In this document: positions 1 through 64,000 of the stretch, in pieces
Layout of the letters: each line of letters begins with the position of its first letter
Position numbering within the stretch: position 1 is the stretch's first letter
Source of the DNA: Candidatus Laterigemmans baculatus
Lineage (GTDB): Bacteria; Planctomycetota; Planctomycetia; Pirellulales; Pirellulaceae
Assembly (NCBI RefSeq): GCF_010367455.1
Contig: NZ_WRPR01000078.1
Span: 1 to 64,000, forward strand
Length of the DNA: 64,000 bases
Direction of reading: 5' to 3'
Notes under the pieces: generated by a model
The model's database searches: none
What the model was told of the DNA's origin: nothing
What the model saw: the letters and a program-made list of their open reading frames with translations, nothing else
Made by a program: the position numbers and the translations under genes

Positions 1-55
1 TCGGAATCCGTCAACGAACCTTACCCTTTTCAGCCCCCGAATCTGTCTCTTGTAA

Positions 56-1729
56 CTGACCCAGAAAGTCTCACTTCCCGCTGAAACAAATCACGTCGAC
101 AAGGTCCTCAAGCACTTGATGACGCGGGGCCTGAAGGTGGCCGGAGGCGACCGCTTGGGCAAGACGATCATCTTCGCCAAGAACCAAGATCATGCCGACT
201 TCATCAAAGAGCGGTTCGATGCGAACTATCCGCACTACCACGGACATTTCGCCCGGGTGATCACTTTCAAGGTGGACCGCCCCCAGTCGCTGATCGACAG
301 CTTCTCCAACCAGGAGAAAGAGCCGCACATCGCGATTTCAGTCGACATGCTCGATACCGGGATCGACGTTCCGGAGGTCGTCAACTTGGTCTTCTTCAAG
401 CTCGTCCGCTCGAAGACCAAGTTCTGGCAGATGATCGGGCGCGGGACACGGCTCTCTCCCGATCTGTTTGGCCCGGGAGACGACAAGAAGTTCTTCTACG
501 TCTTTGACTATTGCCAGAACCTCGAATACTTCAGCGCGAATCCCGCCGCGACCGGGGGATCGGTGGGGGATTCGCTGCAGACACGGCTATTCAAGTCGCG
601 TCTGGAGCTGTTCCGCGAACTTGACGGGCGGCTCGAAGCGAGCGGAGGCGTGGCCGCCGGCGTGACGCATGAAGTGACGCCCGATTACACGGGGCCGATG
701 ACCGAAATCCAGATCCGCGACAGCACGAGGCGAACGCTGCAACAACAGGTCGCGTCGATGAACCTCGACAACTTTGTGGTTCGCCCGCACCGGAGGTTGG
801 TGGAGCGGTTTGCGAAGCTGGAGGCATGGAAGTCGCTCAGCGACCAGGACGCTCGCGAACTGGCGGCTGACTTGGCGGGCCTGCCGACACAGATGGCGGC
901 GGAGACGGAAGAGGCGAAGCGTTTCGACCTGTTGCTGTTGAAATTGCAGCTAGCTCACCTGAAGGCCGAGCCCTCCTATGCGCGCCTGCGGCAGCAAGTC
1001 ATGGAAATCGCCGCTGTGCTGGAAGAGCTATCGTCGGTTCCTTCCGTTCGTGCCCAGATGCCGCTGATCCTGGATATTCAGACGGATGAGTGGTGGGAGG
1101 GCGTTACGACTCCAATGCTGGAGTCGGCGAGGCGACGACTGCGGGACTTGGTCAAGTTGATTGACAAGAAATCGCGGGAGCCGCTCTACACGGACTTCGA
1201 GGACGAGATGGGCGAGGAGACGGAGTTTCCTCTGCCGGGATTCGGGAGAGCCGCCACACTGGAAAAGTTCCGCGAGAAAGCGAAGGCCTTTCTCCTGGAG
1301 CACCAGTCGCATCCGGCGATCGCCAAGCTGCGTGCAAACCTGCCGATGACCGCGAGCGATTTGGAAGGGCTCGAGCAGCTGCTGACCGAGCACGGGCTTG
1401 GCCAGTCGGAGTTCTTCGAGCAGGCGAAGGCCGAGGCGCAGGGGCTGGGGCTCTTTGTCCGCTCCCTGGTCGGGATGGACCGAGAGGCGGCCAAAGAGGC
1501 CCTGGGGGCTTTCTTGACCGGCAAGACCTTTTCAGCCAACCAGATCGAGTTCGTCAACATGATCATCAACCAGTTGGCCGAACACGGAGTCGTCGACGAA
1601 TCGCTGCTCTACGAGTCCCCGTTCACCGACATCTCCCCCCACGGTCCCGACCAGCTATTCACCTCGGACCAAGTCGACGAACTGATCACTATCCTGCAAC
1701 GCGTCCGCGCCCTCGCACTCGCTGCCTAA
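56..1729 (+). pseudogene. hsdR: 5'-truncated type I restriction enzyme R subunit (EcoEI-like HsdR, C-terminal half)
   Basis: The frame is open from 56, just after a stop at 53-55, and ends at 1729; the first usable start is TTG 116. Family-like residues (ETNHVDKVLKHL) already occur before that TTG, so the break lies upstream of any genuine start. What remains is the second helicase lobe (KTIIFAKN; the DTGIDVPEVVN segment; QMIGRGTRL) and the EcoEI-type C-terminal domain (LTGKTFSANQIEFVN, LLYESPFTDISP). The nuclease motif, the Walker A lobe and the DEAH lobe are absent, so DNA cleavage and translocation activity is not expected. No hsdM or hsdS is adjacent. It is a different lineage from the intact hsdR at 58796-62011. 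The window edge is only 55 bases away, but the stop at 53-55 argues that this is a real truncation. Confidence 0.8.
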
Positions 1730-1849
1730 CGACGCACCGCTGTCACCGTGCAAGTCCGCTCTCACGCAGGGTTCCACAACCAATCCCCTGCAATGCCCCA
1801 GCGACTCCCCCTTCTGCCTTCACCTCTCAGCCTTCAGGAACCGTAACCA

Positions 1850-3145
1850 GTGCCTCGCATCTCGATAGTCCTCGCTTCGATATTCGCAATGCTTGCCATG
1901 CAGCTCGTAGCGGCGAGTGAGAACATCCGGCTCGTTCCTTTCACAGAGAGCTCGGGTGCCGCTGATCCAATACGGCGGCCCGATCCTACGTCTCTCCTTG
2001 GGAACCTGCAGGAGAAGCATGCCTCCAGCGGGAACGTGTTTGTCGAGATGTCCGATGTCGGCTTCTTGATCAGCAAAACCGGTGGCGGCCCCTGCGCCAG
2101 CTGTGCAGCCAATATTACACTTCAGGCGTGCCGCATGATGCTCGGCCTTGATCCGGTAGGGCATCCGCACCGCGTGATTCTGCAGTCCTTCAAAGATCAG
2201 GAAGCACTGCTTGGAGGGCGGGTTACGAATCACCAATTTGTCAGGCTGCTCAAATCCTACGAGTCGCAACTGGAGGGGGCAAAGCTGACAATTGAAGTAG
2301 TGTCGGCACCAAACTCGCCGCATGCGACAGATGGCAAGACGTGGGGCGAAGATCACCCATTGGTCCTTCAGGTCAAGCCGGACGAGCTTCAGATCCTGAG
2401 CTATACGGTCACCAGAGAAGACGGCGAGGTGCTAGGACGCCACTTTGTCATCTTAAAGCAGATTGCCGACGGCCAAGTCTACGTCGTCGATCCAAATGTG
2501 CCGACGAAGACGCGGCGATACGTGCTCGAGGAAAAACCCGAAGGCAGTGGTCGCGTTTTCCTTCGTCTACCGCCGGATGTTTCAGCACAGCCCTTTGTCA
2601 ATGAGCTCAACACGGTCTTCACTGTTCAAGTCGGGCCTCTGAAGAAAGCGGCCCCCACGGTCGGGAGTGTCGAATCGATCAAACGTCAGATTGATGTGAC
2701 CGCAAAACGGTTGGCGGAACGGGGCGAGCTGAAATCCCCGATAGTATGGCGGTCTAAAACTGCGTCCTTCGGCCTGCCGGGACTCGATCTACCACAAGAG
2801 CTGGGCGGATCAAATTGGTCAGCCGAGAAGATGATTGAGGTCTTTCGGCACGCCGGTCGTCACGATCTGAATCTCCGGGACGTTGTCGGAGGGGCTCACG
2901 GTCACGCCGCTCCGCATCGATCACTCGGCTTTCGACAGCTACTGCTTGCTCATCGAGGCGGGCGGAAAGCGGTTGCTCTACACGGGAGACCTTCGCGGCC
3001 ACGGCCGCAACGCCGCTCGTTTCGAGGAGCTGGTTTCAAGCCCGCCTCCGGACATCGACCTGCTGATCTGCGAGGGCACACGGGTGGGGAGAACGCCGGA
3101 CTATGCGTATCCGAACGAAGAGTCTGTCGCGGCACGGATGGCTGA
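1850..3145 (+). CDS. Secreted cysteine-peptidase-like protein of unknown function, C-terminus replaced by out-of-frame sequence
   Basis: Starts at GTG 1850 with a hydrophobic signal peptide (SIVLASIFAMLAMQLVAA), so the product is exported. A GGGPCASCAANITLQ segment (Cys82, Cys85), a later GRHFVIL (His198) and YVVDPN (Asp214) are spaced like the Cys-His-Asp of a C39-like papain fold; that assignment is inference. Up to about residue 343 the composition looks like genuine protein. From about position 2885 the frame reads the neighbouring beta-lactamase-fold gene in the wrong frame, giving an Arg/His-rich tail of about 90 residues. The original C-terminus therefore seems to have been lost in a deletion joining two genes. 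Confidence 0.6.
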   Translation: MPRISIVLASIFAMLAMQLVAASENIRLVPFTESSGAADPIRRPDPTSLLGNLQEKHASSGNVFVEMSDVGFLISKTGGGPCASCAANITLQACRMMLGLDPVGHPHRVILQSFKDQEALLGGRVTNHQFVRLLKSYESQLEGAKLTIEVVSAPNSPHATDGKTWGEDHPLVLQVKPDELQILSYTVTREDGEVLGRHFVILKQIADGQVYVVDPNVPTKTRRYVLEEKPEGSGRVFLRLPPDVSAQPFVNELNTVFTVQVGPLKKAAPTVGSVESIKRQIDVTAKRLAERGELKSPIVWRSKTASFGLPGLDLPQELGGSNWSAEKMIEVFRHAGRHDLNLRDVVGGAHGHAAPHRSLGFRQLLLAHRGGRKAVALHGRPSRPRPQRRSFRGAGFKPASGHRPADLRGHTGGENAGLCVSERRVCRGTDG

Positions 3146-3833
3146 GATCTTCCAGCAGACGGAAGGGATGGGGCTGGTCTGGTGCTCGAGCCAAAACATC
3201 GATCGGCTGGTCTCGGTTTGGGAGGCGGCCAAGCGTGCTGGCCGTAAGCTGATCTTGGATATGTACACGGCGGAGATTGTGCGAGCAGCGGATCACGATG
3301 ACCTGCCAAGCGTGGCGCACGGAGACACGAGGGTGTTTCTGCCCTGGAGCCAGAAGCAGCGAATTATCGCTCGCAAAGCCTTTGATATCCCGGCTCCTTA
3401 CTATCCGCACCGCATCTATCCGGAAGGCCTTGTAGGAGCCGCTGGCGAATCAGTGATGGTCTGCCGACCAAGTATGCTCCGAGAGCTGAAGCGGGCCGAC
3501 TGTCTCGAGGGAGCCTCGTTCATCAGCTCGCTCTGGTCGGGATACCTCGACCGCAGCCAAAAACACCTCAGCGTCCTGTCGCCTTCGTCATCGCCAGCGA
3601 CCGATCACGCTCGAAATGACGAGGAGACTGGCGGGCAGACCCCAAGCCAGAAAGCCGTCCCCCACTTCCATGTCCACACATCTGGCCATGCGACGGTGGA
3701 GCAGCTAGAACGTCTCCTTTCTGCCTTCCCCCGCTCGCGAGTGGTTCCGATCCACCTCGACAATGCCGAGCGGTTCGCAGAGCTGGCGGCGAATGTGGAA
3801 CTGAAGAATGATCTTGAATGGTGGAGACTATGA
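2883..3833 (+). CDS. Metallo-beta-lactamase-fold hydrolase, N-terminus missing
   Basis: The frame opens after a stop at 2868-2870, and the first possible start is TTG 2883. The sequence enters mid-domain at TVTPLRIDHSAF, followed by LLYTGDLRGHGR (late metal-ligand Asp) and, near the end, HTSGHA and VVPIHLDNAERF (late His). The early HxHxDH metal site that should lie roughly 60-120 residues before this point is absent, so the protein is probably inactive as a metallohydrolase. The family resembles RNA- or nucleotide-processing MBL enzymes; the substrate is unknown. Its 3' end overlaps the next gene (ctATGA), implying translational coupling. The junction with the upstream gene is near 2870-2885. 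Confidence 0.75.
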   Translation: MSEGLTVTPLRIDHSAFDSYCLLIEAGGKRLLYTGDLRGHGRNAARFEELVSSPPPDIDLLICEGTRVGRTPDYAYPNEESVAARMAEIFQQTEGMGLVWCSSQNIDRLVSVWEAAKRAGRKLILDMYTAEIVRAADHDDLPSVAHGDTRVFLPWSQKQRIIARKAFDIPAPYYPHRIYPEGLVGAAGESVMVCRPSMLRELKRADCLEGASFISSLWSGYLDRSQKHLSVLSPSSSPATDHARNDEETGGQTPSQKAVPHFHVHTSGHATVEQLERLLSAFPRSRVVPIHLDNAERFAELAANVELKNDLEWWRL

Positions 3834-4066
3834 AGAGCCAACGTCGTGCACCTCGAGAATTAGCTATGGCACATTACGATTACTGGGAAGGCGGAGATAG
3901 TCTTGCCAGGCTTGCACAGCATGAGTTCTTTCAGAACTGCTTGTTGAAAGATGCTCGGGCCGGGGAAGTCTTTCCCGCAATACGAGGCGCACGATTTGAC
4001 TTCTACTATCAGGGACAGAAGCTGTGTTCGTTTAACGGACGCACGTTCCAGTCAAATATCGCTTAG
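3830..4066 (+). CDS. Small unknown protein coupled to the MBL-fold gene
   Basis: ATG 3830 lies inside the stop codon of the MBL gene (ATGA overlap), so it is probably translated with it. The product is 78 residues (YDYWEGGDSLARLAQHEFF...) and ends at 4066. I do not recognise it. It has no signal peptide or membrane segment. It is short and is followed by 395 bases without an evident gene, so it may be the N-terminal part of a longer protein cut by the same rearrangements that damaged its neighbours. Confidence 0.5.
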   Translation: MKSQRRAPRELAMAHYDYWEGGDSLARLAQHEFFQNCLLKDARAGEVFPAIRGARFDFYYQGQKLCSFNGRTFQSNIA

Positions 4067-4461
4067 GGTATCGAGATCGGATTTGGTCCACCGAGACCGA
4101 CGTGGTTGAGTCATGAGCGGTATCTCTGAATCGGATAGTCGAAGTATTCGAGAGGTGTCGTCCCTTGAGGTACGATGATCCTCTTACTCCTCGTCAACCT
4201 ACACTTCGGTCTCCGTTTCACCAAAAGTCATGACTCGCACCAAACCGAACCGAGTTGGGGCGTCGCTGGCGGACGACCCTTGAGCAAATATGGCTGGGCG
4301 TGTCGATGTCGACGGGTCTGGAAGCGTCTTCTCCGTCGCCGCTTAGGAGAGATAAGGCATGACCAGTGTCCAGCTGCCTTGCTCCCAGCACGGTGGTACG
4401 CTCTAGCCGAAGTCGCGAGGGGCGTAGCTCGCGGCACCTACTACGAAGACGAGGAGACCCG
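4067..4461. other. Gap without a supported gene
   Basis: Open frames here on both strands are short and of Arg/Ser-rich composition typical of antisense or non-coding GC-rich DNA. I see no tRNA, repeat or clear promoter. It may contain decayed sequence of the preceding small gene. Confidence 0.4.
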
Positions 4462-4956
4462 ATGGATAGGCTGCAGCGACGAGCACTTCTTGTTCTTCAG
4501 ATGGTTCACGAACTGCACAAGCAAGGCTACCAGCTGCTTCGCATCGCACCCGGGATGTCCGCGTCGGGTTGTCACTGGCGGTGCGCGGTGACGCAGCGGG
4601 CAAACATTCGGCGAGACAATGGCGCGCTGCTGGCCGACTACGGTGCCCCTGCGGCCCAATACACTACTGGTCAAGAGGACGCGTACTTCGGCTGGACCGA
4701 TGCGCAGGAAGACGACGCTCCGGAGCTGGCAAGGAAGTTCGGCGAGCGGTTCCCCGAGGTCGTTGATGGGGCCTTTGGCGATGACTGGGCTTACGCGGGC
4801 TGGTACGCACGAATGCTGGGCTACGCCGAGCGGGGCATCTTTCCGGTCGCCTATGCCGACTGGTGGGAACCGCCTAACCCACGCTTTCTGCCGCTATGGG
4901 GGCATGAGAGCGACCTGCCGATGCCACCCCCGGGCGACGCTGAGCCCGAGGAATAG
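4462..4956 (+). CDS. Conserved protein of unknown function (164 residues)
   Basis: I prefer ATG 4462 (MDRLQRRALLVLQMVHELHK) over the upstream in-frame start at 4366, whose extension looks non-coding. The protein has an N-terminal amphipathic helix, a central GCHWRCAVTQ and YTTGQEDAYFGW segment rich in aromatic residues, and an acidic, Pro-rich end (MPPPGDAEPEE). It is soluble, with no signal peptide. A decayed copy of its last two thirds plus 3' flank lies at 6963-7290, which supports the reading frame: differences are mostly conservative up to the point where the copy acquires a stop. Function unknown. Confidence 0.65.
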   Translation: MDRLQRRALLVLQMVHELHKQGYQLLRIAPGMSASGCHWRCAVTQRANIRRDNGALLADYGAPAAQYTTGQEDAYFGWTDAQEDDAPELARKFGERFPEVVDGAFGDDWAYAGWYARMLGYAERGIFPVAYADWWEPPNPRFLPLWGHESDLPMPPPGDAEPEE

Positions 4957-5095
4957 GCTTGCTAGAGGAGCCGGTTCGACGTGTGGTTCCTCGTGGTCGC
5001 TTCCTCAGCAGGCCGGAGATTCCCCTGGCGTCCATCGTGGGGAGTGCGAATGACGCTTGCTCTGGCGGTGGGAGATTACTCCAGGACGCCCGGGC

Positions 5096-5671
5096 CTAGC
5101 TCGACGGCGTCTCTCGCGAGTATTTGGCTGGAAAGGTCAGGTACTCGGCTGGCACGGCTTCGGTGAGCCAGACTCCGTTTGCCGACAGGTAGAACTCGTG
5201 GCCAGCCGCGTGCATTCGGGCGGCGGCCACGGCCAGGACGATTGGCTTGCCGCGGCGCGAGCCGACCTTGGTGGCCGTAATCTCGTCGGCAGAGAGATGG
5301 ACGTGGTTGCGGGACCTCTTGAGCAGGCCGTGCTTGCGGATTCTACCAAGGAAGGCTTCGACGGTCCCGTGGTAAAGCACATCGGGCGGGCTCGCCAGTT
5401 CCAGATTTAGGTCGACCGTGGCGATCGAGTGCCCTTGGTTGGCTCGAATGCGGAGCCCGTCGTCGCTGAGCGAGAACCGCTTCTTGTCGTTCGTAGCGAC
5501 CACCTCATGCAGGAGTTCGAGCGTGAGCGAGTGCCCATGCTGGTTGGCCTTGGCGAGCAGCACATCGATCTCGAGCCAGCCCTCCGGATCGAGCTGCATC
5601 CCGATCACCTCCGGCTTGTGCCGCAAGACGAGGCTCAGGAATTTGCTGGTGGAGACGAGTGACTTGTTCAT
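5096..5671 (-). CDS. kptA: RNA 2'-phosphotransferase (KptA/Tpt1 family)
   Basis: 191 residues, full length for the family. Known role: transfers an internal 2'-phosphate from RNA to NAD+, giving ADP-ribose 1''-2''-cyclic phosphate and nicotinamide; in eukaryotes this finishes tRNA splicing, in bacteria the substrate is uncertain. Seen: N-terminal winged-helix lobe with the family SKFLSLVLRHKP (Arg17-His18 catalytic pair), LEIDVLL, KKRFSLSDDGLRIRANQGHS, then the ADP-ribosyltransferase lobe with LYHGT, HVHLSADE and the VGSRRGKPIVL segment. Its ATG overlaps the stop of the kinase remnant by four bases (5668-5671), so expression depends on that damaged upstream operon or on an internal promoter. 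Convergent with the 4462 gene. Confidence 0.92.
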   Translation of the reverse strand: MNKSLVSTSKFLSLVLRHKPEVIGMQLDPEGWLEIDVLLAKANQHGHSLTLELLHEVVATNDKKRFSLSDDGLRIRANQGHSIATVDLNLELASPPDVLYHGTVEAFLGRIRKHGLLKRSRNHVHLSADEITATKVGSRRGKPIVLAVAAARMHAAGHEFYLSANGVWLTEAVPAEYLTFPAKYSRETPSS

Positions 5672-6198
5672 GAGATTCTGTTCGCGTTTCGGTGTGCCGC
5701 GTTGAGCAGGCTTGTGAGCTGATCGGTGGATGCGGGGCGATGGACTACGGGTTTGTAGAGAGTGGTTACCGCGAGTCGTGCGATCGCCGCTGCGGCTTTT
5801 GATTCTGGATCCGGCGAAGGGACGGCAACTTCCTCCGGCGAAATGGTGTTGGAAATCGCTTGGGCCACTTGGTCGGCATGGTGCGGGGCCTGGCCGGTTA
5901 GATACCAGTAGGCCAGTCCGCCGACGGCGTAGAGATCCGTGCGAGGGCCAATTTCACCGAAGGCTGTTGAAATCTGTTCCGGAGCCGCGAAGCCGAGGGT
6001 GCCTCCGAGAGGCGACTCGAGTTCTCCTCCGGTCGAGCCGGCCGAGGCCTGCGGTCGCTGTGCTTGCGAGAACCCGAAGTCGGTGAGCGTGATCTGGCCT
6101 GCTCGATCGACCAGGATGTTGCGCGGCGTGAGGTCGCCATGTACGAGCCCCGCGGCGTGAACGGCCGCCAGAGCCGCGAGGATTTGCTGCAGGAACAA
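5668..6198 (-). pseudogene. Ser/Thr protein kinase, C-lobe only (N-lobe deleted)
   Basis: The frame carries the kinase catalytic loop VHGDLTPRNILVD (HGD in place of HRD), the DFG motif (LTDFGFS), the activation-segment LGFAAPEQ and helix F region (RTDLYAVGGLAYWYLTG). The glycine loop, the ATP-anchoring Lys and helix C are missing; kinase-like residues continue only to about 6235 upstream, where sequence switches to the ECF sigma gene in another frame. Without the N-lobe it cannot bind ATP normally. ECF sigma plus kinase is a frequent planctomycete arrangement; here both were shortened by one deletion. The stop overlaps the kptA start (ATGA). Confidence 0.8.
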
Positions 6199-6593
6199 GA
6201 CGAACAGCTCGGGCTCGACGCTCTTAGCCGAGTATGGCCGCCGCCGCGTTTGAAGGCGGTCTGTTTTTCGACCGACCGCGCCAGTTCACGGCGGGCAAAG
6301 GTAGCCAGCAGTCGCCACAGCGAGACCGAGTCGCTGACCCGGACGCGGTCCCGCACTGCGGCGTTGAAAAAGCTGCCCATCGCCGACTGCACCACGTCCT
6401 CGGGATCGACCGAGCTGCGGAAACGAGGGTTCATCCGCTGGACCACGAGCGCCACAAGCCGGAATGCATAACGATCGACCAGCACGCCCGCGGCCTGTTC
6501 GTCGCCCGCTTTCCAGAGCCGCAGCAGTTCCTCGCCTGAATGATCCACAAGGGGAATTTCGGAAAAGTTGTTGCGGTCGCTGTCCGGTTCCAC
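5898..6593 (-). pseudogene. ECF-type RNA polymerase sigma factor, region 2 only, fused out of frame
   Basis: GTG 6593 start. Residues 1 to about 118 show sigma region 2 of planctomycete ECF factors (LVDRYAFRLVALVVQRMNP, DPEDVVQSAMGSFF, LWRLLATFARREL, VEKQTAFKRGGG). Immediately after FKRGGG (about position 6240) the frame enters kinase coding DNA out of frame, giving a Ser/Arg-rich tail to 5898. Sigma region 4, needed for -35 recognition, is absent, so it should not act as a normal sigma factor. Shares the deletion junction with the kinase remnant. Confidence 0.75.
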
Positions 6594-6650
6594 TGCCGTT
6601 TACTCACTTCCTGAGTGACGTATCGACGAATCCTACAGGGAGACAAGAAA

Positions 6651-6908
6651 ATGGCGATGGTGGTGACTCTGCCGTGCAGTGGGTGCAAGGATAAGGCGTG
6701 TTTGCCGGTCTGCCCGGTCGAATGCTTTCACGAGGACGCGGAGATGCTCTACGTCGATCCCGAAGAGTGCATCGATTGCGGAGCATGCGTTGCGGAATGT
6801 CCGGTGGAGGCCATCTTCTACGAAGACGACGTACCGGCGAAGTGGCACGGGTTCATCCAGCTCAACGCGACCAAGGCACGGGAATGCCCTTCGGCGACGG
6901 ATCCGTAG
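6651..6908 (+). CDS. Seven-iron-type (3Fe-4S/4Fe-4S) ferredoxin, C-terminus slightly altered
   Basis: ATG 6651 has a good Shine-Dalgarno (CAGGGAGA) and gives 85 residues. Two cysteine clusters are present: CSGCKDKACLPVCPVEC and CIDCGACVAECPVEA. These are ligands for two iron-sulfur clusters, as in FdxA-like ferredoxins used for electron transfer. The body matches the family through FIQLNA and CP, but the usual Lys/Ala-rich last 20-25 residues are missing: the stop at 6906-6908 falls where the sequence changes to the 3' end of a different gene (6913-6960). The cluster-binding domain is intact, so the protein may still work. Confidence 0.85.
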   Translation: MAMVVTLPCSGCKDKACLPVCPVECFHEDAEMLYVDPEECIDCGACVAECPVEAIFYEDDVPAKWHGFIQLNATKARECPSATDP

Positions 6909-6912
6909 ATCA

Positions 6913-6960
6913 CTACTTGATCAGTCGTTTCATCGCGCCGGCAACACCCAGGGTGACTTC
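6913..6960 (-). pseudogene. Last 15 codons of a second M28 peptidase gene
   Basis: Read on the minus strand, these bases encode EVTLGVAGAMKRLIK followed by TAG. The intact M28 gene at 8798-9685 ends in EVTLGVAGAMRRLLK. The match covers the whole segment including the stop and then ends abruptly, so this is the 3' end of a related gene whose body has been removed. It is joined on its other side to the decayed copy of the 4462 gene. Confidence 0.7.
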
Positions 6961-6962
6961 CG

Positions 6963-7290
6963 CGCTTCGGGTAGTCACTGGCGGTGCGCGGTGACGCAGC
7001 GAGCGAACGTTCGGCGAGATAATGGCGCGATGCTCGCCGACCACGGTGCTCCTGCGGTCCACTACACAACTGGCCAAGAGGACGCGTACTTCGGCTGGAC
7101 CGATGCCGAGTAGGACGACGCTCCGGAGTTGGCGAGAAAGGTTTGTAGAGCGGTATCCCGAGATCGTCGATGGGCGACGCTGAGCCCGAAGAAGAGGCTT
7201 TCCAAATGAGCCGACTCGACCTGTCGTCTCCCATGGACGCCTCCTACTCTGCAGGCCAGAGATTTCCCACGGCGCCCATCATGCGGGGTG
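6963..7290 (+). pseudogene. Decayed duplicate of the 4462-4956 gene and its 3' flank
   Basis: About 330 bases closely match 4563-5048, including sequence after the stop codon of the intact gene. The copy encodes SHWRCAVTQRANVRRDNG and YTTGQEDAYFGWTDAE, then TAG at 7111-7113. It next lacks about 150 bases (equivalent of roughly 4785-4935) before rejoining at the DAEPEE codons. The first third of the gene is missing. It is a dead, partly deleted duplicate. Confidence 0.75.
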
Positions 7291-7635
7291 AGTGAAGCGC
7301 ATGCGCCGGAGGTGAGTGAAGCGTCGTTTGGCAGATCCCGGAATGGCTTCCGCCGCTGCTGTGCATCGTCGAGGCTCAGCTGGCACGCATTCGGATGGAA
7401 GCGCGAAGTCGCGAAAATATTACCCGACAGCACATCGCCGACGCAGGGTTGGGGCCCAGAGCTTTCGTCTGGGCCCGCAACCTCTGCTCATCGGCTGTCC
7501 TAGTTATGGGGAAAGGAGCACGTGTAACTGCCAACGATCACTTCAGTCCTTGGCTACACTATCTGCGGAGGTGCCGGCGTTCCGTCACCTTCTGATGCGC
7601 TGGAATCTGCCGTTCAGGAGCATGCCCTGGTCACC
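7291..7635. other. Gap without a supported gene
   Basis: Only short overlapping open frames with non-coding composition on both strands. No RNA gene or repeat recognised. Confidence 0.4.
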
Positions 7636-8157
7636 CTACAGGTTGGCATTTCGCTCCAAAAAATTTGTTCGTGCCTCGAGGGCTTTGTCACAGGCGTAAA
7701 TAAGCTCTGATTTGGCCACAGGACTCCCGCCGTGGAAGCTTCCTGCAGGGGCAGAAGACTGCTGGTGCTTGTCCGCCTTCGTCTCGCGGTGCTCGGCGAC
7801 GCCTCTGACCAATTTGACACAGCCGGTAAGGCAGCGGCTGAAGCGACGCCATTTGCTGGCCACGCTTTCTGGCGGCGTGGTGCTTCCCTCGGTACGGTGA
7901 GGGGGCTCAAGAAGATCGTGGAGCTCTCGTAACGACTGGCGATGTTCCATGGATCCTTCGCCGCACACGGCAGCGAGAGCGGCGACCGTGTCTTGAAGCA
8001 TCTCAAGCAGGTCTTGGAGGGGCTCTTCTGACGACTTCGATGGCCAACTCAGGTCAACAATTTCATCCAGCAGCTCTGCGATCCCTGCCATTCCCTTGAA
8101 AATTTGCTCGATGGGATCGCTGTTGAGCTCGATCGGGTTGGCTTCTTGAACACTCAT
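7636..8157 (-). CDS. Unknown helical protein (173 residues)
   Basis: I chose ATG 8157 (MSVQEANPIELNSDP) because AAGGA lies about eight bases upstream; upstream in-frame starts add Arg/Pro-rich sequence. The product is rich in Leu, Glu and Ala with long predicted helices (PIEQIFKGMAGIAELLDEIV, LLEMLQDTVAALAAVCG) and a basic end. No signal peptide or transmembrane segment. I do not recognise a family. Codon composition supports a real gene, but no conserved partner is adjacent. Confidence 0.5.
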   Translation of the reverse strand: MSVQEANPIELNSDPIEQIFKGMAGIAELLDEIVDLSWPSKSSEEPLQDLLEMLQDTVAALAAVCGEGSMEHRQSLRELHDLLEPPHRTEGSTTPPESVASKWRRFSRCLTGCVKLVRGVAEHRETKADKHQQSSAPAGSFHGGSPVAKSELIYACDKALEARTNFLERNANL

Positions 8158-8797
8158 GTATCGTTCCTTTTTGTTCATTGTTCGGGGGTGCATGCTGGGG
8201 CTGCCGATCCGGACCGTTAGCGGCCTCGGTGCCGGATTTCGGCTATAGCCCACTGGGTGGTGCGCATGCGACGCACCGGAGAGACGCAGTTACCGCGTCT
8301 GCATCAATCGCAATGGTGCCCGTTCTCGGACGCCACTACGCCCTGTTCGGTGTTTCTCGAACCGGTGTTCGAGCACCTTCATCGGGCATGGGCCAATACA
8401 GGCCTGTACGCCCGAGCCGTCTCGGATGTATGGGAATCCGGACTCACCGATCTAGCCCACAGGTAGCTAGACAGGGACAACCTCCAGACACGAGGTCTGC
8501 GGAGGAGAGACCATCCGCCATAGCATTGGCGGTTGTCGGCTGCCGACCACCGGAAGCGTTGTTCCCGTGGTCCCGGTTCTCCCGGACACCGACTGCAGCA
8601 AAAGCTAGCACGCAGTCCAGAGCCGGGAAGTGAGCAGAGCGTCTTGTCTGAGGAGTGAGCAGGTTGCCATCGTCCTGCTTTAGTTTCGCAGATTGTCTCT
8701 TGCGGCTTCCGATGCTCCATCGCTCGGCTGGTGGACACTTGGTATTTGCACTCGCAAATTACCGCTACAGGTAGCATGCACCCTTTAGACCTAGCCG
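8158..8797. other. 640-base gap without a supported gene
   Basis: The open frames crossing it read as Arg/Ser/Pro-rich translations. Nothing RNA-like or repetitive was recognised. It may hold the promoter of the 7636-8157 gene and decayed sequence. Confidence 0.4.
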
Positions 8798-9685
8798 CTA
8801 CTTGAGCAGTCGCCGCATCGCGCCGGCAACGCCGAGGGTGACTTCGGTCATGCGGGCGTAGTCGAGCGTGTCGGGGGTGTCGGTTTCGAGGTGGTAGTTG
8901 GGGTTCCGCAGGAAGCTGGTGTCGGTCAGCATCAGGGCGGGATAGCCCTGGTCCCAAAACGAACTGTTGTCGCTCAGACGGATCTCGTGGACCGTTTCCG
9001 GCAAGCAGATTGAGAACAGGGGCAGGCGTGTGGCTCGTTTGAAGCCGCGGCGGAAGGCCCAGGCCAGCTTCCATGACGGCGGGTTGCCGACGGCGGCCAG
9101 GAAGTTGCCGCGGCGCGGAAAGAAGCGGTGCAGTCTTGCGGGGATCGTCGGCGGGACTTGCTGCGAGCCGAGCTCGTCGCTGAAGTACCCCACCATCTCC
9201 AGACAGAGCATGCCGGCAATCCGTTCGCCTCGCTGTCGGCACTGGCTGGCGTGGTGCTGGCTCCCCATTTCGCCAAAGTTGAAGAAGGGGGGCTCTTCGC
9301 AAGCGAACGCGACGTAGCGTGCGGTTCGCCGGCCGTCGTGGTCGCGGAGCAGACGGCTGACTTCCAGCAGGACTGCGACGGCCGATGCGTTGTCGTCGGC
9401 TCCGGGCGTTGTGCTAACCGTGTCGTAATGGGCGCCCAGCAGAACGATCTCATCCGAGCGACTCGTGCCCCGCTTTTCCACGATCAAGTTCGTGGCCTGC
9501 TCTCCGAGGGCGACGTAGGTCTCCCGCTCGACCTCGTGCCCGATCTCTCGCCACTGATTCTCGAGATACCCGATAGTGGCCGCGATCGTCTTGGGACGCG
9601 CGAGCGTGCGGGGACCGATCAGCCCGGCGAGGGTCTCGACGTGCTGGCGGAGATTCGCTTCGATCGTGGCGCGGTCAGCGGTCAT
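8798..9685 (-). CDS. M28-family metallopeptidase (aminopeptidase)
   Basis: ATG 9685 gives 295 residues; the longer in-frame extension to 9967 is antisense-like and overlaps the upstream gene. Known role: zinc aminopeptidase releasing N-terminal residues from peptides. Seen: LLGAHYDTV (first His ligand with Asp), GADDNASA (bridging Asp), FACEEPP (catalytic Glu and Glu ligand), later a SDNSSFWDQGYPALML substrate-side segment and YHLETDTPDTLD (last His ligand). All expected ligands are present. No signal peptide, so probably cytoplasmic. The start shares one base with the stop of the ADP-ribosylglycohydrolase (TGATG). It is the last gene of a four-gene minus-strand operon. A second 3' end of such a gene remains at 6913-6960. 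Confidence 0.85.
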   Translation of the reverse strand: MTADRATIEANLRQHVETLAGLIGPRTLARPKTIAATIGYLENQWREIGHEVERETYVALGEQATNLIVEKRGTSRSDEIVLLGAHYDTVSTTPGADDNASAVAVLLEVSRLLRDHDGRRTARYVAFACEEPPFFNFGEMGSQHHASQCRQRGERIAGMLCLEMVGYFSDELGSQQVPPTIPARLHRFFPRRGNFLAAVGNPPSWKLAWAFRRGFKRATRLPLFSICLPETVHEIRLSDNSSFWDQGYPALMLTDTSFLRNPNYHLETDTPDTLDYARMTEVTLGVAGAMRRLLK

Positions 9686-10734
9686 CAGTACGGTGGGGCC
9701 AAGCGTCGGAAGCCGTGAAACAGGACGACCGCGAGAAACAGTAGGTTGCGGGGCAGCACCGCCAAAGGATTGATGCTGAGGGCTTTCGCGGGAGTCGAGG
9801 TGCTGCGGAACTCGGCTAACTGCTGTGCCAGGCGATCCATCCAGCGGACGCTTCGCGGCCACTCGTAGAGGCCGTCGATCCACTCCTTCGGAATTCCCTC
9901 GCGACCGACTCCCGATCCGACAATTCCGCCCACGATCGCTGCAGTGGTGTCCGCGTCGCCACCGCATTCGATTACCGCGGTGACTGCCCTAGCGTAGTCA
10001 GTTGGATGGGATAGCCAGGCGTGGATCGCGACCGGCACCGTGTGGTACGTGTAGCCGGTGACTCCCTTCTCCAAGCCGAGTGAGGCGGCAAACGCTCGGG
10101 TCGATTCGCAAGCGGAAACGCTCTCGCACGCCTGGCGGACCAGGGCGACCAGTTCGCTAGCTTCCTCGCCGACGCATTCGGCGAGCGACTGCAGGAAGCG
10201 GTTCGGGTCCTGCATGCCCGCCCGTGAGGCCTGGGCCGCGAGCGCCACAGCGATCGCACCCGCCTCGGCTTTCGGGTCGGTGTGCGTGAGCCTCGCAGAG
10301 GCTTTGGCGAAGCGGAGCAGTCTATCCCTGTCATCGAACACCGCTCCGAGGATCGCGGCTCGCATCGCTGGTCCGTTGCCGGCTGAGAAGACGCCCGCGG
10401 TTGTGGGCGAGGCGCCCAGCCAGAGTTTGATTCCGCTCCGGGCCGTCGCTTTCCCGACACCAGCCGGCAGGGCGAGGATCCACCAGCGGAGTCGCCATGC
10501 GAGCCGACGTGCGAAATCGTCAACGTCGTCGCCCGCCTCGATCAACGACTGAGCGACCATCAGCGTGTGCTCGGTGTCGTCGGAAATCATCCCACGGCCG
10601 AACAGGAAGCGATGCCGCGCCGGCGGCCCTAGCAGGCGTGGAGCCCGATCGCGTGAGACGCCTTCATACGGCAGTCCCAGCGCGTCACCGACCGCGGTTC
10701 CCAGGATGCAGCCAGCAATTGCCTCGACGCTCAT
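9685..10734 (-). CDS. ADP-ribosylglycohydrolase family protein
   Basis: 349 residues from ATG 10734. The family (DraG/ARH-like, all-helical, two Mg2+) removes ADP-ribose from proteins, nucleic acids or small molecules. Seen: GTAVGDALGLPYEG near the N-terminus, SDDTEHT (metal ligands), a middle TDPKAEAGA and the late GGDADTTAAIVGGIVG metal motif. The last 40 residues (NPLAVLPRNLLFLAVVLFHG) form an unusual hydrophobic stretch that could be a membrane anchor. Spaced 40 bases from the epimerase upstream and overlapping the M28 gene downstream by one base. The real substrate cannot be told from sequence. Confidence 0.88.
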   Translation of the reverse strand: MSVEAIAGCILGTAVGDALGLPYEGVSRDRAPRLLGPPARHRFLFGRGMISDDTEHTLMVAQSLIEAGDDVDDFARRLAWRLRWWILALPAGVGKATARSGIKLWLGASPTTAGVFSAGNGPAMRAAILGAVFDDRDRLLRFAKASARLTHTDPKAEAGAIAVALAAQASRAGMQDPNRFLQSLAECVGEEASELVALVRQACESVSACESTRAFAASLGLEKGVTGYTYHTVPVAIHAWLSHPTDYARAVTAVIECGGDADTTAAIVGGIVGSGVGREGIPKEWIDGLYEWPRSVRWMDRLAQQLAEFRSTSTPAKALSINPLAVLPRNLLFLAVVLFHGFRRLAPPY

Positions 10735-10774
10735 GCGGTCTCCGTTGTCTCATCAATTGAACCTGCAGAGCAAC

Positions 10775-11764
10775 CTAATTCTCCGGCTGCGGCGTATTCA
10801 TCGGCTTGGCGTACAGGTCGCGCAGAGCAGGCTCCAGCTCCGGATAATGGAACTCGAACTTCGCGTCTACCAGTCGTTCCGACACCACGTACCGGCCGTA
10901 GAGGGCCAGTTCGGGATCCGTCCGCAAGAATAACGGAGCGCCGATCCGCACCATCCACTCGAAGGCTGGGAAGCCGATGGGCATGCCGAGGACTCGGCGA
11001 AGCGTGCGCATGAACTCGATCTGCGAAACAGGGTTGGGTGAAGACGCGATGTATGGGCCCGACATCGTTTCATCCGCGATTGCCTGAGCGACTAGACGAT
11101 TCAGGTCGGTCTCATGAATCCAGCTCATCCCCTGTGTTCCGCTGCCGACGCGACCGCCCAATCCCAGCCTCGCCAGCAGTCCGAGCGTCGAAAGGGCACC
11201 GCCGCCTGCACCCCGGTCGCGTCCCACCACGAAACTGGTCCGCAAAATGACGCCGCGCTGCTCCGGCAGTTTGCTGTCGGCGAATTCCTGCTCCCAAGAG
11301 CGAGCGATTTCGGGTGCGAACCCGAAGCCTTCGACAGAGCTTTCCGTGCAAACGAGGCTCGGCGGATCGCCGTAGATATGAGCCGTGCTCATTTGCACCC
11401 AGACGGGCGGTGGCGATGCCACGGAACGCATCGCCGCACCGAGGACCCGCGTCGCTTCGATCCGCGATCTCAGGATCTCATCCTGGTGATCCGGGGTCTT
11501 GATGCAGTTGACGGTCCGCCCGACGAGATTGATCACAGCATCGGCACCGTCGATCACTTCCACCCAAGAGCCGACCGAGCGGGCGTCCCAAGACTGATGC
11601 TCACAAAGCCCGGGTTGCGTGGGCTTGGAGCGGGAGAGAATCGCGACCGAAGCACCACAAGCGGTCAGGTGATCCGTCAAGGATGTGCCAATAAAGCCGC
11701 TCCCGCCAGCAACGACGACCTTCTTCCCGTCCAGCTTCGTCACCGGTTCTCTCTCGTTCGTCAT
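10775..11764 (-). CDS. NAD(P)-dependent epimerase, TIGR01777/SDR39U1-like
   Basis: ATG 11764 ([20 protein letters not shown]), 329 residues. Rossmann motif [10 protein letters not shown] at the N-terminus, [28 protein letters not shown] and a conserved tail ([20 protein letters not shown], then [13 protein letters not shown]) typical of the DUF1731 end of this atypical SDR group. The family is often linked to cell-division or envelope functions but the substrate is unknown. Its start codon overlaps the stop of the upstream gene by four bases (ATGA), so it is coupled to it. Soluble protein. Confidence 0.85.
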
Positions 11765-12177
11765 TGAGGCGTGCAGCTCTTCAATATCTCCTGGGTCAGG
11801 TCCTGGTGGGCCATTCCCTCGTACTCGAGCGGATCGCCGTAGCGGTCGCAATAGTCGCTGAGCACCTTCTCGAGGAGTTCCAGCCCTGCTCGCCGGTCGG
11901 CAGGATCCTCACCGGCGAATGCGAGCGTGATTGCAGCTGCCAACGCGAAATCAGAGCAATGGGGATAATCACCAACGACTGCACGCTCAAATCTGTCACG
12001 CTGCCGCTGGTTTTTGAACGGTGTCACCAGGTACGGAGTGCTCTTGATCTCGAGCAGGTATCCGTAGCGAGCCTCTTCGGGGCTGTCAGTCGGCCGCATC
12101 CGTGCGACGGCTCGCTTGTACTTGGTCTTCGAGGGGGTCGAGGCTTGCTCGTCTGTCCGTTGATGGAGAACGGTCAT
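11761..12177 (-). CDS. Unknown protein, first gene of the epimerase operon
   Basis: 138 residues from ATG 12177. A basic N-terminus precedes a helical body ([39 protein letters not shown]). No family recognised, no signal peptide. Overlaps the epimerase start by four bases, so it heads a minus-strand operon running to 8798. Confidence 0.55.
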
Positions 12178-12606
12178 GGGGTACTGGTAAACGTTGAGGA
12201 TAGTTGTTCAGAGTGTTCCGCCAGGGAGGCTCTAGTGGTGATACCTGTGGCAGGTCATCGATCCCGACGCCGCGTTTGCCGAGCCGGCAGCTTAAACCTG
12301 AAGTCCGGTGCGGAGAACGTCAGAAGAAAGGCTGGTGGCGGTGGGGCCCGGACGAGGGGCAGGCGAACCTGTGCCGGGAGGAAAGCCATGGGAAAACAGC
12401 GAAGATGCGTCTCGCTGTTGGAGCGGGGTTCCGCCGGGTACTCGCGGCGGCACGGCAGGCGGTCGCGGCGGCGGACGCATTAAGAGCTGGCATAGAATCT
12501 AAGTAGTGAGAGCGCCAGTAACCACCGGGCTGGCGGCAGCCGACTTGCCACCCAGGCCAAGGATAACCGGCAACGGCAAAGGAAGGGAGGACTCATCTCA
12601 CGTCGA
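12178..12606. other. Gap at the left side of the mobile element
   Basis: No supported gene. Short GC-rich open frames only. The left end of the integrated element probably lies here or further left, but I found no copy of the tRNA-Arg 3' end to mark it. Confidence 0.4.
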
Positions 12607-13686
12607 TCAACTTGATGCGGCCTCGTGGGCCGCGTCGATGAGCAGCTGCCGGGGGCCAGCATCGAGCGATGCTATCAGATCTCGGGCGGCTGCAGCGGCA
12701 GACTGGACAGCATCTCCGCTGAGCAACTGGTTGACCAGTTCCACAGCGCGCTCTCGGTCTTTACGCGGCGAGCGGCGTGCCGTGGGCTTTCCGCCCCCAG
12801 TGGATCGGCCGTCGGTCGCCTTTTTGCCGCCGCGATCCTGCCTGCTCTTCTTGGTAGAGCATCCGTCGGTCGATAGCTCATCGCATGACGATGTCCCGGG
12901 GCCGCACGCAGCCTGCCGTCTCTTCTCCGCGGCTTTGAGTCTTTGATGAAGCGCATGGAGGGTGACGTCTCCCGCTTTCAGAGCTTCGAAATCGTGGGGC
13001 GGTGCCGTCCGCTGTACCCAGGACAGCTGATTGAAGACGCCTTTCGAAATACCCATCTTGTCGCAAAAGGCGTCGACAGGAGATTTTGCCCCCTCGGTGT
13101 GCCCCCGCTTTCCGCGCAGCCGGTTCCCCTCCTCGACGGCTTTCTGATATTCCGGCAAGACGGTCCTCGCGATTTTCCACACCGGGCAGTTCCGACGGCC
13201 TCGCTGGATCTTCACGGCGTAGTGGAGTGGATTCTCCTCCGCAGGCAACAGTTCAACCCACTGGCCTCGCCTCGCCGTGATCTGTGCAACGAGTTCGTCC
13301 CCGTAGCCGGCTTCCACGAGTACTCTCGCGCGGTGTCGGCCGTCGACAATCAGCCCTTTCGAGGTGATGACGATGGGGGTGGTCAGATGGACTGAGCGGC
13401 CCTCGGGAGCAATCGAGCGTTTCAGGACCTGATATTCCTCCCGTTCCAGCTTGGGCATGCTGATCGCGGCTGGGTGCAGCCGGATCGACTCGTGCGTCAG
13501 CCATTTCTTGTCGCGGGCGGACAGGTACTTCAGCCGATAAAACACGAGTTTGGGCTTCGTTTCAGCCTTGGGCGCGGACGTGCTCGACGATCTCTGACTG
13601 GCTCGTTTCTTTCGTTTCAAAGTCGGCATCGGTTTCGGTTCCTCTGAGGTGAGTGTCGGGAGGAGCGGAGCAGCCTGGAGGTTCAT
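12607..13686 (-). CDS. ParB/sulfiredoxin-like nuclease-fold DNA-binding protein of the mobile element
   Basis: 359 residues from ATG 13686 (MNLQAAPLLPTLTSEE); MPTLKRKKRAS is an alternative start 17 codons later. A basic Ser/Lys-rich N-terminal tail is followed by a ParB-like box: HLTTPIVITSKGLIVDGRHR and ARVLVEAGYGDELVAQI. ParB-type domains bind centromere-like sites and CTP; here partition or transcription control of the element is the likely job. A helix-turn-helix-like middle (DAFCDKMGISKGVFNQLSWV, KAGDVTLHALHQRLKAAEKR) and a basic linker precede a C-terminal helix that could dimerise. No ParA is adjacent. A perfect 17-nt palindrome and a possible promoter lie 40-100 bases upstream, suggesting autoregulation. 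Confidence 0.72.
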   Translation of the reverse strand: MNLQAAPLLPTLTSEEPKPMPTLKRKKRASQRSSSTSAPKAETKPKLVFYRLKYLSARDKKWLTHESIRLHPAAISMPKLEREEYQVLKRSIAPEGRSVHLTTPIVITSKGLIVDGRHRARVLVEAGYGDELVAQITARRGQWVELLPAEENPLHYAVKIQRGRRNCPVWKIARTVLPEYQKAVEEGNRLRGKRGHTEGAKSPVDAFCDKMGISKGVFNQLSWVQRTAPPHDFEALKAGDVTLHALHQRLKAAEKRRQAACGPGTSSCDELSTDGCSTKKSRQDRGGKKATDGRSTGGGKPTARRSPRKDRERAVELVNQLLSGDAVQSAAAAARDLIASLDAGPRQLLIDAAHEAASS

Positions 13687-13725
13687 GTTGCTATCCAAGC
13701 AGGGCTCGTCTGCCACGGCTTGAGA

Positions 13726-13742
13726 GCGCTTACGGTAAGCGC
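13726..13742. promoter_or_regulatory. 17-nt perfect palindrome upstream of the parB-like gene
   Basis: GCGCTTAC-G-GTAAGCGC, a perfect inverted repeat around one base, about 40 bases before the start of the ParB-like gene and downstream of the putative -10. Near copies occur at 16682-16698 and 17692-17708. Position and symmetry fit an operator or a parS-like site; protein binding is inferred. Confidence 0.6.
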
Positions 13743-13755
13743 ATTGATTCCAGGT

Positions 13756-13785
13756 ATTGTAATAAAGATGGAGGAACGTGAGCAA
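13756..13785 (-). promoter_or_regulatory. Possible sigma70-type promoter for the parB-like gene
   Basis: On the minus strand TTGCTC (13785-13780) and TACAAT (13761-13756) are separated by 18 bases. The palindrome at 13726-13742 would lie in the early transcribed region, a good place for repression. Planctomycete promoter consensus is not well fixed, so this is tentative. Confidence 0.3.
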
Positions 13786-13860
13786 ACCGGCTCGGCAACA
13801 CCATATTCCTCAAGGCGGCGTGGCCGGGTGAGAATCTCATGCTCGGTCGCGGTGGTGCCC

Positions 13861-14622
13861 CTAGTTCTGCCGGGTTTTCCCTTGCTCCCCGGTTTGTTGG
13901 AGTTCCGCGACCTTCAGTACCGCGGCCGCCAATACTTCCCGCTGGTCCTCTGACAGCAATTTGGGGTTTCTTCCCCAGTCACGTTTGTATGCCTTCGCCA
14001 CGTCGTTCAGCGTTGGCTTGTTTTCTGGGGACTTCCTCTTCGATGAGCCGGCAGAGCCCTCGAGTTCCGCAAGGAGAGACGCGAGCGTCGAGAAGCAGAC
14101 CTGTAAGTCCCTTTCCTTCTCGGCCTTGCGTTTCTTGCGAGGATGAAGCTTTCGTTCGAGCTCCCGAACCGTCCATCCCTCCGCAACGGCATGGTCTGCG
14201 AGCTCCCGGATATGGGCTTGCCGTTTCTGGCTCCTTTCGTCCCCCGTCCTGGTTCTTGACCAGGCTATGCCGAGTAGTCGCAACATCGAGAGAGAGAGGC
14301 CAGCGGCGGCCCATCTGTCGAAGTCATCGTCATCGATGTTCGTGAGATACTTGAACGAACGGAGTGCGCGGGCGTCGATGCCACAGAGGTCGCGTACCAG
14401 CTTTACGGGCTTTCGGTCCGCTTGCAGTTCCTGGAAGAACCTGAGAACTCCGAGCCATTTTGTCGGGGCCATCGACCGTTCTGCATACCCAGCCTGCAAC
14501 TCCTTGAATTTAGAGCTCGTAACGCCCACTTGCTTCAGCGATTTCTTCTCATCCTTGCTGAGGTCATCGAAAGAGCGAGCACTTGCGAGCTTGGCGGTCT
14601 CTCGTAATGAGGGTCTGGCCAT
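13861..14622 (-). CDS. Unknown DNA-binding-type protein of the mobile element
   Basis: 253 residues from ATG 14622 (MARPSLRETAKLASARSFDD). Highly charged and helical, with a segment similar in style to ParB-associated HTH domains (YLTNIDDDDFDRWAAAGLSL, HIRELADHAVAEGWTVRELE) and a Lys/Arg-rich linker (RKKRKAEKERD). It lies about 175 bases upstream of the parB-like gene on the same strand, so the two may act together. Family not recognised; the DNA-binding role is inference from composition and context. Confidence 0.6.
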   Translation of the reverse strand: MARPSLRETAKLASARSFDDLSKDEKKSLKQVGVTSSKFKELQAGYAERSMAPTKWLGVLRFFQELQADRKPVKLVRDLCGIDARALRSFKYLTNIDDDDFDRWAAAGLSLSMLRLLGIAWSRTRTGDERSQKRQAHIRELADHAVAEGWTVRELERKLHPRKKRKAEKERDLQVCFSTLASLLAELEGSAGSSKRKSPENKPTLNDVAKAYKRDWGRNPKLLSEDQREVLAAAVLKVAELQQTGEQGKTRQN

Positions 14623-15679
14623 GATCTTTAGCGGCGAGAGAGGGAGGAGGATCGATCGGCAGTTGCCCCGCGGGCGTCTCGATGACGGTGACCGAAGCAG
14701 CCGTACGCTTGCGGATGTTTGGGGAGCACGGCAAGTCTACTGCGTCACTGGAGTGAGGGCCTCTCGGGTTTATCGTACGGACAATCCCGCAGCGAACGGG
14801 CGTCGGCATGGCTGGCGCGACCGGCACCAGCGTCACCGATTGGTGGTCGCGAGCTGGTTACGGCCGCGGCTTGCTGCTTGGATTGGGCGGGAATTGCCGG
14901 GCCCGGTCACGTGGCGCTCGGGCTGGCATCAGAAGGACCTCCGTTCGGCCTTGCCCGTGGTGGCGCCGAGGCTGACTATCACGTTGCCTAGATAATCTGC
15001 CGCGTGACTGATACGGTCCGTCCAGCAACGGGGGCGGCAGCGGCCGTCGTTTCCCTGCGAGTAGGGGGAGGCTGCTGGTCGACTACGCATCTCCTCGGGT
15101 GCCCAAACAAGGCAGTGGTCGTTGTCAGATGGGGATTCTGTCGAACACTCCGGATCGGATGCTCGCTGGCGATCGCGACAGCGAAGAGCCTTGCAGGCGG
15201 CTTGAAGTCCCAAGAATTTGACGGCTGCCCTGATGTTTGGGATCCCGGCGCCCGCACCGAGAGTGCCACGGTGGGTTACGAACGGGTTTCAGTCCATCCT
15301 GCGCGGGGGCGACTGAAGCGTGATTTGCAGCGGCCGACTGAGTGCCTCGACATCGCCACGCCTCACGCAATATTTGGACACCTTTTCCTCGGCACGTATG
15401 TGCTGACAGCAGTAATTTGGCGCGAGCGCCGGATCCGCTGGCTTGCGATGCAGCCCAGAAATGGGCGACGCTGCAAGTTTGGAAGGCGTGATGTAGAGAC
15501 GCCGGAGTCCTTTCAGTGTTAACGGTTCCGGTGGTGGTGCCGAAATGTGTACGCCCTTGTTGAGGGACGGCGGCGGGGGGCAGCACGCGCACCCAGTGCC
15601 GCGCTGTATCCGCTGCGGAAGGCGTCAGCGAGACTTCCTAAGCGGGTGGGAGTTCGCCGCGGATCGATCAGCACCTAGA
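14623..15679. other. 1-kb gap inside the mobile element
   Basis: Several open frames of 90-240 codons overlap on both strands, but all have the Arg/Ser/Pro-rich, low-Lys composition of non-coding GC-rich DNA and none resembles a known family. I see no tRNA, tandem iteron array or clear hairpin. Confidence 0.4.
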
Positions 15680-16126
15680 TCAGCCGACAGGTGAGAGGGA
15701 TTTGTCGGCAGTCCTGCTCGTGGCCTTCAAACTTAGCTTTGCATCGTAGCGGTGCAGCCACATCAGTTCATCGTGGAGGGGTTGGAGCTCCGCGATCCGG
15801 AGGCGAACCGCCACACGGTGCAGCGTGCCGTCCTGGGACCACCGGTGGTAGTAGTTATTGAGGGAGCTACGTGTGCCGTACCGCTTGGGTACGTTGCGCC
15901 AGGAGCAGTTCCTCGAATGGTGGTACAGGATTCCGTTGAGTAGCGCGCGCAGATCAATTTCCTGGGGCCGACCTCGAGTCGGCTGCGGTGGGCGGCAGAG
16001 CAGGCCGGATACGGCGTACCACTGGTCATCGGTTAGATCGCTCTCGAGGACTGGCAACTCGTCAGGGATGACCGATTGACGCCACTCGTGGGGAGATGGG
16101 ACGTTGTCGGGTTGCGGATTAGCCAT
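15680..16126 (-). pseudogene. IS5-family transposase, N-terminal part (insertion sequence remnant)
   Basis: 148 residues from ATG 16126. The middle matches the N-terminal domain of IS5-type transposases (DUF4096): LTDDQWYAVSGLLC, GRPQEIDLRALLNGILYHHS, then NCSWRNVPKRYG and YYHRWSQDG. In the family this is followed by a DDE nuclease domain in the same or a second frame; here only an unrelated-looking tail (KSLSPVG) follows before the stop and no DDE part was seen downstream. No terminal inverted repeats recognised. Best read as an IS fragment. Confidence 0.7.
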
Positions 16127-17691
16127 GGCCTGCGGTTCCTGATGCGAGATATGTGTTGGGATACGGTACTACCGCGGCTCAGGCTAACAGACGAACCCGC
16201 AAACACTGCTGACTGGCTGGTCCTCAGATGCGCACACAGTCGACCCGTCGGAGCTCGACCGGTTGCAGACAGAAGCCCGAGGGTGGTTTCTGGAAGCCAG
16301 TGAGACTCGCGTGACTGGGTGAATCGACGCCCGCGGCAGTGATGACCACCGAGGCCGCCCGAGGCATAGGCTGGAGCAGCCATGGGCGTGCCTCCAGCGT
16401 GTTCGGCCCCTTCGTTGGCTCCCTGATGTCCTCCCGGAGGTCTGGAGCGGATATACAGCGGCCCCAGATGTCTTCGCGCAGCGCAGACTGCAGAATTCGA
16501 AGTGCGTTGGCGGCGACTTTGCCCGCGGACCGCGGATACAGCTCGAGGGGAACGGGCACTGGCTGCCGCGGAGCTGAGTTTGAGAGTCGTGGGATCGTTG
16601 CCGAGCTCTCTAGTGGCTGAGGCCAATTCGTAAGCAGCGGGAAATGGTGGCACCCATTCCGTTTCGGCACGGCAAACAAAGGCGCTAATAGTAAGCGCGT
16701 CTGAGACTGGTCGGAGCGTACTACGAGGAGTTTGGCTTCGGCCGTGTTTCGGGCGTGCAGCGGCTGGATCCCTGGATGCGCGGGCTTTGACGAATTGGGC
16801 ACCAGTCGAACCTTCTGGGGCGGCTTGCGAGCTCGAGCGGGGCCAGGAGCGGCCTCCTCGAGTCATCGAGGGGCCTTCGTGCCCGATATAAATTTGCGTG
16901 TCGCAGCAAGCTCCCGAATCAAAGGAAGCACCCAGCGTGGAGTCGGTCTCGCGTGACAGCGATGGTTGTGGATATTCGCCGAAAGAGACACGTCCCATTG
17001 CTCGGCGCGACTGTTCCCGATCGGCATGCGATTGCCCTCGCCACGAGCTCCTCAGAGGCCGGCTGGGCCATTTGGATCTCTTCGGGCGACCCCGGAGCCT
17101 CGGAAGCCGTATGGCGTGCGTCTGTGAGGCTGCAGGGGCCACGGTCGAGGTTGCTTTCGAGGTGGGTTCCGATGGTTCGGCGGGCTTCGTTAATTTCAGC
17201 GTAGTGTTTCGTGATTGCATGCCCAGGGCACGTTACCGAGCAGGCCTTCGTGGAAGGCTTTGTTGTGCAGTCGCTCCCAGAGTCCCCGGAGCTTTTGGGG
17301 TTGTCCGTGAATAGAGGACGCTTTGGTGGTGGAATTGGGCATATCTGTGTCGGGTCCTTGTGGAAATAGGGCGAGATTCTCTCGGGCGCTTACTCTTGGC
17401 GCCTCGAAATCAGGTAGCCCCCAGCTCTGCTTCTGTTCGGGAGCGGGGAAGACAAAACCAATCGATCCCCGCAACCGTTTCTGCTGCGTCTCACGCAGGG
17501 AATCGCAAATCGGCTTTGGCATATTCGACGAAACCGGTTCCGCGTTTGGGCTTATTCACTGTCATTGAATGGTCTCCGCGTAGGTGATGGATGACAGAGC
17601 TCTCGAGCAGAATCGACCTACTCGCAATTACCCGGTCTTGGATGTCTATAAGGGTAGTAGTACGCGTTCATCTGAAATTCGGCCTTCTGAC
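16127..17691. other. 1.5-kb stretch of the mobile element without a confident gene
   Basis: The long minus-strand frame 16033-17220 and the plus-strand frames have non-coding composition. A minus-strand frame at 17196-17522 (108 codons, MPKPICDSLRETQQKRLRG) is the least unlikely to be real and may be a frameshifted gene. A 17-nt imperfect palindrome lies at 16682-16698. Confidence 0.4.
16682..16698. promoter_or_regulatory. Second copy of the element's 17-nt palindrome
   Basis: GCGCTAATAGTAAGCGC. Compared with the perfect copy at 13726 one arm carries two changes. It matches the reverse complement of the 17692 copy over 19 of 20 bases (extending to GCGTC). Confidence 0.5.
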
Positions 17692-17708
17692 GCGCTTACC
17701 ATTAGCGC
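17692..17708. promoter_or_regulatory. Third copy of the element's 17-nt palindrome
   Basis: GCGCTTACCATTAGCGC, overlapping the stop codon of the putative replication gene (17702-18727). Inverted relative to the copy at 16682. Confidence 0.5.
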
Positions 17709-18727
17709 TCCGATACCGGAATCCAGAGACCCGAATCGGGATCGAAGCGGGCGTTGTATTCGCCGGTGGGGTTCTCCTGCGGATAGTGCACTCCAAGGAC
17801 TTCATCTTCGCTCTGCGAGTTCTTCCTCTTGAATTGCTTGAATCTCTTCGGCAGGCCAGCGATGGCGGCGATCCGGACTTCGGTTTCGACGTAGGGTTTG
17901 ACGAGGAATCCGCAGTAGCGGCCGATATGCGACAGGCGTTCGATGCTGTGGGACTGGCGGGTTTGGCGTCCCTGATCGATGCGGATGACCTCTCGGCTGG
18001 CTCGCTTGTATTCGAATTCGTGCGCCTTGGATTCGATGTACTTCTCGATGATTTCCAGGGGCGCCCTTGGGTCGGTCATTTGGGCGACATAGTGGAGGTG
18101 GGGCTGGAAGCGGAATCCTCGGTTGGTCACTCGCCGATTGAAGTGAACGAAGAAGTCGAGCTGGTAGACGGACGAGAGGGCGGTCGTTCCGGATCGTCGT
18201 CTGTCGTTATTGGCCTGCCAGCGTATCGATTCGCGGACTTCCGTGACGTACTGCTGTAGCTCGCGAAAGGTATTGACGACGTTGTCTTCATGGATGAACG
18301 GTCCGAGGACGGCGCCGAAGAGAACGTTGATCCAGCGGTTCTTCTTGAGGCGGGCGTGCGCCATTCGGCGGTAGAGCCGGCTGAAGCCCTCGGCGCGGCT
18401 ACGGGCGCAGAAGGGGCAGATGAAGGGGAGCTTGCAGACGTCGTTCGGTTGGCCGTCGGAGAAGCTGGTGGCACACGCCTGGAGTCTCGGGATAATCTCC
18501 CGGATCATCTTCGGGTTGTATGCGTGTCGCTGAAACTCGTCTTTGGCGTAGAGCCAGCTGAAGTGGCTGCCGAGCATCTCCTCGAGGCCGAGAATCAGCC
18601 TGTGTTTTGCCGACAGATCTTCGGCGAGTCGCTCGCGGTCGAATTTGCCGAGGGCGAGGGCGATGGTCTCTGCGGATGCGGGGCACGATTTCCTCTGCCT
18701 CCTGGAGCGCCGTAGGGGGTTGGCCAT
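17702..18727 (-). CDS. Putative HUH-type replication initiator of the mobile element
   Basis: 341 residues from ATG 18727. A CPFCARSRAEG motif (Cys104, Cys107) suggests a small zinc site. WINVLFGAVLGPF could be motif 1 and QPHLHYVAQM (His210-Leu-His212) has the His-hydrophobic-His form of HUH rolling-circle Rep proteins and relaxases; RYCGFLVKPY (Tyr271, Lys277) is a candidate catalytic Tyr/Lys motif. Such proteins nick one strand at an origin to start replication. The assignment rests on these motifs and on sitting in an element with ParB-like and integrase genes. No origin hairpin identified. The 17692 palindrome overlaps its 3' end. Confidence 0.55.
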   Translation of the reverse strand: MANPLRRSRRQRKSCPASAETIALALGKFDRERLAEDLSAKHRLILGLEEMLGSHFSWLYAKDEFQRHAYNPKMIREIIPRLQACATSFSDGQPNDVCKLPFICPFCARSRAEGFSRLYRRMAHARLKKNRWINVLFGAVLGPFIHEDNVVNTFRELQQYVTEVRESIRWQANNDRRRSGTTALSSVYQLDFFVHFNRRVTNRGFRFQPHLHYVAQMTDPRAPLEIIEKYIESKAHEFEYKRASREVIRIDQGRQTRQSHSIERLSHIGRYCGFLVKPYVETEVRIAAIAGLPKRFKQFKRKNSQSEDEVLGVHYPQENPTGEYNARFDPDSGLWIPVSER

Positions 18728-19188
18728 TTTCGAGGTTTTCTGGGGAGCATGCTGTTGGCGGCGTAGGGCGAGATCAACTCGCCTGATTGAGGGAACGGAC
18801 TCGCCTCAGCGTTGCGTGTCGAACGGGGGTAGCGCTCGACGAACCGCGGCCGCAAATGCCTTGAGCGGCAGCCGGTTCGTCGTGAGACGAGAAGCTCGGA
18901 CTAGTTGCGGTAACCGAAGCAACTTGGAGTGAGCGGCACCGAAATTTCCCGCAAGTCCAGCGGGTAGTTCTGGGTGTCGCAGCAGGTGAGGCATTCCGCT
19001 GCCAAGGGAGTGGCGGCCGTCTGGGGAACCGGTGCGGGGCCAGACGGTGCGGCCGCGTTAGCTCTGTCGGCAGCGAGGTGCGTCTTCGGTCGCGTCGGGA
19101 GCTGACTGTCCCGCTCCCGGCAAGAGAGCTCCGGATTGGCGGGACGTGTCAGTTTTGGGCCGAGCGCGACAGCACGAAACGCGAATCG
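18728..19188. other. Gap upstream of the putative replication gene
   Basis: 460 bases with no supported gene. It could hold the promoter and the replication origin of the element, but no convincing nick-site hairpin or iterons were found by eye. Confidence 0.35.
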
Positions 19189-19572
19189 TCACGAGCGTCT
19201 GCGACGCCTGACTACGCGGCGTCGTTTCGTGTCGACGGGAGGATCGTCGAGAGATCCCGGCGAGATGCCGTCGGAATCGAGAGCCTGCTCGGCTTTTTGG
19301 ATTGCTGCGAGCCGGTCGGGCTCAGTTGCCGGAGCTGCCTGCCCCTCCTCTGCTGCTGCAGCAACGGACTCAAAGAATTCGCGAATCCACTTCTCCGTCG
19401 TCCGTCGGGCCCCCATCGCATAGATGGTCCTTAGCTTGACGCCGCGCAGCCCGCGCGAAGCCCAGCGGTGGATGGAAGCCGAATGGGGCCTTTCGCCGGT
19501 GATCTGCTCGACAACTCTGGCGGCCTCGCCCGCTCGTAAAAAGTGGTTGGGTTGGTGTTGATGGCTCCGCAT
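19189..19572 (-). CDS. DUF1580-type helix-turn-helix protein
   Basis: 127 residues from ATG 19572 with Shine-Dalgarno GAGGAAT. The core matches planctomycete DUF1580: FLRAGEAARVVEQITGERP, HSASIHRWASRGLRGVKLRT and TTEKWIREFFESV, which is an excisionase/MerR-like winged helix. A basic tail (TKRRRVVRRRRRS) follows. In planctomycete genomes DUF1580 genes recur near integrases, consistent with a directionality or regulatory role here; that role is inference. Confidence 0.75.
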   Translation of the reverse strand: MRSHQHQPNHFLRAGEAARVVEQITGERPHSASIHRWASRGLRGVKLRTIYAMGARRTTEKWIREFFESVAAAAEEGQAAPATEPDRLAAIQKAEQALDSDGISPGSLDDPPVDTKRRRVVRRRRRS

Positions 19573-19738
19573 CGTTATTCCTCGCTCGATGAGGTGCGTT
19601 GGTGTGTGTTCTTACGAGCGGGGAGTCTACTTCTCGAAAAATAAGATTTCGGCGGTTGTGTGCGGTTGGCGGTTAGCAGGGACCTGCCTTCAATCTGTGT
19701 CGGCGGTGGAGCCTCATTTTCGTGTCGGCGGTGGAACG

Positions 19739-20878
19739 CTACTTCTCACCATGACTAGGAAAACGTTCAGGAAGCGACCTATTCGCATGACGCTCAAGAC
19801 AGGGGCGAATTTCCGCCCAGCTCCAGAAGGAGGGTTTTCCGCCACCTCCCTGTATTACGGGTAGCGGAAATGTGTCATCCTTCTGCTGCCAACGTTCTAG
19901 CGTCCGTTTTTCTCTCTGGACCATGCCTGCCGCCTCAGACAGTCTTACGAGGTCGGAGGGTACTGGCTCCCTATGCTCAATGTCAGCAACGGCGTGGTTT
20001 GGCTCGTCGTTTGAAGAATTTGATGCTGATTCAGAGTCCTGAGGCTCTGAATCGGGGAGCTGTACCTGAGCCTTCTCGCTCAGCGCGCCCGCTTTGCCAT
20101 CATCTGCGGTAGGGGAGCCTGTCTCTTCATCTATGGAGATTAGGCTTAGCGGTTCCTCAGGATGGCTGCATGAGCGATTTCCCTCGTCCTGCAGTCCGGA
20201 GAGACCGAGTGCTTCACTCATCGTTAGCTCACGGGCTGTCGGAAAATCGCCCGCTCTCACGTCGGTCACGACCATTACGCCGTCTTCGCCGGCAAAAAGA
20301 TACTCCTTCTCGTCCAACGTGTTCTGTGCACTCCCGAAGAATTCCCAGTCGTCCCGGGGGTCGAATTCGCAGAGCTCTCCGCACGATATCTGTACGGTGC
20401 ATGGAACGCCCAGGTCGACGTGGAAGTTGAGTTCGGCCGGTACCAGGGCTTCCCGATCGACGCTGGTGATCCACCAGTAGGCTTCATCCGCCAGAACGTC
20501 TTCGATGGTTTCGTCATTAGGGTGTGCGTCGCAGAATCTTGACCGAATCCTCCACTTCCAGTTGAGCTCGTCGAACTCGAGGTGCGAAACACAGGGCTTC
20601 GCGTCGACTAGATGCTCTCGGGCAACGTCGAAGGAGATCGGTGACCATTCTCTTTCGCTGAATCTGAGCCTGGTACGTCCTCGCTCATCGATGACTTTCA
20701 GTGTGTCATCGTCCATTTTTAGTCTGAGCTCTTTGCTCACTTTTCCGCCTTCGGCGGAGAGCGGCGAGCCCTCCAGCAGTCTCTTTAGTAGCTCAGCGCC
20801 GTGGTCCCGATTGCACTCGTAGGATCTGCGAGTCGCGACGACACGCCATGTTATCGATGCGGGTTTGTCGTCACCCAT
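19739..20878 (-). CDS. Unknown protein with possible C-terminal HTH segment
   Basis: 379 residues from ATG 20878 (MGDDKPASITWRVVATRRS); AAAAGG lies upstream, and the longer frame to 20986 begins in an inverted repeat. The N-terminal 210 residues are acidic and rich in Trp and Asp (EFDPRDDWEFFGS) without a recognised fold. A low-complexity acidic linker (residues about 250-310) leads to a C-terminal domain (LVRLSEAAGMVQREKRTLER then FPLPVIQGGGGKPSFWSW) that reads like the excisionase/AlpA winged helix with its usual FP.P....G..fW pattern. Possibly a regulator of excision or replication. Confidence 0.6.
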   Translation of the reverse strand: MGDDKPASITWRVVATRRSYECNRDHGAELLKRLLEGSPLSAEGGKVSKELRLKMDDDTLKVIDERGRTRLRFSEREWSPISFDVAREHLVDAKPCVSHLEFDELNWKWRIRSRFCDAHPNDETIEDVLADEAYWWITSVDREALVPAELNFHVDLGVPCTVQISCGELCEFDPRDDWEFFGSAQNTLDEKEYLFAGEDGVMVVTDVRAGDFPTARELTMSEALGLSGLQDEGNRSCSHPEEPLSLISIDEETGSPTADDGKAGALSEKAQVQLPDSEPQDSESASNSSNDEPNHAVADIEHREPVPSDLVRLSEAAGMVQREKRTLERWQQKDDTFPLPVIQGGGGKPSFWSWAEIRPCLERHANRSLPERFPSHGEK

Positions 20879-20904
20879 GGAGATGCCTTTTTTCGCAGCG
20901 GGCT

Positions 20905-20948
20905 GACGCGGCCGGCTGGATGAAAAGGCGCATCCGGCCGGCCGCGTC
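20905..20948. repeat. Inverted repeat between integrase and the HTH-tailed gene
   Basis: Two 18-base arms (GACGCGGCCGGCTGGATG and its near complement, one mismatch) around an 8-base loop. It is not followed by a T run on either strand, so it is not an obvious intrinsic terminator. It lies 27 bases before the start of the 19739-20878 gene and could be an mRNA leader hairpin. Confidence 0.55.
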
Positions 20949-21050
20949 GCGCGGGGATCAATCCGCTCGCCCACGTACCGTCGCACCGTCGTGCGGCGAT
21001 ATTCCAGAAGGGTTCGCAGGCCGTCGCCTGCGAACCGAGTACGTCGCGCT

Positions 21051-22352
21051 TCAGCCGATTCTGCGGGCGACTTCGCGAGCTTTCTCAGCGTCTCGCTCGG
21101 CGTAGATCTGCGTCACATCGGCTGCAGCGTGGCCGAGTATAACTTGCGCCGCTTCAAGGCCGAACTGCTTCCGAACCTCGGTGCCGCGGGTGTGCCGCAG
21201 CTGGTTCGGGTGCCAACGGTGCTGCTTTTGCCACTCGTCCAGCTGTTCTCGCTCGGCTTCGGGGAGTCGCCGGCCGCGGGCCGCCCTGCTCTCCCCTTCT
21301 CGCTGTCCCAGCGGCTCCGGAGCCTGGAACGCGGCGTCGCAGGCATGGTGGATGGCGTGGCGGTACGAACTCGGGTCGAAGCACACCTGCGGCGTCCGCT
21401 GCCTCTCGGTCGATTTGCGATCAGCGTTGGATCGCTTGCCGCGGCGATTGCCGCAACTCGGCGGAGTCTTTCTCGCTTCGCTGGCAGCCTGCCGACGCTG
21501 CTCGACCGCTTCGGCCATCGAGAAGCAGACCTGATCAGGGGCACGCAGCAGGTACGGCCGCAGCAGAGCCTGGGCCTCGGGACCGATGTAGACGATCCGT
21601 TGCCGGCCATGGTGCTCGGTTTTGTGCCCTTCCACTCGGTATTCCCAGACGTCGGTCGAGCGGTCGACATCGCCTGGCCGGAGCGTGCAGACTTCGCCAG
21701 GGCGGGCGCCAGTCAATAGCTGGAAGCGGATCATGTCCTGGATCACCGGCGGTAGGTGCGGGATCGTTCGTTCGACCACCTCCAGCGGCACGGGCTGGAT
21801 TGGCGGAGGCTCTGGCAGATCACAGCGGCCCTTCTTGAGGCCGGGCACTGCGGTCAGGGAGTGAAGCACGGCGCCGGGGATGAGCTCCTCGGCCACTGCC
21901 CAGCGGAAGATGCGTGTCAGCCGTCGCTGGTTCTTGTTGACGGTCGGGCGAGCCTGGCCCCGGTCGATCCAGAGTTGGCGAACCGCTTTTAGCTTCTTAG
22001 GGCCGAACGACTCGGCTGGCTCGCGACCGTAGAGCGTCCGTGCGTCGCGGATGACGAGCCGAAGGGCGTCGAGCTCGTTCGTGGGCTCGCCGTTCTTGAC
22101 GTAGTAGCTCTGGGCGTGGTTCCAGAAGGCGGCCAAGACTTCGACGACGGTGATCGCCTGTTCGCTCGGCTCCGGATCCCGCTTGGCTTTGGGAGCGGTT
22201 TCGCCGGCTAAAAGAAGGCCGTACTGGCGCCTCGAGTCTTCGGTGCCGTACTCGCCGATGTAGATGTCGCGGTCGCCGATGGTGACGACGGCGCGACCGG
22301 TGGGCTTGTGCAGTCGATAGCTGGGTGGAGTCCCGGTTTTCGTGCGTGCCAT
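21051..22352 (-). CDS. Tyrosine recombinase/integrase of the tRNA-Arg element
   Basis: 433 residues from ATG 22352. A phage-type N-terminal arm (YRLHKPTGRAVVTIGDRDIY), a SAM-like core-binding domain (about 65-160) and the catalytic domain. Catalytic residues seen: Arg217 (TGARPGEV), Lys244 (GHKTEH), the QLRHTRGT box (Arg386), His408 (ILGHAAADVT) and Tyr417 (IYAERD). A Lys/Arg-rich insertion of about 60 residues (290-355) is planctomycete-like. The gene starts 123 bases from tRNA-Arg(CCG), the usual place for a site-specific integrase, so it most likely integrated the element into the tRNA 3' end. Confidence 0.92.
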   Translation of the reverse strand: MARTKTGTPPSYRLHKPTGRAVVTIGDRDIYIGEYGTEDSRRQYGLLLAGETAPKAKRDPEPSEQAITVVEVLAAFWNHAQSYYVKNGEPTNELDALRLVIRDARTLYGREPAESFGPKKLKAVRQLWIDRGQARPTVNKNQRRLTRIFRWAVAEELIPGAVLHSLTAVPGLKKGRCDLPEPPPIQPVPLEVVERTIPHLPPVIQDMIRFQLLTGARPGEVCTLRPGDVDRSTDVWEYRVEGHKTEHHGRQRIVYIGPEAQALLRPYLLRAPDQVCFSMAEAVEQRRQAASEARKTPPSCGNRRGKRSNADRKSTERQRTPQVCFDPSSYRHAIHHACDAAFQAPEPLGQREGESRAARGRRLPEAEREQLDEWQKQHRWHPNQLRHTRGTEVRKQFGLEAAQVILGHAAADVTQIYAERDAEKAREVARRIG

Positions 22353-22375
22353 GTGCTGTTTCTCCCCGAATCCGG

Positions 22376-22400
22376 TAATCCGGTATTTACTACCGGATTA
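22376..22400. promoter_or_regulatory. Palindrome upstream of the integrase
   Basis: TAATCCGGTA and TACCGGATTA are perfect 10-base arms around TTTAC, 23 bases before the integrase start; an extra partial copy (ATCCGGTA) precedes it. It may be an operator for integrase control or an arm-type site. Confidence 0.5.
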
Positions 22401-22475
22401 ATCAGCGGGAAAACGTCGCACGGGCACGGTGCCCGGTATCGATTTGAGTAACGATTCGACTGGGTTTTGTCTCAG

Positions 22476-22549
22476 TACGCCCGACAGGATTCGAACCTGT
22501 AACCTTCGGCTTCGGAGGCCGATGCGCTATCCAGTTGTGCCACGGGCGC
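22476..22549 (-). tRNA. tRNA-Arg (CCG)
   Basis: 74 bases, minus strand. Acceptor GCGCCCG pairs with CGGGCGT (one G-T pair); anticodon stem TCGGC/GCCGA with loop CTCCGAA gives anticodon CCG; T arm ACAGG-TTCGAAT-CCTGT. CCA is not encoded. It lies beside the integrase and is the likely attachment site of the element at lower coordinates. Confidence 0.95.
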
Positions 22550-22928
22550 TTGTGCTTCGATCGCCTTAGTTTTGCAAGTTCGCGGCGAAGGTCAATGGTG
22601 GGAGGGGCCGTTTCGGATTTCAGGCGTGATTCCTGCTCCGCCGGCACCGGTAGGGGGGGGGTTGCGGGCCGGGTGGACTACACTGAGAAACGCTCGGCGA
22701 CCTGCGTCGCGAGTTCCTCGCGGTCCTGGGGGCGGGAAGGCTAGGCGGTGGGAAGCCCGGGGGGCGGGCGGCATTGCGGCAGATTGATGAATCTCGCTAG
22801 TCTGCCCCTGCCTCGCTCCAGGTGCCGCGATCCCGACCGGCTCGCCGGGGAAGGAGGAGCAGGCCGCGGCGGACGGCCGACTTGTCCCCTTTTCTGCTCC
22901 AATTCTTTCGCTCTATGCCCGAACTCCC
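22550..22928. other. Gap between tRNA-Arg and the SMI1/KNR4 gene
   Basis: No gene supported. GC-rich with G runs near 22650-22760. No RNA family recognised. Confidence 0.4.
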
Positions 22929-24287
22929 TTGAAACCGACCCAAGCCGCATCGAACCGCGGCGGCCGCTCATGGTCGCACCAGCTGCAGGAGCGTTACGCC
23001 CTGCATTTCGATGCTTGCTTGGCCGAATGGTTCGACAGCGGCGGTTGGCAGTTGGCCGGCCGCGGCGAGTTCAATCAACCGGTCTCTCCCGAAGTCCTGC
23101 TCGCGGAGAATCCCGAGGTACTGTGGCCCGCGTTGATGCTGCCGGACAGCTTGCCGGTGCTCGGCAATCGCAAGGGGGACTGGTTGTGCTTGCGGATCGG
23201 CAGCGACAGCGCGATCGCCGAAGTGATTCACTGGTATCACGGCGGCGGCGACTGGATTCCCTGGGGCAGAACGTTGGCCGAGGCGATCGTGTTCGACTCG
23301 CTCCACGATCGCCTGCCGGGCCGCAACCATGCGCATGCCGTCGCGGCCGAACCGCGGCGGGCGGGCGACGGCGAAGGGGCGCTCGTTCGCTGGGCTAGCG
23401 ATTGGTTGCCGAGCGAAGTCCGCACGGCCCTCGGCTCCGCGTCGTTCCCCGAGCTGGTGGAGATCCTTCTCGAGCATCGAGTCTCCGAGGTGGGGCTGCG
23501 GAGTGAGCTGGTTTTGGCAGCCCTCGACAGCGGACTGCGGCGGTGGCTTACGCCCGAGATTGCCGCTGAACTAGGGATTCCCTGGGAGCCAGATGCCGTC
23601 AGTTGGTTGTTCGATACGGCGCTGGTCGACGAAGCTTCACGCAGCGAGCTTCGCCGCAGCATCGGCGGAGAGCTCGACTTCAGTCAGGACTGGCAGGGAG
23701 CGGCCAAGCATGCTGCGGCCGTCTGCCGCGAACGAGGCGACTTAGGGTGGGCGTTCGACGTCGCCGGGTGGGCCGCGGAACGCGAAGGAAACGTCGCGGA
23801 GGCCGCCGAGTACTACCGCCGCGGCGCGGTAGCGCTCGCCTTCGCCGATCAGTCGATCCGCTTTCGCACCCACTGGTTCCCCCCGGCGAAAGGGAAGTTC
23901 TCCCTCTGGCGGCTCGAGGTCCTCGAATCGCAGCGGCGGATCGAGATCGCGGAGAAACCGGGCGCAGGCTCGCCGAAGCCGGACGAGATCGACGGTTATC
24001 TGCAGGCGATCGCCGGTGGCGAGTCGGGTGGGGCCAGTGCAGGAACGCTCCGCAGCCGTGCGGCGGACTACTGGCGGTCAGTAGCCCTGACGGCGACCGA
24101 GCAGGGGCGGCCGGCCGACGCTTACGAAGCGCACTATCGAGCCGGTTGGGATCTAGGGCTGGAAGAGCTCGGGAGTTACCGTCAGCGGCTGGCGAGCCTC
24201 GTCGAAGCGGCCGAGAAGGCGGGCCAACTCGGACGGGCTCGCGTCGCCCAGGCTCATCTCGATACGTTTTTGCATCGCTTCGGCTGA
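22929..24287 (+). CDS. SMI1/KNR4 (SUKH)-like protein with C-terminal TPR-like helices
   Basis: TTG 22929, 452 residues. The N-terminal third resembles the SMI1/KNR4 fold (YALHFDACLAEWFDSGGW, LPVLGNRKGDWLCLRIG, IAEVIHWYHGGGDWIPWG with the typical late Trp-rich strand). The rest is helical (GAAKHAAAVCRERGDLGWAF, NVAEAAEYYRRGAVALAFA, RPADAYEAHYRAGWDLG), like tetratricopeptide repeats. SUKH proteins act as immunity or adaptor proteins; no toxin gene is adjacent, so a scaffold role is as likely. Soluble. Confidence 0.7.
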   Translation: MKPTQAASNRGGRSWSHQLQERYALHFDACLAEWFDSGGWQLAGRGEFNQPVSPEVLLAENPEVLWPALMLPDSLPVLGNRKGDWLCLRIGSDSAIAEVIHWYHGGGDWIPWGRTLAEAIVFDSLHDRLPGRNHAHAVAAEPRRAGDGEGALVRWASDWLPSEVRTALGSASFPELVEILLEHRVSEVGLRSELVLAALDSGLRRWLTPEIAAELGIPWEPDAVSWLFDTALVDEASRSELRRSIGGELDFSQDWQGAAKHAAAVCRERGDLGWAFDVAGWAAEREGNVAEAAEYYRRGAVALAFADQSIRFRTHWFPPAKGKFSLWRLEVLESQRRIEIAEKPGAGSPKPDEIDGYLQAIAGGESGGASAGTLRSRAADYWRSVALTATEQGRPADAYEAHYRAGWDLGLEELGSYRQRLASLVEAAEKAGQLGRARVAQAHLDTFLHRFG

Positions 24288-24308
24288 ACGCTTCGCCGGG
24301 CTCAAGGT

Positions 24309-24893
24309 TTAGCCGCGTTTGCGTTCGAGCAGCACGAGCATGATCATCGCCAGCAGCGACCGGAGTTCCTCGTCCGGCGGAAGCTCGCCGAGCTTTTCGA
24401 CCTGGTAGACCCCTTCGAAGATCGCCGGCCGTTTGACCAGTCGCAGCAGCGGCTGGTTGTCGACGCCCACGACGCGGTAGCTGGGGTTCAAGAGGTAGAC
24501 CGCAAGCAGCCCAAGGATCGGAATTTCGCCGAGCAGGCTTTCGATGATCTTCTTGATCGGGCTTTCCTCGGTGATTGCCATCACGACCTTGCCGTCTTCG
24601 AGGATTTCGTAGTGCGCCGACCAAAGCGAGCGCATTCCCCGGCGACGGACCGACCCCCAGTCGTTCCCTTCGGCATCGGTGAAGTGGTAGCTGGCGGAGA
24701 AGTCGAGGACCCGGTCGGCGGCGATCTGGAACAGCAGCCTCTTCTGCTCGGTGTCGGCGAAGACTTGGACCTGCTCCTTCAGCTTGAACATCTTCTGCTT
24801 GATGAAGAAGATCGTGTTGCCCGCCTTGTCGGTCGCGGTGATCCGTTGCCCGAAGGTCAGCAGCTTGAACCGCAATTCGAGGGGGTACTGCAT
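24309..24893 (-). CDS. LURP-one-related (Tubby-like fold) protein
   Basis: 194 residues from ATG 24893. A beta-rich body with the LOR pattern: MQYPLELRFKLLTFGQRITA, NTIFFIKQKMFKLKEQVQV, VLDFSASYHFTDAEGNDWGS, then EILEDGKVVMAITEE and a hydrophobic helix (LLGEIPILGLLAVYLLN). The family may bind phospholipid and appears in bacteria as soluble or membrane-associated scramblase-like proteins. Convergent with the SMI1-like gene, 21 bases apart. Function inferred from fold only. Confidence 0.7.
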   Translation of the reverse strand: MQYPLELRFKLLTFGQRITATDKAGNTIFFIKQKMFKLKEQVQVFADTEQKRLLFQIAADRVLDFSASYHFTDAEGNDWGSVRRRGMRSLWSAHYEILEDGKVVMAITEESPIKKIIESLLGEIPILGLLAVYLLNPSYRVVGVDNQPLLRLVKRPAIFEGVYQVEKLGELPPDEELRSLLAMIMLVLLERKRG

Positions 24894-25024
24894 TCGATTG
24901 TAGCCTTGTGCGACTTTGATGCTAAAATGGAGCAGGCGAAAGCAGGAGTTTACTCTCGCGGTTTATCGTGGTGGGTGCTCGGCCCCTCTATTCCTCCAAT
25001 TCCCTTTTGGTCGGATCCGCGTCA

Positions 25025-25453
25025 ATGGCAGAAACCGGTGAGTTCGGCGAACTCGTTCCCACCGGGGGTGGGGACAACATCCCGTTGCTAAAGAAACATT
25101 TGCTCGTCGGGCGTCGCGACTCGTGCGACATCGCTCTGAAGTTCGCGAATGTTTCGAGCAAGCATTGCCGCTTGACGCTCGAGCAGGGCTACTGGTTCGT
25201 CAACGACTTGAACAGCCGCAACGGGACGAAGGTCGACAACCGCAAGATCATCCGCAAGCGACTCGACCCGGGTTGCAAACTGGCGATCGCCAAGCACGAG
25301 TACATCGTCAAGTACGAGCCGGAATTGCTCGGCGCCTTCGGGCCTCCGCCCCCCGATGATGATCACATCGAAGAAGTGCTGCGGCGGAGCCTGCTCGACC
25401 GCGCAGGGTTGACCCACCGCAGCAGCCTGGGGCCGTCCGAGCCGCAGGAATAA
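25025..25453 (+). CDS. FHA-domain protein
   Basis: ATG 25025 (MAETGEFGELVPTGGGD), 142 residues; the upstream 19 codons from 24968 look non-coding. The forkhead-associated core is complete: LLVGRRDSCDIALKF, VSSKHCRLTLEQGYWFVNDL, NSRNGTKVDN. FHA domains bind phosphothreonine, so this protein probably receives signals from Ser/Thr kinases, numerous in planctomycetes. The last 30 residues are acidic, then helical (HIEEVLRRSLLDRAGL), a pattern I associate with planctomycete FHA proteins. Confidence 0.88.
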   Translation: MAETGEFGELVPTGGGDNIPLLKKHLLVGRRDSCDIALKFANVSSKHCRLTLEQGYWFVNDLNSRNGTKVDNRKIIRKRLDPGCKLAIAKHEYIVKYEPELLGAFGPPPPDDDHIEEVLRRSLLDRAGLTHRSSLGPSEPQE

Positions 25454-25471
25454 GCGGATATTATGCTCGAG

Positions 25472-25587
25472 AGTCGCCTTTCGCTCCGCGAAAGTTGCGC
25501 AATAACGCTACTTTCGCGGAGCGAAAGGCGACTATGGCGGAGCGAAAGGCGACTATGGCGGAGCGAAGGGCGACTATGGCGGAGCCG
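25472..25587. repeat. 24-bp inverted repeat followed by 21-bp tandem repeats
   Basis: Arms 25472-25495 and 25510-25533 are perfect 24-base complements (AGTCGCCTTTCG...GAAAGT) around 14 bases. Then come tandem 21-base units at 25534-25554 and 25555-25575 (one mismatch) and a broken third from 25576; each unit contains the core GGAGCGAAAGGCGACT of the arm. Located between the FHA and Dabb genes. The hairpin could end FHA transcription but has no T run. Confidence 0.85.
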
Positions 25588-25665
25588 TAGGGGATTCCTT
25601 CGAGGGGTCAGGTTTTTTAACCTGTCGCACTTCCTTGTTTCACACCCTCGAGGGAGGCCCGACCG

Positions 25666-25980
25666 ATGCCGCAATTGGCTCACCATGTGTTTTTCACGCT
25701 CCGCGACAAGAGCGATGCTGCGGCGGACGGGATGATCGCCGCTTGCAATCGATATCTCGATGGCCATGACGGCGTGGTCCACTTCGCCGTGGGACGCCGC
25801 AATCCCGAGCTCGTTCGCGAAGTCAACGACCAGGAGTTCGACGTCTCCTTGCATGTCGTCTTCCGTGACCGGGCAGCGCACGACGCCTACCAAGTGCACC
25901 CGCGGCACCTGGAATTCATCGAGGAACAGCGGGCGAATTGGGCTCAGGCTCGGATCTTCGATAGCGACTTGTGCGAGTAG
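25666..25980 (+). CDS. Dabb (stress-responsive alpha/beta barrel) protein
   Basis: ATG 25666, 104 residues, whole-domain length. Ferredoxin-like dimeric barrel pattern: MPQLAHHVFFTLRD, then helix, HFAVGRRNPELVREV, DQEFDVSLHVVFRDRAAHDA and YQVHPRHLEFI. In known members the His-containing strands line a hydrophobic pocket; the substrate is unknown. Its last 65 bases overlap the 3' end of the convergent glycosyltransferase gene. Confidence 0.88.
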   Translation: MPQLAHHVFFTLRDKSDAAADGMIAACNRYLDGHDGVVHFAVGRRNPELVREVNDQEFDVSLHVVFRDRAAHDAYQVHPRHLEFIEEQRANWAQARIFDSDLCE

Positions 25981-27190
25981 CCACCGCGGCGGGCGAGGCG
26001 CTGGCCGCGGCGGTGCGCCGCAGGACTCGGTCGTCGTAGATCGCTTCGATCAGCTGCGAGTAGCCTTCGACCATCGAGGTCAGCGAGCCGGTCTCGATCA
26101 CCAAGCGGCGACCGGTTTGCCCCAGCCGTTGACCGAGCTCGCGCTCGCCGATCAGCTCCAGGACCCGTTGGGCCATCGTGGCATCATCGTCGCCATCGAC
26201 AAGGTAGCCCGATTCGTCCTCGACGACCGACTCGCCGACGCTGCCCACGCGGGTGGCGATCACCGGGACGCCCGAGGCGAGCGCTTCGAGGATCGACACC
26301 GGGCTTGCTTCGTTGTGCGAGCAGAGGAGAAAGGCGTCCATCGCGGCGAGCAGGGCGGGAGTGTCGTGACGCGTGCCGAGCAGGCGAACGTGAGCGGCTA
26401 GCCCGGCTTCGTCGCGAGCCCGTTCGATGTGGGGACGCTGGGGACCATCGCCGACGATGAGGAACTGGGCATCGGGTCGGCTGTCAACGACGCGGCGAGC
26501 GACTCGCACGAACATCTCGTGATTCTTTTCCGGGCGGAGCGCCGCCACGATCCCGATCACCGGAGCGGTCTCCGGAATTTCTAGCTCCTGGCGAATCTGC
26601 TGACGGAGCGCGGTTTGGGGAGCGAACCGCTCAGTGTCGATGCCGTTGCGGATCGTGTGCACCCGCGCGGCGGGAAACCGCTCTCGCTCCCGGAGGTGCT
26701 CGGCGTGGTGGTCGGCGACGGCGATGAACCCGTCGGTGAGCGGAGTGAGAGTGCGATTGAGCCGCCCAACCCCATCGGGCCAGCCAGTCGAGTGCAGGGC
26801 GCTGAGGATCGCAGGCACGCCTGCGAGCCAAGCCGCCAACCGGCCCCAAAACATTTTGTCTCCGGCCCCCACGGTGACGACCGCATCGGCTTCGCGAGAG
26901 CGAAACAGCCGAATGAGCCGCGGCAGCACACGCAGGTCGTGCTTAGAACCCAGCAGCCCACTGTGGAGCGGCCACCGCTCGGCGACGGTCTCCCCCAGCG
27001 GCCCCGGCTCTTTGAGGCACACGATCTCGGCTTGGATCCGGCGCGGATCAAAGCCAGCGATCAGATTCACGAGCAGCGTTTCGGCGCCACCGACTGGCAT
27101 GCTGGTGATCACAAACATCGCGTGAAGCGGCCCCCGCCGATTGCGCGGAATGGGAGCGTAGCGAGGCCAAACGATCTGGGGGCGGAGCAC
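25916..27190 (-). CDS. Glycosyltransferase family 4 (GT-B)
   Basis: 424 residues from ATG 27190. N-terminal acceptor domain with MFVITSMPVGGAETLLVNL; C-terminal nucleotide-sugar domain with IGIVAALRPEKNHEMFVRVA, FLIVGDGPQRPHIE, VRLLGTRHDTPALLAAMDAF and the EX7E-type site in SHNEASPVSILEALASGVPV. Transfers sugar from an activated donor, likely for surface polysaccharide, in keeping with the polysaccharide deacetylase upstream on the same strand. The last 20-25 residues (TSRYRRSEPEPNSPAVPR) are antisense to the Dabb gene, so the original stop was probably lost and read-through acquired. Confidence 0.88.
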   Translation of the reverse strand: MLRPQIVWPRYAPIPRNRRGPLHAMFVITSMPVGGAETLLVNLIAGFDPRRIQAEIVCLKEPGPLGETVAERWPLHSGLLGSKHDLRVLPRLIRLFRSREADAVVTVGAGDKMFWGRLAAWLAGVPAILSALHSTGWPDGVGRLNRTLTPLTDGFIAVADHHAEHLRERERFPAARVHTIRNGIDTERFAPQTALRQQIRQELEIPETAPVIGIVAALRPEKNHEMFVRVARRVVDSRPDAQFLIVGDGPQRPHIERARDEAGLAAHVRLLGTRHDTPALLAAMDAFLLCSHNEASPVSILEALASGVPVIATRVGSVGESVVEDESGYLVDGDDDATMAQRVLELIGERELGQRLGQTGRRLVIETGSLTSMVEGYSQLIEAIYDDRVLRRTAAASASPAAVATRTSRYRRSEPEPNSPAVPR

Positions 27191-27218
27191 GGAAGGTTTT
27201 CCCCGGGCGAGTTTTAGG

Positions 27219-27292
27219 GAACCGGACGCTAGCGCGTGGTGGCTGATGGATGCTGGGAGAACCGGACGCTAGCGCGTGGCGGCTGATGGATG
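27219..27292. repeat. CTAGC-centred intergenic repeat, two units
   Basis: Two 34-base units (27219-27252, 27259-27292; core GACGCTAGCGCGTGG) differing at one base. The second unit runs into the 3' end of the deacetylase gene. Related units occur at 29687-29774, 36921-37092 and 53004-53240. Confidence 0.8.
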
Positions 27293-28132
27293 TTGTCGGG
27301 GCAGGTCGTAATGGATTGTTGGCTCGTGGCGGAGTTTTCGCCGATCGAACTGCACCCAGTTCCGAAAGCGAGCAAAATCGGGATCTCCGTGCACGCGGCG
27401 GATGTGAAAGGCGTCACGGCCGGGAACGTTGTACGCTCCAAAGGCGCTGCAAAAGCCGTCCAACCCCGCGGCAGCGACGGCGCGAATTGCGGCTTTGCCG
27501 AGCTGCTGTGGAAGTCCATAAGGAAACGCGAAATGACGCACCGGGCGGCCGAGGATCGCGCTCAGCTCGGGCGTGGCCGTGGTGATTTCCCGTTCGATCT
27601 CGGCCGGACCATGCGGCTGGGAAAAGTCGATATGGCTGCGGGTGTGGAGGCCGATTTCGATTCCTGCGTTGGCCAAGTCACGGAGTTCCGCGGCGGTGTT
27701 GATCGGCAGCGGGATTCCGGCGGCAGCGTCGTGGGGGAAAGGCCGACCGCTCTCGATGTGGTCGAGCGCGACGAAGTAGGTGCAGGGAAGCCCGTGGCGG
27801 AGGAGCAGCGGCAGGGCGAAGTCGCAGTTCTCCGCATAGCCGTCGTCGAAGGTGATCGCCACCGCCGGGCGGCGACTGTCACGCTCACGAACCCGTCGCT
27901 GGACCTCGTCCAGACCGATGACCTCGAACGAGTGGCGGAGAAAGTCGATCTGCCGCTCAAAGTCGCGGGAGGAGATCGTCCAATCGTTGGGGTGTGTGTC
28001 GGCGACCCGGTGGTAAAACAGGACCGGAATGGGAGCATCGCCCGCAGCGGCAAGGCGGGCGAGTCGCCGTGGGCCGAGCACTTGAGTGACTCGGCTTCGC
28101 GCGGACCGCAGGATCGTCTTGAGGGGGCTCAC
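27269..28132 (-). CDS. Polysaccharide deacetylase (NodB/CE4 domain)
   Basis: GTG 28132, 287 residues. CE4 motifs: YHRVAD before the core, motif 1 VAITFDDGYAEN (catalytic Asp and metal Asp), motif 2 IGLHTRSHIDFSQ (HxxxH/S metal ligands), FAFPYGL (motif 3) and a late FCSAFGAYN. Removes N- or O-acetyl groups from a polysaccharide; partner of the adjacent glycosyltransferase in exopolysaccharide work. No signal peptide is clear. The last codons (HPSAATR stop) are encoded by the intergenic repeat at 27259-27292. Confidence 0.87.
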   Translation of the reverse strand: MSPLKTILRSARSRVTQVLGPRRLARLAAAGDAPIPVLFYHRVADTHPNDWTISSRDFERQIDFLRHSFEVIGLDEVQRRVRERDSRRPAVAITFDDGYAENCDFALPLLLRHGLPCTYFVALDHIESGRPFPHDAAAGIPLPINTAAELRDLANAGIEIGLHTRSHIDFSQPHGPAEIEREITTATPELSAILGRPVRHFAFPYGLPQQLGKAAIRAVAAAGLDGFCSAFGAYNVPGRDAFHIRRVHGDPDFARFRNWVQFDRRKLRHEPTIHYDLPRQHPSAATR

Positions 28133-28433
28133 CGCAACGCTCGCTTTTCGCGCCGAATCGGAACAAATCTCCGTCCGTTAAACGTGCGTCGCGAATCGCG
28201 GCCAGGCAAATAGGAGAAGCGAGAAGCGAGGCGGATCTGGCGAGGGAAACAACCACGAATGACACGAATCAAACCAATTGATGCGCGGAGGGGGATGTGG
28301 AATCTGAGATCAAACTTCAAATCTCAGATGCCTTGAACCCGAGCACCGCCCACCTTCCGTGCTGTTCCGTGTCCTTCCGTGGCCAACCCCCCTGCTCCCT
28401 GCAACCTGAAACCTGCTCCCTACAGCCTCTCTC
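28133..28433. other. 300-base gap
   Basis: No gene. Text-like low-complexity CT-rich sequence (CCTGCTCCCTGCAACCTG) at 28385-28435. No RNA seen. Confidence 0.4.
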
Positions 28434-29669
28434 TTACGGATCTCTGCGGAGGTCGCCGGGGCTGGGGGCGAGGCGGTTGGCGAAGTAGACGCGCCAGGCG
28501 TCCTGGTCGTACTGGTAGTTGACTCCCTCGGGAACGATTTCCAGGAGCGCCGTGAGCACTTCCGGGTTGTTGAGGTAGCGGTCGATCACTTTGGGCTTAC
28601 CACCCATCTGCATGCCACCGCCTCCGTTGGGCGTCATGGCGACGTTGGTATCGTTGCGAGGGGCGATCACTTCGCGGTGCTTGGTCTTGAGTGCGTCGAC
28701 CAGTTGGAGCGCGATTTCGGGATCGTTCAGCTCGATCAGTGCGCGGCCGGCGCGACGCACGACGCGGTTGTCTTTGCTGTCGAGCTTGCTGATGAAGTAG
28801 CCGATCGCGCGGTACCGGCCATATTCCCGCAGATGCTCGAAGCAGAGATCGCGAATCGTCGGCGAGGCGTCGTTCATGGCGGTTTGCGTCAACGCTTCGA
28901 CGGCGGTCGGAGTTCGGAGTCGAGCCAGGATCTCGATCCACATCTCGCGGCGGAAGAGACCGGAGGGCTTACCCGAAAGAAGTTCGCGGGCGATGGCCGT
29001 GTCGGCGAGCGGATCATTGATCGCTTGCAGTTCCTGCAGCGCTTCGGCTCCACGGTGCCCGCCGCGAAGGACTTGGGTACGAAGTCGAGCGAGCTCGCGA
29101 ATCCAGTTCTTGCGGGCGAGCTCGTTATCTTTTTCGGTGCGGAGCATCGAGACTTCTTCGGCGAACCGCCACTCGCCACCGTCCCGGAGCATCCCCCGTT
29201 CGCGTCGCAGCGCGGTGCGTTTGACCCAGCCATCGGCCGTCGGTTCGTAGTCCAGCTCCTGGCGGGCCGGGCCATGGTCCGGATCGAGCTCGAGCACGTA
29301 ACGGAGATGACGGTGCTTCTGAGCGTACAACCGCTGCGCATTGCACCAGCGGGAGAGTTCCCAGTGGGCTTCAGCCGTTTCGGCGACCGCGTCGGCTCTC
29401 CGTCGGTACTCGGCCAGCACCTCCTGATCGTCGTCGATCTTGCGAAATTCGACCTCCGGCAGGGCCAGCATCAGGCCGGGGCCGACGCGGATCAGTTGTC
29501 CGCGGACCTGCTCGTTTCGGTACTCGGCAATCTCTCCGCTCAGCGAGCCGCCGTGGCGAAGCGCCGCCGTCGCTTCCGCGGCGACGCTCGGTGCCGGCAG
29601 GGCGACGGCCAACGCCGAGACGAGCAAGCTGCACAGCGACGGGGAGGCGCGAAAACGGAACACGGACAC
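28434..29669 (-). CDS. Exported HEAT-repeat-like protein
   Basis: GTG 29669, 411 residues. N-terminal signal peptide (LCSLLVSALAVALPAPSVAA), a beta-rich segment (GGSLSGEIAEYRNEQVRGQL) and a helical C-terminal half with HEAT-like units (PTAVEALTQTAMNDASPTIR, NRVVRRAGRALIELNDPEIA). A Gly/Met-rich loop (PNGGGGMQMGG) follows. Probably a periplasmic or paryphoplasmic scaffold; no enzymatic motif. Confidence 0.75.
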   Translation of the reverse strand: MSVFRFRASPSLCSLLVSALAVALPAPSVAAEATAALRHGGSLSGEIAEYRNEQVRGQLIRVGPGLMLALPEVEFRKIDDDQEVLAEYRRRADAVAETAEAHWELSRWCNAQRLYAQKHRHLRYVLELDPDHGPARQELDYEPTADGWVKRTALRRERGMLRDGGEWRFAEEVSMLRTEKDNELARKNWIRELARLRTQVLRGGHRGAEALQELQAINDPLADTAIARELLSGKPSGLFRREMWIEILARLRTPTAVEALTQTAMNDASPTIRDLCFEHLREYGRYRAIGYFISKLDSKDNRVVRRAGRALIELNDPEIALQLVDALKTKHREVIAPRNDTNVAMTPNGGGGMQMGGKPKVIDRYLNNPEVLTALLEIVPEGVNYQYDQDAWRVYFANRLAPSPGDLRRDP

Positions 29670-29686
29670 GAGATCTCCTGAGAACC

Positions 29687-29774
29687 GGGGGCTAGCGCCC
29701 GGCGGCTGATGAATAATCCGGGCTAGCGCCCGGCGGCTGATGAATAATTCGGGCTAGCACGTGGCGGCTGATGG
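29687..29774. repeat. CTAGC-centred intergenic repeat, three units
   Basis: Three consecutive units of about 32 bases with core GGGCTAGCGCCCGGCGGCTG; the third has CTAGCACGTGG. They lie just upstream of the HEAT-protein start. Confidence 0.8.
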
Positions 29775-29878
29775 GTTGCATGGGCGATGGTGGCCGATCA
29801 CCATCCGACAGCGGACCCTCCCATTCTACCCCGCACGCATGGCGGTAGGAAAAGAAAAACGGGGCGGGCTAGAAACGC

Positions 29879-29920
29879 AAAAAGCCCTCCGCAAACCGGT
29901 CACGGTTCGCGGAGGGCTTT
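29879..29920 (-). terminator. Rho-independent terminator of tRNA-Leu
   Basis: A long stem AAAGCCCTCCGC / GCGGAGGGCTTT with inner AACCG/CGGTT pairing, followed on the minus strand by T residues. It lies 18 bases after the 3' end of tRNA-Leu. Confidence 0.8.
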
Positions 29921-29937
29921 GGCGAAAACTTTTGAAG

Positions 29938-30022
<85 letters not shown>

Positions 30023-30094
30023 GGCACTTCAGGTGGGCTAAAGGCTACTAAATCCGTGCCCGGCGTCAACGGCAGGAGCGCGGATTGCCAAAAT

Positions 30095-30574
30095 CTAGAG
30101 ATACATTCCCAAAAAACCGCCCGATTGTTCGGTTTGTGCCTGCAGTTGCTTCAGCCGCTCCTCGGCTCGCGTCAGATCGCCCGCGGCGATGTAGCGATTG
30201 AACTCGACACCGACCGCTCGGCTGACCGTTTCGCTGAACCAACGCACGATCGGCTCGGTCAACCAATCACACGTCTCTTCCTTCAGCGTGACCTGCAAAT
30301 CCATGCTGCGGACTTCCCGGTCTGCCGCGTCGGTCAAGACCGTGCCCTCGAAATCCAGTCGCAACCGGCCGAGCTCGGGGTCGTTCGTCAGATGATAAGT
30401 GCAATGGGCGGCGTGCAAGTAATAGGTGTTGTGCGTCCCGTGGCGCTCGATCGCCTGCTTGACGCGGAGCACAAACTCGGCGAACCGCGGTGAAGCATCG
30501 ACTGGAATGTCGAGCCGCCCCACCGAGCGGAGCGGCAGGCAATCAAATTCGACTTCGACCCAACGACCGTCCAT
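30095..30574 (-). CDS. Conserved protein of unknown function (159 residues)
   Basis: I chose ATG 30574 (MDGRWVEVEFDCLPLRSVGR) because AGGAG lies 10 bases upstream; the 40 codons further upstream to 30694 look non-coding. Mixed alpha/beta protein without signal peptide (AIERHGTHNTYYLHAAHCTY, LRLDFEGTVLTDAADREVRS, TCDWLTEPIVRWFSETVSRA). A His/Tyr-rich strand is notable, but I do not recognise a family. Confidence 0.65.
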   Translation of the reverse strand: MDGRWVEVEFDCLPLRSVGRLDIPVDASPRFAEFVLRVKQAIERHGTHNTYYLHAAHCTYHLTNDPELGRLRLDFEGTVLTDAADREVRSMDLQVTLKEETCDWLTEPIVRWFSETVSRAVGVEFNRYIAAGDLTRAEERLKQLQAQTEQSGGFLGMYL

Positions 30575-30704
30575 CTTGCTCTCAACTCCTGCGGTACTCG
30601 TCCGGGAATCCGTGACCAATCGACGCCAGAGGGACGCGCGCTGCAAACGCGGCGTCCCCAGGCGTACTGTACCGCAAAAGCGAGCATCCGCCACGCCGCA
30701 TGCG

Positions 30705-30837
30705 TCACCCTCCCCCCGGGAGGGTCGCGAGGAACGAGCGGGGAGGGTTTCTGCAACGGTGAGCTTCGCGTGGGGCTATCGTTCGGGATTGCTCTCCCTC
30801 CCCGCGCTGACGCTCGACCCTCCCGGGGGGAGGGTGA
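30705..30837. repeat. Large imperfect inverted repeat
   Basis: Arms 30705-30747 and 30796-30837 (outer TCACCCTCCCCCCGGGAGGG, inner GAGCGGGGAGGG) are near complements over about 42 bases. A partial third copy (CCCGGGGGGAGGGTGA) lies at 30872-30887. Mobile palindromic repeat of MITE-like appearance in the gap between two minus-strand genes. Confidence 0.75.
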
Positions 30838-30913
30838 TGATAGGTCGTGCGACTTGCGTAGAGACCAGTGCCCGGGGGGAGGGTGAGTGAGGAGGAGGGC
30901 TGATCTGCCGGGT

Positions 30914-33061
30914 TCAGTCGGCGGCGAGCATCCGGGGAGCGGGGAGCGGCGCGTCGGTCGAGTCGAAAGCAACCGTCAGCCAGCCGTCGCCCGAGCTGAT
31001 GCGGGTCGCGCGAAGCGGCTCGCGGGCGGGCTGGGCTGCCGAAACCGACTGGCCCGCTGGTCCCGTCGGGCCGGGACCCGCACCGGGCAACGTCAGCGGC
31101 TGATGCAGGAGTCGCGGGGGGAACGCTTCGGCCAGCTTGTCGATCACGGCGCGGCGGAGAGCGATTTGCGTGATCCCCAAGCGTCGCTCGCTGCCGCCCG
31201 GGAAATTCACTTGCACGTCCCCTTCGCGCTGGAGCGTCACGTAGCCCTCGGCCGAGCGGGTGGGGCGGTAGAGAGCGGTGATTTCCATCGCTTGCTCGAG
31301 CACCTGATCTCCCTGTTCGAAGCGGGTGCCGCGGATTCCGAGGCGGAGGGTGTTCTCGCGAGCTTCGAAGACCACCGGCCGGAGGGGAGCGAAGTGGATC
31401 GTCAGCGGATCGGCGGTGAGCGTCTCGGCCGCTTCGCGAGCCGCTTCGGCGACATCGCGGGCCGCCTCCACCGCTTCGAGCAGCGATGGCTCCTGAGCTT
31501 CGTCGGCCGCAGCTTCGGCTTCGCCGGTCTCGTCCGCTTCGTCGGTCTCGTCCGCTTCGTCGCGGGGGTTGAGCAGGTCAGGGCTGAAACCGGGGAAAAT
31601 GCTCGTGATGAAACCGGCCAACTCCACATCGGTCACCGCCCGACCGGCGAGCAGTTCGGACGCTGGGTTGTCGATCGCCGACTCCTGGAGTTGGACGACC
31701 AGGTCGTGTCCGACCGGAGGTGCAGGAGGAGCGACCGCGGTGCTCGTCTGGTCCTGAGCCCGGATTCGCAGCCCGAGCTGCAAGTACTCCGACGACGAAC
31801 TCCAGTGGCGCGTGGGCCGGGACAGATCGAGTCGGCGGAAGACGGGGCCAGCTTGTTCTTCGGGGAGCAAGTTGCCGCCCGCGATCTGCTCATCGGTCTC
31901 CTGAGCGAACTCCCGGGAGACGCGGGCTTCGAGCTTCGTCTCGGCGATCCGATTCGCTTCGTCCTTTTGCTCGGCCGCGCGGCGGGCGGCGATCCTGCGG
32001 ACCAGCCGCAAGTGGTGCTCGATGCCGAGAATCCGCGAATCGAGATTTGCACAGGTGAGCACCGGTTCGGCGATGACTCCAGCATCGCCCAAGTGCAGCA
32101 CTCGCGAAGCGCTGACGTTGCCAAACCCGTGCGTCTTGAGCCGCACCGGAGAAGCATAGCCGGTTCCGTAGTTGTCGAACCGAGCGGCCATCGTCAGCCG
32201 GATTGCCGCCGTCCCTTCGCTGGGGATCAAATCGGCCACGACCGCCCCGTTCAAGTGAGCTTGGCCGATGATGCGGACTCCGAGAATGCATTCGTCGCTC
32301 GGCGTTTGGCGGTTGACCGGCCGGTTGACAATCTCGGTGATCAGCTCGCGTCCGACCAGCACGCGCGCATTGTTGTTGCCAATCGTCGCTCGCAACTGGT
32401 CGACCAGTTCGGGGGCCAGACGACTTGCAGCGGCAAACTCAAGGACGCGGTTGATCCGAGCGGTATGCTCGGCCGTCAGCGGCCCTTCGGTCTCCCGCAG
32501 CAATTCGGCGACCTGCCCCAGTTGGCCGGAGACGGTGCGAACGGTTCGCTCGGCGTCCTGGAACAGCGCGGCGCTGATGAACCGGTCGAGCGCTTCGCGG
32601 AATTCGACCAGCGGCTGGCGCTCGAGCCCCGATTGGTTGCGGACCAGGCGCCAGTAGATTCGCTGTGCCAGCTGTCCCTGCTCGGCCACCGCCGCGTCGC
32701 GCTCGATCGCATCGGCCAGCGCGTCGTAGCCGAGGTACTCCAGCCACCCCTCCCGTGTCTCCGGACTCGCGGTCGCGTCGAGGTGAGCGAGCACCTGCTC
32801 GTAAGCCTGTTGGAGCTCCTCCCGCGCTGCGCCCACATCGGGGATCCGAGCCGGGTCGAGATTTTGGCGAGCCGCGTCGATCCGCGAAGCCAGAGCCGCG
32901 CGCTGGCTCTGCGGAATCTGGGCCTCGCTGTCGGGGGCGGCGGCGAGCGACAAGGCTGCGGCGACCGAAAACCAGGCGGCTAGGCGGAAGCGGGAGGAGC
33001 GGGGTCGAGTGGAACTGATTCGGGGGGAATGGGACCTCGGGGAGAGGGAGAATCGCCTCAT
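30914..33061 (-). CDS. Large secreted protein of unknown function
   Basis: ATG 33061, 715 residues. Signal peptide (RLAAWFSVAAALSLAAAPDSEA) then helical N-terminal repeats (AAREELQQAYEQVLAHLDA), a central beta-rich region (VVADLIPSEGTAAIRLTMAA) and an acidic Glu/Asp/Ala linker (DEADETDEADETGEAEAA). I recall similar secreted proteins of planctomycetes without known function. No catalytic motif seen. Strongly supported as coding by codon bias; the long plus-strand frame over it is its shadow. Confidence 0.75.
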   Translation of the reverse strand: MRRFSLSPRSHSPRISSTRPRSSRFRLAAWFSVAAALSLAAAPDSEAQIPQSQRAALASRIDAARQNLDPARIPDVGAAREELQQAYEQVLAHLDATASPETREGWLEYLGYDALADAIERDAAVAEQGQLAQRIYWRLVRNQSGLERQPLVEFREALDRFISAALFQDAERTVRTVSGQLGQVAELLRETEGPLTAEHTARINRVLEFAAASRLAPELVDQLRATIGNNNARVLVGRELITEIVNRPVNRQTPSDECILGVRIIGQAHLNGAVVADLIPSEGTAAIRLTMAARFDNYGTGYASPVRLKTHGFGNVSASRVLHLGDAGVIAEPVLTCANLDSRILGIEHHLRLVRRIAARRAAEQKDEANRIAETKLEARVSREFAQETDEQIAGGNLLPEEQAGPVFRRLDLSRPTRHWSSSSEYLQLGLRIRAQDQTSTAVAPPAPPVGHDLVVQLQESAIDNPASELLAGRAVTDVELAGFITSIFPGFSPDLLNPRDEADETDEADETGEAEAAADEAQEPSLLEAVEAARDVAEAAREAAETLTADPLTIHFAPLRPVVFEARENTLRLGIRGTRFEQGDQVLEQAMEITALYRPTRSAEGYVTLQREGDVQVNFPGGSERRLGITQIALRRAVIDKLAEAFPPRLLHQPLTLPGAGPGPTGPAGQSVSAAQPAREPLRATRISSGDGWLTVAFDSTDAPLPAPRMLAAD

Positions 33062-33386
33062 CGAGTTGTTTCCTTCACGTCGTCATGGGGGCGAAAGGGA
33101 GGGGACGCCGCAGTTCTAGGCTAGGCAGCCGGCAAGCACCTCCGGCCCACGCCCCTTGCAAGGAGCGTGCCCGCGAGCCGCAAAGTTTGTCGGCTCGCCT
33201 CAGCCAGCGCAGTCGCTACGGTCGCTCTAAGTGGAACGGATCAGCCAGTTGCGTTGTCTTTTGTAAACGTTTTGTGCTGCCTTTTTACCTCATCTTAGCT
33301 GGGAGCGTGCTAGGGTTCGGCGGGCAAATCTTACCCGGACCCCACCATCGGGATTCCGCACCGCAGATGAAGCCAAACTCCCGATC
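33062..33386. other. 325-base divergent intergenic region
   Basis: Lies between two divergent genes for exported proteins, so both promoters should be here. An AT-richer stretch at 33255-33300 is the likeliest place. No clear -35/-10 pair chosen. Confidence 0.4.
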
Positions 33387-36300
33387 ATGCACATCCACCA
33401 TCCTCAAGCCGTCGCCGCGCCTGTGCTGAGTCATCTGCTCCCAGTGCGGCTCGCCCGCACCGCCGTGACGCAATCGGCCGGTGCCCCTAAATCCGGTGCC
33501 CCTAAATCCGGTGCCACGCCCCTGAAGGCCCGAGCGGCGGGGCTCCTCCGCACGGTGCTGCTGAGCCTGGTTGTCGCTGGACTGGGATTATCTGGCCTGG
33601 GACCATTGGGCGGCTGTGCCGAGCTGCGGTTGCCGGCGATCGATCCGACGGGCAACTGCTTGTTCGCTCCCGGAGCCGCTTCGACGACGCTGGTCCATCC
33701 CTCGCTGTGCGGTCCCGATGGTTGCCTGAGCGGGATCAGCTGCCGGTCGTGTCTGGGGCGTCCGGGCGGTTGCTTGTCGTGCCTGCACGGAGTTTTGCCG
33801 GAGCCCGCGTTTAGCGATCCGCCTCCCCCGCCTCCCTGTTTGCAAGGGCAGGCCCCGGGCACTCCTGGACAGCCGCCGCAGTGCGTTCCCGGAGCGCCGT
33901 TGTCGGACGACTGCGCCACGGGGCCTCCTGCGGTGATGATTGGCGAGCACTGCCATGTGAAAGACTTCATCCACCTGCCCCGCAAAGGTCGGCGGGGTCG
34001 GCTATTGCTGTCGCCGAATCGCGTGGTGGCTCCGGTCGGTGGCGAAGTCGTGCTGCTCTCGGGAGTCTGCGGGAACGATGGCTATCTCGTGACCGGCGAA
34101 CCGATCGAGTGGATGTTGACTCCGGACAGCGTCGGGCACTTTATCGAGATCGCACCGGACGATGCCTCGTTGCTGCAGCGGATGGCGAACAAGCGCGAAG
34201 TCGATAAGGTCAGCGGTTCGTTTGCCCGCGGAGTGACGCGGACCAAGCCGGCGCTGATCACCCGCGGGACGCGGCGGACCAACGACGATGTGCCGCTCGA
34301 ACCGGGCCAAGCCTGGGCCACGATCAGCAGCCCGAGCGAAGGGGTCAGCCGCATCACGGCGCTAGCCCCCGAGAGCGATTGTTGGGACCAGCGGCGGGCG
34401 ACGACCACGATCTACTGGGTCGACGCGCGGTGGCAGTTCCCCGCTCCGCAGATCGCTCGGGCCGGACAGCCCGTCGCCCTCACCACGCGCGTGACCCGCA
34501 GTGAAGGAACGATTCCGGCGGTCGGCTGGAAAGTCCGCTACACGATCCTGACGCCCGAACTGGCCGGCTTCGCTCCGAGCGGTGCACCGACCATGGAAGC
34601 GATTGTCGACGACAGCGGCAATGCGGTGGCGACGCTCCAGCCGGTGCCCGGCACCAGCGGCACGGCGACGATTGCGATGGAAGTCATTCGGCCAGCCGGA
34701 ACCGATACCGACGTCCCGGAGCTGACCCTCGGCAGCGGCCAAACGCTGGTGACCTGGAGCGCCCCGCGGCTGGAGCTGCGCGCCGGTGCCCCTTCGGTCG
34801 CTTCGTTCGACGAGCCAGTGACGATCTACGCCAACGTCTCCAACCCAGGCGATCTGCCGACCGGCAAGGTCCAGGTCAGCACGCTGCTGCCCGAGGGCGT
34901 GCGGCTCGTCGGCAGCGATTTCGACTACTACCAGTCGGGCAACCAAATCGTCTGGACCTACGAAGAGGGAATCCCGCCAGGGGTTCAGGGGGACATCAAC
35001 CTCACCGTGACCTCGCGGAACCCGTTCCGGATGGAGTTCCAAGCACGGGACGTGACGAGCGAGCTGTTCGCCACCGCGGAGGTCCGCGTCGATGTCTTCG
35101 TCCCCAGCCTCGAACTGTCGGTCGCCGTCGCCGAGGGACGCGAGCGGATCACGGTCGGCGAGGATACCCAGTTCCTGATCGACGTGACCAACATCGGCTC
35201 CCAGCCGCTGAGCGATGTGCGGTTGCAAGTCAGTGGCGACGGCGGCATGAACCACGTCCAGGAAGGCTCGCCGACCGTCTTCAAGGATAAGGATGACGGA
35301 CCGCTTGCACCCGGAGCGACCTGGTCGGTGGCGACCGACTTCAACGTCTTCGAACCAGGCGAACGATGCGTCAACGTCACCGTCACCGCCTCGGGAGCCC
35401 AGCGGGCCGATGCCCGAGCCTGTGTGACGGCTACCAACCCGGTTCCCGTGACGCCCGCAGTAATCGCCGAGATCGCCGGACGTCCGGAAGTCCGCGTGGG
35501 CGAGGAAGCCCTGTTCCGCTACTTCGTCCAAAACCCCGGACGCGTACCGCTGACCAACGTCGAAGTCACTGCGACCTTCACTCCGCAGCTCGAATTGCTC
35601 TCGGCAACCGAAGGGTTCGACGCCGCAGCGCTCGGCCAGTACCAGATCAAGTGGCGGCTGGCCCAGGTCGACCCCGGACAACGCATCTTTCTCGAAGGAC
35701 TGTACCGCGTCCTGGGCCCGACCGGTCCGGCCGATCAAGTGCTCACCGTCCAAGTCGCCGAAGGGGCGAGCAGCGAGGGCAGCTTCGACTTCCGCGTCCT
35801 CCCGGCCGTCCCACAGCCGCAAACTCCGCCACCGGTCGCTCCGCCACCGGTCGGCATCCCCGCTCCGACGATCCCCAGCGGCCCCAGCACCGGCGGCCCC
35901 GCCCCCGGTACTGGTGCACCCAGCACGGGTGCACCCAGCACTGGTGCACCCGGTACTGGCGGCGGATTGAACGCTCCGCCGCTGCAAACCGATCCCCGCG
36001 ACGCACGCCCCACTCCCGGACCTGCGGCCCCCGGAACGGGTGCGCCGGGAACGGGTACGCCGGGAACGGGTGCGCCCGGAACGGGTGCGGGGGGCAATGG
36101 CGCGGTGGTGCCGGGGCAGCTTCAGCTGAACGTGTTTGACAGCGACGATCCGGTCGTGGTCGGGCAACCGATTCGCTACACGATTCGGCTGACCAACCCG
36201 ACCCCCCTGCCCGACTCCGAAGTCCAAATTCGCTTCGCCCTCTCCGGCCAGCTTCGTTTGCGGAGCATTCGCCAGACGGTGACGCCGGGTGAGGCGCTCC

Positions 36301-36488
36301 AGCGGGAAGCGGGAGGCTATTTCTATCTGAGCGAGATCAGCGAGTTGCGGGCCGGGGAAACGGTCGAGTACACCTTGGTGTTGGAAAGCAGCAGTCCGCA
36401 GACCGGGGTCGTCCAGGTCGAAGCGTACAGCCGCCGCCAACCGACGCCGGTCAGCGCTCGCGAGGAAACGCGAGTCGATCCCCAGTAG
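33387..36488 (+). CDS. DUF11-repeat lipoprotein
   Basis: 1033 residues from ATG 33387 (start uncertain; no clear Shine-Dalgarno). A long N-region leads to a hydrophobic segment and lipobox LGGC (Cys77), so it is probably a lipoprotein. A Cys/Pro-rich part (80-180) follows, then Ig-like/DUF11 domains at about 350-460, 470-575, 590-690, 700-800 and 915-1025 (e.g. VTIYANVSNPGDLPTGKVQV, DVTNIGSQPLSDVRLQVSGD, FRYFVQNPGRVPLTNVEVTA). A Pro/Gly/Thr linker (805-905) contains short tandem repeats. Likely a surface or envelope protein. The minus-strand frame of 842 codons over it is a shadow. Confidence 0.85.
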   Translation: MHIHHPQAVAAPVLSHLLPVRLARTAVTQSAGAPKSGAPKSGATPLKARAAGLLRTVLLSLVVAGLGLSGLGPLGGCAELRLPAIDPTGNCLFAPGAASTTLVHPSLCGPDGCLSGISCRSCLGRPGGCLSCLHGVLPEPAFSDPPPPPPCLQGQAPGTPGQPPQCVPGAPLSDDCATGPPAVMIGEHCHVKDFIHLPRKGRRGRLLLSPNRVVAPVGGEVVLLSGVCGNDGYLVTGEPIEWMLTPDSVGHFIEIAPDDASLLQRMANKREVDKVSGSFARGVTRTKPALITRGTRRTNDDVPLEPGQAWATISSPSEGVSRITALAPESDCWDQRRATTTIYWVDARWQFPAPQIARAGQPVALTTRVTRSEGTIPAVGWKVRYTILTPELAGFAPSGAPTMEAIVDDSGNAVATLQPVPGTSGTATIAMEVIRPAGTDTDVPELTLGSGQTLVTWSAPRLELRAGAPSVASFDEPVTIYANVSNPGDLPTGKVQVSTLLPEGVRLVGSDFDYYQSGNQIVWTYEEGIPPGVQGDINLTVTSRNPFRMEFQARDVTSELFATAEVRVDVFVPSLELSVAVAEGRERITVGEDTQFLIDVTNIGSQPLSDVRLQVSGDGGMNHVQEGSPTVFKDKDDGPLAPGATWSVATDFNVFEPGERCVNVTVTASGAQRADARACVTATNPVPVTPAVIAEIAGRPEVRVGEEALFRYFVQNPGRVPLTNVEVTATFTPQLELLSATEGFDAAALGQYQIKWRLAQVDPGQRIFLEGLYRVLGPTGPADQVLTVQVAEGASSEGSFDFRVLPAVPQPQTPPPVAPPPVGIPAPTIPSGPSTGGPAPGTGAPSTGAPSTGAPGTGGGLNAPPLQTDPRDARPTPGPAAPGTGAPGTGTPGTGAPGTGAGGNGAVVPGQLQLNVFDSDDPVVVGQPIRYTIRLTNPTPLPDSEVQIRFALSGQLRLRSIRQTVTPGEALQREAGGYFYLSEISELRAGETVEYTLVLESSSPQTGVVQVEAYSRRQPTPVSAREETRVDPQ

Positions 36489-36497
36489 AATTCGCAG

Positions 36498-36884
36498 ATG
36501 CCTCGGTTCGTCTTCCTGCGCCACGAAGTTCCCGCCAGCTACGGGCGGCGTTCCCACTTCGATTTGATGTTCGAAGTCGAGGGGCAACTGCGGACCTGGG
36601 CGGTCGACCAGTTGCCGACGCTCGGCGGCCCCGCAGTCGTGGCGACGCCTCTGCCGCCACACCGAATCGCCTACCTCGACTACGAAGGCCCGGTCTCGGA
36701 AAATCGCGGTAGCGTCCGTCGCGTGGCGCGAGGCACCTGCCGCGGTCCGCTCGCTCAAGGAGTCGAGCAAGGCGAAAACGCGCTCATCGCATTCGAAATC
36801 GAGTCGCCCGAACTGCAGGGGCGAATCGTGTTCGCCGGCGGAGAAGTCTGGCTGGAGGAAAACGAATCGGCCGCCGGACGGTAG
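36498..36884 (+). CDS. Stand-alone LigD-type 3'-phosphoesterase domain protein
   Basis: ATG 36498, 128 residues. Matches the phosphoesterase (PE) module of DNA ligase D: FVFLRHEVP, SHFDLMFEVEGQLRTWAV, LPPHRIAYLDYEGPVSENRG and GSVRRVARGTC. The HFDL His and the YEGP region correspond to the metal-dependent 3'-end-healing site. In LigD this module removes 3'-phosphates or ribonucleotides before end joining. No ligase, primase or Ku gene is nearby. Nine bases after the DUF11 gene, same strand. Confidence 0.8.
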   Translation: MPRFVFLRHEVPASYGRRSHFDLMFEVEGQLRTWAVDQLPTLGGPAVVATPLPPHRIAYLDYEGPVSENRGSVRRVARGTCRGPLAQGVEQGENALIAFEIESPELQGRIVFAGGEVWLEENESAAGR

Positions 36885-36920
36885 TGCCAAAGCGAGCGAC
36901 TTTTACCTGTCTTTTGAGCC

Positions 36921-37092
36921 GAAGGCGCTAGCCTCGGGCCCAGTCCGGTTGGCGCCGCAGGGAAGCGTTACGCTGCAGCGACGTTCAATCACACGTTCAT
37001 ACCGTTCGCCAGCGCGACGGAACCCGCGGCTAGCGCCGTCGGCTCACATTCCGTGAAAGCGACGGAACCCGCGGCTAGCGCCGTCGGCTCAC
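36921..37092. repeat. CTAGC-centred intergenic repeats in both orientations
   Basis: GAGCCGAAGGCGCTAGCCTC near 36921 in one orientation and two direct copies of a 34-base unit (core ACCCGCGGCTAGCGCCGTC) at 37014-37047 and 37059-37092. The last unit ends two bases before the stop codon of the following minus-strand gene. Confidence 0.8.
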
Positions 37093-37093
37093 T

Positions 37094-37930
37094 TCAGTTC
37101 TGCACCGAGCGGCCTTCGCTCGAGCGGGAGATGCGGTGCGAGGCCAGTTTGTAGACCGGTCCGCGGGGCTGAAAGACGACGCGGGCTTGGGGGCCGGTGT
37201 GGCCCGCCATCGTGATCCGGCCTTCGCTGAGCGAGACCGACTCGACGATCACCGGCGTCCGCACGTAGCTCGGATGGATGCTGGGAACGGTGACCAGGGC
37301 GATCGGGTGGCCAGCGTCGTTCTGGTCCCAGCGAATTTCCAACTCGTCGCGGGCGGCGCGGCGAGTGATATTGTCGACGAACCGGCCCAGCGGAAGAGGG
37401 AGCGCGCCGGCCTTCAGCTGGCGGACTTCGAGCGCCAGCACGTTGGGCTCGGCCGTCAGCTGGATGGCCAGCTCGAACGAGACGACCGTTTCGATGCGGC
37501 TGTCCTTGTACCGTGCGGCGGCCAAAATTTTATCGTCTTGGATCACGACTCGTGGCTCCTCGACCCCGGCCGGGAGGACTTTGGAGAACTCCTGCGGCAG
37601 CTGGTGGACGAGCCAGGCATTGATCTGGGCTTCGGTGAACGTGGCTTCCCAGCCCCCGAGTTGGCCCACCTGGGTGGTCAGGATCTCGACTTCGTGTTCC
37701 AGCTCGCGGCTGGCTTCGATCACGTCGGTCGGCATCCGCCGAGCCGCCTGGAGGTAGAAATCAGGAACTTCCCGAGTTTTGCGGAGCGCCCACTGAGCGG
37801 AAAATCCTAACGCTGCGCCGACTCCGATGAGCGACAATGCGGCGCAGCCCAGCAAGCGGCGAAGCCTTCTTCTTTTGCGAGGCTTCGAGGCTTGAGCGAC
37901 CTCAGTGTCGCTTTGGTTCAATTCGCTCAT
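37094..37930 (-). CDS. Membrane-anchored protein of unknown function
   Basis: ATG 37930 (MSELNQSDTEVAQASKPRKR), 278 residues; the longer frame to 38158 is a shadow of the upstream gene. A basic patch (KPRKRRRLRR) precedes one transmembrane helix (LLGCAALSLIGVGAALGFSA), so N-in, C-out topology. The exported part has beta-rich segments (ATFTEAQINAWLVHQLPQEF, VVSFELAIQLTAEPNVLALE). The FTEAQINAWL pattern resembles lipid- or BPI-like scaffold proteins but no family is certain. 74 bases after the GHL10-like gene. Confidence 0.7.
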   Translation of the reverse strand: MSELNQSDTEVAQASKPRKRRRLRRLLGCAALSLIGVGAALGFSAQWALRKTREVPDFYLQAARRMPTDVIEASRELEHEVEILTTQVGQLGGWEATFTEAQINAWLVHQLPQEFSKVLPAGVEEPRVVIQDDKILAAARYKDSRIETVVSFELAIQLTAEPNVLALEVRQLKAGALPLPLGRFVDNITRRAARDELEIRWDQNDAGHPIALVTVPSIHPSYVRTPVIVESVSLSEGRITMAGHTGPQARVVFQPRGPVYKLASHRISRSSEGRSVQN

Positions 37931-38004
37931 TCCGTCGGCCTCGCTGTGCTCAAGGATCCGCAGACAACAACAATCCGTTCTACAACGTCTTGTCCGGTCG
38001 TTTG

Positions 38005-41000
38005 TCAAAAACGTAACGGCTCGGGCAACCATTCCCGCAGACGCCGGGCGACACCGGGAGGAGGTTCTTCGGAGGACGCAGGATGGAGGTTCGATCCCCC
38101 CGCTGGCGGCGCGGCCGGTGACGGGGCGGATCCACCGGCTGCGGGCATCCGCAACCATCGTAGATACTTTGCCCAGTGCGAGTCGAGCAAACGGGCGGCC
38201 GCGGTAAAATCGCCCCGCCGCATCCGCTCGACTGCGACAAACATTTGCCGCTGCAGTTCGCTGCGTTCCCGTTCGGTCAAGTAAAAATCATAGAGCCGCA
38301 CCTCGTCGATAGCGATTTCGCCGGCGGAAATCAAATCGATCGCCACCCGCAGCTCCTCGACCTCGCTCGCCGGAAGGTCGGGAACCATCAGCCAGAGGGG
38401 TTCGTCCGGCCAGGCTCCCCCGGCGGGAACCGTGACTTCGAGGCTCCGTCGCAAGGCGGTGTCGCGGATCCGGCCCTCGAAGGCGAGGCGAATTCGAGGG
38501 GCTCCGGAGAGACTGCGGGCCCGTAGCGAGACGGCGATGCGGCCGGTTGGGGGAGTGGTGATCGGGTCGCTCAGCAGCCACGTGCGAGCTCCCGGACGCG
38601 GTTCGTTGCGGAGCACGATCGCCCGTCGTCCGTCCGCCGCGTCGGCATCAAAGCGAACGCAATCGGGCGGGTGCTGGGCCCGCAGCCAACCCTCGATCCG
38701 CTCTTCGCTGCCGGTCTCAAAACTGCCGTTCTGGAGCGCCGGGTAGGATCGGGGGCGGCCGAGGATCGAGATCCGCGCCGACAGCTCTTCGACTTGCGAA
38801 GCGAGTTCCGCGGCGACGCGATCCGCCGCCAGCGGCACGCCGCTCCACGCCGCTACGCCTCGAGCTGGACCGCGGACGTGCAGGGCGACCAACTCGCCAG
38901 GACCGAGCTCACCGGCCCAGGTCGTGCTCAATCCCGAAGGCGCCGTTCCTCGCTGGACCTGGGCAAAGCGTTGGCCGATCGTCCACGTCTGCGGGGCGTC
39001 ACCGAGCAAGCGGACTTCGGTCCCGGCGGCCGCGTCGGTGGCGATCTGCACCCGCATCCGCCAGGGAGCGGTGTTCACGGCATAGATGTACAAGCCGTTC
39101 TCGTCGCGGTACTGCCTCACCCGCACCGAGCTGGCCGCGGCATCCTCGGTGGGGACCGACTGAAACGGGGCTTCGGGAAGGGCCGCGAAGGCTGCCATGA
39201 ACGACCGTCCCATCGCTTCCTGCCCCCGCGAGGGAGCCCAGCCGCCGACGGCGATCAGCTGCGGGTCGAGGCTGTCGAGCATCCGGGCCAACCGCAGCCG
39301 ATAGGCCTCGCCTCCAGGCACCGCCTGGGTGAACAGCCGCAGCGGCTCTCCATTGCGTTGCCAGGGAACCGCGGTGGCGGAAACGGACACGAGTTGCTCG
39401 GTGGGGGGACGGAACAGCATGCTGCCGGCAGCGCCGCTGGCTTGCGAGAGGAGGTGGTCCCAGCCGAGGTCTTCGAACAATTTTGCGTCGTCGACCCGCC
39501 GCGCCGGCTCGACCAGTAGCTGCTCGCGAAGCAACCGCACGGGAACGATCCCGGGGCGGGCTGCGAGGTCCTGCCAGTCGAGGCCGCAAGCGGCCGCGTC
39601 GACACCGCTCGGCGCCCCGCCGCCGGGCTGCGGCAGCATGTCGGCGGTCAGCAGCACGAGCGGTCGGCCGCCGGTCTCCGAGGCTAGCCGTTCATACAGT
39701 CCGCTCAGCTGCCGTTGCCGCCAAACCGAGAACCACTCGGCCGCCTCGCCATCGAGCCAAGCGTGAATGGCGGCGCCCGAGGGAGGCGGATTGGGAGTGT
39801 CGCCGCGGGACCAGTCGCTGCGCAGCCGCTCGAGCGTGCGGAGATCGCGCCCCCAGGCCGGCGACGGCAGTTGCAGGTAAGTTTGGGGGCCCAGATGCAG
39901 GCCGAGCCCGGCGAAGGAGCGGTGGTGCCCGTACCGGTTGCGGAGCTCCTGGACGACCGCCGAGACCTGCGCCTCGGTCCGCGGATCGAGCACGTTGTAA
40001 TAGGGAGCCAGACCGTGCCGCGGCGGACGACGCTCGACGTACTGACGCCCCAACGCGTCGGTCCACTGAAGCCCGACCGCCGTTTCGGGGTGCTCCAGGG
40101 CCGCTTCCAGCCGAGGCAGCGGTGTAGCCAGCTCGACGCCGGCGACGAGCCGCAATCCCGAACGCTGGAACAGCCGCAGCATCAACTCCAGCACGTCCTT
40201 GCGAAGCGGATCGCGGCCATCCGAAAAGAACGTCCCTGTGTCGTAGCGAGGCGTGGCAGCGAAAACGCTCGTCGGGTAGAGCGCTCCTCCTTCTCCGATC
40301 ACCGTCATCACCGCCGCATTGCCGCCGCTCGCCTGAACGTAGTCGACCAACCGATGGCCGGCTTGCAAGAACGTATTCCAGTCCTGCAGGACGACCGCTC
40401 CGTCGGCGTCGACGGCTCCCTGACAACCGAAGACGTCGGTCATCAAGGGCTTGTCCAAATAAATCGCGGCCAGTCGACCTTGCGCCCCGGGTGCGGTTCC
40501 GCCAGCCAATCGCCCTCCAGCCATTCGATCGGGACCCGCTTCGACCGCAATCGACTCGATCCGCACGCTTCGCTGCGGGTCGGGGTTGTGGATGATTACG
40601 ACCGGCTGGTGGTAGCGGGGCCAGAACACCACGCGGTGCTCGCCCCACAACGCACGGCTGCCAGCGGCAGTGGCGGCCGTACCAGCTCCGCCGCTCGGCA
40701 GCGGAGCGGCGGAGCCCGAGACGCGATTCAGTGGAGTCCCCGAGGCCAGCTCCGCTGGAGGCGAGATGCCCGCAGGCGCCGTCGGGGTGGGAAGCGTCCG
40801 GGGCTGCTCGCCAGTGAAATCGAAAGCGGCCACGTCGGGCTCGTGCACCACACCGCCGTCGACCCCCAGGGCCGAGGATTTGCCGGCTGCGTTGGGTTCG
40901 CGGATGCTGATCCCGATTTTCACGGGCTGGTCGGCCGGATAGCGGACGACGACGACGTGCGGTTTACCGAGCTGGTCGACCGGAATCGGCTGGACCATCC

Positions 41001-42234
41001 AGTCGCCGGGAGCGAGCGCGGCGACCTCGCGGCCCGCGTAACTCTCTGGCGCCAGCGGTTTCCCCGATTCGGCATTGGTCGCTCCGACGCCGAGCCAATT
41101 GCGGTCGAGCGGACGCAGCCGAGCGATCTCCCGCATCGGCGTCGGGTCGACTGGCGGCGGCAAGGGCTCGAGGACGACGAACTGCACCGCACGCTCGGCG
41201 AAGGCTTCGGCTGCGAATGCGCTGCCAGCAAAGGGACCCGCGGCAAAAGCTCCGGGGTTAAAAATCTCCGGACGAGCCAGCCGATCGACGAGACTTCCGC
41301 CGCCGCTCGGGACCAACCGCGTGTGCAGCGTATAGACCCCCTCGCGCTCGGGTAGCTTGAGACTTCCGGCGTCGAGCTTCACCGCAACCGCCGCCGCGGC
41401 CAGCGACTCGGCATCTTCGGCATCGATCCTCACCGTTCGCTGCCAGAGTGGCGCGCGGCCTTTGTCGCCATCGCGAAGCAGTTTCATCTGCAGCTCGAGG
41501 GGACGCGAGTCGGGCACGGTCACCGCGTTGAGCGTGACCCCCAAGGGGACCTCTTCCGAGGCTGAAAAGACTAGATTTCCGGAGGAGCCGAGGCGGACGT
41601 GGAGCGAATCGCCCGGAGCCCGCGTGACCCACAGCCGAACGCCCCCGGCGATGACTTGGTCGTAAGAACCATCGATTAGATCTTCGATCGGCAGAGCGAC
41701 GTTCGCCGTCTGTTCCCCGGGCGCTCCGGGAGCGGGCGCAGCCGCCGCATCGCGGAGCCGCAGCCTCAGCCGCAGCACATCGCTTGCGCTGCCCACAAAA
41801 CGCGTCTCAAAGCCGAGGCGGTCCGACGCGCCGCGGGGCTGGACGCGGACCGATTGGCGGTCCGGGCGGAGCCAAAAACCGCCGGTCGTCCCCGCATCCA
41901 TCGAAAGGTTTTCGGGAGTCTCGAAGTTGCCTTGCGAAGCGAGCAATTCCCCTTCGATCTCGAGCGGCGTGTCGCAGATCAAGCGGACGCGGAGTGCCAG
42001 CTCGACTCCCTCAGCCCCATCGGCGGCGAGGCCTTTGTCGGCGGCGAGGCCTTTGTCGGCGGCGAGGCTCTCAACGGTGGCGGGTGCCCCTTCGGCTGCC
42101 CGCGAGGCGTCGGCGGCGAAAAATCCACCGCAGATCCAGACGAAAAACGCGACGCTCCCGAGCAGCGCCGACCGGAACCGGTCGACCCGCTTCGCGTGCT
42201 CGTCTTTCGGCATCGGACGTCCGTGTCCGGCCAT
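38005..42234 (-). CDS. Very large secreted glycoside-hydrolase-like (GHL10) protein
   Basis: I use ATG 42234 (MAGHGRPMPKDEHAK), 1409 residues; ATG 42282 is an alternative 16 codons upstream. Signal peptide (LLGSVAFFVWICGGFFAADA). The centre (about residues 570-1050) resembles family-10-like glycosyl hydrolases/DUF187 TIM barrels: GHRLVDYVQASGGNAAVMTV, GLRLVAGVELATP, ELRNRYGHHRSFAGLGLHL and a late GWAPSRGQEAMGR. The flanks are beta-rich, and the end has a carbohydrate-binding-like domain (PALQNGSFETGSEERIEGWL). Likely acts on polysaccharide outside the cytoplasm. Active-site acids not assigned. An 18-base tandem duplication encodes the repeated LAADKG near the N-terminus. Confidence 0.75.
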   Translation of the reverse strand: MAGHGRPMPKDEHAKRVDRFRSALLGSVAFFVWICGGFFAADASRAAEGAPATVESLAADKGLAADKGLAADGAEGVELALRVRLICDTPLEIEGELLASQGNFETPENLSMDAGTTGGFWLRPDRQSVRVQPRGASDRLGFETRFVGSASDVLRLRLRLRDAAAAPAPGAPGEQTANVALPIEDLIDGSYDQVIAGGVRLWVTRAPGDSLHVRLGSSGNLVFSASEEVPLGVTLNAVTVPDSRPLELQMKLLRDGDKGRAPLWQRTVRIDAEDAESLAAAAVAVKLDAGSLKLPEREGVYTLHTRLVPSGGGSLVDRLARPEIFNPGAFAAGPFAGSAFAAEAFAERAVQFVVLEPLPPPVDPTPMREIARLRPLDRNWLGVGATNAESGKPLAPESYAGREVAALAPGDWMVQPIPVDQLGKPHVVVVRYPADQPVKIGISIREPNAAGKSSALGVDGGVVHEPDVAAFDFTGEQPRTLPTPTAPAGISPPAELASGTPLNRVSGSAAPLPSGGAGTAATAAGSRALWGEHRVVFWPRYHQPVVIIHNPDPQRSVRIESIAVEAGPDRMAGGRLAGGTAPGAQGRLAAIYLDKPLMTDVFGCQGAVDADGAVVLQDWNTFLQAGHRLVDYVQASGGNAAVMTVIGEGGALYPTSVFAATPRYDTGTFFSDGRDPLRKDVLELMLRLFQRSGLRLVAGVELATPLPRLEAALEHPETAVGLQWTDALGRQYVERRPPRHGLAPYYNVLDPRTEAQVSAVVQELRNRYGHHRSFAGLGLHLGPQTYLQLPSPAWGRDLRTLERLRSDWSRGDTPNPPPSGAAIHAWLDGEAAEWFSVWRQRQLSGLYERLASETGGRPLVLLTADMLPQPGGGAPSGVDAAACGLDWQDLAARPGIVPVRLLREQLLVEPARRVDDAKLFEDLGWDHLLSQASGAAGSMLFRPPTEQLVSVSATAVPWQRNGEPLRLFTQAVPGGEAYRLRLARMLDSLDPQLIAVGGWAPSRGQEAMGRSFMAAFAALPEAPFQSVPTEDAAASSVRVRQYRDENGLYIYAVNTAPWRMRVQIATDAAAGTEVRLLGDAPQTWTIGQRFAQVQRGTAPSGLSTTWAGELGPGELVALHVRGPARGVAAWSGVPLAADRVAAELASQVEELSARISILGRPRSYPALQNGSFETGSEERIEGWLRAQHPPDCVRFDADAADGRRAIVLRNEPRPGARTWLLSDPITTPPTGRIAVSLRARSLSGAPRIRLAFEGRIRDTALRRSLEVTVPAGGAWPDEPLWLMVPDLPASEVEELRVAIDLISAGEIAIDEVRLYDFYLTERERSELQRQMFVAVERMRRGDFTAAARLLDSHWAKYLRWLRMPAAGGSAPSPAAPPAGGSNLHPASSEEPPPGVARRLREWLPEPLRF

Positions 42235-42312
42235 TGGATTTTCACGCAAATCGAGTGAAAAAAGTAAACAAACGGAGGGCATCCTACAGACGCCGGCAAA
42301 TCCGAGTAAAGG

Positions 42313-43773
42313 TCAGCCGCGTGCTACGGCGGCGACCAAACGTTCGGCGGCGCGGCGGGCGGTGCCGACGACCGGGGCGATCCCGACCCCGTGCAGAGCG
42401 TTGCCAGCGATCTCAAGTCCCGGCAGCTTCTCGAGCTCCGCTTCGATCCGCTCCACCCGCTGCCGGTGGCCGACGTGGTACTGCGGCATCGCTCGAGTCC
42501 AGCGGCGGACGATACTCAGCTCCGGCTCTCCGCTCAGGCCCACCAGCTCGCCCAACTCCTCGCGAGCGATCTCGATCAACCGCGCATCGTCCTGCTCGAG
42601 CAGTTCCGGCTGCAGTGCCCCGCCGATGAAGACCCGGATCAGCGTCCGCCCCGGCGGCGTCCGGCCGGGAAACTTATGGCTAGCAAAACTACCGGCCAAG
42701 ATCCGCCGTCGGTCGACCGCCGGCACCACGAACCCAAAGGCGTCGGGAAGGCGAGCAATCTTTGACGTCTCCACACCAAGTACGACGACGGCACTGCTTG
42801 CATACGGAATCGCCGCTAACTCATCGGCCGCGATTCGCGCGAGCGGTGCTCCGTCGGCGGAACGGGATCCCGAGGCGTCGAGCAGCGATGCGGCGACCGG
42901 CGCGGAGACCGCCAACAGCACCCCATCGACCATGAGCTCGTCGCGGCCCTCGATCCGCAGTCGCCAACGGCCATCGCTCTCGCGGGCCAGTGATTTGAGG
43001 GGTGCGTTGAATTGAATGGCTTCCGGCGGCAGCGAGCCCATGAGCTCCTCGAACAACCGCCCCATCCCCTCGGGAAACACGCGAAATTGGCCGTACCGCG
43101 CTCCGCTGCTCGCTCGCTCAAGCGACGCTGCCTCGTCGCGGCGTGAAGCGAGCGTGGCGGCGATCAAGCTCCCATGCTCGCGCTCCATCTTCACGAACTG
43201 AGGCATCGTCGCCTGCATGCTCAGCTGCTCGGCATCGGCGGTGTAGATCCCAGCCACCAACGGCTGGACCAAGCGATCCAAGACTTCGCGGCCAAACCGC
43301 CGGCGGACGAACGAAGCCAGACTTTCGTCCGCGTCGTCTCGCCGCGGTTTGACGAACCGTTCTCCCAAAAGCCGGCATTTGCCCCTCCAGGAGAGCAGCG
43401 GCGTTCGCAACACGGCTCCCATCCGCGTCGGCCGCATCAGCACGAAGCCCTCGGGGACGGGGACCAGCCGCTTGCCACGACTGATCATCGCCCGCCGCCC
43501 TCGCGGCTCGGGCTCGATCAGATCCCCCTCGACGCCGAGATCGCGGCACAACTGCAGGGCGTCGGGGGGATTCGTCGAGAAGCAGTCGGCACCGTGCTCG
43601 ATCAACCACCCGTCGCGGCGTTCCGTCGCGATCACCCCGCCGGTGTGGTCCTCCGCTTCGAGGACCAGGAGCTCCGCTTCGGGCACCGCGCGGTGCAGGT
43701 AGTAGGCGGCTGCCAGTCCCGACAGCCCGCCACCGATCACCGCCAACCGCAGGGAAGGCCTCACACTGTTCAC
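42313..43773 (-). CDS. hemY: Protoporphyrinogen oxidase (oxygen-dependent, FAD)
   Basis: GTG 43773, 486 residues, normal for the HemY/PPOX family (also called hemG/pgoX). Oxidises protoporphyrinogen IX to protoporphyrin IX, the penultimate heme step, at the inner membrane. FAD site VIGGGLSGLAAAYYLHRA with following VLEAEDHTGGVI, the EHGADCFSTNPP segment, and the C-terminal FAD motif EIAGNALHGVGIAPVVGTA. Its start overlaps the stop of the PVC dehydrogenase by four bases (GTGA), so both are made from one message. Heme supply and a cytochrome-bearing dehydrogenase would fit together. Confidence 0.9.
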   Translation of the reverse strand: MNSVRPSLRLAVIGGGLSGLAAAYYLHRAVPEAELLVLEAEDHTGGVIATERRDGWLIEHGADCFSTNPPDALQLCRDLGVEGDLIEPEPRGRRAMISRGKRLVPVPEGFVLMRPTRMGAVLRTPLLSWRGKCRLLGERFVKPRRDDADESLASFVRRRFGREVLDRLVQPLVAGIYTADAEQLSMQATMPQFVKMEREHGSLIAATLASRRDEAASLERASSGARYGQFRVFPEGMGRLFEELMGSLPPEAIQFNAPLKSLARESDGRWRLRIEGRDELMVDGVLLAVSAPVAASLLDASGSRSADGAPLARIAADELAAIPYASSAVVVLGVETSKIARLPDAFGFVVPAVDRRRILAGSFASHKFPGRTPPGRTLIRVFIGGALQPELLEQDDARLIEIAREELGELVGLSGEPELSIVRRWTRAMPQYHVGHRQRVERIEAELEKLPGLEIAGNALHGVGIAPVVGTARRAAERLVAAVARG

Positions 43774-46700
43774 CGACTGCCACTCTGCGACTCGAGCAGG
43801 TAGGCGAGCAGGTCGGCCATCTGTTGCGGGTCGATCATTTCCTCAAGCCCCTCGGGCATGATCGATTTACCGCTGCTGACCATCCGCTCGATGTTCTCCC
43901 GCAGCACCGTTTCCTCGACGCCCTGGGGTTGTCGCAGCGTGATCGAGGCGGCGGTTTCCGCGACGACGATCCCGGTGATCGTGCGGCCGTCGTCGGTCAG
44001 CACGAGGTACTCCAGATAGTCCGGGGCCACTTCGCGGTTGGGATCGAGCAGATTGACCAGCACGTTCTCCGGAGCACGGTGGGCGACGAGCGCCAACGGT
44101 GGACCGATGTCAAAACCGCTGTCCTCGAACCGATGGCAGGCCGCGCAGACCCGCTGGAAGACCGCTCGCCCCCGCTCGCGATCGGCCGCAAGCGACAGCG
44201 ACGGACGATATTTTTCGATCACCTCGCGACGACCGCCGAGCACCGAGTCGGCAAAGATTTTTGCCGACCGCTGTTTGATTTCCTCCGGCGATCGCTCGAG
44301 CAAACGATACCGCTGCATCGGCGTCAGCTGCCCCGGCGAGACCCGCCCGCTCTCGAGTGCCGTGAGCAGGTCCGGAGTCCAGTTGGGCCGCGACATGAAC
44401 GTCTCGACCAACCGATCCCGCACCGGAGGCGTGAACGATCGCCACGAGCCGAGCAGCAGCGAAGGGAGCTCGGCATCCGAAAAGTGCCCCAGCGTCTGGA
44501 CCGCCGCCAGCTGAACTTCGTGAGGCTGACGGGCATCGAGCAAGCTCAGCAGGGTGGGGCCGAGTTGCTCGAGTTGACCGTGGCTGAGCAGCTCGATCGC
44601 TTGCACGCGGACTTCCACCGGCTGTTGCTCGTCGCCAGCGGTCTCGATCGAACGTTCGATGATTCGGGCGACCACCTCGCGTGCTTCGGCCGACTCCTCG
44701 GCCAGGGCGCCCAAACTCTGCTTGGCTCGCCGCAGTCCATCGCCGAGCCCCGAGACGATCGCCAGCTGCGGACCCTGGTCGGCTTCGGTCGCCCAGGCGA
44801 GAACTTGCGTGGCCGCCTCGCGATCGTTCTCCGCCCCGACGAGCATCGCCAGCTCGTACAGCCACTCCCAGCCCGCCTCCGCAGCGGTCACCGCTTTCTG
44901 TTCAAGCAACAAACCGAGCAGCGCGTCGGCCTCGCCGGCAATCGAGCTGAGCACCGCGGGCCGCGTCCAGGGATCGGCGACATCGCGAACCGCAATCTTG
45001 GCAAGCGCCGCAAGCCGCCGCGGATCGTCCGTCTCTCCGAGGGTAAAGGCGACTTGGAAACGGACTCGTGGGTCGGGATCTTCGGCCAACTGCAGGATCC
45101 GATCGAGCAACTCCGCGGCGGTCGATTTCGTTTCCGCGTTGGCTGGCTTTGGGTTGAGTCGCGGCTCGGCCAGCCGCACTGCATGCTCGCGAACGCCGCT
45201 CGAAGCGTCGGACAACCCGAGGAGCACGTCGGCCGGCTCAAGGCTGTCGAGGCCTTCGAGCGACCACAGGGCGTGCAGCCGAGCCAGCTCCGAATCGCTC
45301 TCCCGCAGCAGTTGCCGCAGGGCCGCCGCTGCCGACCGGTCCTGCCGCTCGTACAACAGACGATGCGCGGTATCGCGATACCAACCATGGGGCGAAGCGA
45401 GATGGCTGACAAGTTCTTCGGTCGTCGCCTCGCCGAGCCGCGGTGGTGCGGGAGGGGTGAACCCGGGCGGGGCCAAGCGATAGATCCGCCCGCGGTCGCT
45501 GCCGCTGCGGAAGTCGATCAGCTTCCACAACTCTTCAGGCACCGACCATGGATGCTCGATCACCTCGCGGTACATGTCCAGGATGTGCAGCGTACCGTCG
45601 GGAGCGTTGGCAAAGTTGACCGGCCGGAACCAGTTGTCCCGCGAACGCACGAACTCGGTTCGCGCGTCGGGCCGCTCGGCGCGAAACGTCGGTCCCACGG
45701 GAGTCAGCGTCTGGCGGTACAGCAAGTTGCTGGCGACTTCACCGGTGAACGCGTTGCCGCGGTACGGCTCGGGATAGGCCCCGCCGCGATAGACCGTCAC
45801 GCCGCTCGAGGAGGTCACGAGGTTCGAGACGAATGTGTCGCGAGGCAAATGCTCGGCCCGCTCGGCCAGACGAATTCGCGCGCTCAGCACTCGCCACTTT
45901 TCGGGCGGGCTGATGCGGTACACCGGCAACTGGTCGCCCGAAGGAGCGGCATCGGCGATGGCGCTCGGAACTGCCAAATAGCGATTGCGGCTTAGATAAC
46001 GATCGGGCAACACCACGTGCTGGCACGGATTGCGAATATTGCAAAGAAAGCGGTTCCCCCAGTTGTCGATCGAGTGACCGAACCGAGCTCCGCCCGAGGT
46101 GATTTCGATTTCACGGGTGCCCGGTTCGAAGCGGAAGTCGCGGCGCGAGATTCTTAAATTTTCAACCGACTGCCCTTCCCTCGACTCCTCTTCCACCGAC
46201 GAGACCGTGCCGCCATTACCCGAGGCGGCTCCATAGATGCGATGATCCAATCCCCACTGCAGATTGTTCATCACCGCTTGCACATTAAATTTGCGAAACC
46301 CGGTGAAGACGCGCTCGCGAACGTCGGCACGACGGTCCCCATCGGTGTCTTTTAGATACCAGATATCGGGCGTCGCTCCGACATAGATGCCTCCCTTCCA
46401 GCAGGCCAAGCCCGCGGGCCAGGAAAGCTCGTCGGCGAAGATGTGGCTTTCGTCAAACACGCCGTCGCCATCGGTATCCTCCAGCAATCGCACGCGTCCA
46501 AGCGGCGGCTGATCGGTTTGCTCGGTGAACGGTTCGTCGTCCTCTTTGACCGCGTGCGGATAATCCCGCATCTCCAACACGTACGCCCGACCGTTCTCGT
46601 CATAGACCATCGCCACCGGATCGGCGACCAGCGGTTCGGCCGCCAGCAGCTCCATGCGGAAGCCGTCGAGGACTTCGAACGTCGCGACCGCTTGCTCGGG

Positions 46701-46937
46701 TTCGGTGGGAGGCGTCCGCAGGTCCTCGGCGGTCAGCGCCGGCTCAGACTCGGCGGCAGAGTGCCGCTGATCGAGCAAAGCCAGCGGCAGCGCCATCCCC
46801 ATCACCGCAGCCGCGAGCAACCCCAGGGCCGATTTGCGGCTGGCCGCGGACCTCGACCATGACGACTGTCTCCGCCGTCCGCGGACTCCCGATCGTTCCG
46901 AAATGACCACCTGCAAAAACCTCCGCGAACTGAGCAT
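43770..46937 (-). CDS. PVC-type membrane-bound dehydrogenase with HEAT-like repeats and cytochrome c domain
   Basis: I use ATG 46937 ([17 protein letters not shown]), 1055 residues; TTG 47021 would overlap the divergent osmC ribosome site. A membrane signal/anchor ([19 protein letters not shown]) leads to a beta-propeller quinoprotein-like domain ([60 protein letters not shown]), HEAT-like repeats (about 550-900) and a C-terminal heme c site VCAACHRF with later met ligand region ([14 protein letters not shown]). This domain order is characteristic of planctomycetes; substrate unknown, likely sugars or alcohols. Exported to the periplasm-like space. Translationally coupled to hemY. Confidence 0.9.
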
Positions 46938-47023
46938 GTCTTGTCTGCCGCCAATGATAACGATAACCCGCGACGTTCGAATGGATGCCGCGACGGAGAT
47001 TTTTTCACGCGAAAGGAACAACC

Positions 47024-47449
47024 ATGAAGCGTTCGGCGACCGCCCGTTGGCAGGGTGACCTCAAGCAAGGCAGCGGCTCGATCTCCACCGAAAGCGGTGT
47101 GCTCTCCAGCAGCCAGTACTCGTTCGGGACGCGGTTTGAGAGCGGCAAAGGGACCAACCCGGAGGAGCTGATCGGCGCCGCCCATGCCGGCTGTTTTTCC
47201 ATGGCCCTCTCCAAAATCCTCGGAGAGGCAGGCCATACCCCGGAGCAGATCGAGACCAAGGCGACCGTGAGTTTGGAGAAGGTCGACGCCGGATTTGCGA
47301 TCACGACAATCCACTTGGACGTCTCGGCCAAAGTCCCCGGAATGGACGCCAACGCGTTTGCCAAAGCGGCCGACCAAGCTAAGCAGGGCTGTCCGGTCTC
47401 CAAAGTGCTCCGCGCCGAGATTCAGATGGACGCAAAGCTGATCGGGTGA
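47024..47449 (+). CDS. osmC: OsmC-family organic hydroperoxide reductase-like protein
   Basis: ATG 47024 with Shine-Dalgarno GAAAGGAAC, 141 residues, whole-domain length. MKRSATARWQGDLKQGSG start; the two conserved Cys are present: HAGCFSMALSKIL (peroxidatic) and CPVSKVL (resolving). Reduces organic peroxides with thiols. Divergent from the PVC dehydrogenase across about 86 bases, suggesting shared control. Matches the OsmC rather than Ohr subgroup by its opening motif. Confidence 0.92.
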   Translation: MKRSATARWQGDLKQGSGSISTESGVLSSSQYSFGTRFESGKGTNPEELIGAAHAGCFSMALSKILGEAGHTPEQIETKATVSLEKVDAGFAITTIHLDVSAKVPGMDANAFAKAADQAKQGCPVSKVLRAEIQMDAKLIG

Positions 47450-47656
47450 GTGGCCGTGGGGAACAGAATCCGCACGATCTCAGCCATCACGCCATACTCC
47501 AACTCGAGCAGAACGTTCGCGAGGATGATCGTTTAACGGCAAGCCGCAGGCGACTGCTTTTTCAATGCACCGGCGTCTGTGGCTTGCCGCACTTGAACGC
47601 CCGCATTGTCCAAAAGATGCCGGACACGATTGCGACAATTCACCGTAGCGAAACCG

Positions 47657-49210
47657 ATGAGCTCGAATGCCCCTGCTGGGAACACCGCAGTCCCCCGCTC
47701 CCTACCTGCGCTCGAGCCTCTCGAGGTGCACAACCAGCGATTGCGCGACAACGTCCATCCGCTCGAGTGGCAGAATCCGACGCCGCAGGGACGCTACAAC
47801 TTGGTCGTCATTGGGGCGGGCACCGCCGGGCTTGTGGCCGCCGCCGGCGCTGCAGGCCTCGGAGCGAAGGTCGCGCTGGTCGAGCGGCAGTTGCTCGGCG
47901 GCGATTGCCTCAATGTGGGCTGTGTGCCATCCAAAGCCCTCATTCGCTCCGCTCGCGTCGCCGCCGACGTTCGCAATGCCGAGCCGTACGGGGTCCGAGT
48001 CCCAGCCGGGGTCCGCGTCGACTTTCCGGCGGTCATGGAGCGAATGCGGCGGCTTCGGGCCGACCTGAGTCCGCACGATTCGGCTGCCCGCTTTCGTGAG
48101 CTCGGCGTCGACGTGTTTCTTGGCGAGGCGAGGTTTTTGGGCCCCGACACCGTCGCTGTCGGTCGAGAAGAGTTGAGGTTTGCCCGCGCCTGCATCGCCA
48201 CCGGCAGCCATCCCGCTGCTCCGTCGGTCCCCGGGCTCGAGGAAACCCAGTACCTGACGAACGAAACCATCTTCAGTCTCACCGAACTTCCTCGCCGGCT
48301 GGCCGTGATCGGGGCCGGCCCCATCGGCTGCGAGCTGGCGCAGGTCTTCGCGCGGTTCGGCAGTGAGGTCACCCTCATCGAATCGACGCACGGCATCCTC
48401 CCACGCGAAGACTCGCAAGCCGCGGAGATTGTTCGTCGATCGATGCTCCGTGACGGCGTCCAGGTGCGATGCTGTGGAAAACACCTTCGAGCCGAACGCA
48501 CCAGCGAGGGAAAACGGCTCAAGGTCGATTCGCATGGGGAGCACTATGAGCTGATCGTCGATGAGATCTTGGTCAGCACCGGGCGGACTCCCAATATCGA
48601 CGGTCTCGCTCTGGAGGCCGCCGGAGTCGAGACTGGGAAGGAGGGTGTTCGCGTTGACGATTTTTTGCAAACCACCAACCGACGGATCTATGCCGCCGGC
48701 GATGTCTGCTCGCGCTTGAAGTTTACCCACGCCGCCGATGCAATGGCCCGGATCGTCATCCAAAATGCCCTCTTTTTCGGCCGGAGACGCGTTAGCACGC
48801 TGACGATCCCCTGGTGCACTTATACCGACCCTGAACTGGCCCACGTCGGCCTCTATCCGCACGAGGCAGAGAAGCAAAATATTCCGCTCGACAGCTTCAC
48901 CGTCGAGCTCTCTCAGGTAGATCGGGCTGTCCTCGAGGGTGTCGGTGACGGATTCCTTAAAATCCACACGCGAAAGGGTAAGGATGAAATCCTGGGAGCG
49001 ACGCTCGTATCGCCACATGCCGGCGAAACGATTTCAGCACTCACGCTCGCAATGGTCGCTGGCGCCGGTCTCAGCACCCTCGCCGATACCATTCACCCCT
49101 ACCCAACCGAGTCTGAGGTGATCAAGAAAGCGGCCGACGCCTATAATCGAACCCGGCTCACTCCCCGCGTCGCCCGGGCGCTTAAGAAGCTACTGCAGTG
49201 GCGCCGCTAG
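47657..49210 (+). CDS. FAD-dependent pyridine nucleotide-disulfide reductase (mercuric reductase-like)
   Basis: ATG 47657 (MSSNAPAGNTAVPR), 517 residues. NAD(P)/FAD fold: LVVIGAGTAGLVAAAGAA, redox disulfide GGDCLNVGCVPSKAL, second Rossmann LAVIGAGPIGCELAQVF, AAGDVCSRLKFTHAADA and a dimerisation end with HPYPTESEVIKKAADAY. Homologues of this shape are often named mercuric reductase, but the N-terminal heavy-metal domain and the C-terminal vicinal Cys pair of MerA are missing (it ends KKLLQWRR), so mercury reduction is doubtful. About 55 residues precede the FAD fold, unlike lipoamide dehydrogenase. The last 21 bases overlap the convergent hydrolase. Confidence 0.87.
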   Translation: MSSNAPAGNTAVPRSLPALEPLEVHNQRLRDNVHPLEWQNPTPQGRYNLVVIGAGTAGLVAAAGAAGLGAKVALVERQLLGGDCLNVGCVPSKALIRSARVAADVRNAEPYGVRVPAGVRVDFPAVMERMRRLRADLSPHDSAARFRELGVDVFLGEARFLGPDTVAVGREELRFARACIATGSHPAAPSVPGLEETQYLTNETIFSLTELPRRLAVIGAGPIGCELAQVFARFGSEVTLIESTHGILPREDSQAAEIVRRSMLRDGVQVRCCGKHLRAERTSEGKRLKVDSHGEHYELIVDEILVSTGRTPNIDGLALEAAGVETGKEGVRVDDFLQTTNRRIYAAGDVCSRLKFTHAADAMARIVIQNALFFGRRRVSTLTIPWCTYTDPELAHVGLYPHEAEKQNIPLDSFTVELSQVDRAVLEGVGDGFLKIHTRKGKDEILGATLVSPHAGETISALTLAMVAGAGLSTLADTIHPYPTESEVIKKAADAYNRTRLTPRVARALKKLLQWRR

Positions 49211-50050
49211 CGGACCGGTGGAAGCCACCGCGAGGAAAGCTCGCAGGTGTTCGTTCACTTCATCGGGTTGATCGAACATCACAAAGTGCCGAGCGTCGGA
49301 GATGCGGACGAGTCGCGCGTCGGGAATATCACTTTCCAGCCGTTGACCGTACTTCACCAACTGGAACGTATCGTCCTCGCCCCAGAGAATTTGCGTCGGG
49401 ACCTCGATTCTCGGTAGCAAATGCGTTAGTTCGGTGGTCAGATTCGTGTTGAGGGCGGCGGCGTTGCGAATCATCGACACCTTGCCGACTTCCGTGCGGC
49501 AGGGGGAAAGCAGCCCCTCGAGGACTTCCTCCGAGAGTTTGTGGGAGAATCCTTGCTTGAGCGCCTGCCGCAACAGCGTGACGGCGGCCGACGCGGAAAC
49601 CTTGTGGTAGGTCTCCGGATGTCCGAACTGCAGCATCGCTTCGATCGGCCAGGAGTCGTAGCAGACTGCGTTGAGCAAGCACAGCCGCTCGACCCGGTGC
49701 GGGAAGAGCGTTGCCAGTCGCAGCGCCACTCCGCCACCGATGTCGTGCGCCACCACCGCGGCTCTTTCGACTCCAATCTGCTCCATCCAGCCGTCGACCA
49801 TTTCCGCTTGGCGGGCGATCGAGCGGTCGAAGCAATCTCGCTTGTCCGAGTACCCGAATCCGGGAAGATCGAGGATCAGGGTGCGGCACTCGGTGGAGAG
49901 CGCGGGCAGCATGCCGTGCCACAGATATCCCCAGGTAGGGATGCCGTGCAGAAAAACCACCGGCGGGCCCTGACCTTGGTCGACATAGCTGATGAATCGA
50001 TCGCCGAGCTCGGTCACTCGTTGCAGCGATTGAAATTCTCGCCAGTGCAT
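49190..50050 (-). CDS. Alpha/beta hydrolase, haloalkane dehalogenase-like
   Basis: ATG 50050 (MHWREFQSLQRVTELG) has an excellent ribosome site (GAGGAGGCGGAAG), better than GTG 50065; 286 residues. Alpha/beta-hydrolase elements: PVVFLHGIPTWGYLWHGM (oxyanion), LILDLPGFGYSDK, nucleophile elbow VVAHDIGGGVAL with Asp as nucleophile, ILWGEDDTF (acid) and DARHFVMFDQPDEV (catalytic His). An Asp nucleophile is typical of haloalkane dehalogenases and epoxide hydrolases, not esterases. Two bases or fewer separate its ribosome site from the DehI stop, so they are one operon. Confidence 0.8.
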   Translation of the reverse strand: MHWREFQSLQRVTELGDRFISYVDQGQGPPVVFLHGIPTWGYLWHGMLPALSTECRTLILDLPGFGYSDKRDCFDRSIARQAEMVDGWMEQIGVERAAVVAHDIGGGVALRLATLFPHRVERLCLLNAVCYDSWPIEAMLQFGHPETYHKVSASAAVTLLRQALKQGFSHKLSEEVLEGLLSPCRTEVGKVSMIRNAAALNTNLTTELTHLLPRIEVPTQILWGEDDTFQLVKYGQRLESDIPDARLVRISDARHFVMFDQPDEVNEHLRAFLAVASTGPLAAPLQ

Positions 50051-50064
50051 CTTCCGCCTCCTCA

Positions 50065-50979
50065 CTAACGGTTACGAGGGGTTTGTTGCGAGCCGCCCGC
50101 CCGAGTTGGGGCTGGGAAGGGAGAGCGGGCGAGGGTCTCGCCGTCGTGCCAGTCCTGCAAACAGAACGTCACGTTCAGGATCAGGCCCGGGAGCAACATT
50201 TCGAACGCTTCGGTGCTCTCGACGGCTTTGTCGAAGCTTCCCCCGCTGCTCTCCACGGAGTCACGGCTGAGGTGCACTGGGAAAGGCAGCGCGGCGGCGA
50301 GAGTCCGCGCCGATTCGCGCAGCAGGCTCGTCGCCGCGTCGTATTCTGGACGCTGCACAACCGGCTTCAGTTGCTTCCATACGGCGGCCAAGTAATCAGG
50401 CCACAGCGCGAGCGTCCGGTAATCGCTGTTAATCGACTCAAGCTTCAGCGTTTGCTGGATGTCGGCAAAAATCTTCCTCAGTCGTTCGTCGTCAGGCTCG
50501 GGATCCTCCATCTCCATCGCATACATCCGTGGCGGGAACCCCAATTCGACGGTTCCGATCGCCGATGCAGGAGGAGCATGAGTATTGGCATTGCCCTCCA
50601 ATCCCAGTCGCACAGCGGCCGCGAACAGCAGGAGTTTGGGATTGATGTAATGGTACATCGTCAGCGCCGCGCGGATCTGATATTGCTGGCTATCCCCCAA
50701 AGCAATTTCCGACGTCGCCCCGAGTCGTCCGAGGGAACCGATGGCCCGCACCGCTTCGGTTCGCAATTGGTCGGCGGCGTGCTCGAAGATCTGCGTCTCC
50801 GCGTTCAGCCGCATCGCATCCCAAATCACCGGCAGCAAACCCTTGTGGCTCGCCCAGTGGCGAAAGATCAGGTTGACCCCGGTGACCCGCAGCGTTTGCC
50901 GGATCTCGTGATACACCCTCTCGATCTCGCCCTCCGCCTCGTGTTCCGCGACCGGAGAAGGCTTTTCGAAACCGAACAT
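50065..50979 (-). CDS. DehI-family 2-haloacid dehalogenase-like protein
   Basis: ATG 50979, 304 residues, usual length for group I (DehI) dehalogenases, which form a pseudo-dimer of two similar halves. Seen twice: EAEGEIERVYHEIRQTLRVT, NLIFRHWASHKGLLPVIW in the first half and ERLRKIFADIQQTLKLESIN with TLALWPDYLAAVWKQLKPVV in the second. The family hydrolyses D- and L-2-haloacids. Placed directly upstream of a haloalkane-dehalogenase-like hydrolase. Substrate and activity untested; catalytic Asp/Asn assignment not made. Confidence 0.8.
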   Translation of the reverse strand: MFGFEKPSPVAEHEAEGEIERVYHEIRQTLRVTGVNLIFRHWASHKGLLPVIWDAMRLNAETQIFEHAADQLRTEAVRAIGSLGRLGATSEIALGDSQQYQIRAALTMYHYINPKLLLFAAAVRLGLEGNANTHAPPASAIGTVELGFPPRMYAMEMEDPEPDDERLRKIFADIQQTLKLESINSDYRTLALWPDYLAAVWKQLKPVVQRPEYDAATSLLRESARTLAAALPFPVHLSRDSVESSGGSFDKAVESTEAFEMLLPGLILNVTFCLQDWHDGETLARSPFPAPTRAGGSQQTPRNR

Positions 50980-51404
50980 TGCGGATACCTCCAGGGATCT
51001 CTTGGGCTTTGTCGCAAGCGCGCCGCCCTTCGAGCCGGTGCGGTCCCCCTAGCTACTGCTGCTGGGGCGTTACGGCTGTCCGGCCGGCACCGCGGCTCGG
51101 CGGAACAGGACCGCCAACTCCTCCTGCAACTGACCTTGCACCTGACCTTGCAACTGATGCGCCACCGTCGGGGCTCCTGCCCGGCTCGGTCCCCGCCCGG
51201 CTCGGTCCCCGCCCGGCCCGGTCCCTGTCCGGCTCGGTCATGCTGCCGCAGGCCGAGGAGGCATTGGGCGGGGACGGCTGATCGCGGTACCCGACTGCAC
51301 GCCGAGGGATCCCACACGCGCCCCAATGCCATTTGGCGTGTGACCTGCCATTTGGCGTGTGGCTCGGGCGACGCAATAGGAGACACGAGGGATTTGTGCT
51401 CCAG
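50980..51404. other. Gap with short tandem repeats
   Basis: No supported gene. 51176-51240 has four or five degenerate copies of a 14-base unit (CCCGGCTCGGTCCC); a 16-base direct repeat (TGCCATTTGGCGTGTG) occurs twice near 51328-51363. Open frames over it are Arg/Pro repeats arising from the tandem units. Confidence 0.55.
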
Positions 51405-52907
51405 CTACGCTTGCTCTTTGCCTTCGGGTTTGCCGCGGCGGCGTTTGATCTCCTCAAACACCTGTCCAGGCTGCAGTTCCTCGTCGCTGTGCATCACCAG
51501 ATCGTAGAGGTCGTCTGGTAGGACCCGCACCACGGTCATCAGGCCCTTGACCCCCATGTGCCACATCGGCCGCATCCCGCGGGTCTCGCGGCGATTGTTG
51601 ATCTTTTGCATCTCGGCCGGACTCATCTCCTGGCCTTGCATCATTTGCGGGTAGCCGGGGACTTCGAATCCGGGATCGGTATGCGGGAATTTGACCTGCG
51701 GACGCGAGTCGAGGTTGCCTCGGTATTGGGTCACATCGACGTCTTCGCGAATCCGTGGTCCCACCTGTTTAACCATGTGGTTCATCATGTGGTGAACCAT
51801 GTGGCAGTGCATGATCCAGTCGCCCGGATTGAAGGCGATGAACTCAAAGTCCGTTGCTTGCGACACAGCGATCAATTCGGTGTTGCGTGGAATCCACGCG
51901 GATTTTGGAATCCGTGCTCCCTCATGTCCCGTTTTCCAAAACGTATGCCCGTGAATATGGATGGGGTGATGCTGCATCGGGCTGAAGTCGAGAATCCGAA
52001 TCCGCACCCGCTCGCCGTGCCGGCAAACCATCGGGGTGGTGTAGGGACCACTGCGGCCGTTGATCGTGTGCCAACTCCATTCCATGGCCATCGAATTGGG
52101 GATCGTCTGATTTGGGTCGATCCGAAAGTTCTGAAAAAGGAGCAAGAAGTCGCGGTCGACCGGTGGGTCATAAGCCACCGCGGGATGAATGATGAAAAAT
52201 CCCACCATCCCGAAAGCTTCCTGCATCGGCATGTGCGAGTGATAGAAGAACGTGCCCGCTTGGTGCAGGTCGTATTCATAGACATACGTTTCCCCGGGCG
52301 CGATGGGCTTTTGCGTCAGCCCCGGGACACCATCCTCCTCGACCGGTAATTCTAGACCGTGCCAGTGAATCGTGGTCGGCTCGGGCAGCTGATTGTGAAC
52401 CACGAACCGCACGCGGTCCCCCTGCTGAACCTCGATCGTCGGCCCTGGCATGCTGCCGTTGTAGCCAAAAAAGTCCATCCAGTTGCCAGGCAACAGCTCG
52501 CGACGGACATGTTCGCAGTAGATGTGAAACTCTTTAGCGCCGTCGACCATCTTCCACGGCAGTTTGCCCAGGTCGGGCGCTTCCACGCGGACCGGAGGAA
52601 GGCCGGAAGCACGCAGCCCCGGCACCAGCTTGCCCATATAGGTGTCGCTCTCGGGCGGTCCCCCATAGCTGGGGCGATACCGCGAGTACTCTTGGAACTT
52701 CTCGGGCAGCCGTTCGCTCGACTCTGCGGCTGTCGCCTCCGCACCGCTCGGCCGCGCGTCGCCGGCCCTTGCATCTGCAGCGGGGGGAGTCTCGGCGGCG
52801 GGCGGATCCTGGCCGGGTGCTGCGGCGGATCCTCCCCCGACGATACCCGCAGCGGCCGCCACGGCTCCGCGACGCAAAAACTCCCGTCGGCCGTTGTCGT
52901 CGGTCAT
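51405..52907 (-). CDS. Multicopper oxidase (CopA/laccase-like), Tat-exported
   Basis: ATG 52907, 500 residues. Tat signal RREFLRRGAVAAAAG. Three cupredoxin domains with the four copper-binding motifs: TIHWHGLE, FFYHSHM, HPIHIHGH and WIMHCHMVHHMMNHM (His-Cys-His; the usual axial Met is at HHM). A Met/His-rich end (MMQGQEMSPAEMQK) fits cuprous oxidation. Oxidises Cu(I) or phenols with O2 outside the cytoplasm. It is on the same strand as the TolC/His-rich genes, separated by a repeat block. Ends KGKEQA-type basic tail. Confidence 0.9.
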   Translation of the reverse strand: MTDDNGRREFLRRGAVAAAAGIVGGGSAAAPGQDPPAAETPPAADARAGDARPSGAEATAAESSERLPEKFQEYSRYRPSYGGPPESDTYMGKLVPGLRASGLPPVRVEAPDLGKLPWKMVDGAKEFHIYCEHVRRELLPGNWMDFFGYNGSMPGPTIEVQQGDRVRFVVHNQLPEPTTIHWHGLELPVEEDGVPGLTQKPIAPGETYVYEYDLHQAGTFFYHSHMPMQEAFGMVGFFIIHPAVAYDPPVDRDFLLLFQNFRIDPNQTIPNSMAMEWSWHTINGRSGPYTTPMVCRHGERVRIRILDFSPMQHHPIHIHGHTFWKTGHEGARIPKSAWIPRNTELIAVSQATDFEFIAFNPGDWIMHCHMVHHMMNHMVKQVGPRIREDVDVTQYRGNLDSRPQVKFPHTDPGFEVPGYPQMMQGQEMSPAEMQKINNRRETRGMRPMWHMGVKGLMTVVRVLPDDLYDLVMHSDEELQPGQVFEEIKRRRGKPEGKEQA

Positions 52908-53003
52908 CGAAACCTCTCTCAGGTGGGTGACATCTAGCGGGGACTATTCATCCGCCGCCACCGGGCTGGGCTCTGTCAGAAAATCCGGCGAAATCGACCT
53001 CTT

Positions 53004-53179
53004 GAGCCGTAGGCGCTAGCCTCGGGCCCCCGCGAGCCCCCGGCATTTCCGCTGCAGAACCCGCGGCTAGCGCCGTCGGCTCAGGGTTTTCTGACAGAGC
53101 CGTAGGCGCTAGCCTCGGGCCCCCGCGAGCCCCCGGCATTTCCGCTGCAGAACCCGCGGCTAGCGCCGTCGGCTCAGGG
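53004..53179. repeat. Two identical 83-bp palindromic intergenic repeats
   Basis: Units 53004-53086 and 53097-53179 look identical. Each begins GAGCCGTAGGCGCTAGCCTC and ends GCTAGCGCCGTCGGCTCAGG, which are near complements, so each can form a cruciform. CTCTGTCAGAAAA at 52971-52983 and TTTTCTGACAGAG at 53087-53099 form an outer inverted pair around the first unit. A related shorter unit (ATCTAGCGCCCAGCGGCG) is at 53211-53228. Confidence 0.9.
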
Positions 53180-53410
53180 GGACAGAGCCGAGCGTGTGGC
53201 GGTTGATCCGATCTAGCGCCCAGCGGCGGATGCAATCTCTGGACTCAATCGCTACCGGCCATTCTAGACCGAGGTCCATCCCGCTTCCGTGCGGCATCGA
53301 CTTGGCCGGCTAGCGGTAGCGACAATGGCGCAACGCTTCAACGCAGCGAGGGGGGATAGCTCGAGATCGAACTTCCCCCCTCGGCGGGTTGCGGTGCCGC
53401 TCGAGCCGCC

Positions 53411-53860
53411 TCAGCGTGGCTGCGGGACGGCGTCGATATGCCCCGGCGGCGTCGGGTCGGGCGGATCCGACAGCCCCCCATGCAGCAGAAAGCCCATGAT
53501 GCTGACCTCGCTCTCCCGCCAAATAATCAAGGTGCGGATATATTCGACACGGTGCGTGAAGTAGTCTTGCTCAGCTTGCAGGACATCGGTCCAGGGAGCT
53601 CGATCTTCCTCATAGCTTTGCAGCCGCAGGTCGTACGCCAACTTGGCTTCGGGCAAAATCACCTGCTCATAGTTGCGGACCTGCTGAACCGCGGTGAGAT
53701 AGTTGCGATACTGCTGCGCGAGCTGCTGCCGCAGAACCAACTCGGTCCGCCGCAACTCTCCGACTTGCCGCGAGTAATCCGCCTCGGCTTGGCGAATGGT
53801 CCCTTGGTTCCAGTCGAAAACCGGCACCTCCATCATCACTCCCGCTGCGGCGGCTGGCCG
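53411..53860 (-). pseudogene. C-terminal part of a TolC-family outer membrane efflux protein
   Basis: The frame holds the second helical-hairpin repeat and end of TolC/CusC proteins: VMMEVPVFDWNQGTIRQAEA, LRQQLAQQYRNYLTAVQQV, ILPEAKLAYDLRLQSYEED, DVLQAEQDYFTHRVEYIRTL and a late GFLLHGG. About 280 N-terminal residues (first beta strands and helical hairpin) are missing. TolC-like codons begin near 53860, just after an in-frame stop. It overlaps the lipoprotein gene (TGATG), suggesting that one longer gene lost its middle. Confidence 0.75.
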
Positions 53861-54303
53861 TCAAACGTCATCGCTGAGGGCTCCCAGGCGACGCTCGGCG
53901 CCGGCGGGATCGCGGGAGCTGGCAAATAGACGTTCCCGCTCTCAACTGGGGCTTGCGGTTCGGCCGACGAGTAAGGTCGCTCGGGTGTGATCGCCGGCTC
54001 GTCGAGCAACTGCCGCCGGGGCGGGCTGGGAGCCGCCTCGTCCTGAAAGGTGACCGTCGCGACCGCTGTGGTGGACGCGGATGCAGGGGCTGACTCGGGA
54101 GTTGGGGCTGGCTCGGGAGTTGGGGCTGGCTCGGGAGTTGGGGCGGCCGAACTTCTCTGCTTTGCAATCGCCTCGGCCAGGGGATGGGGGCCCGCCGGCA
54201 CCGCCGAGGGTTCGGTGAGCCCCGTTTGCCGAGTTGAGGGCGACGCACAGCCTGCAATCGCCAGACTGACCAATGCACTGGTGTAACAGAACAGACGCTT
54301 CAT
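53836..54303 (-). CDS. Lipoprotein N-terminus, probably the 5' part of the deleted TolC gene
   Basis: ATG 54303, 155 residues. Signal peptide with lipobox LAIAGC (Cys18), then a Pro/Ala/Thr-rich stretch containing four short repeats (APTPEP) and a final segment (PAIPPAPSVAWEPSAMTF). No folded domain is apparent. Many CusC/CzcC proteins are lipoproteins with such a start, so this is probably the N-terminus of the TolC protein whose C-terminal part lies at 53411. Start overlaps the stop of the His-rich gene (TGATG). Confidence 0.65.
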   Translation of the reverse strand: MKRLFCYTSALVSLAIAGCASPSTRQTGLTEPSAVPAGPHPLAEAIAKQRSSAAPTPEPAPTPEPAPTPESAPASASTTAVATVTFQDEAAPSPPRRQLLDEPAITPERPYSSAEPQAPVESGNVYLPAPAIPPAPSVAWEPSAMTFDGQPPQRE

Positions 54304-54770
54304 CAGCGGGCTCCTTCGACCGGAGCGGAGCTGTGATGGTGGCTATGGTGAGCGGCGTGGTGGCGAGAGCCTGCTGCCTTGGGGTTGTGGATCCCGATCC
54401 ACCACAGCGACACCGCCGCTCCTGGACGTCCGCAGCGGCCTCCCGGGCAGTCATCGAAACCATTGGCCGGATCGTCATCCCACGGGTAGCTGCCGTAGTA
54501 GAGGAAGCCGCGGTGGGTAGCGAAGCAGGGAGCCGCCGGGGCAGGGCCTGGACACAGCAGGCAATCGCGCGGCGGAAGCATCTTCTGCGGCGGTGGCGGC
54601 AGGTGCTCCGCCGGAAGCGCGGCAACCGAATCGGTCTCATCGGCCGAAGCGCCCGTTGGCACTCCGCCGAGCGCGGCGCCGACGAGGATTGCTCCGAAAA
54701 GTCGCGTCGCTTTGAAACGGCTACGCAAAGTAACAATGCGATACACCACGTCCGAACTCCTTTTCGCCAT
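54303..54770 (-). CDS. Small exported His-rich protein, probable metal binder
   Basis: ATG 54770 (MAKRSSDVVYRIVTLRSRFK), 155 residues. Signal peptide (LFGAILVGAALGGVPTGASA), Pro/Cys-rich middle (PPPRDCLLCPGPAPAAPCF), aromatic segment (FLYYGSYPWDDD) and a His-rich tail (RHHAAHHSHHHSS) suited to binding Cu, Zn or Ni. I do not know the family. First gene of the operon leading into the TolC remnants. Confidence 0.65.
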   Translation of the reverse strand: MAKRSSDVVYRIVTLRSRFKATRLFGAILVGAALGGVPTGASADETDSVAALPAEHLPPPPQKMLPPRDCLLCPGPAPAAPCFATHRGFLYYGSYPWDDDPANGFDDCPGGRCGRPGAAVSLWWIGIHNPKAAGSRHHAAHHSHHHSSAPVEGAR

Positions 54771-55315
54771 GCGGGATCGATCCAGTCTTATGTTCCGCCT
54801 GCTTGGGTGCGGGAGTGATTGGGTGCGGACCGATTGCATGCACCGGCCCCGCTCTTTTGGCGGGCCTGGGATCTAAAGGAGTCTTTCGGGCCGCCTCGCT
54901 CGGCGCCCCGCACCGTTTCCGGTCAAGACACTCAACCCGATTCATTGGAATCACTGCAGACCGTACAATCGATACAGCATGCCGCGAGGCTTCTCGTTCA
55001 TTCAGCTGACGATTGCAACCTCCCGCTCTCGGGCACCTTGCGCGAGACGAAAATCCATGGCGTAAGAAGCAACAGCCAGAATCGAAATCAGCGAAGTTGG
55101 CGCGGAAGTTGATGCACCCCTGAGGGAAGTGTACCGAGGCTACCGCATCGACGGACCGTACGCGGCCGGGCGTGCCGAGAGCACAACGGAACACCGGCTA
55201 CGGATTCCGGTCAGCGCAGGCACAATCACTCGTAGAGGAGTGCAGTCCGGGGAGCATGAACTGCGAATGTTGTTTTTCGAGACCTGTCTGAAGCATTTCT
55301 AGGGAGGATGCAGCG
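54771..55315. other. Intergenic region, 545 bases
   Basis: No supported gene or RNA. It separates the metal operon (minus) from the TUDOR gene (plus), so promoters for both should lie here. Confidence 0.4.
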
Positions 55316-55534
55316 ATGAATCCATTCCATGAGGGGCAAGCGGTGAAATGGAAATGGGGTACTGGCTACGGTCATGGCAAAGTCAAAACCGCATTCACGC
55401 ACAAGGTGACGCGAAAGATTGGCGGTGAGGAGATTACCCGTCACGGCTCCGAGGATAATCCGGCGTACTACGTCGAGGTCGAGGACAGTAACAACGTTCT
55501 TAAACTTCACAGCGAATTACAGAAAGACTCCTGA
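55316..55534 (+). CDS. Hypervirulence-associated TUDOR-domain protein (DUF2945)
   Basis: ATG 55316 with AGGGAGGATG ribosome site, 72 residues, full domain length. FHEGQAVKWKWGTGYGHGKV, TRKIGGEEITRHGSEDNPAY, YVEVEDSNNVLKLHSELQ. Small SH3-like barrel seen in many bacteria; role in stress or nucleic-acid binding is unproven. One base separates its stop from the ATG of the DUF3140 frame, so they form an operon. Confidence 0.87.
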   Translation: MNPFHEGQAVKWKWGTGYGHGKVKTAFTHKVTRKIGGEEITRHGSEDNPAYYVEVEDSNNVLKLHSELQKDS

Positions 55535-55535
55535 T

Positions 55536-55871
55536 ATGAATTCATCCGAACAACAAAAGGTCTAACAGGAATTCAACGACCTGACGAATATGGCTCCGAA
55601 GGAACTGGAAAATTGGCTCCAGACCGAGCAGTCCCAGGCCGTAGGTGACTCAGACTCCGGTGAGTCGACCGGTCATCAGTCGGGTCGACGCATTGTGAAG
55701 ATCAAGCGTACAAAGAAAGCCGATTTGACCGATTCCGACTACGAGCACATGAACAAAGTCACGGGTTACATTAAACGGCACACCGCCCAGCGGCCCAACG
55801 GGGACGTCACTGAGACGCCTTGGCGTTACTCGCTGATGAACTGGGGACACGACCCACTCCACGGCGAATAA
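55536..55871 (+). pseudogene. DUF3140 protein with an early in-frame stop
   Basis: ATG 55536 reads MNSSEQQKV then TAA (55563-55565), then continues in the same frame as QEFNDLTNMAPKELENWL. The remainder (NWLQTEQSQAVGDSDSGEST, HMNKVTGYIKRHTAQRPNGD, WRYSLMNWGHDP) matches the whole DUF3140 family, which normally includes the QEFNDL part. A single base change (for example TAC to TAA) would explain it. An internal ATG 55590 could still make a 93-residue protein lacking the start; no good ribosome site precedes it. Confidence 0.75.
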
Positions 55872-55988
55872 CCCCCGCCCCGTCATCGTCGCCTTTCGCT
55901 CCCGTGTTAGCGGTCACTCACGAACTCTACCATGTTTAGGCATGCCGAGGCGGCCAGGGCTTGTCGACGCCAGTTTTCTTGATAGAAA

Positions 55989-56028
<40 letters not shown>

Positions 56029-56359
56029 GCGAAGAAGCCCACTGCTAATTTCAATGCCTCTGAGCATTCTCTATAAAGAAACCAGCGTCGCACGAAACCC
56101 CGAGGTAGCCACAGTGGGTCACCAAAAGCAAGCCCAGAGTGTGCGCACACCGGCCAAAACCTTGCAAGTATTAGCTCGCGTACATCATAGGTTAGGAGTT
56201 ATAGGGTTTCGTGGCGTCGGTGGAGGCGACCCTCGCTGCATCACAGCCAGAGACCGACTCATCGCTGGCTAAACCCTACGTGGAAGTCGACGCCCTAGCC
56301 GAACGGCTGGAGGCATGGCAGCAGGCACCACTCTGCGTCCGAAATTGCCCGCTGCTTGC
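56029..56359. other. Gap after the broken tRNA
   Basis: No supported gene. Somewhat lower GC than neighbours. It is the first sequence of the segment joined to the tRNA half, so it would carry one attachment end if this is an integrated element. Confidence 0.4.
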
Positions 56360-56914
56360 TCACCGCGGCGGACGGAGCACCGACCAATCGAGCCGCCGCT
56401 GGCTGTGGGGGCGCTGGGGGCGAATCTGGCTCAGCAGGTCGCGGACTGAGAATCCGGCGTTCGGGCCCGAGAAGATCCACAGCATCGGGTGGCCATCGCC
56501 CGCCGCGAGCGTCACGGACGGCTCTTCGCCGAAGTCGACAACGGCCGGCGGAAAGCGATCGTGCTCGGTGCTCAAGATCACCTGGTCGACGAGCGACAAC
56601 GCGATCTCACTGTGCTTCGGCCGTCTCTTCACGACGCGCTGCCAGAGGCCGTTCGCCGTGACCGGAACGATCGGCCGCCGGATCCGCGGTTCACCGAACC
56701 GCGTCAGGAAATCGATGGCAGTCGACACAACCTCCCGCCAGTCCGAGTCCCACGCGTCGTCGCTATCGGCGAACTCCGCGAAACCAGCCTCCGCAAAGCA
56801 ATCATCCGCATCGACCGGCGACGGCCACACGGCAAGCACCTGCACCGCCGAGGGCAGCGTTATGGTACCGGCACCGGTCAGAACCGCGTCCCAGTGGAAC
56901 GTCTGGATCTTCAA
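56360..56914 (-). CDS. Unknown protein (184 residues)
   Basis: TTG 56914. MKIQTFHWDAVLTGAGTITL, then an acidic segment (DADDCFAEAGFAEFADSDDA) and DSDWREVVSTAIDFLTRFGE. Soluble, mixed alpha/beta. I recall similar small planctomycete proteins but no function. The end (QRPHSQRRLDWSVLRPPR) looks less protein-like and may be read-through into rearranged DNA. Confidence 0.55.
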   Translation of the reverse strand: MKIQTFHWDAVLTGAGTITLPSAVQVLAVWPSPVDADDCFAEAGFAEFADSDDAWDSDWREVVSTAIDFLTRFGEPRIRRPIVPVTANGLWQRVVKRRPKHSEIALSLVDQVILSTEHDRFPPAVVDFGEEPSVTLAAGDGHPMLWIFSGPNAGFSVRDLLSQIRPQRPHSQRRLDWSVLRPPR

Positions 56915-57129
56915 TTGTTTTGGCTCCCCTGGTACATCTCTGCCTCACGGTCTGGGTGAAGTTCAGATTGACGCGCGGGTACCAGTAATCGCCATTCGGG
57001 GGGGGCGCACCGCTCAGCAGTGTCTCTGGCATCCCATCGCCTGCTCGGCAGCTTCCTATGAGCGCGCGGAGCACAGACAACGATTGCGAGACCGCTCGCT
57101 TCCCTTCTACACGGTTTTGCCTCTGTGCA

Positions 57130-57302
57130 CCCGAACGGTATCTCACTCGCAAACGCCAACGTTAGCGAAACCCGAATCCGCCGCCCCCGTGGGCCTGCCG
57201 GTGGGCCCATCAGCAGCCATCGAGGCCGAACTGCTAAACCTGTTCCGGACCCTCGACCCAGCCGCCCAAGCCGACCTGCTAGCCGTGGGGAGGGCCCCCT
57301 GA
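57130..57302 (+). pseudogene. Possible C-terminal gene remnant
   Basis: The last about 30 codons of a long plus frame read AIEAELLNLFRTLDPAAQAD then LLAVGRAP stop, which has the look of a real helical protein end, while everything before it in that frame is antisense to the 56360-56914 gene. Family unknown. Confidence 0.3.
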
Positions 57303-57507
57303 AGGGCTCGATGTGGTGGCCCGTTGTCGCTTTTGATCTCGGCCTCGCCGCGCAGCTATGATAGAGGAACGAAAGTACACACGGTACCGAAGCGTCGCCA
57401 GTTGATTGCGAACCGGTGTTGCAGGCAGCCGCGGGATCCACTACCGACGCCGTCAGAACTGCACCGAGCGCGACGTCGGTGCCGGTCCCCAGAACGAGAG
57501 GTTCGCC

Positions 57508-58266
57508 ATGGATGATCTGGAGAATGTCGAGCTCGATTTTAGGATCGAAGGAGACAACGTGCATCCAGACACTGTGCCACTCCGTGATCTGCTTCGCGCG
57601 GTGCAGTTGTACGAACGTGCCGTTCGAATCGCCTCGAATGCCTGGGATAAAGGCGTGCACGATGAGCTCTATCTTGTACAAATAGAGGACAAGAGCGCGT
57701 CGCTCGTGCTTCGGACTTCCCCATCGCGTGCTTCCGTCGTCGAGCGGCTTCATCACCTAATTGCTGTTGAGGATCTCGCCAAGTTACCGGAACAGTGCAC
57801 CAAAGCCATTGAAGAACTCGCAGGGCTGATGGCGAAGCGAGCTTGGAATCTTTCGGTGGGCGCTCGGGGGCTTGGCGTGTATTTTCCAGCGATTCCGCGC
57901 AACTTCAAACACGGGGTTCAGGACGTCTATAGGGAGGAAACGACTCTGTATGCCAATTTGCGGTCGGTCGACGTCGACAATCTAGCCGCCACGATTCATG
58001 TTTCCGGCGGCAAGGTTAAAGCTCGTGTTTTGAATGAAACCGTTGCGAAGAAGCTCGGCGCAAAGCTAAAGACGACCATTGAACTGAGCGGGCGAGCCGA
58101 GTGGGATACAAGAAACAGAATGCTGGTGGGATTCCTGATCCGGGAGATTGGTGAGTATGAGCCCGCGGATCCCTTGACGGCATTTGCAGAACTCGCTGCA
58201 GCCTCAGGAGGACGCTGGGACACGGTGGATCCGGACCGCTACGCGAAAGCGATGAGGCAAGAGTGA
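57508..58266 (+). CDS. Unknown protein coupled to a PIN nuclease
   Basis: ATG 57508 (MDDLENVELDFRIEGDNVHP) with GAGAGG upstream, 252 residues. An N-terminal acidic strand-helix region (TVPLRDLLRAVQLYERAVRI) and beta-rich centre (LYLVQIEDKSASLVLRTSPS, NLAATIHVSGGKVKARVLNE), then LIREIGEYEPADPLTAFAEL. No signal peptide, no known motif; not an obvious AbrB, RHH or HTH antitoxin. Its stop overlaps the GTG of the PIN gene by four bases. The size and coupling suggest a partner protein of the nuclease: antitoxin, sensor or RNA-binding adaptor (inference). Confidence 0.7.
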   Translation: MDDLENVELDFRIEGDNVHPDTVPLRDLLRAVQLYERAVRIASNAWDKGVHDELYLVQIEDKSASLVLRTSPSRASVVERLHHLIAVEDLAKLPEQCTKAIEELAGLMAKRAWNLSVGARGLGVYFPAIPRNFKHGVQDVYREETTLYANLRSVDVDNLAATIHVSGGKVKARVLNETVAKKLGAKLKTTIELSGRAEWDTRNRMLVGFLIREIGEYEPADPLTAFAELAAASGGRWDTVDPDRYAKAMRQE

Positions 58267-58784
58267 AAATCTGCCTCGACACGAATGTGCTGATCTGGGG
58301 GGTCCGTGGCGCTGCGTCGCCTGGTCAGGACGAAATGGTCCAATATGCAAGAAATGCCCTAATGCGGATGAGTGTGGAGCGAGCCGAAATGGCGATCCCC
58401 ACGCCCGTTATGTCCGAGTATTTAGTCGATTCCGACACGGGCAGGCGGGAGAATGAAGTCAAGACGCTTAGGAAGAACTTTCAAATATTGCCCTTCGACG
58501 CTTTGGCGGCCAGCGAAGCTGCACTGCTCGTCAAATCCTCTAGGACGAACCGTGAGGAGCATTTCGGGGGGAGAGTCGCGATTAAGTTCGATGCGATGAT
58601 TCTTGCGTGGGCGATTGTTCATAAGTGCCACTGCATATTGACCTACAACACCCGCGAGATGTCTACGATAGCGCGTGGGAGAATTGCGGTTCAAGACCTC
58701 GTTCAGTTCGTCGATGCGCCGCAGTCGTCGATGCTGCCGCCATCACCGCGGCAAACCGATCTGGACGATTTTTTTAAGCCGTGA
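58263..58784 (+). CDS. PIN-domain ribonuclease-like protein
   Basis: GTG 58263, 173 residues. PIN fold: MKICLDTNVLIWGVRG (Asp6), MSEYLVD (Glu52), AIKFDAMILAWAIVH (Asp110) and HCILTYNTREM, where Asn129 stands in the usual fourth acid position. PIN toxins of VapC type cut tRNA or rRNA; here length and the C-terminal tail (PPSPRQTDLDDFFKP) exceed most VapC. The gene is translated with the unknown protein upstream and ends 11 bases from the convergent hsdR. Confidence 0.82.
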   Translation: MKICLDTNVLIWGVRGAASPGQDEMVQYARNALMRMSVERAEMAIPTPVMSEYLVDSDTGRRENEVKTLRKNFQILPFDALAASEAALLVKSSRTNREEHFGGRVAIKFDAMILAWAIVHKCHCILTYNTREMSTIARGRIAVQDLVQFVDAPQSSMLPPSPRQTDLDDFFKP

Positions 58785-58795
58785 TCCTCCGTTTC

Positions 58796-61700
58796 TTACA
58801 CCCATCCCTCGCAGAGCACCGCGGCCTGCTCTAGGACCTCTTTGGTGGCTTCGGCTTGGAGGTCAGGGGGGTAGCCGTGTTTGCGGAGGATTCGGCGGAC
58901 TAGGACTCGGATTCGGGCTCTTGCCGATTCGCGTTCGGTCCAGTCGATGGTGACGCTGCGGCGGACGGTTTGGACGAGCTCGGTGGCGATCACTTTCAGC
59001 TCGTCGCTCCCCATCGCTTCCATCGCGCTTTCGTTCTGGGCCAGCGCGTCATAGAAGCAGATTTCGTCGTCGCTCAGCCCCAGCTCTTCGCCTCGCCGCT
59101 GGGCCGCCTGCAGGCTTTTGGCCATCTTGATCAGGTCGTCGATTAGCTCGACCGTCGAAATCGAGCGGTTGTGGTAGGCGGTCAGGACCTGCTTGAGCAT
59201 CTCGGAGAACGACCGCGACTGCGTGACATTTCGCTTCGCCTGGAATTTCACTTCGTCCGAGAGCAGCTTCTTGAGCAGCTCGGCGGCGACGTTCTTGTAC
59301 GGGAGCGAACGAACTTCCTCGAGGAACTCGTCTGACAGGATCGAAACATCGGGCCGCTCCATCCCGGCCGCGGCAAAAACGTCGATCACTTCGTCGCTGG
59401 CGGTGACGACGGCTTTGGAGACCAGTTGGCGAACGGCGTGGTCGAGCTCCGATTCCGATTTGCCGCTGGGCGAATACTTGCGGAACGCGGTCCGCACGAT
59501 CTGGAAGAAGGCGACGTCCTCGCGAATCTCGTGGGCGTATTCGGAGGTCGGGCAGAGGGCGAAGGCGCGGGACAGGTTGTCGACGTGGGCGATCCACCGC
59601 TGACGCCCCTCCTCCTGCTCGAGCAGAAAGTCCTGGGCGGCCACCATCAGCGAGAGCCGATCCCCTGCTCTGCCGCTGGTCCACCGCGACCAGTCGAAAC
59701 CGTGGAGCATGTCGCAGCACAGCTCGTAGTGCTTTTGCAGGGCCTCGACCGCTTCGCGGGTGTCGACCGTCGTCTGTCCCTTGCCGCCGCTCTCGGTGTA
59801 GGTCCGCAGCGCCTTTTGCAACGCGTCGCCGATCCCCAAGTAGTCGACGACCAGCCCGCCCGGTTTTTCGCGGAACACGCGGTTGACCCGCGCGATCGCC
59901 TGCATCAGCCCGTGCCCCTGCATCGGTTTGTCGACGTACATCGTGTGCAGCGAGGGAGCGTCGAAACCGGTCAGCCACATATCGCGGACGATCACCAGCC
60001 GGAACGGGCTGCTGGGGTCTTTGAACTGCGTGGCCAGCGCCCGGCGTCGCTGCTTGGTGCGGATATGCTTCTGCCACTCCGCCCCGTCGGAGGCCGAGCC
60101 GGTCATGATCACCTTCACGAAGCCCTGGTCGTCGTCGATGTCCCGCTCGCTCGCCGCCGATTTGGTGAAGCGATACGTGCGGGCCTCGGGCGATTCGGCC
60201 ACCTGCGCCAGCGCCCCGTCTTGGGCGAGCTTCCCATCCGGCTGCGGCTTACCGGCCCACTCGGGCCGCAGGCGGATGATTTCATCGTACAGCTCGACGC
60301 AGATCCGGCGGCTCATGCAGACGATCATCCCTTTGCCGTCCAGCGACTCGAGCCGCTTTTCAAAATGCTCGACCACGTCCCGGGCCAGCACCCGGATGCG
60401 GTCATCATCGCCGACCATCGACTCGAGCGCCGCCCATCGGGACTTCAGCTTCTCCCGGGTCTCCGATTCCTCCTCCTCGGTGATCGCTTCAAAGTCGTCG
60501 TCGATGCCGCTGACCGCTTTGTCCTCCAGCGCCAGCTTGATCACCCGGCTCTCGTAGTAGATCGGCACGGTCGCCTTGTCTTCGACCGCCCGCTGGATGT
60601 CATAGACGCTGATGTAGTCGCCAAAGACCGCGCGGGTGTTTTTGTCGCTCTGCTCGATCGGCGTCCCGGTGAACCCGATGAAGGAAGCGTTGGGGAGTGC
60701 GTCGCGGATGTTGCGAGCGAACCCGTAGGAGATTTTTTCGGGGTCCTTCTTATCGCGGCGAGCCCGAAACCCGTACTGGCTGCGGTGGGCCTCGTCGGCG
60801 ATCACGACGACGTTGCTCCGCTCGGTCAGCGTAGGGAATTTTCCCGACGTCTCGGCGAACTTGTGGACGGTGGTGAAGACGACGCCCCCGGAGGCGACTT
60901 GCAGCAGCTCGCGGAGGTGCTCGATCGAGTCGGCCTGCACCGGCTTCTGCCGGAGGATTTCATAGCACCGCTGGAATTGGCCAAACAGCTGGTCGTCCAG
61001 GTCGTTGCGGTCGGTCAGCACGACCAGCGTCGGGTTGTTCATCCGCGGATCGGCGACGACCAATCCCGCGTAGAAGAGCATCGTAAAACTCTTGCCGCTC
61101 CCCTGCGTGTGCCAGACGACCCCGCCACGGTGATCGCCGCCGGGGCGGCTGGCCGCGACGGTCGATTCGATGGCGGCCTGGGCCGCGTGGAACTGGTGGT
61201 AGCCGGCCAGGATCTTGTGGACGCGGTCGCTGTCGGTGTCGTCCTCGAACAGCACAAAATTCTGCACCAGCGGCAGCAGACGCTCCGGGGCTAGCGCGCC
61301 GCGGATCAGGATTTCCAGCTCCGTCTTGCCTTTGACCGGCCGTTCCTCCTCAACGGTCCGCCACGGCTTGAACCACTCACGGCCGGCCGTCAGCGAGCCA
61401 ATTTGAGCCTTGTGGCCGTCACTGACGACCAGCAGCTCGTTGTAGTGGAACAGCGAGGGGATCTGCGCCTCGTAGGTCCCCAGTTGCTTGAAGGCGTCGT
61501 CGATCGTCGCCTCCTGGTCGGCCGCGCTCTTGAGCTCGAGGACCGCGATCGGCAGCCCGTTGACGAAAACGACGACGTCGGGCCGCCGCGTGTGGCCGCT
61601 CTCCTGGACCGTGAACTGGTTGACGGCCAGGAAGTCGTTCGCCGCGGGCGAGTCGCAGTTCAACAACCGCACCCGGTCGCCGGCGATCGAGCCGTCGTCG

Positions 61701-62011
61701 CGGCGGTACTCAACCTCGACCCCGTCGCGGAGCATCGCGTGGAAGCGGCGGTTAGCGGCGATCAGCGTCGGCGCGTCGATTCGCAAAACGTTCCGCAGCG
61801 CCTCGTCGCGGGCCTCGGCCGGCACGTCGGGGTTCAGCCGGTCAATCGCTTCCCGCAGCCGCCCAGCGAGCACCACGTCGCCAAAGGAGTCCCGTTCGGG
61901 TGAGTCACCATCAGGGGCGAGCTCAGGGCCAGAGGCGGTCGAATATCCAAGCTCGGCCAGCCAATCGAGGGCGGCCTGTTCGACGGTGGTTTCGTTGAAG
62001 GCGAGGGACAT
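58796..62011 (-). CDS. hsdR: Type I restriction endonuclease R subunit (EcoR124-like HsdR)
   Basis: ATG 62011 ([18 protein letters not shown]), 1071 residues, full length. Functions as DNA translocase and nuclease with HsdM and HsdS. Seen: HsdR_N nuclease domain with [20 protein letters not shown] (PD-(D/E)xK core around 150-160), Walker [12 protein letters not shown] (near 310), [13 protein letters not shown] (DEAH), [27 protein letters not shown] and [10 protein letters not shown] (motifs V/VI), then the helical C-terminal domain. All catalytic motifs are intact. Minus strand, downstream of HIRAN and hsdS; hsdM is presumably beyond 64000. Confidence 0.95.
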
Positions 62012-62297
62012 GCGGTCGCGAGGCACAGGTGCGGAGTCGGAAGAGCCCCGATGATAGTCAAACGCTTGCCTCGCGTGGGGGGGCAGCTGGCTGAATAGCG
62101 TCGGTGTGCAAGGATGGGCGGAGCGGCCAGCCACAGAGAGCACGGAGGGCACGGAGAGAAGGAGGAGGGCTGCGATCGGGTGAGCCAGCCATCGCGCGCA
62201 CCAGCCACAGAGTGGCGACAGAGAATAGCCCACGGCGTGAGCCGTGGGTTGGCGGCCCCGCCACGCGCGCACCAGCCCCAGCGGGGCGACACAGGGA
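62012..62297. repeat. Intergenic repeats between HIRAN and hsdR genes
   Basis: A 30-base unit with core GCGCGCACCAGCC..GGCGAC occurs at 62193-62222 and 62265-62294; between them CCCACGGCGTGAGCCGTGGG (62230-62249) is a near-perfect hairpin. 62127-62160 has AGCACGGAGGGCACGGAGAG. No gene seen. Confidence 0.7.
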
Positions 62298-63044
62298 TCA
62301 CCCCGCCGGCACGCCCGCGACGATCGGCTCGAATTCTTCGCCGCGGCAGGGCTGGAAGTCGGCCGGCCAGCAGGCTCGCAGCCGGCAGAGCAGCCGTTGC
62401 TGCATCGGCGCGTCTTGGTTGACCCGCTGGACGAACAGCCGCACCTCGTTCGTCGGGCACTCCTCGAGGAGATGCCTGACGTCGGCGGCGAGATAGCGGG
62501 GGACGTAACCCAGCGGGGTGCCGTGGGCAAAGATCGCCACCGCGTTCGGGTCCTTCGGGTTCAGCGGCTGAGGACGGAGCTGGAGCTCGTCCCCCGGGTG
62601 CAACTGCTCGAGCACCGGGCCGGCGTTGGGCAGGTGGTAGCGGACGCCGTGGGCGAAAAAGTGATTGATGAAGCAGCCGCGGGAGTCCGGCACCGGGCAG
62701 GGGAATAATTCCACCGCGTCGGTTTGCTTGATACCCTGCGTCCGCCCCAGCACCACCAGCGGCTCCGGAGACTCGTCGGCGCTCAGCCCGCTCCACTCCA
62801 GGTAGGCCTTGAATTCAGGCCGGGACGGCGGCAGCAGGCGGTTTTTGAACAGCGGGAACAGCTCGTCCGATTCGTAGACCTGCTCGAGCTCCGGCATCCC
62901 GTCAAAGGGCTGGAAACCGGGCAGCGTCTGGGCTCCCCGAGTGTACCGGAAGCGGTAGACGCTGCCATCGAAGTCCAAGCGGCCCACGGGCCCCCACACG
63001 GGCGGCGGTTCTTTCATGTGCCAGGCGACGTACAGGAAGTTCAT
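62298..63044 (-). CDS. HIRAN-domain protein of the type I restriction locus
   Basis: ATG 63044 ([17 protein letters not shown]), 248 residues. N-terminal part: phage/HIRAN-associated [20 protein letters not shown] and [20 protein letters not shown], reminiscent of HipA-N/HIRAN pairings. C-terminal HIRAN at about 135-225: [35 protein letters not shown] and [15 protein letters not shown] domains recognise stalled forks or 3' ends of damaged DNA. Its place between hsdS and hsdR suggests it is part of the restriction operon, perhaps controlling or guiding it (inference). Confidence 0.8.
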
Positions 63045-63555
63045 GGGGCTCAGTCTAACGATGCGGCATAGCGCCGGTGCATCCGCCGGTGTGACGGTTT
63101 CGCCTCTCGCTATGGCGGCTGACCCGGTGTGGAGTTCGGCGAGCCGGAGTTTAAATGAGCTTAAATAAGTAAGCCGTGGTGGACCAACGGTTTGCGGCAA
63201 TCCCATAGCGTGCAACGCCAGTCAAATTAAATGCCGGCGTCTCTAGTGTTAGCCCACTGTCGCTCCCGCCGATACTAGCCGCGTTGTCCGTGGACGCCCT
63301 CGCGTGTTGGAAGAGTAGCTTGAGTTGAATCAGCGACTTACCGATACTGATCCAGAGCTCGTCTGCCATGTGTAGAAGGAGTAGCGAAGCCGTCCTTCGG
63401 GGCGGCTTCAGCTGTTTTAGGGGTTGGTTACCATCCCTGCTGCTCCTTCCCGAGTTGCTCCACGTCGTAGGCGAGATCGCGGTCGACCTCGATCACGGGG
63501 TACATCGGCAACGGGCCTGCGTCACCGCCCAGGCCCGCGTCGTGCTGCGGTCCGG
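63045..63555. other. 510-base gap between HIRAN and hsdS
   Basis: A minus frame at 63151-63369 (72 codons, MADELWISIGKSLIQLKLLF) may be a small gene but lacks support. On the minus strand near 63429-63509 a short frame MYPVIEVDRDLAYDVEQLGK ends EQQGW stop and looks like the end of a removed gene. Confidence 0.4.
63386..63409. terminator. UUCG-type hairpin
   Basis: GAAGCCGTCC-TTCG-GGGCGGCTTC, ten pairs (one G-T) with a stable tetraloop, followed on the plus strand by AGCTGTTTTAG. Possible terminator or mRNA-stabilising hairpin in the restriction operon. Confidence 0.5.
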
Positions 63556-63999
63556 TCACACCGCCGCCTCCACCACCCGCTCGGCATCGAACACACGCAA
63601 TTCGCCCGAGAGGAGCTTGGGGAGGAGCGTGTCGCGGAGGGCCGCGAGCGTGCGGGATTCATCTTCATTTTGGTGAACTCTATCCAACGTCGGCGAGAAG
63701 ACGCTGGCCGCTCTCGCCTGAATCTCACATGGCGGGATGAGTACACGAATCTTCCGGAGCTCGCTTTGGCGGATTCCGACGACCGTTGTACCGGTTGCTT
63801 TTGATGCTAGCTCAACTTGTGCGTCATCGGATGCGATCCACATGTATAAGTAAGCAGGATCACAGATTGCGGGGGCCGCTCGTATGCCGAATAGTCGCTG
63901 GCTGAGGCAAAGTCTTGTGTTCCGCGAGAGGAAATATAATTCTCCCAGCGGCGCCTCCGAAGTCATTAGAATGTCGCCCGTTTGAAGTTTGTCCTTCAT
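63556..63999 (-). CDS. hsdS: Type I restriction specificity subunit HsdS, C-terminal part (runs off the window)
   Basis: 147 codons are visible and the frame continues past the right edge. TGDILMTSEAPLGELYFLS, the SQRLFGIRA region and YLYMWIASDDAQVELASKAT belong to a target-recognition domain; then the conserved helical spacer and end: IRKIRVLIPPCEIQARAASV-like segment, NEDESRTLAALRDTLLPKLL, SGELRV. HsdS chooses the DNA sequence bound by the complex. Two TRDs are expected; only the second is seen. Confidence 0.9.
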   Translation of the reverse strand: MKDKLQTGDILMTSEAPLGELYFLSRNTRLCLSQRLFGIRAAPAICDPAYLYMWIASDDAQVELASKATGTTVVGIRQSELRKIRVLIPPCEIQARAASVFSPTLDRVHQNEDESRTLAALRDTLLPKLLSGELRVFDAERVVEAAV

Positions 64000-64000
64000 C

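Follow-up and report, generated by a model that had tools for sequence, protein, structure and literature searches.

A PIN nuclease gene coupled to a large upstream partner: a putative toxin-antitoxin-like pair in Candidatus Laterigemmans baculatus and its phylum

The window, by which we mean the whole 64,000-nucleotide stretch of Candidatus Laterigemmans baculatus DNA analysed here, carries two adjacent genes on the plus strand. The upstream gene (57508..58266) is an open frame for a protein of 252 aa without family match, a putative large antitoxin that is hereafter called the partner, and the downstream gene (58263..58784) encodes a PIN nuclease of 173 aa with a match to PF01850. The GTG start of the PIN gene sits inside the end of the partner gene, the stop of the first and the start of the second sharing the bases GTGA (58263..58266, plus strand), and the reading frames, the starts and the four-base overlap described in an earlier note on this DNA are all borne out by the sequence. 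When the window pair is compared with its relatives (16 pairs in all), eight junctions show a 4-base overlap, two a 1-base overlap, five a 2-base gap, and one a 15-base gap. With no overlap longer than 4 bases and no gap longer than 15 bases among the 16, the pair has the two-gene organization of VapBC and type II toxin-antitoxin modules, in which the antitoxin gene is located upstream and coupled to that of the toxin. As for six loci recovered later, reading of their sequences gave an in-frame NTGA junction with the PIN gene in four, and a PIN start within about 30 bases in the other two.

The earlier note had described a PIN fold with Asp6, Glu52, Asp110, and Asn129. The assignment to the fold is upheld by the match to PF01850 (E 9.4e-10, 39.6 bits for a cut-off of 23.6), and D6, E52, and D110 are invariant in 16/16 PINs of an alignment that includes the one from the window. 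Variation is seen at the fourth position, which is D in 11/16, N in 3/16 (the window among these), and E in 2/16. The downstream gene therefore encodes what is expected of the toxin of a VapBC pair, namely a PIN domain with conserved acidic residues. Most PINs of the family also carry a C-terminal tail beyond the last strand; by eye, no such tail is apparent in the weakly matching PINs from these genomes.

The partner is of a different nature. At E<=1, the window protein gave zero matches in Pfam, NCBIfam, PADLOC, and PHROGs, and the known housekeeping family that, according to the earlier note, would have spoken against a new pair was not found in these four libraries. Against the sequences of the PDB, the best E-value was 0.07 with the single protein (designed helical proteins) and 0.47 with a 9-row profile. 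Nine members of the partner family scanned against Pfam yielded only two stray matches (E 0.05 and 0.21), both to unrelated families and neither to an antitoxin family, and the VapB, RHH, AbrB, Phd, and HTH models were matched by 0/9 at E<=1. In PADLOC-DB 2.0.0 (library from 2023), neither the partner nor the PIN matches a system protein at E<=1. The length of the partner ranges from 246 to 276 aa in 16 members; at 252 aa and Pfam-negative at E<=1, the window protein is not the small VapB antitoxin with a recognised DNA-binding domain that is characteristic of VapBC, and is, as had been noticed before, far larger than usual VapB proteins and devoid of a recognisable DNA-binding motif.

Some residues of the partner are nevertheless strongly conserved. 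P20, L56, G195, W199, and F209 are constant in 16/16 members, S63 and W237 are kept in 15/16, and D238 and D241 in 12/16; by their look, these residues would play a structural or interactive role rather than a catalytic one. Three of them belong to a W-D-x-V-D segment (58216..58230, plus strand) close to the C-terminus, a candidate neutralising element. Within the final 15–20 residues, the window partner reads WDxVDP and most members have a similar sequence, L062 being an exception. Antitoxin tails are known to enter the cleft of their toxin, and by analogy the WDxVD segment is proposed to occupy that of the PIN.

Two AlphaFold models were obtained, each from a 4-row alignment, one for a relative and one for the window partner, and both are weak. 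The mean pLDDT is 58 for the relative, with blocks of 55–87 within the first 150 residues, and 52 for the window partner. In both models, the N-terminal domain (residues 1–127; 57508..57888, plus strand) follows, at low to middling confidence, the order beta-alpha-beta-beta-alpha-alpha-beta, which is the ferredoxin-like order. The C-terminal domain (residues 143–215; 57934..58152, plus strand), whose conserved residues are G195, A197, W199, and F209, was modelled in the window partner with strands at 147–155, 158–165, and 168–173 and a helix at 177–194, all at pLDDT <50; together with the sequence that follows, which can be read as two further strands, these elements suggest an OB-like order. 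In a VIA structure search, the best Z was 5.9 for both models, the telling level for this tool being 8. The relative's model retrieved a mitoribosomal assembly protein (Z 5.5–5.9), ACT domains (4.4–4.8), and RRMs (up to 3.9), and the window partner model retrieved Boca (5.9), efflux-pump domains, designed ferredoxin folds, PriA, and ACT domains (5.0–5.5), and Cas6 (4.8). None of these top rows, all below the telling level, was accepted as a relative, and Foldseek with the relative's model returned nothing at E<=0.001. If the OB-like and ferredoxin-like orders are correct, they make the binding of a nucleic acid or a ligand by the partner conceivable only.

The association of the two genes was examined from both sides. 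When 60 related genomes were queried with the window partner, it was detected in 4 further genomes (5/60 with its own), and profile searches detected it in 5/392 genomes for the phylum, 11/396 for the order, and 12/397 for the class, the own genome being counted in each; these four samples overlap. In the pattern scan, whose two strict patterns cover one subgroup only, loci L023–L026 correspond by eye to the same proteins as L017, L016, L018, and L008, and were counted once. Pooling of the searches gave 21 distinct non-self partner loci from 20 genomes, all from the same phylum as the window bacterium. In 21/21 of these loci, a related PIN gene is found directly downstream on the same strand, and one of these PINs is frame-broken: at L058:918-1729, the break lies alongside an intact partner and may reflect either decay or an assembly error. 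The search for the pair as a conserved two-gene unit in other genomes, which the earlier note had proposed as a check, thus came out in its favour, and the lack of co-occurrence that it had named as a counter-argument was not seen.

Conversely, a profile built from 16 PINs gave, over the same 60 genomes, 7 matches in 6 genomes that scored 161 bits or more, with the next match at 36 bits. All seven strong matches are linked to a partner gene, two of them in one genome, and a partner was found beside 0/9 of the weaker PIN matches (E<=0.01) in these genomes; because of this distribution, the PIN clade and the partner can be said to be present together or absent together in the 60-genome sample. 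One partner match near a weaker PIN (12 bits over 30 residues) was rejected as being at chance level. The distance matrices of partner and PIN are correlated with an r of 0.869 (reached by 0/20000 permutations), and of 0.648 (9/20000 permutations) when four members of a tight subgroup are removed, a correlation that shared species history can inflate.

The distribution of the partner is patchy, with about 1–8% of genomes per search, and the family was found in one phylum only, the genomes searched being from that phylum and the plasmids and phages being negative. No partner was found in viral contigs, two partner queries gave zero matches in phages, and the window partner and three relatives gave zero matches in plasmids. 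A match in a viral contig (L002; 46 residues, 41%) is located inside an unrelated ORF without an adjoining PIN and was attributed to chance, and matches of a fourth relative (L006) to 11 plasmid records (E 0.06) were rejected as being weak and under a transposase gene. Base composition was compared for the 13/16 loci that have at least three comparator ORFs, the 3/16 with one comparator being dropped. The mean GC3 of the pair is under the mean of its neighbours in 12/13 loci, L040 being the exception, and under every comparator in 9/13.

In the window, the pair is located in a stretch bounded by tRNA sequences. The broken tRNA that the earlier note had placed near the pair is a 41-bp exact copy of the 5' part of tRNA-Arg(tct) (55988..56028, plus strand); it repeats contig positions 73015-73055, at the start of an intact tRNA-Arg(tct) found at about contig 73016-73090, and forms the left end of an island of ~17 kb. 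Rfam run over 52000-64000 left this fragment unlisted even at E<=5. The ~17 kb between the repeats encode the pair, HsdR, HsdS, HsdM, and a TPR protein. A repeat facing an intact tRNA has the geometry that is left when an element integrates into a tRNA gene, and such an origin is suggested here; no integrase was recognised between the repeats, and the PF00589 matches on the contig (E<=0.01) are all near 21 kb. The tRNA-Arg(tct) seen in the window also occurs ~7 kb from another family member, at L037:2047-2119, where it overlaps the end of an ORF that reads, by eye, as integrase-like.

The type I restriction-modification gene hsdR (58799..62011, minus strand; PF04313, PF18766, PF11867; start by reading) is convergent with the pair, and is accompanied by HsdS (contig 63559-64902) and HsdM (contig 64895-66520). 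The restriction locus reported as intact beside the pair does have its HsdR, HsdS, and HsdM domains, with HsdM and about two thirds of HsdS lying outside the window. Two further features are found on the minus strand of this locus: a HIRAN-domain ORF (62301-63089) between hsdS and hsdR, and an Acido-Lenti-1 RNA (RF01687; 62203-62248; 51.8 bits for a cut-off of 37) between the start of hsdR and the HIRAN ORF.

For the family, a scan was made of 120 predicted ORFs (minimum length 100 aa) located up to 6 kb from 16 copies of the pair and called with a simple picker that includes some spurious frames. The matches are bulk raw counts in which single ORFs are not resolved and which have no background, so that neither enrichment nor absence can be read from them: with PADLOC at E<=1e-10, the first 25 of 244 models include mad2 (4), PD-T4-6 (up to 3), mad6 (3), type IIG (up to 2), DrmMI (up to 2), PDC-M71A (2), and, with 1 each, type I R, type I S, type II and type III methylases, and others, and with Pfam, the first 25 of 126 families include Pkinase (3), ResIII (3), Resolvase (2), IS1 transposase (2), Phage_integrase (2), MmeI methylase (2), and many ordinary ones (1). 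As for the "defence region" of the earlier note, restriction genes do adjoin the window copy, and the bulk scan, in which restriction, kinase-like, and mobile-element families are matched along with many others, speaks neither for nor against a defence setting of the family. One family member has, 4.3 kb away at L034:3666-5329, a gene for a Peptidase_M78 protein (394 aa) followed by a DUF4411 PIN gene.

The C-terminal tail of the window PIN contains the sequence QTDLDDFF (residues 164–171; 58752..58775, plus strand), noticed post hoc, which we take to resemble the PIP box of the flap endonuclease FEN1; the tails of relatives include QKELF, QGDLF, and QKEMF. The pattern Qxx[LMIFV][FLIVMYW] occurs in 6/22 PIN tails, for a shuffle mean of 0.88 (reached by 0/2000 shuffles), and, in the last 40 residues, in 6/22 PINs versus 12/103 neighbour proteins (P 0.09). 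Qxx[LM]F is found in 2/22 PINs versus 0/103 neighbour proteins (P 0.03), the PIP pattern in 1/22 PINs versus 0/103 control proteins (P 0.18), and the looser [QEN]x(1,2)[LM][FY], which was picked after the tails had been seen, in 10/22 PINs versus 3/103. That the tail would tether the PIN to the replication clamp, making the module a nuclease that is targeted to replication and restrained by a sensor-inhibitor of two domains, is very unlikely in our estimation, and the tail may equally dock the partner. To our knowledge, a clamp-tethered layout is not known for PIN toxin-antitoxin pairs, and a literature search for VapC with a PIP box gave a match that, by its listing, concerns secreted effectors of a plant pathogen.

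On the strength of the sequence data, it is fairly probable that the pair is a toxin-antitoxin-like module whose partner inhibits the PIN nuclease. The two-domain product of the upstream gene would bind the nuclease and inhibit it, and coupled translation would ensure that the inhibitor is made first and that the two products are kept matched. The PIN protein would be toxic by cutting RNA, the partner would neutralise it, the conserved WDxVD segment at the C-terminus of the partner being perhaps the means, and the loss or titration of the partner would free the nuclease. The two domains that replace a recognisable DNA-binding domain may hold a sensor for a ligand or a nucleic acid. A toxin-antitoxin module predicts the reciprocal pairing, the coupling with the partner gene in first place, the preserved nuclease residues, the patchy copies that are often of odd composition, and the broken PIN beside an intact partner in L058. 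Arguing against this reading, the size of the partner well exceeds that of usual antitoxins, no antitoxin family is matched by it, and the family was found in one phylum, with no relative in plasmids and phages. Of the new toxin-antitoxin or abortive-infection pair that the earlier note had inferred, the toxin-antitoxin part is kept as the best reading, given the co-occurrence in 21/21 loci and a partner without family match in the libraries searched. That the pair acts by abortive infection, or that the large partner senses infection or binds RNA, is conjectural, the models that bear on the role of the partner being of low confidence.

Except for L058, the same features also fit a two-subunit nuclease with a directing partner. 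In that case the nuclease complex would be an active one, either a defence effector or an RNA-processing one, and the partner would be its targeting or sensor subunit, binding a nucleic acid or a phage product and directing or switching on the PIN, with both proteins needed. We give this alternative perhaps a one-in-several chance: the large size of the partner, its two domains with modelled OB-like and ferredoxin-like orders, the lack of a recognised DNA-binding antitoxin domain, and the type I restriction neighbour in the window speak for it, and strict co-occurrence fits it equally well, but the folds are of low confidence and a defence setting is not established for the family. Moreover, antitoxin-toxin pairs usually have this layout, with the partner gene first and a close overlap. 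An ordinary VapBC, with a VapB that has diverged strongly or carries an additional fused domain, would account for the PIN toxin, the gene order, the close junction, and the signs of mobility, but appears unlikely in view of the 0/9 partners matching the VapB, RHH, AbrB, Phd, or HTH models, the size of the partner in all 16 members, and the distance that separates this PIN clade from the other PINs of the same genomes (161 versus 36 bits). Finally, PIN domains also have RNA-processing roles in cells, and the pair could be a housekeeping one of this kind; its patchy distribution, with so few genomes positive in each search, disfavours this, as do a GC3 that is mostly low compared with the neighbours and the island location in the window, and we regard it as most improbable.

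Few toxins are as common as PIN toxins, and most of the antitoxins known for them are small DNA-binding proteins. The toxin-antitoxin-like reading places the pair beside VapBC, with which it shares a PIN nuclease with conserved acids, a partner gene upstream that overlaps or abuts, and a patchy distribution with signs of mobility. It differs in that the partner has ~250 aa, two domains (in weak models), and no match to VapB, RHH, AbrB, Phd, or HTH, and in the C-terminal tail of most of its PINs. Pairs of PIN toxins with COG2856 proteins (ImmA/IrrE, Xre-fused) are described in the accessible part of PMC2701414. They resemble our pair in the large partner adjoining a PIN gene, and such a pair is even found near a family member (L034), where both the M78 and the DUF4411 models are matched; in contrast, neither M78 nor HTH is matched by the window partner, and the window PIN matches PF01850, not DUF4411. 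The same part of that source lists DUF433, COG2886, COG2880, COG1753, and MerR-like proteins as predicted PIN-associated antitoxins, which are HTH-, AbrB-, RHH-, or MerR-like and small where a size is given (PMC2701414). They were predicted by the same guilt-by-association logic, whereas the window partner has no HTH-, AbrB-, RHH-, or MerR-like match in Pfam. In the NetFlax network, as far as the accessible text goes, PIN toxins are likewise paired with varied antitoxins of several kinds, some tested for neutralisation, but none of the partners, including RHH, SpnP, PanA, and similar ones, is described there as resembling the window partner (PMC10440598).

No account of such a partner was found among the papers listed by the literature searches or in the accessible parts of PMC2701414, PMC6504116, and PMC10440598, and the entries of Table 4 of PMC6504116 include no PIN pair. 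It could be among the 24,377 sequences that TASmania pools as unnamed neighbours of toxins. What is new is therefore a partner without a model in four libraries, PIN toxins and large partners as such being already known. That 0/9 scanned partners have a Pfam model also points to a gap in curation. If the toxin-antitoxin-like reading is true, the family would represent a new architecture of antitoxin, or of nuclease control, that went undetected by the libraries searched, and would provide a testable handle on the triggers of such modules.
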